Source: a bacterium | GTDB taxonomy: Bacteria > Fibrobacterota > Chitinivibrionia > Chitinivibrionales > Chitinivibrionaceae | Assembly: GCA_020048285.1 (NCBI GenBank) | Contig: JAIFMU010000049.1 | Span: 1 to 36,513 of the forward strand | Length of the DNA: 36,513 nt | Direction of reading: 5' to 3' | Shown: in pieces, positions 1 through 36,513 of the stretch | Position numbering within the stretch: position 1 is the first letter of the stretch | Layout: every line of letters begins with the position of its first letter | Made by a program: the position numbers and the translations under genes | Notes under the pieces: generated by a model | What the model was told of the DNA's origin: nothing | The model's database searches: none | Seen by the model: only the letters and a program-made list of their open reading frames with translations

Positions 1-66
1 AGAAAAAGAGTCTCTGGTTACTTTCGGCATCCCAAGATAGCCTATGCCGGATAATTGGCGATGAGA

Positions 67-324
67 TCATATTTGAATGCCGGAGTAATAGCTCTCTTTC
101 CCTCTCACTCTCACAATCTCGCCGCCCGATTCGGTAAAATCAACGAGAATCCGATAACCTCCCTACGCTACGGCGATTGTTTTTCACACGCGGGTATAAC
201 CAATCTCCTCTTTTTTGCTGATTTTATCCGATACTCTGAATGCCTTTTCCAGCCAGCCGACAGGTTTGATCCATAAATTGAATAAGTTTGTGCTATCTAC
301 AGTTAAACAGTTACTATCTTTATA
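67..324 (-). pseudogene. possible degraded reading frame at window edge
   Basis: On the minus strand one frame stays protein-like from about 324 down to 67 but is interrupted by an in-frame TGA and TAG. Its pieces read like ordinary protein (for example IKPVGWLEKAFRVSDKISKK, then RILVDFTESGGEIVRVR, ending GIQI before TGA). No start codon with a ribosome-binding site was found, and the upstream part runs into the repeat array. I do not recognise a family. It may be a decayed gene or simply chance open sequence. The overlapping plus-strand frames have poor composition and no usable start. Confidence 0.2.
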
Positions 325-501
325 TCACGATTTACTATCTTCAATTCACGATGATATGTCTTTTTTCTTCGATATGCTATCTTTACATTTCTGTTGCCTA
401 TCTTTGAGCCTCTGATCACTATCTTTATAATAAGTTATCTAAAAGAGAGTAGAAGATAGCATATCGATAAATAAAGATAGTTAATCAATAGAAAAAGATA
501 T
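290..501. repeat. 21-bp iteron-like array (7 direct + 3 inverted units)
   Basis: The hexamer CTATCT begins at 293, 314, 335, 377, 398 and 419, with a degenerate ATGTCT at 356. Every step is exactly 21 bp. Its reverse complement AGATAG follows at 454 and 475, with AGATAT at 496, again 21 bp apart, so the two sets face each other. Several units extend to a longer consensus, roughly TTACTATCTTtatatcacGAT; the two units at 311-352 are nearly identical. Two helical turns per unit would place all sites on one DNA face. The flank 481-535 is very AT-rich. This architecture is known from plasmid and phage replication origins (iterons plus AT-rich unwinding region), partition centromeres and multi-site operators. 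Which applies here is unknown. Confidence 0.85.
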
Positions 502-604
502 ATTATATATATTATTAGATATTTACGTTTGATACATAGATTGTATACTGATAAATAGAGATAACTCATACTGCAGCATTGCCGTGGGGAAAAAGGAAGT
601 GGAA

Positions 605-1249
605 ATGGAAAAACGGGTACAGCTCAGCGAATCGTTCGGTTCATTTATCACCAAGGCGAAACGAATTGAAGCGTATATGCGCGAAGATTGGCTGGATCTG
701 GCAGAGAACACTGCGGACGAGACCATGGTTGAGCGATTGGCGGCGGCGATCGCTGAAACGGAACAGGCGGTGTCAACCCATCGCGAAGAGTATGCGGTGG
801 AGAGTGACGCGCAACTGAATAATCGGCAGGCGGTGGCGGATCTTCGTACCACACTTCGCGAAGTGAAGGCCCGCTTTGCCCTTGCAAAACCGACCGATCT
901 CTTTCATCTTGGGCAGCCGCGGAGTTATCAGTCATATCTGAAAAAATATCCGCTCAATGCCAAGCTCTACACGGTCGCTCAGGGCGTTGAAGAGTTGACA
1001 ATGATCCTTCAGAAACTGTCCCCGCGGCCCAAATTCTGCGCCGATGACATACTAGACGGCTATATGGCGGTGGTGGAGCGGTATCGAAAAGGTTTAGTTC
1101 CCCTTCAGCTTGAAAAGAGTGAACAGCCGATTCTTCGGCTTAAGCGGGATCAGAAAATCCGGAAGCTTCGGTCACTGGTTCGGATCGGCAAGGAGCTGGG
1201 GCGATTCACTTATCGCGATAATCCGGTGAAACTTCCGCGGTATCGGTAA
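605..1249 (+). CDS. hypothetical helical protein downstream of the iteron array
   Basis: A 214-residue soluble protein without signal peptide or membrane segment. I do not recognise the family. The first half (about residues 1-110) is rich in Glu, Ala, Arg and Lys and probably forms long helices. The C-terminal 50 residues are strongly basic (KRDQKIRKLRSLVRIGKELGR), which could suit nucleic-acid contact, but no helix-turn-helix or replication-initiator motif is visible. ATG at 605 is chosen because AAGGAAG lies about 7 bases upstream; an in-frame GTG at 584 has no such site. It starts about 100 bp after the 21-bp repeat array, so it is the nearest candidate partner of those sites. A convergent hairpin follows it. 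Confidence 0.7.
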   Translation: MEKRVQLSESFGSFITKAKRIEAYMREDWLDLAENTADETMVERLAAAIAETEQAVSTHREEYAVESDAQLNNRQAVADLRTTLREVKARFALAKPTDLFHLGQPRSYQSYLKKYPLNAKLYTVAQGVEELTMILQKLSPRPKFCADDILDGYMAVVERYRKGLVPLQLEKSEQPILRLKRDQKIRKLRSLVRIGKELGRFTYRDNPVKLPRYR

Positions 1250-1304
1250 GTATCACTCGCACAATTTCGATCCCCGATTCAGTCACACCCATGTACCGGG
1301 TAAA

Positions 1305-1332
1305 TGCCATTTCAACGCCAGTCGAAATGGCA
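1305..1332. terminator. hairpin between convergent genes
   Basis: TGCCATTTC (1305-1313) pairs perfectly with GAAATGGCA (1324-1332) around a 10-nt loop, in the 90-bp gap between two convergent genes. It has no U-tract on either side, so it may be a weak bidirectional terminator or only a structural element. Confidence 0.4.
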
Positions 1333-1340
1333 CGTCTCTC

Positions 1341-3398
1341 CTAGCGCGCTTCGAGCATCAATTTTGTTTTTTCCATGAGCGTGATAAATTCCGCCCGATA
1401 TCCATCAAAATCTTCCCCTTTCGCCTTTTTCGCAGAAGCAATTGTCTGATCAAGAGTGAGATTCACGCCGGAATACCCCTTGAGAATCATCATCGAACCG
1501 GCCACCGACGCGGCAAAACGATGATTTTCAGAACTGGTGACAAAGGGCTTTTTGATTCCACTCAAAACCGCTTTCGACAAGAGAATACTACTACTCCCCT
1601 TTGGCTGTTTGTAGCGCAAGTTAACCGTGAACAGTTCACCGTGGTGCGTGTCTGACGCAACGGTTTTCTGATATTTCAGATCATCCACCGCGGAAGGAAC
1701 CGGCTGTCCCGCCGGGATTATTTCGTAGAGCGCAGTCACCGTATGGCCCGCACCGAGTTCTCCCGCATCCTTGGCATCGTTGTTGAAATCCTCCTTGGCA
1801 AGTCGGCGATTGTCATACCCAATCAGTCGATACCCCGCCACGGTGGAAGGATTAAATTCAACTTGAAGTTTTACATCCTTGGCAATGGTGTAGAGCGTTC
1901 CCTGCATCTGTTTCACCAACACCTTTTTTGCTTCGAGAAGATTGTCGATATAGGCGTAGTTGCCATTCCCTTTATCCGCCAGTTGTTCCATTTTTCCATC
2001 CTGATAATTTCCGGTACCAAAGCCCAGTACGCTGAGAAATATTCCTTGATTCCGCTTGGTTTCGATCAGTTTGACCAGTTCGTCATCACTGGAAACCCCC
2101 ACATTAAAATCGCCGTCCGTGGCGAGAACCACCCGATTGTTTCCCCTGGGAAGAAATGATCGTTTGGCTATTTCATACGCCTGAATAATCCCTTCACTTC
2201 CGGCGGTCGATCCTCCTGATTCGAGCTTTTCCAGCGATGCCAGAATTTTCTGTTTATTTGTTCCCGACGTTGAAGTGAGCACGCATCCGGCAGAACCGGC
2301 GTAAACCACAATGGCAATCCGATCTTCGGGACGCATCTGCTGCACCAACAAAGCAAACGCCTGTTTTACCAAGGGGAGTTTGTTCGCATCCTGCATCGAT
2401 CCGGAAACGTCAATCAAAAAGACGAGGTTCGATGGGACGCGCTTTTTTTCGGCGATCACTTTTCCCTGAATCCCAATATGCGCGAGATAGTGTTTCCCAT
2501 TCCAGGGCGATTCAGTCAGTTCCGCAGTTATCGAAAAGGGGTGTTTCCCGGTGGGATTGATATAGCGATAGTCGAAATAGTTGATACACTCTTCGATGCG
2601 AATCGCTTCTTTGGGAGGAAGTGATCCCTGCGTGATAAATCGTCGAAAGTTAGCATAGGATGCCACATCGACATCAATTGAAAAAGTCGAAAGCGGTTCC
2701 GACGATACACGCGTAAAATCAGAACTGAACTGATCGCGATACCCTTCGCCGGTTGCTAGTGTTTGCGGAAGTTCCTGTGTCGGCGCACATTTTTTGTTGA
2801 GCGTAATACTCGATCCACCGCCACCTCCCATGACCATACCGGTCAGTTCACCGCCGGAATTTCCTCCCATGCCCGAACCGTAACCCGTTCCAAATCCGAC
2901 ACCGGAAACTCCACCTCGTCCACCACCACCGGTCACTCCTCCTTTTCGCAGACCACCAGAGCCGGCGAGAATTTGATCGATTCCTGAGGCGTGGCCGCCA
3001 GAACCGAAGATGTCTGATTCTTTCGTTTTTCCTGTTACAGAACCGTTGACTATGCCGAGCACACCCTTTTTGGTCACCACAGCTTGAGGATCACCGCCGC
3101 CACCGGTCATTCCTGGTTCTGACAATTTCAGCTTTTCATCTTTATATTCAACCTCTTTTGAAAGATCGACATCCTCGCGGAGGGTGATTTTGTTGTAAAA
3201 ATCAGGAGATATACTCTGCAGTGACACGGTGCTAAAAAAGACACCGATTCCGATGGTCAGAGCTACCACGGTGGAACCGATAATAATCCGCATTTCAAGC
3301 TTTTTTGATTTTGGCGATCCCTGCAAATCCAACGAGACTTGGTTCTTTGGAGTAGTAATTTCTTCGCGATTGGGACGTTGTAGTCTGAACGGTTTCAT
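1341..3398 (-). CDS. membrane-anchored VWA protein, YfbK type, with Gly-rich linker
   Basis: A 685-residue protein. Residues about 37-58 form one transmembrane anchor, after a basic cytoplasmic N-terminus. Residues 97-196 are very Gly-rich with segments such as KKGVLGIVNG and IFGSGGHASGIDQILAGSGG, resembling the repeats of AgmX/PglI-type motility and energizer proteins. Residues about 235-310 match the conserved lead-in of YfbK-type proteins (FSTFSIDVDVASYANFRRF, then LPPKEAIRIEECINYFDY). The von Willebrand A domain follows, with an intact MIDAS (D330-x-S332-G-S334) and ATDGDFNVG. The C-terminus matches the DUF3520 region of the same family. VWA domains bind metal and protein ligands; the partner is unknown. 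ATG 3398 has AAGGAG 6 bases upstream. The gene is divergent from the M90 peptidase and shares a palindrome with it. Confidence 0.9.
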   Translation of the reverse strand: MKPFRLQRPNREEITTPKNQVSLDLQGSPKSKKLEMRIIIGSTVVALTIGIGVFFSTVSLQSISPDFYNKITLREDVDLSKEVEYKDEKLKLSEPGMTGGGGDPQAVVTKKGVLGIVNGSVTGKTKESDIFGSGGHASGIDQILAGSGGLRKGGVTGGGGRGGVSGVGFGTGYGSGMGGNSGGELTGMVMGGGGGSSITLNKKCAPTQELPQTLATGEGYRDQFSSDFTRVSSEPLSTFSIDVDVASYANFRRFITQGSLPPKEAIRIEECINYFDYRYINPTGKHPFSITAELTESPWNGKHYLAHIGIQGKVIAEKKRVPSNLVFLIDVSGSMQDANKLPLVKQAFALLVQQMRPEDRIAIVVYAGSAGCVLTSTSGTNKQKILASLEKLESGGSTAGSEGIIQAYEIAKRSFLPRGNNRVVLATDGDFNVGVSSDDELVKLIETKRNQGIFLSVLGFGTGNYQDGKMEQLADKGNGNYAYIDNLLEAKKVLVKQMQGTLYTIAKDVKLQVEFNPSTVAGYRLIGYDNRRLAKEDFNNDAKDAGELGAGHTVTALYEIIPAGQPVPSAVDDLKYQKTVASDTHHGELFTVNLRYKQPKGSSSILLSKAVLSGIKKPFVTSSENHRFAASVAGSMMILKGYSGVNLTLDQTIASAKKAKGEDFDGYRAEFITLMEKTKLMLEAR

Positions 3399-3482
3399 GG
3401 GGTGCTCCTTTGTTGCATTTTCATTTCAACAATAGCGAGAAATCCATTAAAAATCCACAGAAACGACCATACCAACCAACGA

Positions 3483-3501
3483 GTCATACAATTTGTATGA
3501 C
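3483..3501. promoter_or_regulatory. perfect 19-bp palindrome in divergent intergenic region
   Basis: GTCATACAA and TTGTATGAC flank a single T, giving a perfect inverted repeat of two 9-bp arms. It lies between the divergent VWA gene (start 3398) and the M90 peptidase gene (start 3579). It has the size and symmetry of a dimeric-repressor operator. I cannot name the regulator. Confidence 0.6.
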
Positions 3502-3578
3502 AGAGGAAATACCTTGAACGGAGTCCCTTTCAATCGCGATGTATATTGATGCATTGCCCCAAAAACAAAAGGAATACC

Positions 3579-4406
3579 ATGGAAAGCACCCTTGCCTTTT
3601 TCACTCTGATCGCCATTGTAGTTGTTCCCGCATTCTGGTTTCTATTGCGCGATTCACTGCGTCAAAAACGCGAACGCGAACTGCGCATCACACCCTTTCC
3701 GCAAGCCTATACAACCATTTTGGAAAAACAGTTCCCGCTCTATACAAGAATTCCCCCATCACTCAAAGCTGAACTTCACGGAGATATTCTCATATTTCTC
3801 GAAGAGAAACGGTTCGAAGGGTGCAATGGATTTGTGGTGACCGAAGAGAACAAACTGCTGATTGCCGCGCAAGCCTGTGTACTTCTACTGAATCGAACCA
3901 AATACGTCTATCCGCGATTGACCACGGTTTTGGTCTATCCCGAAGCGTATGTTCATTCACAAACAGTGTTGTCAGAATCAGAACGAATCGAAAATGACAC
4001 GCCCGTGGCAGGACTTTCGTACAGCTATGGCGTGGTGAGTCTCGCGTGGGATCACGTGCAACGCGGAGCACGCAATGAAGAAGATGGTACAAATGTGGTG
4101 TTCCACGAATTTGCTCATCAGTTAGACAATGAAACAGGATCTATGGATGGAATTCCCCGTTTGGAGTCTGAAACGAATCGACAATGGATTGCCACGATAG
4201 ATCGAGAGTTTCGGGAGTTGATCCGCACATTGCATCACCGTCATACCGATGTAATCGATCAGTACGGCGCAACCAATCCGGCGGAGTTTTTTGCGGTAGT
4301 GACAGAAACATTCTTTGAAAAACCGGATCGACTCAACCGCGAACATCCAAAACTCTTTGAACTATTTACAGCGTTTTATCGCGTCGATCCGCGAGAGTGG
4401 GATTGA
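3579..4406 (+). CDS. mtfA: M90-family zinc metallopeptidase (MtfA/YeeI-like)
   Basis: A 275-residue protein with an N-terminal membrane segment (about residues 4-23). The zinc site is HEFAHQLD (H176, E177, H180), followed by NETGSMDGIP and the downstream conserved NPAEFFAVVTETFFEKP, which carries the likely third ligand Glu. These are hallmarks of peptidase family M90. In E. coli MtfA is a cytosolic aminopeptidase that binds the Mlc repressor; here the N-terminal helix suggests a membrane-tethered enzyme, so function cannot be copied directly. ATG at 3579 is preceded by AAAGGA at 6 bases; the earlier TTG and ATG at 3546 and 3549 have no such site. It is divergent from the VWA protein and convergent with the U32 gene. 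Confidence 0.88.
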   Translation: MESTLAFFTLIAIVVVPAFWFLLRDSLRQKRERELRITPFPQAYTTILEKQFPLYTRIPPSLKAELHGDILIFLEEKRFEGCNGFVVTEENKLLIAAQACVLLLNRTKYVYPRLTTVLVYPEAYVHSQTVLSESERIENDTPVAGLSYSYGVVSLAWDHVQRGARNEEDGTNVVFHEFAHQLDNETGSMDGIPRLESETNRQWIATIDREFRELIRTLHHRHTDVIDQYGATNPAEFFAVVTETFFEKPDRLNREHPKLFELFTAFYRVDPREWD

Positions 4407-4428
4407 AAAAACAGCTATCAATAATTTT

Positions 4429-5364
4429 CTATTTTTCGTCAAAACTTTTTTCATCAATAATATTGCGAAGATCAATCAGGACTCGATCAAACGGCCCGGT
4501 TCGTTCACTTTCAACAACAGATCCATGATAGACAGCGTTGTTGTTACCCGCTTCTTTCACCACAACCATCGATTCGCCTTCAGTAGATGTAATAGCCGCC
4601 CGTTTCGCACAAGTCGGGATACAACTTTCATCCATTTCAGTTTTATGGCAACCACTCACGGTTTGTAACAAACAGGCGCGACTGGTAAAAAGATAGCGTG
4701 GGCCATAGCGCTGATCGCAAAGATAAAAATTTTCAGGAACAACCAAGGTGCGCAGTTGATCCGCCAACTCAACCGCAGGGAACGCGCCAACACAACCACA
4801 AGAATCGTGAAGATAAGCGATAGTGTGCGAATTTGCCACATTCAACAACGGCCCCGCGATCCACGGAATTGACCTATCAGCACAGTGGCGGATCAGACCG
4901 CTATTTTCCAAAATAACCAATCTCGGTGAAATGGCATCGAGCAACTCTTTTGCCGATTCGAGATCCTGATCGAAGAGAATCGCTGGAAACCAGAGCGCCA
5001 AGTCAGGAAAATCACGGCAGAGTTTTTGGTAGAAATAGACCTGACTGCGACACTGTTCAGCCACAGAAAAAGCGATGATTGTGCCATCGGAAACGGCCAG
5101 TGTCAGGTCAGCCGGATCAGAAATGAGCACAATCAGTTCAGGTGATTTTTCCTGATATACGACGCGGGGAAGTTTTGAATATTCCACAGGTTTAACATAA
5201 GATCGCGAATCGTTCAAAAATGAGAAGATTTCCCGTTTGATAGTCGTCAAGTCGCGGCGAATGACCGCAAGGCCATCAAACACTCCCTCCGGGATAATCA
5301 GCGTCAATGAACTAAATTGTTCGCCCAGAGAACGGAAATTTTTATCGAGCAATTCGCGCGTCAA
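4429..5364 (-). CDS. U32 peptidase-family protein, C-terminal part of a frameshifted gene
   Basis: These 311 codons form the second half of an RlhA-type U32 protein. The beginning (SLGEQFSSLTLIIPEGVFDGLAVIRRDL) matches the part of the DUF3656/collagenase-like region where family members typically read LG-x-T-x-F, then a hydrophobic strand, PxSxLN and RR. The C-terminus is Cys-rich (CGCVGAFPAVELA; SRACLLQTVSGCHK; CIPTCAKR), as in other long U32 proteins. The nominal TTG start at 5364 has no convincing ribosome-binding site. The frame is open upstream of it and in phase with sensible protein (SASPIEKVDSNRSA). I infer it is normally translated as one chain with the upstream part, about 677 residues in total, close to the 650-670 of RlhA. 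Confidence 0.75.
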   Translation of the reverse strand: MTRELLDKNFRSLGEQFSSLTLIIPEGVFDGLAVIRRDLTTIKREIFSFLNDSRSYVKPVEYSKLPRVVYQEKSPELIVLISDPADLTLAVSDGTIIAFSVAEQCRSQVYFYQKLCRDFPDLALWFPAILFDQDLESAKELLDAISPRLVILENSGLIRHCADRSIPWIAGPLLNVANSHTIAYLHDSCGCVGAFPAVELADQLRTLVVPENFYLCDQRYGPRYLFTSRACLLQTVSGCHKTEMDESCIPTCAKRAAITSTEGESMVVVKEAGNNNAVYHGSVVESERTGPFDRVLIDLRNIIDEKSFDEK

Positions 5365-5389
5365 CGCCGATCGATTCGAATCGACTTTT

Positions 5390-6463
5390 TCAATTGGCGA
5401 AGCAGAAAAGAATATTGCCGTACGGGGTTACCGCCGGAAGTGTGAGTTCGATGGCGCGCAACTTTTCCTGAACCGAATCGATAATGGCCGTGCGATGATT
5501 ATAAATGGTTTGCTTTGCATCCACGAATTCTGCATCGATTTGGTTTGCCGAATCATCTTTGGGATTTTCAGTAAAAAGGGATTCGCCAATGTGATTGTGG
5601 AAAAACGCAGTAGTAAATCCACGGTTAAATACACGCCGCAGATTCTCGTTGTTGGTTAGTATTGGCAGTCCCTTCTCTACCAGATCGATCTGTTTGCACC
5701 ATTCATTCACCACGGTATAAACATAGTTGAACTTCTTAATCCTTCCCTCGATCTTAAGCGAATCAACTCCTGACTTTGCAACAAGTTCCATTTCAGAATA
5801 GGAACTGTTATCTTTCAGATTGAACGGATAGTTTTTCCCCGCTTCTGTGGAAATAAAGGAGTCGCGACAGGGCTGACTGCACCGTCCTCGATTGCCCGAC
5901 GTATTGCGAATCATTTCACTGAAATGGCAGATACCGGAAAAACCAATACAGTGTGAACCGTGCACGAACAGTTCCGTTTCCATCTCTAAATCGTGAGCAT
6001 ACTCTGTGAGTGAAGTGATCTCTGAAAGCGAACATTCGCGAGAAAGATTCACGCGAGTCGCTCCCAACTGTTTCAGAAAAGAGATCTGCCCGCAGTTGTG
6101 GATCGTATTTTGAGTCGAAGCGTGCACATTGAGTGACGGAAAATGTTCTTTCAAGATTGCAAAAAATCCCAAGTCCTGAACAATAACCGCATCGATTCCG
6201 CTATTCACCAGCTTGTTGCAAAGGGTTATGAGCGAAGGAAATTCAGAATCATAGATGAGAATATTGAGCGTGAGAAAGATCTGACAATTTCGCGTATGAG
6301 CAAAATGAATTACTTGTAACAATTGTTCATAGGTGATATTTGACGCACGATTCCGCGCATTGAATCGATCAAGACCGCAATACACCGCGTCAGCTCCAGC
6401 AACAATCGCCGCGAGAATCGAGTCGAGATCGCCACCAGGAGCCATCAGTTCTATTTTTTTCAT
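5390..6463 (-). CDS. U32 peptidase-family protein (RlhA-like), N-terminal part
   Basis: The 357 codons contain the complete U32 domain: MAPGGDLDSILAAIVAGADAVYCG at the N-terminus, VNLSRECSLSEI, the family signature ELFVHGSHCIGFSGICHFSEMI, and SGNRGRCSQPCR with the cluster cysteines. In E. coli RlhA and TrhP, members of this family, the proteins hydroxylate 23S rRNA C2501 or tRNA U34; the peptidase label is historical. The frame ends abruptly after TPYGNILFCFAN, where the C-terminal half continues in the +1 frame. The gene follows the NFACT-R gene after 3 bases, so the two are co-transcribed. As it stands the product is truncated, unless the frameshift is an assembly error or is suppressed. 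Confidence 0.85.
   Translation of the reverse strand: MKKIELMAPGGDLDSILAAIVAGADAVYCGLDRFNARNRASNITYEQLLQVIHFAHTRNCQIFLTLNILIYDSEFPSLITLCNKLVNSGIDAVIVQDLGFFAILKEHFPSLNVHASTQNTIHNCGQISFLKQLGATRVNLSRECSLSEITSLTEYAHDLEMETELFVHGSHCIGFSGICHFSEMIRNTSGNRGRCSQPCRDSFISTEAGKNYPFNLKDNSSYSEMELVAKSGVDSLKIEGRIKKFNYVYTVVNEWCKQIDLVEKGLPILTNNENLRRVFNRGFTTAFFHNHIGESLFTENPKDDSANQIDAEFVDAKQTIYNHRTAIIDSVQEKLRAIELTLPAVTPYGNILFCFAN
5406..5409 (-). other. frameshift site in the U32 gene
   Basis: The minus strand reads ATT CTT TTC TGC here and reaches TGA at 5390-5392. Removing one T from the TTTT run (AAAA on the plus strand) makes the frame read I-L-S-A-S-P-I-E-K-V straight into the downstream part and restores a full-length RlhA-like protein. 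A real one-base insertion or a homopolymer sequencing error both fit. I see no strong slippery-stop signal like the one in RF2. Confidence 0.65.
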
Positions 6464-6466
6464 CTT

Positions 6467-7354
6467 TTACCTGAACAATTTCTGAGGATCAACCGGTGAC
6501 ATGCGCAACGTTTTACATCGATCTGCCGTGACCAATCCAGCTGGTGCTTTCCGCGGTTTTCGCACAAATCGCGCTTCAGTCATGTGCACTTCCGCATAAG
6601 AGCAGTTTTTCGCCTTAGAAAAGAACACCGCGATCCCGCCGGCGATATCGATAATTTTCTGCGGAGGCATAGGTGCCCCGTTGGGACGGCGAATGATCAC
6701 GTGAGATCCGGCATACCCCACCGCGTGAAACCAGATATCCGAGGGTTTAGCAAAGCGCACAGAGAGTTCATCGTTGTCACTGGACGTTTTCCCCGCATAA
6801 ATATGAAATCCCTCGATCTCGTAGTGTCGAAAAGGCAGTGGCTTTTCCGGTTTGCCCTTGCTGCCATTTCCAGAAGATGCTTTCGGGGTGAAATCCCCTT
6901 TTTCGACATCAAGCACAAAGGCGATCGCCGCATTTTCACGACCGTCAATTCCATTTTGTGTAAAGTCATTTAATCGATCAATAAACTCCTGAACCGACGC
7001 AAGTTCGCCATCTGTTTCTTCGCATTTTTCGCGACAGATCTCTTCGGAACGTTGGCCGCGGCGCGCTTTTTTATAGTAGAGTTCGGCATTTTTATCGACG
7101 TTGCATTTTGGGTTGAGCGCGATCTCTACTATTTCTCCGGAGTGAACCTCTTCGAGAATTGCCGACAGGGATCCCCGTTGGATATCATCGCGACGGGCGA
7201 GCAATGTATCGGCCCAGTGCCGAAAGATTTCCCAACTTGAAGATTCAACCAGTTCGATTTGCTGTTTTTCACGTTTTATCCGCAATTTTTTCAGCTCTTT
7301 TTTAAGAACTGACGAAAGTTCTTTCAATTTTTCTTGAATTTCTTCTTTTTCCAC
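6467..7354 (-). CDS. NFACT-R (DUF814) protein, RqcH C-terminal-like
   Basis: A 295-residue protein. Residues 1-65 are a Lys/Glu-rich coiled coil, a second coiled-coil stretch (about 85-145) follows, and the last third is the NFACT RNA-binding domain: GFHIYAGKTSSDNDELSVRFAKPSDIWFHAVGYAGSHVIIRRP. Full-length RqcH/NEMF proteins (about 550 residues) use this domain on stalled 60S/50S subunits to add C-terminal tails. Here the N-terminal NFACT-N/HhH part is missing, so it is an NFACT-R-only relative; RNA or ribosome binding is inferred. GTG at 7354 has GAGG 5 bases upstream, whereas the TTG at 7415-7417 lies within the start of the divergent gene. It is followed immediately by the U32 gene, also an RNA-related family. 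Confidence 0.8.
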   Translation of the reverse strand: MEKEEIQEKLKELSSVLKKELKKLRIKREKQQIELVESSSWEIFRHWADTLLARRDDIQRGSLSAILEEVHSGEIVEIALNPKCNVDKNAELYYKKARRGQRSEEICREKCEETDGELASVQEFIDRLNDFTQNGIDGRENAAIAFVLDVEKGDFTPKASSGNGSKGKPEKPLPFRHYEIEGFHIYAGKTSSDNDELSVRFAKPSDIWFHAVGYAGSHVIIRRPNGAPMPPQKIIDIAGGIAVFFSKAKNCSYAEVHMTEARFVRKPRKAPAGLVTADRCKTLRMSPVDPQKLFR

Positions 7355-7406
7355 AAGAGCCTCTTCTATTTTAATTACATGGAAAATAACTCTTTGAGGG
7401 AGACGT

Positions 7407-8303
7407 ATGAAAATCAAGTTCGATCGATATCCATTCTCAATGATTCTTGGTTGGTCAAGCTCGCGTTTCGACCTGTTTACTCAGTGCCGACGCCACTATT
7501 TCTACAACTACTACACCAAATTCGCGCAAGGTGTTTCACCCAAACAGATGCTGCGACTCAAAAAACTGACCTCGGTTCCGCTGGAAATCGGCAATGTGGT
7601 TCACCATGTCGTGGAAGAGCTACTTCGTCGGTTTCAAAAGAGTGCTTCCCCGATCAATGAAGAAAAATTTATTCAGTTCGGTCTCTCTCTGTGCGATAAG
7701 TACTTCGATTCAAAGGAGTTTATCGAAATCTACTACGGCTACACCGAACAGATCGATCGCAACGCGGCAAAAGAACGAATTGTGGTTTCGCTGAAAAACT
7801 TCCTCCGCAGTCCGCTTTTCGATTGGATATTCTCCACCGCAATCACCGAATCTAATTCATGGGTAATCGAACCTGACGGCTTTGGCGAAACGCGAATTGG
7901 CGGACTCAAGGCCTATTGTAAAATGGACTTTCTTTTCCCCGTGGGCGATGAAGTTCACATTCTCGACTGGAAAAGTGGAAAAAAGCAGGAAGATAAGCAC
8001 CGCGCGCAACTTCTCGGATACGCCTTGGCAGCTTCGCTGAACAATCCATCGATAGATCGCAGTAAAATTATTCCTCGGATTATTTACATGTATCCAGTAC
8101 TCGATGAACTCTCTTTCACGATATCAGATAGTGATTTAACATCATTTACAGAAACTGTTCGCGTTCAAACGGAACAGATGTACACCTACTGCACGAATAT
8201 TGAGCAGAATATACCCAAATCGTTCGATCAGTTTGAAAAAACTCACTACACAGCACTCTGCTCCAACTGCCCATTCCAAGAACCGTGTCGCCAAGCGGGG
8301 TAG
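7407..8303 (+). CDS. PD-(D/E)XK nuclease with Fe-S cluster motif (AddB/Cas4-type)
   Basis: A 298-residue protein of the RecB-like nuclease superfamily. Visible in order are WSSSRFDLFTQCRRHYFY with C27, GNVVHHVVEEL (the early helix with the conserved His), KMDFLF with an acidic residue, the core HILDWKSGKK (D-x-K), AQLLGYALA (the Q-x3-Y motif) and a C-terminal C285-x2-C288-x5-C294. The lone N-terminal Cys plus three C-terminal Cys is the arrangement that holds a 4Fe-4S cluster in AddB and Cas4. It is standalone, without helicase or Cas neighbours, so a repair or DNA-processing role is more likely than CRISPR adaptation. ATG 7407 follows GAGGGAG at good spacing. Confidence 0.85.
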   Translation: MKIKFDRYPFSMILGWSSSRFDLFTQCRRHYFYNYYTKFAQGVSPKQMLRLKKLTSVPLEIGNVVHHVVEELLRRFQKSASPINEEKFIQFGLSLCDKYFDSKEFIEIYYGYTEQIDRNAAKERIVVSLKNFLRSPLFDWIFSTAITESNSWVIEPDGFGETRIGGLKAYCKMDFLFPVGDEVHILDWKSGKKQEDKHRAQLLGYALAASLNNPSIDRSKIIPRIIYMYPVLDELSFTISDSDLTSFTETVRVQTEQMYTYCTNIEQNIPKSFDQFEKTHYTALCSNCPFQEPCRQAG

Positions 8304-8344
8304 TGAAAAGTTGGTATTTATATTCATATTTGTGTAAATAAGTA

Positions 8345-8372
8345 TAAAGTCTTATTGCCAGTAATCCGATAT
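8345..8372 (+). promoter_or_regulatory. candidate sigma-28 (FliA) promoter for flgM-like gene
   Basis: TAAAGTCT (8345-8352), a 12-nt spacer and TCCGATAT (8365-8372) resemble the sigma-28 consensus TAAAGTTT-N11-GCCGATAA, with one extra spacer base and three mismatches. It is upstream of the FlgM-like gene, a class of gene often under its own sigma factor in other bacteria. Predicted transcript start is near 8380. Confidence 0.5.
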
Positions 8373-8388
8373 ATTGAATGTAAGACAC

Positions 8389-8439
8389 AAGGGCTGATAC
8401 CAGGGACGGTTCTCAGATTCCAGGGAGGGAAACGCCCTT
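8389..8439 (+). other. possible structured 5' leader of the flgM-like gene
   Basis: AAGGGC (8389-8394) can pair with GCCCTT (8434-8439), enclosing two copies of CCAGGGA (8400-8406 and 8420-8426). The segment sits just after the predicted start of transcription and about 50 nt before the start codon. It does not match a riboswitch family I know. Confidence 0.3.
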
Positions 8440-8488
8440 ATTTCAGAATGACAAAACACCGAAGTTTAACATTCACAGGGAGGTGAAC

Positions 8489-8803
8489 ATGGCTATCGGG
8501 ACAGTAACATCAGCAAACGCTGCTCGCCTCTACAGTGTAAATAAAGCAGCAGAGAAAAAACCGGAAATTGCAAAAAGTGCTTTTTCTAAACAGGCAGATA
8601 AAGTAGAGCTTTCTGCAGAAAACACAGAAAAAGCGGATCGTGCAAAATTGGCTCTTGCCATTGCAACTGCACCTGAAATCCGTATAGAATTGGTTGAAGA
8701 GCTGAAAGCGAAAATCAGATCCAATGATTATCCAATTGAACAAAAAATGGATGAAGCAATTCGTCGCATGATTCGAGATGACCATTTCAATTCAGTTGCA
8801 TAA
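8489..8803 (+). CDS. flgM: FlgM-like anti-sigma-28 factor
   Basis: A 104-residue protein with the FlgM layout: a low-complexity, probably disordered N-terminal half (AARLYSVNKAAEKKPE), then DKVELSAE, then the sigma-binding helices ELVEELKAKIRSNDYPIEQKMDEAIRRMIRD. FlgM holds sigma-28 inactive until the flagellar hook is complete and FlgM is exported. The usual phrase RxxKVxxLKxxIxxGxYxVdxxxIAxxm is recognisable as IRIELVEELKAKIRSNDYPIEQKMDEAIRRM. ATG 8489 has GGGAGG 5 bases upstream; the in-frame GTG at 8483 overlaps that site. No flagellar gene is adjacent. A candidate sigma-28 promoter precedes it and a strong terminator follows. Confidence 0.8.
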   Translation: MAIGTVTSANAARLYSVNKAAEKKPEIAKSAFSKQADKVELSAENTEKADRAKLALAIATAPEIRIELVEELKAKIRSNDYPIEQKMDEAIRRMIRDDHFNSVA

Positions 8804-8824
8804 CAGAGAACTCCATTGTAACAC

Positions 8825-8855
8825 AAAAAGCTATCTCATAATGAGGTAGCTTTTT
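8825..8855 (+). terminator. intrinsic terminator after flgM-like gene
   Basis: AAAAAGCTATCTCA pairs with TGAGGTAGCTTTTT (one G-U pair), a two-base AA loop region and a T-rich tail, 21 bp after the stop codon. Confidence 0.85.
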
Positions 8856-8924
8856 CTTTCTGTGAAACTCAAAACAAATCCACTTATTCTTCAGAAGGCC
8901 GCAACATTGAGAGCCGTTTAAGTA

Positions 8925-8962
8925 TAAATGGGATCTCTTCTCAGTCGAAAAAATCCCATTTA
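8925..8962. terminator. inverted repeat at the end of the oxidoreductase gene
   Basis: TAAATGGGAT (8925-8934) and ATCCCATTTA (8953-8962) form a perfect 10-bp stem with an 18-nt loop, 20 bp after the minus-strand stop at 8982. No U-run follows, so termination by this hairpin is uncertain. Confidence 0.4.
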
Positions 8963-8981
8963 TTTCCAAATGAAGAGACTG

Positions 8982-11462
8982 TTAGATAAACAGATTATAC
9001 GAAGCATCTGCCGCTTCGCCGAGATAAGCTCCAACACCGCCAAATTCAACACCATCGATAAGTTCTTCAGGTTTGATCCCCATAAGATCCATACTCATTG
9101 CACAAGCAACAAAGCGAATTCCACTTTTGCGCGCTTCAGCCATTAATTCAGGTAGGGACATAACATTCTTCTTTTTCATAATACCCTGCATCATTTTGGT
9201 GCCCATTCCACCCATATGCATTTTTGAAAGCACCGTGTGTTGAGCGCCGCGAGGCATCATAAATCCGAACATCTTTTCTACGAGATTTTTCTGGACTTTT
9301 ACTTTTGCATCTTTGCGAAGCATGTTCAATCCCCAGAACGTAAAGAACAGAACGATTTCATCGCCCATAGAAGCGGCTCCGTTGGCAATGATAAAAGTGG
9401 CCATCATCTTATCAAAATCATTGCTGAACACAACCATGGTCTTTTTCTTGTTGTTCACCGTGAGAACTGCACCCTGTTCTGTTCCTTTGCGAACAGTGGC
9501 AATGTGAATTTTCCCTTCAGAGCGAACAGAAAGCAAGGTGTTTCCCGTGTTGCGACACCACGCGGGAATGTCGTGCACAAAGCCCGGATCATTACTGCTC
9601 ACTTTGATCACTTCGCCATTTTTGACTTCGTTCATTCCATCGCGCAGTTTAAGAATTGGGCCGGGACACTGAAGTCCACAGGCATCAATATCGAGAATTG
9701 CCGCCACATCCAATGGTGACGAACGATGTTCATCGATAACTGGTGAACCTTCCGGTCGAACACAAACGCCACCAGCACAAACTTCACCGGGGATTCGTTT
9801 CAGCGAATTTTCATTTTTCATATTGATCATTGAATAGGTATTAAATCCACCGGCGAGATTGCGAACGCGGAATCCGTTCTGTTCGAGTATGCGCGCAGCC
9901 ACATAGCCACGTTGTGCAACTCCACAGTACACGATAATCTCTTTCGAACGATCAAGCTCATCCATGCGACGACGAATTTCGCTGTGAGGCATAAGAACCG
10001 CACCGTCGAGATAGCCGACAATCTGCTCTTCTTCGGTTCGAACATCAACGAGTTGCATCGTTTTAGGATCATACGAAGAATCTAGCTCTTCCGTGAAAAT
10101 TTGTTTCATTTTCCCCGTGAGAATATTTTCTGCGGTAAATCCAATCATGTTCACGGGATCCTTGGCGTTTCCGAAAGGAGGCGCATAAGCCAGCTCGAGA
10201 TCGATAAGATCCTGAACGGCCATCCCTTGACGAATAGCTACGGCAAGCACATCAATACGACGGTCAACACCATCTTGTCCCATGATCTGCGCACCGAGGA
10301 TTTTTCCATCTTCAGGCGAGAAAAGCGTTTTGATGCTCATCATAGAGGCACCTGGGTAGTAACCGGCATGGTTGTAGTAATGTCCATAGGTTTTTATATA
10401 GGAAATCCCCATGCGCTTGGCTGTTTTTTCGTTGATCCCTGTGGTGGCTGCGGTGAGATTAAAAATTTTGCAGATCGATGTGCCTTGAGTTTTTTTGTAC
10501 GAAGAGTTTCCTCCGTGAATGTTGTCAGCGGCAATACGCCCCTGACGGTTTGCCGGACCCGCAAGTGGAATCATGACCTGAGACCCTGTAACAAAATCGG
10601 TGACCTGAACAGCGTCACCCACGGCAAACACAGACTCTGCCGATGTTTGCATCTGGTCGTTCACGATAATTGCGCCACGTTCTGAAAGTTGTACACCACA
10701 GCCTTTGAGGAATCCCGTGTCAGGAAGCACACCGGCTGCAAAAATAACGATATCGCACTGAATTTCTTGACCATTGGTAAGCTTAACCAACATAGAATTC
10801 GCATTTTCGATAAATTCAGAAGCACCGGCTGAGGTGATAACATCCACCCCGTTGAGAATCAATTCTCGTTCTGCGTACATAGACATATCTTTGTCAGCAG
10901 GAGCGAAAACCTGATCTGCAAATTCTACGAGTGTAACTTCTTTGTGGATATGACGCATGTTTTCAGCTACTTCGAGACCGATAAAACCACCGCCCACGAC
11001 GACGACTTTTTTGACCGTATCGCGAACAACTTCAGCTTTAATTTTATCCATATCGGGAATCGAACGAAGAGTATAAATCCGCTTGCTCTCAATTCCTGGA
11101 ATATTTGGGCGAAGTGGGACAGCTCCCGGCGCGAGAAGGAGATAGTCATAGGTCATCTCGTGATTACCAGATACATCTTTGTAGTATACTTTTTTCTGTG
11201 CAGTGTCAACACTCGTCACTTCACTTCGGATGCGAACATCAACAGCCTGGACACCTTTGAAACTTTCAGGAGTTTGAAGAATCAAACGGGAACGTTCTTT
11301 GATTTCTCCGCCAATATAGTAGGGTAAACCACAATTTGCAAAAGAGATAAACTCTCCCCGCTCAAACATGACAATTTCAGCAGATTCATCGAGGCGACGC
11401 ATACGAGCTGCAAAACTCGCACCTCCAGCAACTCCTCCAACAATTACAATTTTTTTACCCAT
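8982..11462 (-). CDS. CoA-disulfide reductase-like flavoprotein fused to rhodanese, TusA and DsrE domains
   Basis: An 826-residue fusion of four units. Residues 1-450 are a pyridine-nucleotide disulfide oxidoreductase: FAD site VIVGGVAGGASFAAR, active Cys C44 in FANCGLPYYIGG, NAD site VVVVGGGFIGLEVAE and VGDAV. Residues about 465-545 are a rhodanese with C513 in VYCGVAQRGY. Residues about 589-660 are TusA-like with the CPGP motif (C599). Residues about 670-826 are DsrE/DsrF-like (VVFSNDFDKMMATFIIANGAASMG). C44 places it with CoA/polysulfide reductases that use NAD(P)H; the other domains carry persulfide sulfur. A cytoplasmic role in polysulfide or CoA-disulfide reduction with sulfur relay is inferred. 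ATG 11462 has AGGA 8 bases upstream; the ATG at 11469-11471 overlaps that site. It lies downstream of trxA on the same strand but with its own promoter and a terminator between. Confidence 0.9.
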   Translation of the reverse strand: MGKKIVIVGGVAGGASFAARMRRLDESAEIVMFERGEFISFANCGLPYYIGGEIKERSRLILQTPESFKGVQAVDVRIRSEVTSVDTAQKKVYYKDVSGNHEMTYDYLLLAPGAVPLRPNIPGIESKRIYTLRSIPDMDKIKAEVVRDTVKKVVVVGGGFIGLEVAENMRHIHKEVTLVEFADQVFAPADKDMSMYAERELILNGVDVITSAGASEFIENANSMLVKLTNGQEIQCDIVIFAAGVLPDTGFLKGCGVQLSERGAIIVNDQMQTSAESVFAVGDAVQVTDFVTGSQVMIPLAGPANRQGRIAADNIHGGNSSYKKTQGTSICKIFNLTAATTGINEKTAKRMGISYIKTYGHYYNHAGYYPGASMMSIKTLFSPEDGKILGAQIMGQDGVDRRIDVLAVAIRQGMAVQDLIDLELAYAPPFGNAKDPVNMIGFTAENILTGKMKQIFTEELDSSYDPKTMQLVDVRTEEEQIVGYLDGAVLMPHSEIRRRMDELDRSKEIIVYCGVAQRGYVAARILEQNGFRVRNLAGGFNTYSMINMKNENSLKRIPGEVCAGGVCVRPEGSPVIDEHRSSPLDVAAILDIDACGLQCPGPILKLRDGMNEVKNGEVIKVSSNDPGFVHDIPAWCRNTGNTLLSVRSEGKIHIATVRKGTEQGAVLTVNNKKKTMVVFSNDFDKMMATFIIANGAASMGDEIVLFFTFWGLNMLRKDAKVKVQKNLVEKMFGFMMPRGAQHTVLSKMHMGGMGTKMMQGIMKKKNVMSLPELMAEARKSGIRFVACAMSMDLMGIKPEELIDGVEFGGVGAYLGEAADASYNLFI

Positions 11463-11494
11463 ATATACCATCCTTTGAAAAATTCTTTACCTTG

Positions 11495-11523
11495 ACTATA
11501 TCGCTTTTTGATTAAACATTCAA
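11495..11523 (-). promoter_or_regulatory. sigma-70 type promoter for the oxidoreductase fusion
   Basis: On the minus strand TTGAAT (-35, 11523-11518) is followed after exactly 17 bases by TATAGT (-10, 11500-11495), 32 bp before the start codon. Confidence 0.6.
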
Positions 11524-11529
11524 CTATTA

Positions 11530-11558
11530 TTGCTAGTACAACTTATTGACACTAGCAA
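11530..11558. promoter_or_regulatory. 8-bp arm inverted repeat just upstream of the -35 box
   Basis: TTGCTAGT (11530-11537) and ACTAGCAA (11551-11558) are perfect arms with a 13-bp spacer. They lie 7 bp upstream of the -35 element of the oxidoreductase promoter, a position typical of an activator or repressor site. Confidence 0.5.
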
Positions 11559-11568
11559 CTTTTATCGT

Positions 11569-11596
11569 AAAAAAGAAGGCTGAAAACCCAGCCTTC
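11569..11596 (-). terminator. intrinsic terminator of trxA
   Basis: On the minus strand GAAGGCTG, loop GGTTTT, CAGCCTTC then six T residues: a textbook terminator 14 bp after the thioredoxin stop codon. Confidence 0.9.
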
Positions 11597-11610
11597 ACAT
11601 GATAAATCAA

Positions 11611-11922
11611 TTAAAGACCGAGAGCGGCGATATACTTCGGTTTAGGCTGAACCCCAACCATCTGCTCTTTAACTTTTCCACCTTCAAATACAATGACTGT
11701 TGGAATAGACGTAATGCCGAATTTGCCCGCAGTTGCAGGATTTTCGTCTACATTCATTTTAAAGACTTTCGCTTTGCCCTCAACTTCGCCAGCAAGACCT
11801 TCGATGATTGGCCCAAGCATACGACAAGGCCCACACCAGGGAGCCCAAAAGTCTACCAAAACGGGAGTATCTGAATTGAGTACTTCTGATTCGAATTTTG
11901 CATCAGTAATTTCTGCAGCCAT
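11611..11922 (-). CDS. trxA: thioredoxin
   Basis: A complete 103-residue thioredoxin. The active site is [14 protein letters not shown] (C30, C33), followed by [29 protein letters not shown] with the cis-proline loop SIPT. It is a cytoplasmic protein disulfide reductase that takes electrons from a thioredoxin reductase not present in this window; whether the neighbouring flavoprotein can reduce it is unknown. ATG 11922 has AAGGAG 7 bases upstream. A well-formed sigma-54 promoter lies about 50 bp upstream, divergent from a sigma-54 activator gene, and a strong terminator follows, so it is a single-gene unit. Confidence 0.96.
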
Positions 11923-11971
11923 TGTGTTTCTCCTTGAATTTGTTACACAAACGATTATTTTCTATTTAAAA

Positions 11972-11987
11972 AGCATTATCTGTGCCA
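11972..11987 (-). promoter_or_regulatory. sigma-54 (-24/-12) promoter of trxA
   Basis: On the minus strand TGGCAC-N5-ATGCT keeps the invariant GG and GC at the obligatory spacing of the consensus TGGCAC-N5-TTGCW, with one mismatch in TTGCW. Predicted start near 11961, about 39 nt before the thioredoxin ATG. Confidence 0.75.
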
Positions 11988-12060
11988 ACAATAAGTACGG
12001 CATGATAGTTGTTCTGTCTACTAATATAGTTACAGTTTTTCATGGAAATAAAAGAATTAT

Positions 12061-12098
12061 TGTTGCACAATAGTGTTGCAACGGTGTTGTATACAACA
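12061..12098. promoter_or_regulatory. candidate enhancer/autoregulatory sites of the sigma-54 activator
   Basis: TTGCA-N9-TGCAA (12063-12081) is followed by the perfect 14-bp palindrome TGTTGTATACAACA (12085-12098). TGTTG recurs at 12061, 12074 and 12085. The sites lie 100-137 bp upstream of the predicted trxA start, the usual distance for an upstream activating sequence. The second palindrome touches the ribosome-binding site of the activator gene. Confidence 0.55.
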
Positions 12099-12108
12099 GG
12101 AGGATATG

Positions 12109-13494
12109 ATGCAATGTTTTGGTGACAACAGTGATTTATCGCCAGAGTGTCTCGAAATGGTAATTGAAACCATGGCGGAAGGAGTTCTGTTTATTGACAC
12201 TAATCAAGTAGTTCGCTATGTGAATCGCAGCGCGACTCTTCTTTTCGGGTATGAACGAGAAGAGTTACTCGGCATGAGTGGTTCAGAACTACTACGCTGT
12301 GCTTCAGAAGCGGATACGGCGCTTTTTCGCGAAGGAAGCATTAATCAGGTAGAGTGTTCACTTCAGAAAAAAGACGGCACGCAAATCCCGGTGATTAAAA
12401 ATGGCCGCGTTGTCAAAATTGGCACAAAAATCATGGGAGCCGTTGAAACATTTCAAGACATTTCACACCTTCGCGAAACAGAAAATCGCGTGCAGGCACT
12501 CAAAGAAGCGCTGGAAAAACAGGGTGGCATTCCGCGTATTATTGCAAAAAGTCACGCCATGGAAGTGGTCTTCGAGCAGATACGGTTTGCCGCAGGATCA
12601 AATGCAAATACCTATGTTCACGGTGAATCGGGAACCGGTAAGGAATTAACGGCAAAAGCAATTCATGAAATGAGTGATCGGAAAAACGGGCCCTTTGTCG
12701 CCGTTAACTGTTCTGCACTTCCAGAAAACCTTCTCGAAAGCGAACTCTTTGGCCACGTGAAAGGATCGTTTACCGGCGCGATCAAGGATAAGATTGGCCG
12801 TATCGAACTCGCAGAGAAAGGAACGCTTTTCCTCGATGAAATTGGTGATATTTCACCTCTAATTCAGGTTAAGCTCCTGCGATTTCTTCAGGAAAAAGAG
12901 TATGAGCGGGTGGGTGATTCAATCACGCGCCGAGCAAATGTTCGGATAATCACCGCAACAAACAAGAACCTTCGCCAATTGATACAGAGCGGTGAATTTC
13001 GCGAAGATCTTTACTATCGACTTAATGTGTTCCCAATCGAACTGCCTTCACTGCGATCGCGCAAAGAAGATGTGGCAATTTTAACCGAACACTTTATCAG
13101 TAAGTACCGAAAAATAACGAACAAAGAGATTGTATCCATCAGTACCGATGCACTTCTTACACTCATGGATTACAACTGGCCCGGAAATGTCCGCGAGCTG
13201 GAAAATGCGATCGAACACGCCTTTGTTACCTGTCAAGGCACGATGATTGATATATTCAACCTTCCGTTAGAAGTGCGCAAAAATGAGTATCATATGCGAG
13301 CAGCAATTCCCCACTTTGCAAACCCATCGCCATTCGAAACTTCAATTCGCGATCCTCGGCGCGATATGACCAAGGAACAGCTCATTTCCGTACTGGAACA
13401 GTGTCGCTACAACAAAAGCGAAGCATCGCGGATTCTCGGCGTTGATCGGTCGACCTTGTGGCGGTGGATTAAAAAATGGAATCTCGATTCATAG
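12109..13494 (+). CDS. PAS domain sigma-54-dependent transcriptional activator
   Basis: A 461-residue bacterial enhancer-binding protein. Residues about 12-125 are a PAS sensor (MAEGVLFIDTNQVVRYVNRSA; FGYEREELLG), then a short helix. The AAA+ domain has Walker A GESGTGKE (172-179), the sigma-54 contact loop as GSFTGA (219-224, Ser for the usual Ala), Walker B LFLDEIGD and the Fis-type helix-turn-helix at the C-terminus (NKSEASRILGVDRSTLWRWIKKW). No receiver domain, so the signal is probably sensed by PAS directly; cysteines 3, 13, 64 and 83 are present in the N-terminal part. ATG 12109 is 5 bases after AGGAGG; ATG 12106 is too close. Divergent from trxA, whose promoter is sigma-54 type: a likely target. 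Confidence 0.92.
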   Translation: MQCFGDNSDLSPECLEMVIETMAEGVLFIDTNQVVRYVNRSATLLFGYEREELLGMSGSELLRCASEADTALFREGSINQVECSLQKKDGTQIPVIKNGRVVKIGTKIMGAVETFQDISHLRETENRVQALKEALEKQGGIPRIIAKSHAMEVVFEQIRFAAGSNANTYVHGESGTGKELTAKAIHEMSDRKNGPFVAVNCSALPENLLESELFGHVKGSFTGAIKDKIGRIELAEKGTLFLDEIGDISPLIQVKLLRFLQEKEYERVGDSITRRANVRIITATNKNLRQLIQSGEFREDLYYRLNVFPIELPSLRSRKEDVAILTEHFISKYRKITNKEIVSISTDALLTLMDYNWPGNVRELENAIEHAFVTCQGTMIDIFNLPLEVRKNEYHMRAAIPHFANPSPFETSIRDPRRDMTKEQLISVLEQCRYNKSEASRILGVDRSTLWRWIKKWNLDS

Positions 13495-13544
13495 CAGATT
13501 GATGAAGCGGCGATGTTTTCGGTACCGCATTATGGAGAATACAA

Positions 13545-13574
13545 TAAACGGAAGACCACAAGGCCTTCCGTTTA
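13545..13574. terminator. bidirectional hairpin between convergent genes
   Basis: TAAACGGAAG (13545-13554) and CTTCCGTTTA (13565-13574) form a perfect 10-bp stem with a 10-nt loop in the 103-bp gap between the activator gene and the TPR gene. The flanks are only weakly T-rich. Confidence 0.6.
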
Positions 13575-13597
13575 CCATTTGAGCCAAACCTGTTTAA

Positions 13598-16500
13598 CTA
13601 AATGACACCTGCCGCTTTTGCTTCAGCCTGAACTGTTGCATTGTCAGGAAGCAGTTTTGCAGCTTTGGTAATAGCATCTTTATAATCAACATCGAGCTTA
13701 AAGAGTTTCGATGCAGTCGCTTTTCCAAACCACGCTTTTCCATGTTCGGGATTCAACTGAATTGCTTTGTCATACGATTTCAGTGCGAATCGTTTTTTCG
13801 CACCAGTCATGGCATAGTAGGTCTCACCCATTTCAAAGTGAGCTTCAGCATTGTAAAGATCTAACTCTGATGACGTTTTAAAATGTTCCAACGCACCCTC
13901 GAGATCCCCCTTAGAGCGAAGAATCTGCCCCTTCATAAGAAGTGCCGCAGGATCTTCAGCAAATGCCGCAAGCATATCGTCAATAATCTTTTCTGCCTCG
14001 TTGTAGTTTTTCTCTTCCATGAGGAATCCTACATACATAGCAAGATATTTCGGATCACCTTCAGCAACGAGCTTTTTCAAAAGTTGACGTGCTTCTTCTT
14101 TCTTACCCGACTGCGCATAAGCATCCACAAGAAGTTTGATGACATCGAGATTTTCAGGTTGAGCTGCGCCCGCCTGTTTCAACACGGGAATTGCATTGTT
14201 CCACTGCTGAAGGCGAACGTATGCTTTTCCGGTCTTGATCATAATATCAACTCGCTTAGGATCAAGCGCAGCAGCAGATTCATAACTAAGCACGGCATCG
14301 CTGTGCTTTCCCTTTGAAGAGTAGAGATCACCAATGCGAACCCATGCATTGGCATCATCAGCTTTTACAACAGTATACTTTTTATATGCTTCCAACTCTT
14401 TCTCTGGCATTTTTGCTTTACCGTACGCTTCCGCGACAGTAAGAAGAAGTTCTGCATTTGAAGCACCCGCTTTAGTGAGAACTTTTTCGAGAAGTGTCGC
14501 GCCCTCTTTCAGATCAGCAGGAACGGCGCTCGAGGTAAGCATTTTCCCTAACTGAAGGTGATTGCGCATATCATCGGCATAGGTTACAATGTTGGCGCGA
14601 TACTGTGTTTTCGCCGCTGCAGGAGCAGATGATTCGCGGAGGAATGCACGTTTGAAATCAGCTTCGCGACTTGGCCACTTGTTTGTCACAACGTACTCAT
14701 CGTAAAGTCGGATTGCCACAGCTGTTTTCCCCTGTTTTTCCGCACACACAGCGATATTAAAGAGTATCGTTTTCAGCTTGTCAATGGAAGGACCTTTTGT
14801 TTTGGTCTTTTCGTACATTGCAGAAGCGTCAGCCCATTTTTCAACAGCAAACAGAACGTTAGAATAGGCGTAAAGATAGTCAAATGTTTCCGACTTTGGC
14901 GCTTTTACAAGTGCAAGTGCCTGTTCAGCTAATTTGTTATCCTTAGAATTGATAGCGGACATACCCACGTTAAACGCAATATCACTGTTCTTTCCACCTT
15001 TTTCGATGTATGAACGATAATTTTTCGCAGCAGTTGCTTTGTCGCCACTCGCCGAGTACGCATCGCCTAATTTGGCATAAACGATTACCGAATCGGGATT
15101 CATCATCTGAGCCTGTTCAAAAGAGACGATCGCACTCTGAGCGTTGCCAGATGCAAGCTGACACTCACCGATTGCCACACTCGAAGCGAGATCTGCAGGA
15201 TTGATTGAAAGAGCTTTTTCATACATCGGAATCGCTTTGGCAAACTCTTTTTTGTTTTTGTAGAGCATACCAAGAGTTGTAAAAGTTCCAACATCTGCTT
15301 TTCCGGTGGAGACTAGACCAGTCAAGGCCTTGATTACTTCATCAGTCTGACCTTTTTTAATCACAATTTCTGCGTAATGATCGTAGGGGAAACCTTCGGG
15401 CATTGCATTGATTGAAAGTGCCTTGCGATACATTGCGAGCGCTTCATCAAAACGCTGTGCTCCGTAATACATTTCACCAAGACGAATAACCGAAGCGAGA
15501 TCTGTGGTGTTTAACTTGAGATAGCCTTCGAGGAAAAGGATCGCTTCTGTTTTCTTATCCAGTTCAACCGCGAGCGCAGATGCTGTTTTCCAATGATCAG
15601 CCTTGGTAGCTTCCAACTTCGTCAATTCAACCACAATCGGGAACGCAGTGGCAGTTTTTTTCTGAGACAGAAGCCATGCGCTGTATCGTTTGCGCGAATC
15701 AATGTTTCCCGGTTCGAGAGTGATCAGTGCTGAATCAGCTGCAAGTCCCAATTTCTGATCGCTTACTTTTTCGCTCAAGCCATACTGCATTTTCCAGTAG
15801 CTGATATTCTTAGGCTCTTTTTCTAGAACTTTCGCCACTTCAGGAATTGCCTCCATCGAAGCGTCGGTTGCCACTAATGCTTCCACAAGTGCTTTGCGAA
15901 CAACGAGATCATCCTTAGCTGCCAGCGCCTGTTTTGCTGCAGGGATTACTTTCACCCACAGTTTCTGGGGCGCCGCAGAGAGAGCGATGCCGTGAGCAGC
16001 TTCAGGAGTGCTGCTGAGGGATGCACTTTTTTCAAAATTGGCCAAGGCTGAAACATACTCTTTTTTCGCGAGCTTGTAGTCGCCAAGTTTGAGATAGACC
16101 GTCGGATCGCTTTGGTTCTGAGAAATCAATCCTTCAAGTGTCGATTCAGACTTTGCCGTATTTCCCATGGCAGAGTAGATTTCTGCAAGCAAAGCATATG
16201 AACCGGCGTTCTTTTTGTCGAGGGCGATGCTTTTTTCGAGTGATACTATTGCGGCGTCATTCTGTTTCTGAGCAACTTGCATTTCAGCGAGGCGGAACCA
16301 AATCGGCGAACTTGCCGCTTCTGTACCCTTAGATGCAAGATAGAAATTGTAGTGATCAATTGCTGAAATCGCTTTTTTCGCATGATCTTTATCTGCAACA
16401 TAGAGTCGTGCAGCTAGAGCTGGCGCGCTTTTATCGGCAACAAATGCTGTGACCGCATCGCGATACAGTTTTTCAGTTTCACTTTTCGACTCTTTTTCTG

Positions 16501-17305
16501 CGGAAACAGCATAGCGATAGGTCTGAGTTGCAGTGAGAGCGACTCCTGCTTTCGCGCGGCCATATTCAGTAAATGAACGAGCAAAGTTGTTCTCTTCGAA
16601 AGAGAGGTCGGCTAATTCAACCATGGCGGTGTAGAGTTTTGAATCGCCAGCAACTGCGAGATCGTAAAACTCTTTTGCCTTGTCATTTTTTCCGCTACTG
16701 CGATATGAAAGTGCTACTTTGTAGGCGAGTTCTTTTGATGCGCCATTTTTGTAGGCCAATTCAAGAAGTGTCGATGCTTTTGCGTACTCTTTTTCATCGT
16801 AATAGATCTGACCAAGTGAACTGTTCGCTGATACATTTGCCGGATCTGCGGCGATTACTTTTTCAAGAGCCGCTTTTGCTTCCGCCGGTTTCCCCAATTT
16901 GATTGACGCGCGGGCAAATTGCCATGCCGCGTTCGCATCGGGAGTTAATTCAAACGCTTTTTTTCCGAACTCTTCAGCCTGAACAAAATTTCCTTGATCG
17001 AAATAGATCGAAGCGGCACCGGCCAAAGGAGCTCCAGCGGTAGGGTTCATGCGACCGGCGATTATAAAGGTCGCGAGAGCTTTTGTTTCGTTTTTTGTTT
17101 CCTGATACGACTGAGCCAACTGCATCCACTCATTAAGTGTGCGGTTCTGCGGGGTGAGCGATGTGTTTACATAGTTGATAGCATCATCAAATTTTTTCTG
17201 GGTGATAAATTCATCCAATTTTGCATCGGCGATACCTTGTGAAGCTAAGACGGCAACAATACCAGTGATAAGTGTGCATTTCTGAGCCGTTGTCATTTTC
17301 GACAT
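13598..17305 (-). CDS. giant TPR-repeat protein with signal peptide
   Basis: A 1235-residue exported protein made almost entirely of tetratricopeptide repeats. Residues 1-29 look like a Sec signal peptide (TLITGIVAVLASQGIADA, probable cleavage after Ala). The rest repeats a 34-residue period with the TPR signature, for example LGQIYYDEKEYAKASTLLELA, LGEMYYGAQRFDEALAMYRKAL and LGMLYKNKKEFAKAIPMYEKAL, up to EMGETYYAMTGAKKRFALKSYDKAI near the end. TPR solenoids bind proteins; the partner cannot be read from sequence. ATG 17305 has AAGGAG upstream; the TTG at 17326 precedes that site. It is a single-gene unit, with a terminator of the upstream mltG unit before it. Confidence 0.88.
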   Translation of the reverse strand: MSKMTTAQKCTLITGIVAVLASQGIADAKLDEFITQKKFDDAINYVNTSLTPQNRTLNEWMQLAQSYQETKNETKALATFIIAGRMNPTAGAPLAGAASIYFDQGNFVQAEEFGKKAFELTPDANAAWQFARASIKLGKPAEAKAALEKVIAADPANVSANSSLGQIYYDEKEYAKASTLLELAYKNGASKELAYKVALSYRSSGKNDKAKEFYDLAVAGDSKLYTAMVELADLSFEENNFARSFTEYGRAKAGVALTATQTYRYAVSAEKESKSETEKLYRDAVTAFVADKSAPALAARLYVADKDHAKKAISAIDHYNFYLASKGTEAASSPIWFRLAEMQVAQKQNDAAIVSLEKSIALDKKNAGSYALLAEIYSAMGNTAKSESTLEGLISQNQSDPTVYLKLGDYKLAKKEYVSALANFEKSASLSSTPEAAHGIALSAAPQKLWVKVIPAAKQALAAKDDLVVRKALVEALVATDASMEAIPEVAKVLEKEPKNISYWKMQYGLSEKVSDQKLGLAADSALITLEPGNIDSRKRYSAWLLSQKKTATAFPIVVELTKLEATKADHWKTASALAVELDKKTEAILFLEGYLKLNTTDLASVIRLGEMYYGAQRFDEALAMYRKALSINAMPEGFPYDHYAEIVIKKGQTDEVIKALTGLVSTGKADVGTFTTLGMLYKNKKEFAKAIPMYEKALSINPADLASSVAIGECQLASGNAQSAIVSFEQAQMMNPDSVIVYAKLGDAYSASGDKATAAKNYRSYIEKGGKNSDIAFNVGMSAINSKDNKLAEQALALVKAPKSETFDYLYAYSNVLFAVEKWADASAMYEKTKTKGPSIDKLKTILFNIAVCAEKQGKTAVAIRLYDEYVVTNKWPSREADFKRAFLRESSAPAAAKTQYRANIVTYADDMRNHLQLGKMLTSSAVPADLKEGATLLEKVLTKAGASNAELLLTVAEAYGKAKMPEKELEAYKKYTVVKADDANAWVRIGDLYSSKGKHSDAVLSYESAAALDPKRVDIMIKTGKAYVRLQQWNNAIPVLKQAGAAQPENLDVIKLLVDAYAQSGKKEEARQLLKKLVAEGDPKYLAMYVGFLMEEKNYNEAEKIIDDMLAAFAEDPAALLMKGQILRSKGDLEGALEHFKTSSELDLYNAEAHFEMGETYYAMTGAKKRFALKSYDKAIQLNPEHGKAWFGKATASKLFKLDVDYKDAITKAAKLLPDNATVQAEAKAAGVI

Positions 17306-17412
17306 TCGTTCTCCTTGTTTATACAAAAAAAAATTTGTTTCAATATTAATAATAGTTATAAAACTAAGATTCTACTGCGTTTAAAATAGCTTTTCTAAAC
17401 CTGTTTTACCAC

Positions 17413-17438
17413 AAAAAGGGAACAGATCTACTGTTCCC
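17413..17438 (-). terminator. intrinsic terminator of the mltG unit
   Basis: On the minus strand GGGAACAG, a 5-nt loop, CTGTTCCC and then TTTTT. It lies 38 bp after the mltG stop. Confidence 0.85.
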
Positions 17439-17475
17439 GTGGACATTTCTATTCAGTTTGAACACAAAGTAGGGA

Positions 17476-18606
17476 TTACCAGTTGCTCAACTCTTTTTTA
17501 GCATTGCGAACCATCATTTTTAAGCTATCATGTTCAGCATTCGTTTTTGAGAAATAGTGCTCTCCAGAACCATCCCATTTCGCTACAAAAAAGAGTTCTT
17601 CAGAATCGGCGGGATTAACCGCAGCTTCGAGCGCAGCTTTGCCGGGAGAACAGATCGGCCCCGGTGTCAATCCCTTGTGAATACGAGTATTATATGGAGA
17701 TCTGTTCTGTAATTCTGATTTGTAGATCGGTCCGGAAAACTTTTTGAGAGCGTAGCGTATTGTTGGATCAGCACCAAGAGGAATCCCCTGTTCAAGACGA
17801 TTGTGGAACACCGCAGAGATCACCGCTCGTTCAGACGCAACCTGTGCCTCTTTTTCTACGATTGCAGCCAAAGAGACCAGTTCATTGCGTGAAAGCGCTG
17901 CACCTCGCCCCTGTTTTGGCAACTCTTTATGAACCTCGTGAAATGTGGATGTCATTTTTTTGATTACCATTTTTTCATCTGCATCAAATTGGAAATGATA
18001 GGTTTCAGGATAAAGATATCCTTCAATAGATGTATCACCAGGAAAGCCAAGGCTATGAATAAAGGCACTATCTCCGCAAAGTTCGACAAATTTTGCGGAA
18101 TCGATACTTAACTCCTGAGCGATAACTCCTGCAGTTTGCCAAATCGTCAAACCTTCGCGAACTTGAACAATCACATCTCCCGCAGAAGGGTCGAGAAGTT
18201 GTTGCGCGGTGTAGATAATCCCCGCTCTAACAGGAAGACGGTATTGGCCCGATTTTATTTTTCCACTTTTTCGGGTGAGTCTCATATAAAAATAGAAGAG
18301 CGGAGCACTGGGTACAATTTTCGCATCGGCGAGTCGCGCACTGACTGATTTCAAAGATTCGCCGCGCTCAAGTCGAAACACTACTGATTTTCCACGCATA
18401 TGTTCCGGAGCAGTGAATGCCCACGCCAAAAATCCCATTGCAACAGTGAGCGAAATCAGTATGAAAAGTGAAAATTGTTTCCCGTTTAATTTCATCTCTA
18501 TAGTCCTCACAGCTAATAATAAAAAATAGAAGAGATACCCGGCCATCGCCAGCAGATATAATACTCCGACAAACCAAGCTCTGCCGATAAAACGTAAAAA
18601 TGCCAC
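17476..18606 (-). CDS. mltG: endolytic murein transglycosylase MltG
   Basis: A YceG/MltG-family enzyme that cleaves nascent glycan strands at the inner membrane and helps set their length. The catalytic domain shows LAAIVEKEAQVASER with the catalytic Glu, VFHNRLEQGIPLGADPTIRYAL, SPYNTRIHKGLTPGPICSPG and AVNPADSEELFFVAKWDGSGEHYFSKTNAEHD, all typical. Length is 376 residues from GTG 18606, which has poor ribosome-binding spacing. An ATG 34 codons later (MKLNGKQFSLF, at 18504) would give a 342-residue protein of usual size with one membrane anchor, preceded by GAGG. The extra N-terminal part is strongly hydrophobic and could be a second helix, so the start is unresolved. It is the last gene of a unit with the cNMP-domain and HAD genes. 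Confidence 0.92.
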   Translation of the reverse strand: MAFLRFIGRAWFVGVLYLLAMAGYLFYFLLLAVRTIEMKLNGKQFSLFILISLTVAMGFLAWAFTAPEHMRGKSVVFRLERGESLKSVSARLADAKIVPSAPLFYFYMRLTRKSGKIKSGQYRLPVRAGIIYTAQQLLDPSAGDVIVQVREGLTIWQTAGVIAQELSIDSAKFVELCGDSAFIHSLGFPGDTSIEGYLYPETYHFQFDADEKMVIKKMTSTFHEVHKELPKQGRGAALSRNELVSLAAIVEKEAQVASERAVISAVFHNRLEQGIPLGADPTIRYALKKFSGPIYKSELQNRSPYNTRIHKGLTPGPICSPGKAALEAAVNPADSEELFFVAKWDGSGEHYFSKTNAEHDSLKMMVRNAKKELSNW

Positions 18607-18617
18607 ACCTTTGTCAA

Positions 18618-19082
18618 TCAGAGTGAGCGCTCAATTTCGATATAGTGATCAGTGTCCTTGAGACGGCGAGCCAGTTCTCGGGCAATATTAAGTACTAAAA
18701 TAGCAAAGAGTTGCAGATCATCAGTAAACAGTTTCATCAGGCGAACACGGGTCAAAACAAGGAAAATAGAATTTTTCGTCGCTTGCACGTCGGCTGTGCG
18801 ATGTTGAATTCCAATCACAGATGTCTCTCCGAGGCAACTGCCAACACCAATTCGCGCCACTTCAACAAGACGTTCATTTCGGTGCAGCAAAATTGCAACT
18901 TCACCTTCGAGAATGATATAAATCTCCTCCGCAACAGTACCTTCGCGAATAAGCATTTCACCACTCTCCATGTGCCGAATTTCACAGCTTTCGTAAAGTG
19001 CAACTAACTTTTCCTGCTCAATGGCTGCAAAAATAGCGACTTCGCCCAAAACGCTGAAATAATTCTCTTTTTCGTCAGTCAC
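18618..19082 (-). CDS. cyclic-nucleotide-binding domain protein (CRP-like sensor without HTH)
   Basis: A 154-residue protein consisting of one CAP-type cNMP-binding barrel: MESGEMLIREGTVAEEIYIILEGEVAILL, then the phosphate-binding cassette GSCLGETSVIGIQHRTADVQA with Glu and Arg in place. There is no DNA-binding domain after the C-helix. Such single-domain proteins often act as regulatory partners; ligand and partner are unknown. GTG 19082 is preceded by GGGGG at 6 bases; the TTG at 19094 is the alternative. It lies 24 bp after the HAD gene and 11 bp before mltG, so the three genes are likely one operon. Confidence 0.8.
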   Translation of the reverse strand: MTDEKENYFSVLGEVAIFAAIEQEKLVALYESCEIRHMESGEMLIREGTVAEEIYIILEGEVAILLHRNERLVEVARIGVGSCLGETSVIGIQHRTADVQATKNSIFLVLTRVRLMKLFTDDLQLFAILVLNIARELARRLKDTDHYIEIERSL

Positions 19083-19106
19083 AAATGCCCCCAATAGTAA
19101 TGATCG

Positions 19107-20075
19107 TTATGCGTTTAGGTCACTGTAAAAAGTAACCTTTGAATTTAGCTCTTCATAGGAAGTGAACACGATATCCGGAAACACCTTATTTTCAAGATCA
19201 TGCATAAATGTTGAACCGCGATTCCCCGCAAAGAGCGCCGTTTTCATACCGATTTCCGACGCCGCTTTGATATCCGCAGCGAGGTCATTACCCACAAATA
19301 AAGCCTCCGAAGGAAGTACGTTCAACTCGTAAAGTGCGTCAAACAGTTTTTCATAGAGCATGCGATTCGGTTTTGCCACGCCGTTTTCATATGAAAAAAA
19401 CAGCAAATCAGATTCAAATAGTTCAAGAAAATCGACCAACTCTTCATCTTGATCGCGCAGAAACAGTGTTAAATCAATAGGCGTATAAAACTGTGCATTT
19501 GATAATATTCCCAGTTTTATATTTTGTGCTTTCAGTGCTTTCAGAGCGGGAACAACGTGTGTGAAAAAGCCACGTTTCAGCGAATGAAAGTTATAGAAAT
19601 AGGCAATAACCCGCGCAAACTCACTGCGCGTCTCGCCCACTTGATTTACGGCGAGTTCGTAGCCGTTGCGAATGAGAATTGAGAGAATAATGTCCCACAC
19701 CTCTTCGATCTTAACCTCGGGAAACGATTTTCCTTCGCCAATAGACTGTTCGTGCTTCATCACAATCAAGCCGTGATAAAAGTCGTACAACGTCTCTTGA
19801 ACAGGTTTTTCACTGTCAATAATAGCGAGCGTTTTTGTAAATCCAAAGCGGTCGGCAGTTTTTAAAAATGCACTCAACAGTGACTCTTTTTTCTTGTCTG
19901 CATCAGAAAAGGAATCATCCCAATAGTTTATCAGGGTTCCGTACACATCAAAAATAACGACCTGAACATCGCGAATCTTTTCTAATCTTCCTCGGTAGAG
20001 AGCGGGAATCGGCGTTTCTGATTTCGCAGGGAATTCTTCGTGCAGCGACGCTGCAAATTCAGCAACTATTGACAT
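19107..20075 (-). CDS. HAD-superfamily hydrolase
   Basis: A 322-residue haloacid-dehalogenase-type protein. Motif I is VVIFDVYGTLINYWDD (nucleophile Asp; Tyr replaces the usual Leu, as in some dehalogenase-branch members). Motif II is LGILSNAQF, the motif III lysine is in ENGVAKPNRMLYE, and motif IV is ALFVGNDLAADIKAASEIGMKTALFAGN. A helical cap lies between motifs I and II. Likely a phosphatase; the substrate is not readable. The protein has an N-terminal extension of about 45 residues before motif I. ATG 20075 has AGGAG 5 bases upstream. First gene of the HAD-cNMP-mltG unit. Confidence 0.85.
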   Translation of the reverse strand: MSIVAEFAASLHEEFPAKSETPIPALYRGRLEKIRDVQVVIFDVYGTLINYWDDSFSDADKKKESLLSAFLKTADRFGFTKTLAIIDSEKPVQETLYDFYHGLIVMKHEQSIGEGKSFPEVKIEEVWDIILSILIRNGYELAVNQVGETRSEFARVIAYFYNFHSLKRGFFTHVVPALKALKAQNIKLGILSNAQFYTPIDLTLFLRDQDEELVDFLELFESDLLFFSYENGVAKPNRMLYEKLFDALYELNVLPSEALFVGNDLAADIKAASEIGMKTALFAGNRGSTFMHDLENKVFPDIVFTSYEELNSKVTFYSDLNA

Positions 20076-20117
20076 ACCTTCTCCTCTTGGCAAAACTTTT
20101 TCGGCGATAAAATAACA

Positions 20118-20144
20118 TCGGGGCTTTCAAACCGAAAGCCCCGA
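20118..20144 (-). terminator. intrinsic terminator of the coiled-coil gene
   Basis: TCGGGGCTTTC and GAAAGCCCCGA form an 11-bp stem with a 5-nt loop, 30 bp after the stop at 20175. On the minus strand it is followed by TATTTTAT. Confidence 0.8.
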
Positions 20145-20174
20145 ATACCAATCATTTGAACAGTTCACCACAAA

Positions 20175-20927
20175 TTACGGTTTATAAAGATGCTGCCCCG
20201 AGGCATCGATGTAGATATCGTCAGAACTATTATGCCCAGATGTGGTAAACTCAAGTCCGGATAGATCAATTTCAAACTCCTGCGTATTTGCCGTGTCTAA
20301 AAGGATTTCATCCGAAATCGTTTCCACCGTTTGAGTAAAAGCGATAGTGCTTTTGGAAGCGAACTCTTCGAAATTTTCAAAGGCATCATCCACAAGTGCT
20401 GCTTCATCAAATTTTTCCTGAATCGAAACCAGTTGCTTGTTCGAAAGGTCCTCGATCAATAGTGCAAGCCGACGTTGTTCCGCTTCGAATCCAAGAATGC
20501 GTTGTTCATCTTGAGCTACTCGTTCGGCGAGAAGCTTGATCATAGCACCATTTTCACTTCGTTGTTTCTGAAAACTCTCAGCAACTTTTTCAGCGAGAAG
20601 GCCAAATCCAGTGTTGAATAGATTCGCTTTCTCCTCGATCTTTGCATCCAACTCTGCAATCGATACAGAACGACTCGAATCCTCAACCACAGTGGTCGCG
20701 GGGATATTGTTCAGATCAGAACGCAGCGAAGCGAGTTCCGCCGTAACTGTCACCGTAAGTGTTCCAAGAGACTTAGCAAACTCTTCTCGAAGCGCTACCA
20801 CGGACGATTCCAGCGAATCGACGATCCGTTCAATATCGGATTTCATCTCCATAATATCGTCTTGAACAATAAGATCGTCAAGCAGTGCAGTGAAATGATG
20901 TTTTAGATTTTCCTGTACTTGCCCCAT
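20175..20927 (-). CDS. hypothetical coiled-coil protein
   Basis: A 250-residue acidic protein I do not recognise. Residues about 5-70 (DIMEMKSDIERIVDSLESSVVALREEF) and 85-170 (IAELDAKIEEKANLF to RLALLIEDLSNKQLVSIQEKF) have heptad patterns typical of coiled coils. The last 60 residues are Asp/Ser/Thr-rich and probably disordered. No membrane segment or signal peptide. ATG 20927 has GGGAG 6 bases upstream. It is a single-gene unit closed by a strong terminator. Confidence 0.75.
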   Translation of the reverse strand: MGQVQENLKHHFTALLDDLIVQDDIMEMKSDIERIVDSLESSVVALREEFAKSLGTLTVTVTAELASLRSDLNNIPATTVVEDSSRSVSIAELDAKIEEKANLFNTGFGLLAEKVAESFQKQRSENGAMIKLLAERVAQDEQRILGFEAEQRRLALLIEDLSNKQLVSIQEKFDEAALVDDAFENFEEFASKSTIAFTQTVETISDEILLDTANTQEFEIDLSGLEFTTSGHNSSDDIYIDASGQHLYKP

Positions 20928-21056
20928 ATAGTTCTCCCGATTCTAACATTCGTTTTTCATATTCAAAAGCTACACCGCTACAGCTGGTTTTTCCCATTTT
21001 TTTTCAACAGAACAGAAACAGTCTCAAAATTGGCACGTTTCTCCTTTGGGAGTACT

Positions 21057-21094
21057 AAAAAACCTCCTGAAATCACAGGTTAATCTCAGGAGGT
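21057..21094 (-). terminator. intrinsic terminator of the EamA transporter gene
   Basis: On the minus strand ACCTCCTGA and TCAGGAGGT pair around a 15-nt loop and run straight into TTTTTT, 24 bp after the stop. Confidence 0.88.
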
Positions 21095-21117
21095 AGACAT
21101 TAAAACGACAACAATTA

Positions 21118-22008
21118 TTAACTACTCAACTCATTACTAAGGTTAACCTTAGGTTTTGAAGGCAACGATATTATAAGCAGCGATCCCATGGTTATGACAA
21201 TTCCTCCACCCATGATCGGCGTTAACAACTCCCCAAAAAGAATCTTTCCCGCAAGAACACTCAATACTGGACCGGTTAATGTCAAGACCGAAGTAGTTGC
21301 CACTGAAACAGTGCGAACACCATGAGTAAAAAGAAGTTGCCCCAGTGTTGCACAAATTCCCATGAGCAATAGAATCGGGAGCGTCCCCACAGGCAGTGCG
21401 ATCGGCATGGTTACAGCGGGAATTCCCATAAGAAATATTCCCCCGAGACATTGGGCCAAAAAAATTGCTTCACTCATTTCAGTTTTCGAAATCTTTTTAA
21501 CCTGAACTACCGCAGCACCTCCCAACGCTCCTCCCAACAACGCGAGCAGTGAGTAGCCGTTCAGTTGAAATTCGATGAGACTATCACCCTTGCCTACAAT
21601 GGTCAACACAATTCCCACGAAAGCGATTACAACAGTGATCAGTTTTCTCACGCCCGGCCGTTCACCGAGATGGATCATACTGAAAATAACTGCGAAAACG
21701 GGAAACGTATTCATCAAAACGGTTCCCTGGATCAAGCCAAGTTGATAAATCCCTAAAAATCCCAAGCCGATGGCAGAACCGCCGAGTAAACCGCGAATAA
21801 TCAGCCCCTTTCGGTCATTGAATCGCAGAACAATCCCCCCGGTAAACGCCATGCTTACAATCACGAGAATCCCCACGAAAAAGCGGATAAGTGCCGATAG
21901 AGCTACATTTTCAACAGCGGCGAGTCGAAGGAAAATCACCATACCGGTGAATGCAAAATTTGACATCAGAATCATCATAATCCCTTTGCGGGAACTGGCG
22001 TGTATCAT
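21118..22008 (-). CDS. DMT-superfamily (EamA) permease
   Basis: A 296-residue membrane protein with about ten hydrophobic helices in two EamA halves. The first half has FAFTGMVIFLRLAA and ALIRFFVGILVIV, then GFLGIYQLGLIQGTVLMNTFPVFAVIFS; the second has SLLALLGGALGGAAVVQVKK through SVATTSVLTLTGPVLSVLAGKILFGE. Members export or exchange amino acids, nucleosides or other metabolites; the substrate cannot be assigned. ATG 22008 has GAGGAGG 4 bases upstream. A terminator hairpin and a 35-codon ORF lie directly upstream, so expression could be attenuated. Confidence 0.88.
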   Translation of the reverse strand: MIHASSRKGIMMILMSNFAFTGMVIFLRLAAVENVALSALIRFFVGILVIVSMAFTGGIVLRFNDRKGLIIRGLLGGSAIGLGFLGIYQLGLIQGTVLMNTFPVFAVIFSMIHLGERPGVRKLITVVIAFVGIVLTIVGKGDSLIEFQLNGYSLLALLGGALGGAAVVQVKKISKTEMSEAIFLAQCLGGIFLMGIPAVTMPIALPVGTLPILLLMGICATLGQLLFTHGVRTVSVATTSVLTLTGPVLSVLAGKILFGELLTPIMGGGIVITMGSLLIISLPSKPKVNLSNELSS

Positions 22009-22026
22009 AGGCCCTCCTCATGGGCT

Positions 22027-22063
22027 AAAACAAAAAAGGCTACCTCACTTTTGAGGCAGCCTT
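22027..22063 (-). terminator. terminator/attenuator between small ORF and EamA gene
   Basis: On the minus strand AAGGCTGCCTCA, a 4-nt loop and TGAGGTAGCCTT form a 12-bp stem, then TTTTTTGTTTT. The only non-Watson-Crick pair is a G-U wobble in the minus-strand RNA (it would be A-C on the other strand), which shows the hairpin is used on this strand. It lies only 19 bp before the permease ATG. Confidence 0.85.
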
Positions 22064-22089
22064 GAATTCTAACGATCTGGATGAACAGA

Positions 22090-22197
22090 TTATCGCGAAC
22101 TACATAGAGCCTCTCCATCGAGCATACATAGTGATAGCCAACGGCGTTTCACCACTGTCTTCACTGCAGTCTCGAAAGAAATTGCTATCATGTTCAT
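22090..22197 (-). CDS. small ORF, 35 aa, possible leader peptide
   Basis: ATG at 22197 opens 35 codons (MNMIAISFETAVKTVVKRRW, then LSLCMLDGEALCSSR) ending with TAA. GGAG lies 7 bases upstream of the ATG, and a strong minus-strand terminator begins 27 bp after the stop. The peptide is basic in the middle and has two cysteines; I recognise no family. It could be a genuine small protein with its own transcript, or a leader peptide that controls the hairpin before the EamA permease gene. It has no run of one amino acid, which argues against classical amino-acid attenuation. Confidence 0.5.
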   Translation of the reverse strand: MNMIAISFETAVKTVVKRRWLSLCMLDGEALCSSR

Positions 22198-22283
22198 TTC
22201 TACTCTCCATTTGATCGTAACTCATTCAATATACTCGATGAATCCACTTCAAAGTGACACTTTTTTCGATCTTCTCATGAGCG

Positions 22284-25200
22284 CTACTCTCCGCGCGAAC
22301 ATCCCGGGCCGACGAGAGCACTTTTTCCTCCGGAAATCGGCACGACCTGAATCTGTGTGGAAATTCGTTCCTTCAAGGCGGATACGTGAGAAATCACTCC
22401 TATAAGTTTGCCTGCTTCGTTGAGAGAACTTAGTGTTTCAAGAGCCGTTTCGAGCGAATCTTCATCGAGCGTCCCGAACCCTTCATCGAGGAAAAGGGAA
22501 TCTACACGCACTCGACGGCTCGCCATCTTGGAAAGTCCGAGAGCAAGAGTTAGACTGACGATAAAACACTCACCACCGGAAAGATTTTTCACAGAACGCT
22601 CTTCCCCGGCTTGGTACGTGTCAATCACGTTCAGTTCGAGCGGTTGGTGTTTGTCTAACGTCAAAATATAGCGATCACTCATCTTTTCCAGTTCATTGTT
22701 GGCGTGAGCGACCATCAGTTCGAAGGTCAATCCCTGGGCGTAAGTGCGGAACTTTTTCCCATCTGCCGATCCGATCAATTCGTTCAACTTACTCCAGCGA
22801 AGAAACTCGATTCGCTGACGTTCAATCGATTCACTGGCCTTTTTTCTCAATTCCCTGGCCTGAACACCATCGCGAATGGTCAACTCTAACAATGCGGTTT
22901 CCTGCTGAACCTGATCGTAGATCGCTTTCTTTTCTTCAACAAGAACGGCCAATTCTGTTTCAGAAAGTTCCGTGAGTGCCTTTGCCGTTTCACCGGTGTG
23001 GCGACTTCGCCGATCATCACGCCGAGTGGACAACTCGGTTTCACGACGAATTAAATCCTGTGAGCGTTGCATCAGAAATTCCCGATCCTGAATTGTCATA
23101 CGAGCCCGAACAAAGGCCCTTTCATCGATAAAACTCGCGCGATACAACTCCTGAAGAAACTCACTTTCGAGTTTTTCCCGTTCCGGCGACTCCTTGGCAA
23201 TCAGATCGGAACAGCGAAGAATATCAGCGGAAATCCGTTCTTTTGTCGATGAGCGTACGCGATACTCTTCCTGCGCCAACGACACCGATCTGTCCGCAAT
23301 TTCCACCGCCTTTTCAAGTTTCAGTTCGATTTCGGCGGGATTTTCAGTGCCAAACATATCTTCTCTCTCTTTTTTCAAGAGTCGACCGCGATTGGCTTGA
23401 TCTTCCCGTTCGATCTTTTTGGTGGCGATCTGAGGCGCACAAGTAGCAATAACCGCGTCGCACCGTTTCTGTTCACTGTCCAAGCGATCCATCTCTTTCT
23501 GCAATCGATCAATTTCAGCGATTGAACGGTTCCACTGTTCGAGTCGGCTTTGAAGCTGAGGAATCACCGACCGATGCGGTTCGCCAACACCAAAGGGAGC
23601 TAACAGTGCCACGAGATTAGTGCGAACTTCGTAAGCGCGAACCTTTTCAGTTGCCACGGCTTGGACAAATTCGGCAATCTGCTGTTCCAACGATACGATG
23701 GTATTTTCAACAATAACCAGCTCGTTTCCGGCGCGGTTGACCAGTTCTGATCGACGCGCCAGTTCGGTGGTCAGTTGAAGAATCATCTTTTCAATCTGTT
23801 CTGCTCGATCGATAACCGCATTTAATGTAACGACTTCCTGATCTACCGCATCGACAGAGGGGATATTTCCTTCGGCGAACGGGTGGTGATTTGATCCGCA
23901 CAGTGGACACGGCGCACCATCAACCAATCGCTGGCGTTCCTCTTCGAGCGAGGCGATCCGTGCGAGTAGTACTTTTTCCCGCAGGAGCATTTGGACCCGA
24001 TCGCTGTATTCGCGAACGCTTTTCCCCGCCAGTGTTTGCGCCAATTCTGATCGCTGAGATTCAACCTGAACCGACATCGCCGAAACTGATTCGCGCAAGG
24101 CTCCAATTGCGGTGAACTGCGATTCTCGCGCAAGGCGCTTTTCATCGAGAGCACTCTGTTTTTCAACCAACTCTTGTTCTTTGCAATTGAGTGAATCAAA
24201 GAGTTCTTCGCAGTGATTCATTTTCTGTTCGATGGCTGACAATTGAGACACCAGCTGTTCATCCTGTTTCATTTCAGTGCGATAGCGAACCAGTTCCCGC
24301 AGTGAACCATCGATAGTATCTGCGTGCTGTCGCAATGAGTGGCGATCCGCTGAAGCCTGAACCTCTTGCTGCTCCAAAGCTTTCAGTTCCGTGTCGATCT
24401 CTCGCCACCGATCGCGCTGAACAATAAGTTCGCTGTCCAATTCGCGCACTTTTTGGATCACAGGAAGCTGAACCGATCGCGCACTCTTAGCGTCGTTCGA
24501 TTCCGTCACGGCACAGTTGAGCCGATCCTCTGCTAATACGAACTGTGAAGAGATAGTAACCAGTTCACTCTGATACGATTCGAGAGAACGAGCCGTATCG
24601 CCGAGAAGCGTTCTTTTATTAGAGAGTTCCACAAAGAGCGGTTCGAGCTGAACCGCCTGTTGCGCCCGATCCAATGCGATTTTTTGATCTGCAAAACTCA
24701 TTTTTTCCGATTCGAGAACCGTAAACTCTTGTTCGATCGCAACCATTTCCCGTTCGATTCCGGCAATTGTCTGCACCCAGCGAATCGACGCCTGCAACTG
24801 TTCCAACGATGTGGAAACCGCGGAAACCGTTTCCCGTTTCTGTACCAACTGGTCAACCAAAACCATTTCGTCCGCTTCGGTCAGGACGGTGATTCCCGAA
24901 AATTGCGCTTCCAGAAGGGTGAGTTTTTCTCGTTCGTCGCGTTGACGTTCGTGACACTTTTTTGAAATAGTCGAGTATATCGACGTACCGGTGATCTGTT
25001 CGAGAATACGCGATTTGTTCTCCACATCCGCCTTGAGAAACGAATCAAATCCACCTTGAGCGAGCAGAATTGATCGAGTGAACCGTTCAAAATCCATCCC
25101 CGTTTTCTCTTCGATCACCTTTCCCACGAGACTCTTTTTCTCTTCGATAATCTTTCCCGTGACCGCATCGGAAATTTCGTGGCGCGGGCTCTGCAGTGCC

Positions 25201-25520
25201 CCGTCGGGGCGTTTGCGCGCTTTTCCCTGGCTCCAACTACAGCGAAATTTCCCTTCCGTCGATTCAAACACCACTTCGGCCATGCATTCACCACTTTGGC
25301 GAGACATGATTTCGTTGGTAGACTGAGTGATATTTCCCAGTCGCGGGGTTCGTCCGTAGAGAGCCAAGCAGATCGCGTCGAGAATAGTTGATTTTCCCGC
25401 GCCGGTTGGTCCAGTGAGCGCAAAAATCCCATTTGAAATGTAATGAGGATCGGTAAAGTCGATCACCCAATCACCGTAGAGCGAATTGAGATTTCTGAGG
25501 CGCAATTCCTGTATTTTCAT
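22284..25520 (-). CDS. sbcC: exonuclease subunit SbcC (Rad50-like ATPase)
   Basis: A 1078-residue SMC/Rad50-type ATPase. Walker A is GPTGAGKST (37-45) in the N-terminal lobe. Long coiled coils run through the middle, and near their midpoint is the zinc hook CPLCGSNHHPFAEG. The C-terminal lobe has the signature NLSGGECFIVSLTLALGLS, Walker B LFLDEGFGTLDEDSLETAL and a His switch (GVISHV). With SbcD it opens hairpins and trims double-strand ends in an ATP-dependent way. ATG 25520 has AAGGAA 5 bases upstream; an upstream ATG at 25563-25565 has none. It follows sbcD after 122 bp on the same strand. Confidence 0.97.
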   Translation of the reverse strand: MKIQELRLRNLNSLYGDWVIDFTDPHYISNGIFALTGPTGAGKSTILDAICLALYGRTPRLGNITQSTNEIMSRQSGECMAEVVFESTEGKFRCSWSQGKARKRPDGALQSPRHEISDAVTGKIIEEKKSLVGKVIEEKTGMDFERFTRSILLAQGGFDSFLKADVENKSRILEQITGTSIYSTISKKCHERQRDEREKLTLLEAQFSGITVLTEADEMVLVDQLVQKRETVSAVSTSLEQLQASIRWVQTIAGIEREMVAIEQEFTVLESEKMSFADQKIALDRAQQAVQLEPLFVELSNKRTLLGDTARSLESYQSELVTISSQFVLAEDRLNCAVTESNDAKSARSVQLPVIQKVRELDSELIVQRDRWREIDTELKALEQQEVQASADRHSLRQHADTIDGSLRELVRYRTEMKQDEQLVSQLSAIEQKMNHCEELFDSLNCKEQELVEKQSALDEKRLARESQFTAIGALRESVSAMSVQVESQRSELAQTLAGKSVREYSDRVQMLLREKVLLARIASLEEERQRLVDGAPCPLCGSNHHPFAEGNIPSVDAVDQEVVTLNAVIDRAEQIEKMILQLTTELARRSELVNRAGNELVIVENTIVSLEQQIAEFVQAVATEKVRAYEVRTNLVALLAPFGVGEPHRSVIPQLQSRLEQWNRSIAEIDRLQKEMDRLDSEQKRCDAVIATCAPQIATKKIEREDQANRGRLLKKEREDMFGTENPAEIELKLEKAVEIADRSVSLAQEEYRVRSSTKERISADILRCSDLIAKESPEREKLESEFLQELYRASFIDERAFVRARMTIQDREFLMQRSQDLIRRETELSTRRDDRRSRHTGETAKALTELSETELAVLVEEKKAIYDQVQQETALLELTIRDGVQARELRKKASESIERQRIEFLRWSKLNELIGSADGKKFRTYAQGLTFELMVAHANNELEKMSDRYILTLDKHQPLELNVIDTYQAGEERSVKNLSGGECFIVSLTLALGLSKMASRRVRVDSLFLDEGFGTLDEDSLETALETLSSLNEAGKLIGVISHVSALKERISTQIQVVPISGGKSALVGPGCSRGE

Positions 25521-25642
25521 GCTGTTTCCTTGTAATTTCTTGTGAACATGTGAAGTATCATACATCCCTATTACTCTTCAAAATGACCGGCTCAATGAAA
25601 ATCTCTGACGCGGGGGCGCAGGTAGCAAAGTGAAAGCGAACC

Positions 25643-26884
25643 CTACTGCGCCATGAGATCCTGTTCCATCACCGACCGCAAAAGTTCTGCGTAGACCGTT
25701 TTGAGTTCATCCTGTTGCGCCTGTTCGATTTTGAGTTCACCGCAGCACCGAAGGAATACATCCATCGGTTCCAGATCTTCGAGATTTGTATCATCTTTTG
25801 ATTTCGTCAATCCTCGGTCGTAGGTTCGGCGATTGCCCAAGCGAAGAACCTCCACAGAACTATTTTCGACAATTCCATCGACCAATTCGCGCAGATGAGG
25901 AACCACTTCTGTACCGCGATACTCAATTTCCACCCAAATGGATTCTCCCTTGGCGACCAGATTCGTCAAGGTTTCGGTGATTTTTTCAAGGTCGCCACTG
26001 ATCCGTTCCAACCGTTGAAAGAGCGGTATCGCAATCTCCCGAATAGTCCGATTGCCCGATTCAAACGATATGGCACAGAGCAATTTCTGCTGATGTGCTT
26101 CTCCAAATCCCATGGGAATCGGCGATCCGCTGTAGCGTATATGATCCTTTCCACCCACGATTTGTGGTACGTGAAGGTGACCCAGTGCAAGATACTCCAT
26201 CGATGGAGGGAACAGATCGCACCCCACGTGTGCCAGCGATCCCACGTAGAGTTCGCGCACGCCGTCGCCATCAACGGTCTGACCACCGGCGGCAAAAAGA
26301 TGACCCGTGCCGATAATCGGAACAGAACCACTCCCCTCGTTTTCAAAGGCTGTTTTCATCGCCACAGCTGTGGCGCACACTGCGTCGTAGTGACTTTTCA
26401 CCCCGTCGATCATACGGCGATTTTTCTCTTCGAGAGATTCCCCCGCTTCAACCGTACGAATGTCCCGATCGCGCAGATAAGGAACAGCGCAAATGATCAC
26501 TTCCGGATGACCTGATTGGCCATAAAGAACAACCACTTCGTCGGCGGGATTATCTCGCGCAGTGCCGATCACGTGGACATCAAGTGCTTTCAGTACTGTT
26601 TTGGGAGCATCCAGAAACGAGGGTGAATCGTGATTCCCCGCCACAAGAACCACATGGCGACAGGGGGTTTTAGAAACGTCGCGAAGAAAGCGATAGTAGA
26701 GTTCCTGAGCGCGATTGCTCGGCGTGCCGGTGTCAAAAATATCGCCGGCTACAATGAGAACATCGGCCTGCTCATTGATAAGAGTTTCCAAGAGCCACGC
26801 CAAAAATAATTCAAATTCTTCATACCGTTTCCGCTGATAGAGCGATCTTCCCAAATGCCAATCTGAACTGTGAATAACTTTCAT
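25643..26884 (-). CDS. sbcD: exonuclease subunit SbcD (Mre11-like nuclease)
   Basis: A 413-residue calcineurin-like phosphoesterase of the Mre11/SbcD type. The metal site motifs are SDWHLGRSLYQ, LIVAGDIFDTGTPSN, LVAGNHDSPSFL, GTGHLFAAGG and LALGHLHVPQ, all intact. The C-terminal capping domain follows. It is the nuclease subunit of the SbcCD complex that cleaves hairpins, protein-blocked ends and palindromes. ATG 26884 has GAGGAGA 4 bases upstream. It starts the sbcDC unit, and the region upstream is gene-free. Confidence 0.97.
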   Translation of the reverse strand: MKVIHSSDWHLGRSLYQRKRYEEFELFLAWLLETLINEQADVLIVAGDIFDTGTPSNRAQELYYRFLRDVSKTPCRHVVLVAGNHDSPSFLDAPKTVLKALDVHVIGTARDNPADEVVVLYGQSGHPEVIICAVPYLRDRDIRTVEAGESLEEKNRRMIDGVKSHYDAVCATAVAMKTAFENEGSGSVPIIGTGHLFAAGGQTVDGDGVRELYVGSLAHVGCDLFPPSMEYLALGHLHVPQIVGGKDHIRYSGSPIPMGFGEAHQQKLLCAISFESGNRTIREIAIPLFQRLERISGDLEKITETLTNLVAKGESIWVEIEYRGTEVVPHLRELVDGIVENSSVEVLRLGNRRTYDRGLTKSKDDTNLEDLEPMDVFLRCCGELKIEQAQQDELKTVYAELLRSVMEQDLMAQ

Positions 26885-27072
26885 TGACTCTCCTCAACCG
26901 TTTTGTAGAAACGCAAATATACGATCTAACCCGCGCGGGGCGTTCGGCGAGACTGTGAGGTTGTCCCAAATTGGAAAATTAAACCTTAGATATAGAGTAG
27001 CCCATCAATGGTGTAGCTCTTATTCATTCATGTCAACAATTCGACTGGATTATTTTGAATTACCCCATCCGT

Positions 27073-27109
27073 ATGGACTCAAATCAGTGTAGGTTTAAAA
27101 TGGACTCAA
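27073..27109. repeat. direct repeat ATGGACTCAA
   Basis: ATGGACTCAA occurs at 27073-27082 and again at 27100-27109, 27 bp apart. Repeated short terminal motifs like this are found at ends of IS21-type elements, but no transposase remains and no matching opposite end was seen. Confidence 0.4.
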
Positions 27110-27290
27110 TTTTCATTACAATCACTGAACGAAACTCTTTAAGGACCCATCTACATATTTCAGGATTCCCACGGCGATATACGTTCTCGATTCGACGGGG
27201 TTCATGAAGGATCGGTCAGTTTCCATTCGGTTCTCTGTGGATGAGTGTTTGAAATGGTACAGCCAATCGGTTAATCCTTTTTATTATTCT

Positions 27291-27303
27291 ACTCATAATG
27301 AGT
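27291..27303. promoter_or_regulatory. palindrome upstream of VWA/SBP operon
   Basis: ACTCAT-A-ATGAGT is a perfect 13-bp inverted repeat about 110 bp before the operon start codon. It may be an operator; short enough that chance is not excluded. Confidence 0.35.
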
Positions 27304-27320
27304 GATTGTTGCCTGTCTTC

Positions 27321-27365
27321 CTAACACAATTCTAACACGCCGTAATAGCATGTCTACGATATAGT
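27321..27365 (+). promoter_or_regulatory. 11-bp tandem repeat and -10-like box of the VWA/SBP operon
   Basis: CTAACAC at 27321-27327 and 27332-27338 repeats with an exact 11-bp period (one helical turn), and TATAGT (27360-27365) lies 21 bp after the second copy. The layout resembles activator boxes of OmpR/PhoB-type regulators that replace a -35 element; the sequence itself is not a standard Pho box. Confidence 0.4.
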
Positions 27366-27415
27366 TTATAGATAAACGATCTCCATTTTCAATGATACCA
27401 ACAAGGAGTTTTATA

Positions 27416-28963
27416 ATGTTCAGAATACTCATAACTATCTTGTTTTTGCTTACCGTAGGCTGTAAAAAAGAGTCACTTACAATTCTTTCTGGTTCCGAAA
27501 ACGAATCGCTCAAACCACTCTTAGAAGAGTTCGGGCGCACGCACGGTGCCTCGATTGAACTGAAAACAATGGGATCCGTTGACATAATGAGGCGCCTTCA
27601 AAATGATTCCCTTTCAGAATACGATGCAATCTGGCCAGCCGCTTCGATGTGGTTGGCGCTGGGGGATGCTCACAAGCGAGTCTCTCAATCCAAATCAATT
27701 ATGACCTCACCGGTGGTGTTTGGGATCAAAAAAAGCCTTGCTCAAAAGTTGGGATTTGTCGGCCGCGATGTAACTGTCGCAGAAATTCTTGCGGCGGTGC
27801 AACGCGGTGACCTCAGATTTACCATGACTTCTGCAACCCAATCGAACTCCGGTGCCATGGCGTATCTCGGATTTCTTTCTGCCTTTGCAGAAAATCCGCA
27901 GACCCTTTCACAAGAACAACTGCAGGACACAGTGTTGCTGAACCGCATGACCGCTCTTCTTTCGGGGATAAATCGTTCTTCCGGAAGTTCCGGTTGGTTG
28001 AAAGAGCTATTTTTGAAAGGTGATTACGACGCCATGGTCAACTACGAATCACTCATAATCGAAACGAATCACGTGCGAATCGGTCGCGGTGAAGAGCCGT
28101 TGTATATCGTCTATCCAAGGGATGGACTCTCCATTTCCGACTCTCCTCTGGGATCTTTGACACAGGATGAAAAAAAGCGAGAACTGTTCAACGAACTGCA
28201 AGAATGGCTCCTTTCTACGCCAATTCAAAAGCGAATTGCCGCACAAGGTCGTCGCACAGGTCTTGGAGCTTCGGCATCGACTGAATTTATGAGTTCTGTC
28301 GATACGGCATGGGGAATAAGTGCAAATCGCATTTTAGCCCCCGTCCCACTCCCTGCGGCAGCGCAAATTCTGGAAGCGCTCAATCTCTACCAAACGCGAC
28401 TGCGCAAACCGTCTCTCACCGTTTTCTGTCTTGATTTTTCTGGAAGTATGGAGGGAACCGGAAGTGCGCAGTTAAAAGAAGCGATGAATCTCCTTCTCGA
28501 TGCACAGCGTTCAAAAGAACATTTGATTCAACCGGGATACCGTGATATTACTGTTATCATTCCCTTTTCAAATGAACTTCAGCCGTACAAAATTGTCGAA
28601 GGGAACAGCGATTCGGCCATGGCAGAACTGAACCGTTTTGTCGAATCTCTTGAACCAAGCGGAGGCACGGACATTTACTCCCCGGCAATACAGGCTCTAT
28701 CGATTATCGAAAGTTATTCTGAAACCGAGTACATTCCCGCAGTCGTGCTCATGACAGACGGAGAATCCAACACGGGCGCAAACCAAGATGCACTTCGGTT
28801 GGCCTTGGGAAAAGTAAATCGCGATATCCCCATTTTTTCAATCTCCTTTGGCGATGCATCTCAGGATCAATTGGATGAAATCGCCACCATGAGCCGTGCA
28901 GCGGTTTTCAAAGGTCAGGACGATTTGGTTGGTGCATTCCGAAAGGTAAAGGGGTATAATTAA
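27416..28963 (+). CDS. solute-binding/VWA fusion lipoprotein
   Basis: A 515-residue putative lipoprotein. Signal ILITILFLLTVGC with C16 as the likely lipidated residue. Residues about 20-300 resemble a type-II periplasmic binding fold (SBP_bac_11-like): LTILSGSENESLKPLLEEF, YDAIWPAASMWLALG, TMTSATQSNSGAMAYLGFLSAF. Residues about 330-510 are a VWA domain with MIDAS D340-x-S342-x-S344 (LDFSGSMEGTG) and VVLMTDGESNTG. ATG 27416 has AAGGAG 7 bases upstream. First gene of a four-gene operon; its stop overlaps the next start (TAATG). The binding half is paralogous to the protein two genes downstream. Ligand and purpose are unknown; VWA could dock a partner in a metal-dependent way. Confidence 0.88.
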   Translation: MFRILITILFLLTVGCKKESLTILSGSENESLKPLLEEFGRTHGASIELKTMGSVDIMRRLQNDSLSEYDAIWPAASMWLALGDAHKRVSQSKSIMTSPVVFGIKKSLAQKLGFVGRDVTVAEILAAVQRGDLRFTMTSATQSNSGAMAYLGFLSAFAENPQTLSQEQLQDTVLLNRMTALLSGINRSSGSSGWLKELFLKGDYDAMVNYESLIIETNHVRIGRGEEPLYIVYPRDGLSISDSPLGSLTQDEKKRELFNELQEWLLSTPIQKRIAAQGRRTGLGASASTEFMSSVDTAWGISANRILAPVPLPAAAQILEALNLYQTRLRKPSLTVFCLDFSGSMEGTGSAQLKEAMNLLLDAQRSKEHLIQPGYRDITVIIPFSNELQPYKIVEGNSDSAMAELNRFVESLEPSGGTDIYSPAIQALSIIESYSETEYIPAVVLMTDGESNTGANQDALRLALGKVNRDIPIFSISFGDASQDQLDEIATMSRAAVFKGQDDLVGAFRKVKGYN

Positions 28964-29553
28964 TGGCCCCACTACTTGGCGGGCTTCTCGGTGGAGCGCT
29001 ATTCTTAGTCTTTTTATTGTTCTTTAACACCTCTATTCCCATTGCACTTTTTGCTTGTGGCGGCGGATTTGTGGCAGGAATTCTTATGGCACCGCGTCGG
29101 TCACTGGCCATTTCTGTCGAAGGGGTTGATCACGAAGCGCTCAAAGAAGCGATCGCCACCGCGGGCAGAAAAGTGGTTCGCCTTGGTGAACTGGCAAAAG
29201 GTATCGAACGAGTAGAGGTTCGCACGAAAGCGCAACAATTAGCTAAAACAGCCGAAGGGATAATCGCAGATCTGCAGGATGAACCGACCGAGGTAAAACG
29301 GGCGCGGCAATTTCTCAACTATTATTTAGATGCCACTGTTCAAATTTTGCAACAGTATCAAGAAATCAGCAGTAAGGGAATCAAAACTCCCGCCATTACA
29401 GAGGCGTTATACAAGGTTGAATCGCTTCTCGATTCGGTGGTGGATGCCTTTGAAAAACAGCGAGCTCACTTGCTCACCGATGATATGTTCAGCCTTGACA
29501 CTGAAATTAAACTTCTTGAATCAACTTTAAAAACGGAGAGCTTTAACCGATGA
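28963..29553 (+). CDS. two-TM XpaC-like protein
   Basis: A 196-residue protein. Residues about 1-50 form two close membrane helices (GGLLGGALFLVFLLFF; IALFACGGGFVAGILMAP). The rest is a cytoplasmic helical domain (EALKEAIATAGRKVVRLGELAKGIE, then ARQFLNYYLDATVQILQQYQEI and VVDAFEKQRAHLLTDDMFSLDTEIKLLESTLKTE). This layout and its pairing with TelA match the XpaC family (5-bromo-4-chloroindolyl phosphate hydrolysis family), whose biochemical role is unclear. Start and stop overlap both neighbours (TAATG and ATGA), so translation is probably coupled. The XpaC assignment rests on layout and context more than on a signature motif. Confidence 0.7.
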   Translation: MAPLLGGLLGGALFLVFLLFFNTSIPIALFACGGGFVAGILMAPRRSLAISVEGVDHEALKEAIATAGRKVVRLGELAKGIERVEVRTKAQQLAKTAEGIIADLQDEPTEVKRARQFLNYYLDATVQILQQYQEISSKGIKTPAITEALYKVESLLDSVVDAFEKQRAHLLTDDMFSLDTEIKLLESTLKTESFNR

Positions 29554-30620
29554 AGCGAACATTACTTGGTCTATTAGTACTACTTATATGCATTGTCGCC
29601 GGAATCATGTTCAAAATGAAACAGTCGATTCTTCCTGCTGAAACCGTTTCAGGGATGATCGGTGGAGAAAAAAGTCAGTTTCTCGAAGACTCGCTGATTG
29701 TAAAAATTCTTCGCAATCGTTATGGATTGATTGTGGATGCGCGCAAAGAGGGCTCAATCGAACTCGTTCAAGGCGATCCAAAAGGCAAAGATTTTTTGTG
29801 GCCCTCTTCGCAGGTCGCTCTTGAAATTTTCAAAGAACGGCACGCGGGAGTTTCATTTAAAACTGACCAAATTTTCTCTTCGCCGCTAGTACTGTTCAGT
29901 TGGGATTTGGTGACCAAAGCGCTAGTGGCCCAAAAATATGCTCAAGAACGTAATGGCGTCTGGTATATCACTGATCTCACCGGTTTGATCCAAGCGGTTG
30001 TGGATGGCAAAAAGTGGAGTGATCTCGGTGTTTCAGAACTCTATGGGCGTGTGAGTCTTATCAGTACCGACCCGAATCGATCCAATTCAGGATCACTCTT
30101 TGCCGGTTTGATCGCCGCGCTTTTGGCAGGAGATCAACTGAATGATTCAACTCTCGCCGAAGTGACCCCAGCAGTAAAGCAGTATTTCGATGGTCTCGGG
30201 TTCATGGAAAGTTCTTCCAGCGATCTTTTCAACCAGTACCTCAGCACGGGAGTGGGCGCAAAACCAATCATCGCCGGTTATGAAAACCAAATTATCGAAT
30301 ATTCATTAGCACACCCGGATCAATGGCCTGTGGTAAAAGAGAAAGTACGTTTATTGTACCCTGAACCAACGGTCTGGAGTGCTCACCCATTTATCGCCCT
30401 TACACCCAAAGCAGAAAAACTCATGAAAGCGCTCAAAGATCCTGAAATTCAAAAAATCGCCTGGGAACGCCATGGGTTCCGCACTGATCTTGTGGCAACC
30501 ACGGCCGCCAGTGAAGTGAATGGGCGCGTTATCGGCATAGCGCCTTCAATAAGCAAAGTCATTCCGCTTCCGGCACCGCATATTTTAAACAATCTTTTAG
30601 GCTCCCTGAAAAACAATTAA
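29550..30620 (+). CDS. membrane-anchored solute-binding-like protein, paralogue of the VWA fusion
   Basis: A 356-residue protein with an N-terminal membrane helix (LLGLLVLLICIVAGIMF) and no lipobox, so it is probably anchored and faces outward. The body resembles the binding half of the first gene: FLWPSSQVALEIF parallels YDAIWPAASMWLAL; ISTDPNRSNSGSLFAGLIAALLAG parallels the SNSGAM stretch; AGYENQIIEYSL parallels the YESLIIE stretch; and WERHGFRTDL parallels the QGRRTGL stretch. So the two genes carry duplicated binding domains. No VWA domain here. ATG overlaps the upstream stop by four bases (ATGA). Ligand unknown. Confidence 0.82.
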   Translation: MKRTLLGLLVLLICIVAGIMFKMKQSILPAETVSGMIGGEKSQFLEDSLIVKILRNRYGLIVDARKEGSIELVQGDPKGKDFLWPSSQVALEIFKERHAGVSFKTDQIFSSPLVLFSWDLVTKALVAQKYAQERNGVWYITDLTGLIQAVVDGKKWSDLGVSELYGRVSLISTDPNRSNSGSLFAGLIAALLAGDQLNDSTLAEVTPAVKQYFDGLGFMESSSSDLFNQYLSTGVGAKPIIAGYENQIIEYSLAHPDQWPVVKEKVRLLYPEPTVWSAHPFIALTPKAEKLMKALKDPEIQKIAWERHGFRTDLVATTAASEVNGRVIGIAPSISKVIPLPAPHILNNLLGSLKNN

Positions 30621-30638
30621 CTATCAACGGAGAAATAC

Positions 30639-31712
30639 ATGGAATCAAGCAAACTCGTACCTGCGATTGTACTTACGGATTTATCTGCCACTGAACAGGA
30701 ACGCATCTCAACCATTAGAAACTCCGTGGCACTCACCGATTCTCAATCGGTCACAACCTATGGATTGTCGGCCCAGTCAGGAATCGCCGAATTTTCAGAA
30801 TCAATTCTGGCGGAAATCGTAAACAAAGATGCGGGATTTGTAGGAACGGCACTTTCGTCACTCTTGACGACAGTGAAAGATCTCGATGTAGATAGCCTCC
30901 AAAGTGGCGGTGCGCTCTCAAAAATTCCTGTAATCGGTAAGATCTTTAGCGCCGCGAGAAGTTTTATTCAACGCTATGAAAAACTTTCGGTTCAGATTGA
31001 ACGGATCACTGGCGAACTTGAAAAAGCGCGTATGAATATCCTTCGCGATATCACTATGCTCGATGGCTTGTTCCAAAAGAATTCACTCTCTCTGCGCGAA
31101 CTGGATCTCTTTATTGTGGCCGGCCAAGAACTTTTGGCCGAACTTGAAACTGTTCAGATTCCCGCGATCGAAGCCAAGGCCACGGAAAGTGGTGATCCGC
31201 GCGATGCTCAAGCATTGCAAGATGCTCGCCAGTTTGCCAGCCGTTTCGAGAAAAAACTCCACGACCTCAAACTTTCACGCATGGTTTCGATTCAGATGAA
31301 CCCGCAAATCCGACTGATTCAAAACAACAATCAACTTCTTGTGGAAAAAATTCAAACGTCGATACTCACCACGATTCCACTTTGGAAAGGTCAGATTGTT
31401 ATCGCCATTGCACTGTTTCGCCAGAAAAAAGCGGTGGATTTACAGCGTGAAGTGACAGACACGACAAACGAACTTCTTATGAAAAATGCAGAAATGCTTA
31501 AGGATAGTTCGATTCAGGTTGCGCGGGAATCGGAACGGGGAATTGTGGACATGGAAACACTTCGCAAGGTCAATGGAGATTTGATTGCCACTATCGAGGA
31601 GACCTTAAAAATCCAGAGCGAAGGTCGGCAAAAACGCCAAATCGCTGAAGTAGAACTGAAAAAACTGGAAAGCGATCTCAAACAGAAACTTATTGGCGCA
31701 ACAAACCGCTAA
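30639..31712 (+). CDS. TelA-family toxic-anion-resistance protein
   Basis: A 357-residue, mostly helical, soluble protein of the TelA/KlaA family: SKIPVIGKIFSAARSFIQRYEKLSVQIERI, LEKARMNILRDITMLDGLFQKN, LIVAGQELLAELE-like and the Arg/Gln-rich C-terminal stretch SIQMNPQIRLIQNNNQLLVEKIQ, then LWKGQIVIAIALFRQKKAV. These are the conserved blocks of the family. TelA was named for plasmid tellurite resistance and is often next to XpaC, as here; the mechanism is not established. ATG 30639 has GGAG upstream. It is the last gene of the operon and is followed by a terminator. Confidence 0.92.
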   Translation: MESSKLVPAIVLTDLSATEQERISTIRNSVALTDSQSVTTYGLSAQSGIAEFSESILAEIVNKDAGFVGTALSSLLTTVKDLDVDSLQSGGALSKIPVIGKIFSAARSFIQRYEKLSVQIERITGELEKARMNILRDITMLDGLFQKNSLSLRELDLFIVAGQELLAELETVQIPAIEAKATESGDPRDAQALQDARQFASRFEKKLHDLKLSRMVSIQMNPQIRLIQNNNQLLVEKIQTSILTTIPLWKGQIVIAIALFRQKKAVDLQREVTDTTNELLMKNAEMLKDSSIQVARESERGIVDMETLRKVNGDLIATIEETLKIQSEGRQKRQIAEVELKKLESDLKQKLIGATNR

Positions 31713-31733
31713 TTCTTTTCAAGCCGCTTTTGT

Positions 31734-31770
31734 GGGCAGGAGGGCAAAACTCTTCTGCCCTTTTATTATT
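31734..31770 (+). terminator. intrinsic terminator of the TelA operon
   Basis: GGGCAG (31734-31739) pairs with CTGCCC (31755-31760), extended by GAG/CTC with a small bulge, then TTTTATTATT. Confidence 0.85.
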
Positions 31771-31867
31771 CTGTCCATTCATTCAATCTGGCAATGAGTA
31801 ACAAATTTTTGAGCTTACGAATGTTGATCTAATCAACGGTGTTTCAAAATGAGTAAGAAAGTAATTT

Positions 31868-32221
31868 TCAGAGACAATTGCGGTAGTGTTCAATTTTTTT
31901 CGGTGTAATGGTAATGGCATCAATCCTCCATGGAGTTTCGATCATTTCGTGGTGTCGAAACCAAATCTCTGCCACTCGAGCGATTGTGGCTCGTTTTTTC
32001 GGTGAAACTTTCCATCCCGGATCTCCATATGCAAGTGTTCGCACTGATTTTACTTCAACAAAAACAAATGTGCCTTCGGGAGAACAAGCAATGAGATCTA
32101 TTTCACCGATTTTTGTGTTAAAATTCCTCGTGATAATTTCATACCCGCGCAAGAGAAGGTATTGTGCCGCAGCATTTTCGCCATCGGCACCAACGGCACG
32201 GCTGTTTGTAAGATCGCTCAT
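31868..32221 (-). CDS. yraN: YraN-family (UPF0102) nuclease-fold protein
   Basis: A 117-residue protein with the family motifs GADGENAAAQYLLLRGYEIITRN, GEIDLIA, FVFVEVKSV and WRIDAITI, forming an endonuclease-like fold related to Holliday-junction resolvases; its physiological role is unsettled. ATG 32221 overlaps the stop of the kinase gene (ATGA), which fixes the start; an upstream extension would run through the kinase. It is the last gene of the five-gene chain and has the normal family length (about 115-125). Confidence 0.9.
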   Translation of the reverse strand: MSDLTNSRAVGADGENAAAQYLLLRGYEIITRNFNTKIGEIDLIACSPEGTFVFVEVKSVRTLAYGDPGWKVSPKKRATIARVAEIWFRHHEMIETPWRIDAITITPKKIEHYRNCL

Positions 32222-33264
32222 TTGATAAAAATAAGGTAGATATACAGCACGAGAATCAAAATCAGCGAAAGCCACTGATCGCGAAAAGTTTCCGCCCAAA
32301 ATTCAGTGGACATGAGATCAAACGAACCACTCCCCGCTCCACCGCGGCGACTATCTTTACGACGGTCATCATTGCGACGATCGGTTATTCGGTTGTCAGG
32401 CTCTTCGGGCTCTTTTTTTATCAACGAATCAAAGAGATTTGATTTCTCGTCAACAATAACCGTGTCTAGATCATTAAGCATCCCTTCGATAGATTTATAG
32501 CGATCTTTCCGATCCTTTTTCAATGCTTTTAAAATGATCAACTCGAGCCGTTTGGGTATTTCATCGCAATGCGTCGAAGGCGGGAGCGGTTGGCTGTGAA
32601 CCTGATTGTATGCCACAGATACAGGATTTTTCCCCGTAAATGGAGGATTTCCCGTAAGCATTTCGTAAAGTAGAACACCGAGCGAGTAAATATCTGTCTG
32701 GTGATCGAGATCTTCGCCTTTTGCCTGCTCCGGCGACATATACTCCGGTGTTCCAACGGCAATTCCCGTCATGGTGATTCTGTTTTCCCGAGCGATTTGC
32801 GCAATTCCAAAATCAGAAATCAAGCAGGTTCCATCGCGAGTAATGAGAATATTGTGTGGTTTAATATCGCGGTGAATTATTCCCTGGCGGTGCGCGTAGA
32901 GAAGTCCGCGGCAGATCTGCTTGGCAAAATCCATCACAATATAGACCGGCAAGGTTTTCTTTTTCTGAAGAATTGAATCTAGCGTTGTTCCATCGACAAA
33001 CTGCATCGCAAAAAAATGAATCCCATTTTCCTGACCAAACTCGTATAGAGAAACAATGTTATTGTGATTCAAACGTGCAATGGCGCGCGCTTCCGTTTCA
33101 AAACGAGCGATCGCCTCGTCATTGGCACTTGCCTGATCTGCGAGCAGTTTTAGCGCCACTGTTCGTCCCAGTGGTTCCTGAATCGCCTTGTAGACATCTC
33201 CCATGCCACCTTTGCCAAGATGGCCGACAATTTTGAAATTAGCAATGCGTTCAATCGCCGGCAT
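32218..33264 (-). CDS. Ser/Thr protein kinase with C-terminal membrane anchor
   Basis: A 348-residue Hanks-type kinase. Residues about 8-265 form the catalytic domain: GHLGKGGMGDVYKA, VALK with the ATP-binding Lys, HRDIKPHNIL, ISDFGIAQ, GTPEYMSPEQAKG and DIYSLGVLLYEMLTGNPPF, all intact, so it should be active. A basic linker (RITDRRNDDRRKDSRR) precedes a single C-terminal helix (LSLILILVLYIYLIFI) that anchors it with nothing outside, so it has no extracellular sensor. ATG 33264 has AGAGG 6 bases upstream; it starts 4 bases after the gmk stop, and yraN overlaps its end. Confidence 0.93.
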   Translation of the reverse strand: MPAIERIANFKIVGHLGKGGMGDVYKAIQEPLGRTVALKLLADQASANDEAIARFETEARAIARLNHNNIVSLYEFGQENGIHFFAMQFVDGTTLDSILQKKKTLPVYIVMDFAKQICRGLLYAHRQGIIHRDIKPHNILITRDGTCLISDFGIAQIARENRITMTGIAVGTPEYMSPEQAKGEDLDHQTDIYSLGVLLYEMLTGNPPFTGKNPVSVAYNQVHSQPLPPSTHCDEIPKRLELIILKALKKDRKDRYKSIEGMLNDLDTVIVDEKSNLFDSLIKKEPEEPDNRITDRRNDDRRKDSRRGGAGSGSFDLMSTEFWAETFRDQWLSLILILVLYIYLIFIK

Positions 33265-33267
33265 CAA

Positions 33268-33837
33268 TTACCTCTGTTCAATCTGAATAATTCGTTCGAT
33301 TTTATTGACTGCTTCTGCAAGATCATCATTGACAACAAAATAATCATATTTACCTTCAAACCGTGCAATCTCCTGCTCTTTGCGTGCATTTGCCAAGCGT
33401 ATGGCAATTGCTTCGTCAGTATCTGTTCCGCGAGACCGCAAACGCGTTTCAAGAATTTCCCACGATGGCGTTTCGATGAAAATCCCTTTCGCTTCGGGGT
33501 ACATACGGTCCAGTTGTGCTTTTCCCTGAACATCGATATCGAGAACGACGATATTTCCTTCGGCCACCTGCTGATCAATAAAAGTGCGTGGCGTACCGTA
33601 AAAGTTCCCATGAACTTCGGCCCATTCGATAAACTCATTATTGGCGATCAACTCTTTGAACTGTTCAACGCTGTAAAAGAAATATTCAACGCCGTTTTTT
33701 TCTTCGCCGCGAGGTTTTCGCGTGGTCGCAGAAATCGAGTGCACCATGGTGGGGATGCGCTTTTTCAATTCAGTGATGATCGTACTTTTTCCTGCTCCTG
33801 AGGCAGCAGAAAAAACAAGAATTAACCCTTTACTCAT
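33268..33837 (-). CDS. gmk: guanylate kinase
   Basis: A 189-residue guanylate kinase converting GMP and ATP to GDP and ADP. P-loop FSAASGAGKST, the GMP-binding stretch HSISATTRKPRGEEKNGVEYFF, FIEWAEVHGNFYGTP and VVLDIDVQGKAQL are all present. Length fits (about 190-210). ATG 33837 (MSKGLI) overlaps the end of the TrpR-like gene by 8 bases; the ATG at 33844-33846 is the alternative. It is the middle gene of the overlapping chain, between trpR and the kinase. Confidence 0.96.
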   Translation of the reverse strand: MSKGLILVFSAASGAGKSTIITELKKRIPTMVHSISATTRKPRGEEKNGVEYFFYSVEQFKELIANNEFIEWAEVHGNFYGTPRTFIDQQVAEGNIVVLDIDVQGKAQLDRMYPEAKGIFIETPSWEILETRLRSRGTDTDEAIAIRLANARKEQEIARFEGKYDYFVVNDDLAEAVNKIERIIQIEQR

Positions 33838-34096
33838 TGTCAACATCCTTTTCCAGCAGTTTGTTGCTGATTGAATTTTTCTCTTTTAATATTTTATTTC
33901 CGCGAGTTACTTTACAGAGTGAAACATGTAGGTTTATCGCGATCGCTCGCTGAGTTTTGCCGCTTTTAAGTTGACGCATCAACTCCCACCGAAGATCGAG
34001 TGATTCCCGTTCACGATCAGTGAGCAACTCCTTTAGAAACATCTCCATTTCACAAGGATCCTCAACACTGCAGAGCGCTTTAATCAATCCGTGCAT
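33830..34096 (-). CDS. trpR: TrpR-family transcriptional regulator
   Basis: An 88-residue protein matching the Trp repressor fold: LIKALCSVEDPCEMEMFLKELLTDRERESLDLRWELM, then the helix-turn-helix region GKTQRAIAINLHVSLCKVTRGNKIL with the TrpR-type VTRGNKIL. E. coli TrpR is 108 residues; this one is shorter at both ends. Whether it binds tryptophan is open, since no trp biosynthesis gene is near. ATG 34096 lies inside the end of the methyltransferase gene and its ribosome-binding site is weak, so translation is probably coupled. Confidence 0.75.
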   Translation of the reverse strand: MHGLIKALCSVEDPCEMEMFLKELLTDRERESLDLRWELMRQLKSGKTQRAIAINLHVSLCKVTRGNKILKEKNSISNKLLEKDVDNE

Positions 34097-34680
34097 TGAA
34101 TATCCGAACTTCTGGTGGTTGCTTGATTGAAAAAACCAGTCCGTTCGAGGATTGAATAACCAATCACTGAACAAGCCGTGGCGACATTTAATGAATTTTT
34201 GAATCCAAAAACAGGAATTTCAATGATCGAATCGCACCGTTCCAAAACATCCGGAGCAACACCTAGTGCTTCGTTGCCAAACACAATGGCCACAGGCCCA
34301 GCAATCTCAACGGAAAAGAATGGCTTGGAGTGAGAAGTCGTTTCTGCGGCCCAAACGGGAATCCCTAAATTGCGACAGTACTCCACTGCTTCGCTTGTGG
34401 TATCGAAATGTTTCCACGGAACGTAATCAATAGTCCCCATACTTGTTTTGAATAATTTTTCATGAGGAGGATAAGCGGTATAGCCACAGAGAAACAATCC
34501 GGATACGCGCATGGTGTCACAGAGCCGGAAAATCGCACCTACATTAAAGGCACTGCGAAGATTATCGAGAATGACATATAGTGGCGATTTCGGCAAAGCG
34601 CCATACTGTTCAATCGAAAGGTTCGAATCGAAGGTGCGGATTTCAAAAGATGTTTCCATGTCGCCAATTTTAAGAGCCAC
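34084..34680 (-). CDS. TrmH/SpoU-family RNA methyltransferase
   Basis: A 198-residue SPOUT enzyme with the three family blocks: VILDNLRSAFNVGAIFRLCD (motif 1, with the catalytic NxxxxxRxA-like Asn/Arg), IVFGNEALGVAPDVLE (motif 2) and IPVFGFKNSLNVATACSVIGY (motif 3). These enzymes methylate ribose 2'-OH in tRNA or rRNA with S-adenosylmethionine; the target is not evident. It lacks an N-terminal substrate-binding domain. GTG 34680 is preceded by GGGAGG at 6 bases; the ATG at 34659 has none. It is the first gene of a five-gene chain and overlaps trpR by 13 bases. Confidence 0.88.
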   Translation of the reverse strand: MALKIGDMETSFEIRTFDSNLSIEQYGALPKSPLYVILDNLRSAFNVGAIFRLCDTMRVSGLFLCGYTAYPPHEKLFKTSMGTIDYVPWKHFDTTSEAVEYCRNLGIPVWAAETTSHSKPFFSVEIAGPVAIVFGNEALGVAPDVLERCDSIIEIPVFGFKNSLNVATACSVIGYSILERTGFFNQATTRSSDIQCTD

Positions 34681-34715
34681 AACGACCCTCCCTGCTTGTA
34701 TATTTTCGTGCCTTC

Positions 34716-34736
34716 AAAAGTCGGTTCTCGACTTTT
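34716..34736. promoter_or_regulatory. inverted repeat in divergent promoter region
   Basis: AAAAGTCG (34716-34723) and CGACTTTT (34729-34736) form perfect 8-bp arms around 5 bp, between the divergent methyltransferase and TIM-barrel genes. It may be an operator shared by both. Confidence 0.5.
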
Positions 34737-34777
34737 ATGCGTGCTGAAACTTTGATCATGATGAGTCCGGAGGTTCT

Positions 34778-35557
34778 GTGAGACGTGATAAAATAGGTAT
34801 TGCGACGTCGCTCTTCAAAGAGAATGGCTTTGACCCCCTTAAAACAGTTGAATTTGCTCTCGCCAATCGCGTGTCAATTATTCAACTTTATCTCAACAAA
34901 GAACTGGAATTCGACTCGACCCAACTCGAAGCACTTCATGCGTTATTCGAAGATAATCAATTAACTATGCTTGTCCATTCTCCGTATTACTTAAACAAAG
35001 CAGTACTCGATGGGCATCATACGGCTGCGCTCTTAAAGTTATTTCCGATTCGCCAAAAACGGTATGTCGTTGTCCATTACGATGAAAATTGTTCACTTCA
35101 GGAAGCACTGAAAACTGCGGAAGATCTCAATCGAGCCGGTTTCAGTGTCGCTTTGGAAAACTATTATCAAGGCAGAACAGAAAAAGATCTCCTTGAAAAT
35201 ATCAACAACTACGTGACTCTTGTTCGTGTTGCGGCTGAACGCAAAATTGACCTTGTGCCGGTGATTGACTTCCCACGGTTGTTCATCGAGCATTTTTCAT
35301 CCTATGCACCAGCGTTTCTCACCAAACTTCTCCTTCATGGATTATCCCTCTCCAACCGCGAGATTATCCTTCACCTCATCGACACCAAAGATGTAAAACT
35401 TCGTCGCGAAGATTGGGTTCCCATAGGCGAAGGTATTATTCCGTACAATGAAATTTTCGCTGCGCTCGATGAATACAAGTTCACGGTGCTTTCGGCGATT
35501 CTCGAATTTGAAGAAGTTTCACTGGGAGAAAAAAGCCTCGGATACTTCACCGAATAA
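34778..35557 (+). CDS. xylose-isomerase-like TIM-barrel protein
   Basis: A 259-residue protein of the AP-endonuclease-2/sugar-phosphate-isomerase barrel type. Candidate metal ligands appear at the expected strand ends: HSPYYLN, VALENYY (Glu), VPVIDFPRLF (Asp), ILHLIDTKD (His/Asp) and VPIGEGIIPYNEI (Glu). The N-terminal IGIATSLF and last block IGEGIIPYNEIFAAL are typical of the superfamily. An isomerase, epimerase or DNA-repair (Nfo-like) role cannot be separated on sequence; the usual EndoIV zinc set is not complete. GTG 34778 is the start, with GGAGG 4 bases upstream. Divergent from the TrmH-TrpR-Gmk chain. Confidence 0.75.
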   Translation: MRRDKIGIATSLFKENGFDPLKTVEFALANRVSIIQLYLNKELEFDSTQLEALHALFEDNQLTMLVHSPYYLNKAVLDGHHTAALLKLFPIRQKRYVVVHYDENCSLQEALKTAEDLNRAGFSVALENYYQGRTEKDLLENINNYVTLVRVAAERKIDLVPVIDFPRLFIEHFSSYAPAFLTKLLLHGLSLSNREIILHLIDTKDVKLRREDWVPIGEGIIPYNEIFAALDEYKFTVLSAILEFEEVSLGEKSLGYFTE

Positions 35558-35575
35558 TAATTATTGTTCAAAATT

Positions 35576-35614
35576 AAAAAAGGGATTTCACCTTCAAAGT
35601 GAAATCCCTTTTTC
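35576..35614. terminator. bidirectional terminator between convergent genes
   Basis: AGGGATTTCAC pairs with GTGAAATCCCT around a 7-nt loop, with A-run before and T-run after, so it works on both strands for the TIM-barrel and MBL genes. Confidence 0.9.
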
Positions 35615-35634
35615 TATTTGTATTCATCTGACTA

Positions 35635-36492
35635 CTACAGTTCGAATCGGCTCGATTGCGTGAGCGGGAAAAACCGTGAGCAGCCATTGCTCACGAGGCT
35701 CTCTTGCGATGTGTAGATTCGATCAATATCGCTGTCTGTTCGATCTGGTGAGTAATGGAAAAAACCCACTTCTTTGCAATTTGCAGCATTGCTCAGTTCA
35801 ACAACATCCTCGATAGTCGAATGGCCCCACCCGCGAACTGGTTCATATTCTGAACGAGTAAACTGCGCATCGTGGAAAAGGACATCTGCATCGCGACAAA
35901 ATTCGACGTAATCCTCAAACGGACGACCTTCGGGATAACTGTGTTTCAATTCATTATCAGTAAGAAGGACAAAACTCTTGCCGTCCTCTTCTACTCTATA
36001 GCCCAATCCACCGTGATTCGGATGGTTGATGCGGATTGAACGAATTATCAGTGAACCTATTTCGAAAATCTGTTCGCCAATAGTATTGAACGTAAAGCTC
36101 GCTTTTATTTCATGGCCATCAAAACTGACAGGTGAATAGGGTGGAGTCAACATATTGCGAAACGCCTGTTCCGCTCCGTCAACTCCTTCGAGAAGTGGTC
36201 CATACATAGAAATGGCTTGATTTTTATCATAGATTGGTTTGAAAAAAGCTACACCGACAATATGATCTAAATGATAATGTGTAAAAAAGAGATGAAGTGG
36301 AAGCGGATAACTCCCCTTCTTAGTAGAAACAAGGCGATTTCCAAAGGTTTGGATTCCGGTACCTGCATCGATAATCACCACATGGCCGGATTTCGCCGTA
36401 ATCTGCACAGAGATAGTATCTCCGCCAAATCGACTAAACTCTTGTCCACCTCGTGCAATCGATCCTCGTGTTCCTGCGCATTCGATTATCAT
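35635..36492 (-). CDS. MBL-fold metallo-hydrolase
   Basis: A 285-residue metallo-beta-lactamase-fold protein. The metal motif is THYHLDHIVG (H72, H74, D76, H77), preceded by VIIDAGTGIQTFG. Later ligands appear at INHPNHGGLGYRV (His), LLTDNELKHS (Asp), FHDAQFTRSEYE and the late His in WGHSTIEDV, a pattern close to cAMP-phosphodiesterase/RNase Z-like enzymes. The probable reaction is phosphodiester hydrolysis but the substrate is not assigned. ATG 36492 is the first start; AGGAT lies about 8 bases upstream. The window ends 21 bases later, so its promoter is not seen. Confidence 0.82.
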   Translation of the reverse strand: MIIECAGTRGSIARGGQEFSRFGGDTISVQITAKSGHVVIIDAGTGIQTFGNRLVSTKKGSYPLPLHLFFTHYHLDHIVGVAFFKPIYDKNQAISMYGPLLEGVDGAEQAFRNMLTPPYSPVSFDGHEIKASFTFNTIGEQIFEIGSLIIRSIRINHPNHGGLGYRVEEDGKSFVLLTDNELKHSYPEGRPFEDYVEFCRDADVLFHDAQFTRSEYEPVRGWGHSTIEDVVELSNAANCKEVGFFHYSPDRTDSDIDRIYTSQESLVSNGCSRFFPLTQSSRFEL

Positions 36493-36513
36493 GAAGAATC
36501 ATCCTGTGTTTCT

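Follow-up and report, generated by a model that had tools for sequence, protein, structure and literature searches.

The DNA analysed here, a window of 36,513 nucleotides, is the complete contig C249 of G000, a draft bacterial genome of 3.4 Mb in 272 contigs that is about 70% complete. At positions 290-501 it carries CTATCT repeats in two opposed arms, raising the question of whether they form a coding repeat, a replication origin, a partition site, an operator or an array of another kind. The direct arm (293-425, plus strand) consists of seven CTATCTT cores at a 21-bp step, starting at 293 (CTATCTA), 314, 335, 356 (degenerate, ATGTCTT), 377, 398 and 419 and separated by 14-bp spacers of near-random sequence. 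The strong part of the inverted arm (453-501, minus strand) follows the same step with AAGATAG at 453-459 and 474-480 and AAGATAT at 495-501, and continues weakly on the same lattice at 516-564 (minus strand; TAGATAT 516-522, TAGATTG 537-543, GAGATAA 558-564). A further weak inverted unit, AAGTTAT (432-438, minus strand; 5/7 match), lies in phase between the arms and may be there by chance. At period 21 the seven direct units, compared over six columns, score 40/42; first-order Markov simulation gave at most 32 for the whole window (200 runs), and simulation of the local AT-rich stretch at most 34 (20,000 runs). The three strong inverted units score 20/21 and the six inverted units combined 35/42, each value being reached in 0 of 5,000 simulations. 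All other periods between 10 and 44 reach at most 34 in the window, the highest being 42, a multiple of 21. The array is thus confirmed as a genuine 21-bp lattice, with the seven direct starts and the three inverted cores (AGATAG at 454, 475 and 496) exactly where the preliminary description had placed them, and with a weak extension to 564.

Since a 21-bp period can also be read as heptads, we asked whether the array is translated. No ORF of at least 80 amino acids spans 290-501, and stop codons fall within this stretch or at its edges in all six frames, so the window array is not a coding repeat; coding heptads were ruled out on these grounds. The seven core columns have a pairwise identity of 0.88, whereas for the 14 columns of the spacers it is 0.36, close to the 0.31 that composition alone predicts. 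A conserved core with free spacers resembles a set of binding sites, whereas a young tandem duplication would have kept its spacers alike, and the retention of cores amid degenerate spacers, here and in several other arrays, argues for selection on the cores rather than recent copying. The DNA-level role proposed earlier is thereby supported. The preliminary description had further suggested tracing the consensus through this and related genomes. In the draft genome, the CTATCTT array occurs once, apart from a two-copy site, while the relatives hold 21-bp arrays built on other cores. The two-copy site (G000:C116:188-215, locus L166) is a CTATCTT pair 21 bp apart, with the ATG of a lipoprotein-like ORF (243-950) following after 28 bp; the pair may be a further target of the presumed array-binding protein, or a chance occurrence. 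Elsewhere in the window, the minus strand of 1-290, from the contig end to the array, reads in translation as a possible, stop-broken remnant of a RelE-like toxin frame, and positions 27392-31712 hold a four-gene block, named from sequence, comprising a pair of solute-binding-like proteins, of which one includes a von Willebrand A-like region, together with a small membrane protein and a TelA-like protein.

When 168 genomes of the phylum were searched with looser criteria, further arrays with a 21-bp step and different cores came to light. The build of the window array, a row of cores followed by a row of inverted cores with degenerate spacers, recurs at G022:C59 (L228), at G022:C21, C31, C53 and C22, and at G025:C49. 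Period 21 is the commonest tandem-array period in 320 kb of the window's genome. In 568 kb of sample and control sequence, strong lattices (a score of 31/36 or more) form six clusters at period 21 and are nearly absent at the other periods from 13 to 33. Many arrays are near-perfect tandem repeats (L161, L329, L339). Two-copy patterns in the relatives and three-copy patterns in viral contigs were scattered, with reversed-pattern controls in the relatives of the same order, and were discarded; a search of array DNA against plasmids gave no support either, and a constant 32-bp gap between arms, seen in G022 and G025, fails in L265 and is not general. Several contigs of these draft genomes stop inside or just before a 21-bp array, indicating that such arrays break assemblies. 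The repeat unit CATTGTCATGACGGGGTGAAT and its variants are found at L173 (13925-14009), L165 (8601-8691) and L335 (3740-3900); this unit constitutes a dispersed array, for it occupies contig ends in C5 and C199, which may be neighbours across it, and also adjoins the C218 family gene. In G022, a non-coding element with a long near-perfect arm and a degenerate inverted arm occupies four places (L161, L162, L226, L227), and two copies of the dispersed element have a common right end near ATAAGCACATCCTGT. The perfect arrays of L160, L161, L172 and L173 yield spurious heptad frames (RNIGQTV, NFSGLVP, FDVAVSW, CNDTKRR), which automatic annotation may call proteins.

Two of the G022 arrays adjoin paralogues of an unnamed protein, and these were the starting point of a family. 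A profile of four such proteins (A2) detected relatives in 11 genomes, and at most of these loci a 21-bp array adjoins the gene. The association also holds from the DNA side: at two loci whose arrays were known before their genes, from a DNA pattern in G001:C551 and from a sequence sample in G000:C130, a family gene ends about 70 bp before the array (E-values of 7e-26 and 5e-20, respectively). With a wider profile (A7), 13 members were detected in the window's genome, on 13 contigs other than C249, at least 15 in each of two relatives and 12 in another. The family occupies about 80 gene places, spread over about 20 genomes of a single order; A7 matches outside the order (E of about 1e-3 to 1e-2, in frames of 719-743 aa) are regarded as chance. 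Arrays were called at a score of at least 25/30 and a period of 20-22, within 500 bp 3' or 400 bp 5' of the gene, using a threshold that we set from simulations. By this measure an array lies beside 41 of the 67 family genes with enough flank, compared with 7 of 315 control ORFs (Fisher P = 5e-30), and beside 37 of 61 once the four array-discovered loci (six genes, four positive) are set aside. The remaining 26 of the 67 have no array at the threshold used; some of these misses are tandem gene pairs with one common array or flanks cut by contig ends, and others are real. In G000, all members with a usable 3' or 5' flank have an array, by score or by eye. This family of helical proteins has no match in viral contigs, PDB (by sequence), PADLOC, PHROGs or Pfam. 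Several array-linked proteins align with NCBIfam model NF052641 along the greater part of the model (best 34.5 bits, E 1.6e-8), every match being far under the curated cut-off of 80 bits, and this 'PQLLE family' appears, from the alignments, to be a distant relation.

Does the gene next to the window array belong to this family? ORF 605-1249 (plus strand; alternative GTG start at 584) encodes a 214-aa protein, predicted to be all-helical, whose basic C-terminus carries a net charge of +12 over the last 54 residues. Compared with an unselected 46-member family profile, it aligns in register over residues 9-214 with an hhalign score of 34.7 (E 8e-5), the best of 513 decoys (313 real ORFs and 200 shuffles) reaching 20.9. 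HMMER scores are marginal: two sub-profiles give 8.7-11.3 bits and others 0.9-5.4. Neither the early four-protein profile nor a 24-sequence profile separates the ORF from decoys. An 8-sequence sub-profile did so but was picked post hoc, and the assignment uses the decoy-calibrated 46-member profile instead. The C-terminus, LKRDQKIR...FTYRDNP, aligns with that of the family, for example LKRDQIRTF...IYKDD in G001; relative to the family, the protein is shorter, with an early end and a basic C-terminus. From these comparisons, ORF 605-1249 is very probably a divergent fourteenth member in its genome. The link between the array and this ORF, suggested earlier from their proximity, is thus strengthened by the score of the ORF against a family whose genes adjoin 21-bp arrays. 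Direct sequence searches found no homologue of the ORF in GTDB contigs, 41 relatives or plasmids, so the family could be reached only via the arrays, and no match to NF052641 was listed at E<=10. A single-sequence AlphaFold2 model (pLDDT 39.6) was too poor for use.

The preliminary description had proposed that the layout fits a replication origin, a partition site or a multi-site operator. An origin or partition site of a replicon would account for the iteron-like look of the array, the AT-rich stretch alongside it and the neighbouring gene for a basic protein. However, the 13 further family loci on 13 other contigs of the draft chromosome, and the at least 15 in each of two relatives, are too many per genome to support a single origin or centromere. 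In addition, the family was found on none of the 72,556 plasmids and 50,697 phages searched, ORF 605-1249 matches no Rep family in Pfam, NCBIfam or PHROGs, and the gene neighbourhood is an ordinary chromosomal one. We therefore retain the multi-site protein-binding part of that proposal and regard an origin or partition function as highly improbable.

The usual order of the module is gene, terminator-like hairpin and array, with the array 10-360 bp past the gene and a step of 21 bp, sometimes 20 or 22. At about 20 of 32 loci, gene and array are separated by a hairpin of at least six pairs followed by a T-run, so that the array falls outside the transcript of the gene itself. Inverted arms are present at about a quarter of the loci. 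Arrays 5' of the gene are a minority, found at G000:C251, at G027:C45, C60 and C28, and in the window, which has its array (293-564) close to the gene (from 605) but not in the frequent, non-universal 3' position. A type III toxin-antitoxin-like system, in which a tandem-repeat RNA transcribed from the array would bind the protein, could also pair a gene with an adjacent tandem array across a terminator, as seen at many loci, and the window array, taken as RNA, folds better than shuffled sequences (z -3.6). But most arrays lie 3', and the window's 5' array precedes its gene without a terminator, since no terminator-like site was found in 1-1400. Folding is inconsistent over the class (z -4.1 to +2.0), the spacers of the window array are near random and inverted arms recur, making this explanation quite unlikely. 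The terminators ahead of many arrays, together with the inverted arms and the inconsistent folding, point to a DNA rather than an RNA ligand.

Each locus has its private core, conserved over 6-8 bp, with a few cores in common: TGTTCC/GGAACA at G022:C21, G022:C59 and G025:C15, TCAGG in G006 and G012, and CTAACGGACG at G000:C184 and C211. Among close paralogues, array cores change faster than proteins; the L332 and L335 proteins are 80% identical, whereas their arrays differ (CTAACGGACG versus CTTTGTCAGAACGGGG). Such turnover would be expected of a selfish, satellite-like module, whose protein promotes amplification and spread of the array with little regulation, while cores drift and orphans disperse. 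The many near-perfect tandem arrays, the dispersal of one array in G022 (C21, C31, C53, C22) and the recurrence of the CATTGTCATGACGGGGTGAAT unit at two other G000 contig ends and beside the C218 gene are in line with this idea. It is nevertheless unlikely in our view, because the window array and several others retain their cores amid degenerate spacers, implying selection, and because no recombinase or transposase domain was recognised in the family. Orphan arrays with no family gene do exist (L172, L173, L187, L160). The one in L187 (G000:C199:13000-32999; 8716-8860), with core CTGATT and a 21-bp step, has an elongation-factor-G-like gene on one side and, on the other, a small XRE-type helix-turn-helix gene (8892-9176).

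Some of the dispersed G022 arrays have a common end, which could also suggest a multi-repeat transposon end of the IS21, Tn7 or Mu-like type, persisting as a solo or miniature element remnant; multi-site ends are typical of this transposase class, and IS21 direct repeats lie about 23 bp apart (PMC10122671). Against this, IS21 ends usually comprise two repeats rather than the 7-25 counted here, no IS21 transposase (IstA) domain was found in G000, G001 or G025, and most IstB-profile matches in these genomes are as long as DnaA-like or other AAA+ proteins (the G000 frames are 421 and 483 aa). Moreover, nothing is encoded between the arms of the window array, and the arrays adjoin a quite different gene family. 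We give a transposon end very little chance. Taken together, an origin, a partition site, a transposon end and a type III toxin-antitoxin system all fit worse than a protein-bound DNA array.

The best reading of the sequence evidence is that the array is a row of sites read as DNA and probably bound by the adjacently encoded protein. The window array and ORF 605-1249 would then be one copy of a repeated chromosomal module made of a gene and a row of cores. Because 21 bp corresponds to two turns of B-DNA, this step would place all cores of one arm on the same DNA face, and proteins sitting there side by side would suit cooperative assembly. The helical, basic-tailed protein would thus bind its own cores cooperatively along one face and build a nucleoprotein assembly, an explanation that we consider reasonably probable in its entirety, with binding, cooperativity and consequence being inferred. 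The recurrence of inverted arms at several loci speaks for oriented binding sites. Promoter-like hexamers (TTTACG/TATACT, spacer 16; 522-549, plus strand) lie within the weak final part of the window's inverted arm, the count of such matches being no higher than expected by chance, and autoregulation is the simplest local consequence: where an upstream array reaches the promoter region, binding would repress or tune the array's own gene. A multi-site operator, as proposed in the preliminary description, may apply to 5'-array loci such as this one. Simple repression of the promoter does not extend to linked arrays lying 3' of the gene, which form the majority; these would need another role, such as looping or local chromosome organisation. 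The orphan arrays, the 26 family genes with no array at the threshold used, the differing cores among close paralogues and the remote relationship of ORF 605-1249 to the family count against the binding interpretation.

We found no description of the array-gene module in the open-licence literature, although an earlier account may exist elsewhere. As the preliminary description had indicated in matching the layout to no described system, the module appears to be undescribed so far. We give about an even chance to a broader proposal, namely that these loci constitute a new chromosomal protein-DNA class which, in parts of one bacterial order, has at least 10 loci in a genome. Each helical paralogue and its private array on a strict two-turn lattice would form a centromere-like pair, with cores turning over faster than proteins. 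Candidate cellular roles are chromosome organisation, conflict or defence, and self-propagation. A linked gene family and repeat architecture with no described system, at about 80 gene places in some 20 genomes, is rare, and since each locus has its own core, these loci offer a natural experiment on the possible co-evolution of a DNA-binding protein with its sites. In practical terms, 21-bp arrays account for some assembly breaks and seemingly coding heptad 'ORFs' in these genomes.

How does the module compare with known systems? Plasmid iterons are direct repeats spaced by about two helical turns and lying next to the Rep gene, and an inverted partner site can autorepress. The arrays share with them two-turn direct repeats adjoining the gene of a presumed cognate protein, but are chromosomal, occur at up to 15 or more loci per genome, lie mostly 3' of the gene, have a locus-specific 6-8-bp core and come with no recognised Rep-like fold. 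LytTR regulators such as AgrA and ComE bind direct repeat sites at a similar spacing of about 21 bp, normally as one promoter pair. A LytTR-type operator was considered for this reason and rejected, as the protein adjacent to the window array has no LytTR domain and the family matches no Pfam domain. With NF052641 the family has alignments only below the cut-off, and no array is known to be linked to that model. Type III systems such as ToxIN have the order promoter, 5' repeat array, terminator and toxin gene (PMC8860590). They resemble many of our loci in setting a small protein gene beside a tandem-repeat array with a terminator between; the mostly 3' arrays, the missing terminator in the window, the near-random spacers, the inverted arms and the lack of a toxin family match set the module apart. 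IS21 elements encode IstA/IstB and usually have two direct repeats per end (PMC10122671). The oriented direct repeats about two turns apart, in two mutually inverted arms, are comparable, as opposed to the 21-bp step, the 7-25 repeats and the failure to find IstA/IstB. Finally, the TAACTGA heptamers of marine Beggiatoaceae are one genome-wide motif, mostly upstream of the start codons of unrelated genes (PMC4679880). They too recur between genes, as directly repeated copies of a 7-bp motif at many loci of a genome; by contrast, the arrays described here have a core of their own at each locus and a protein family linked to them.
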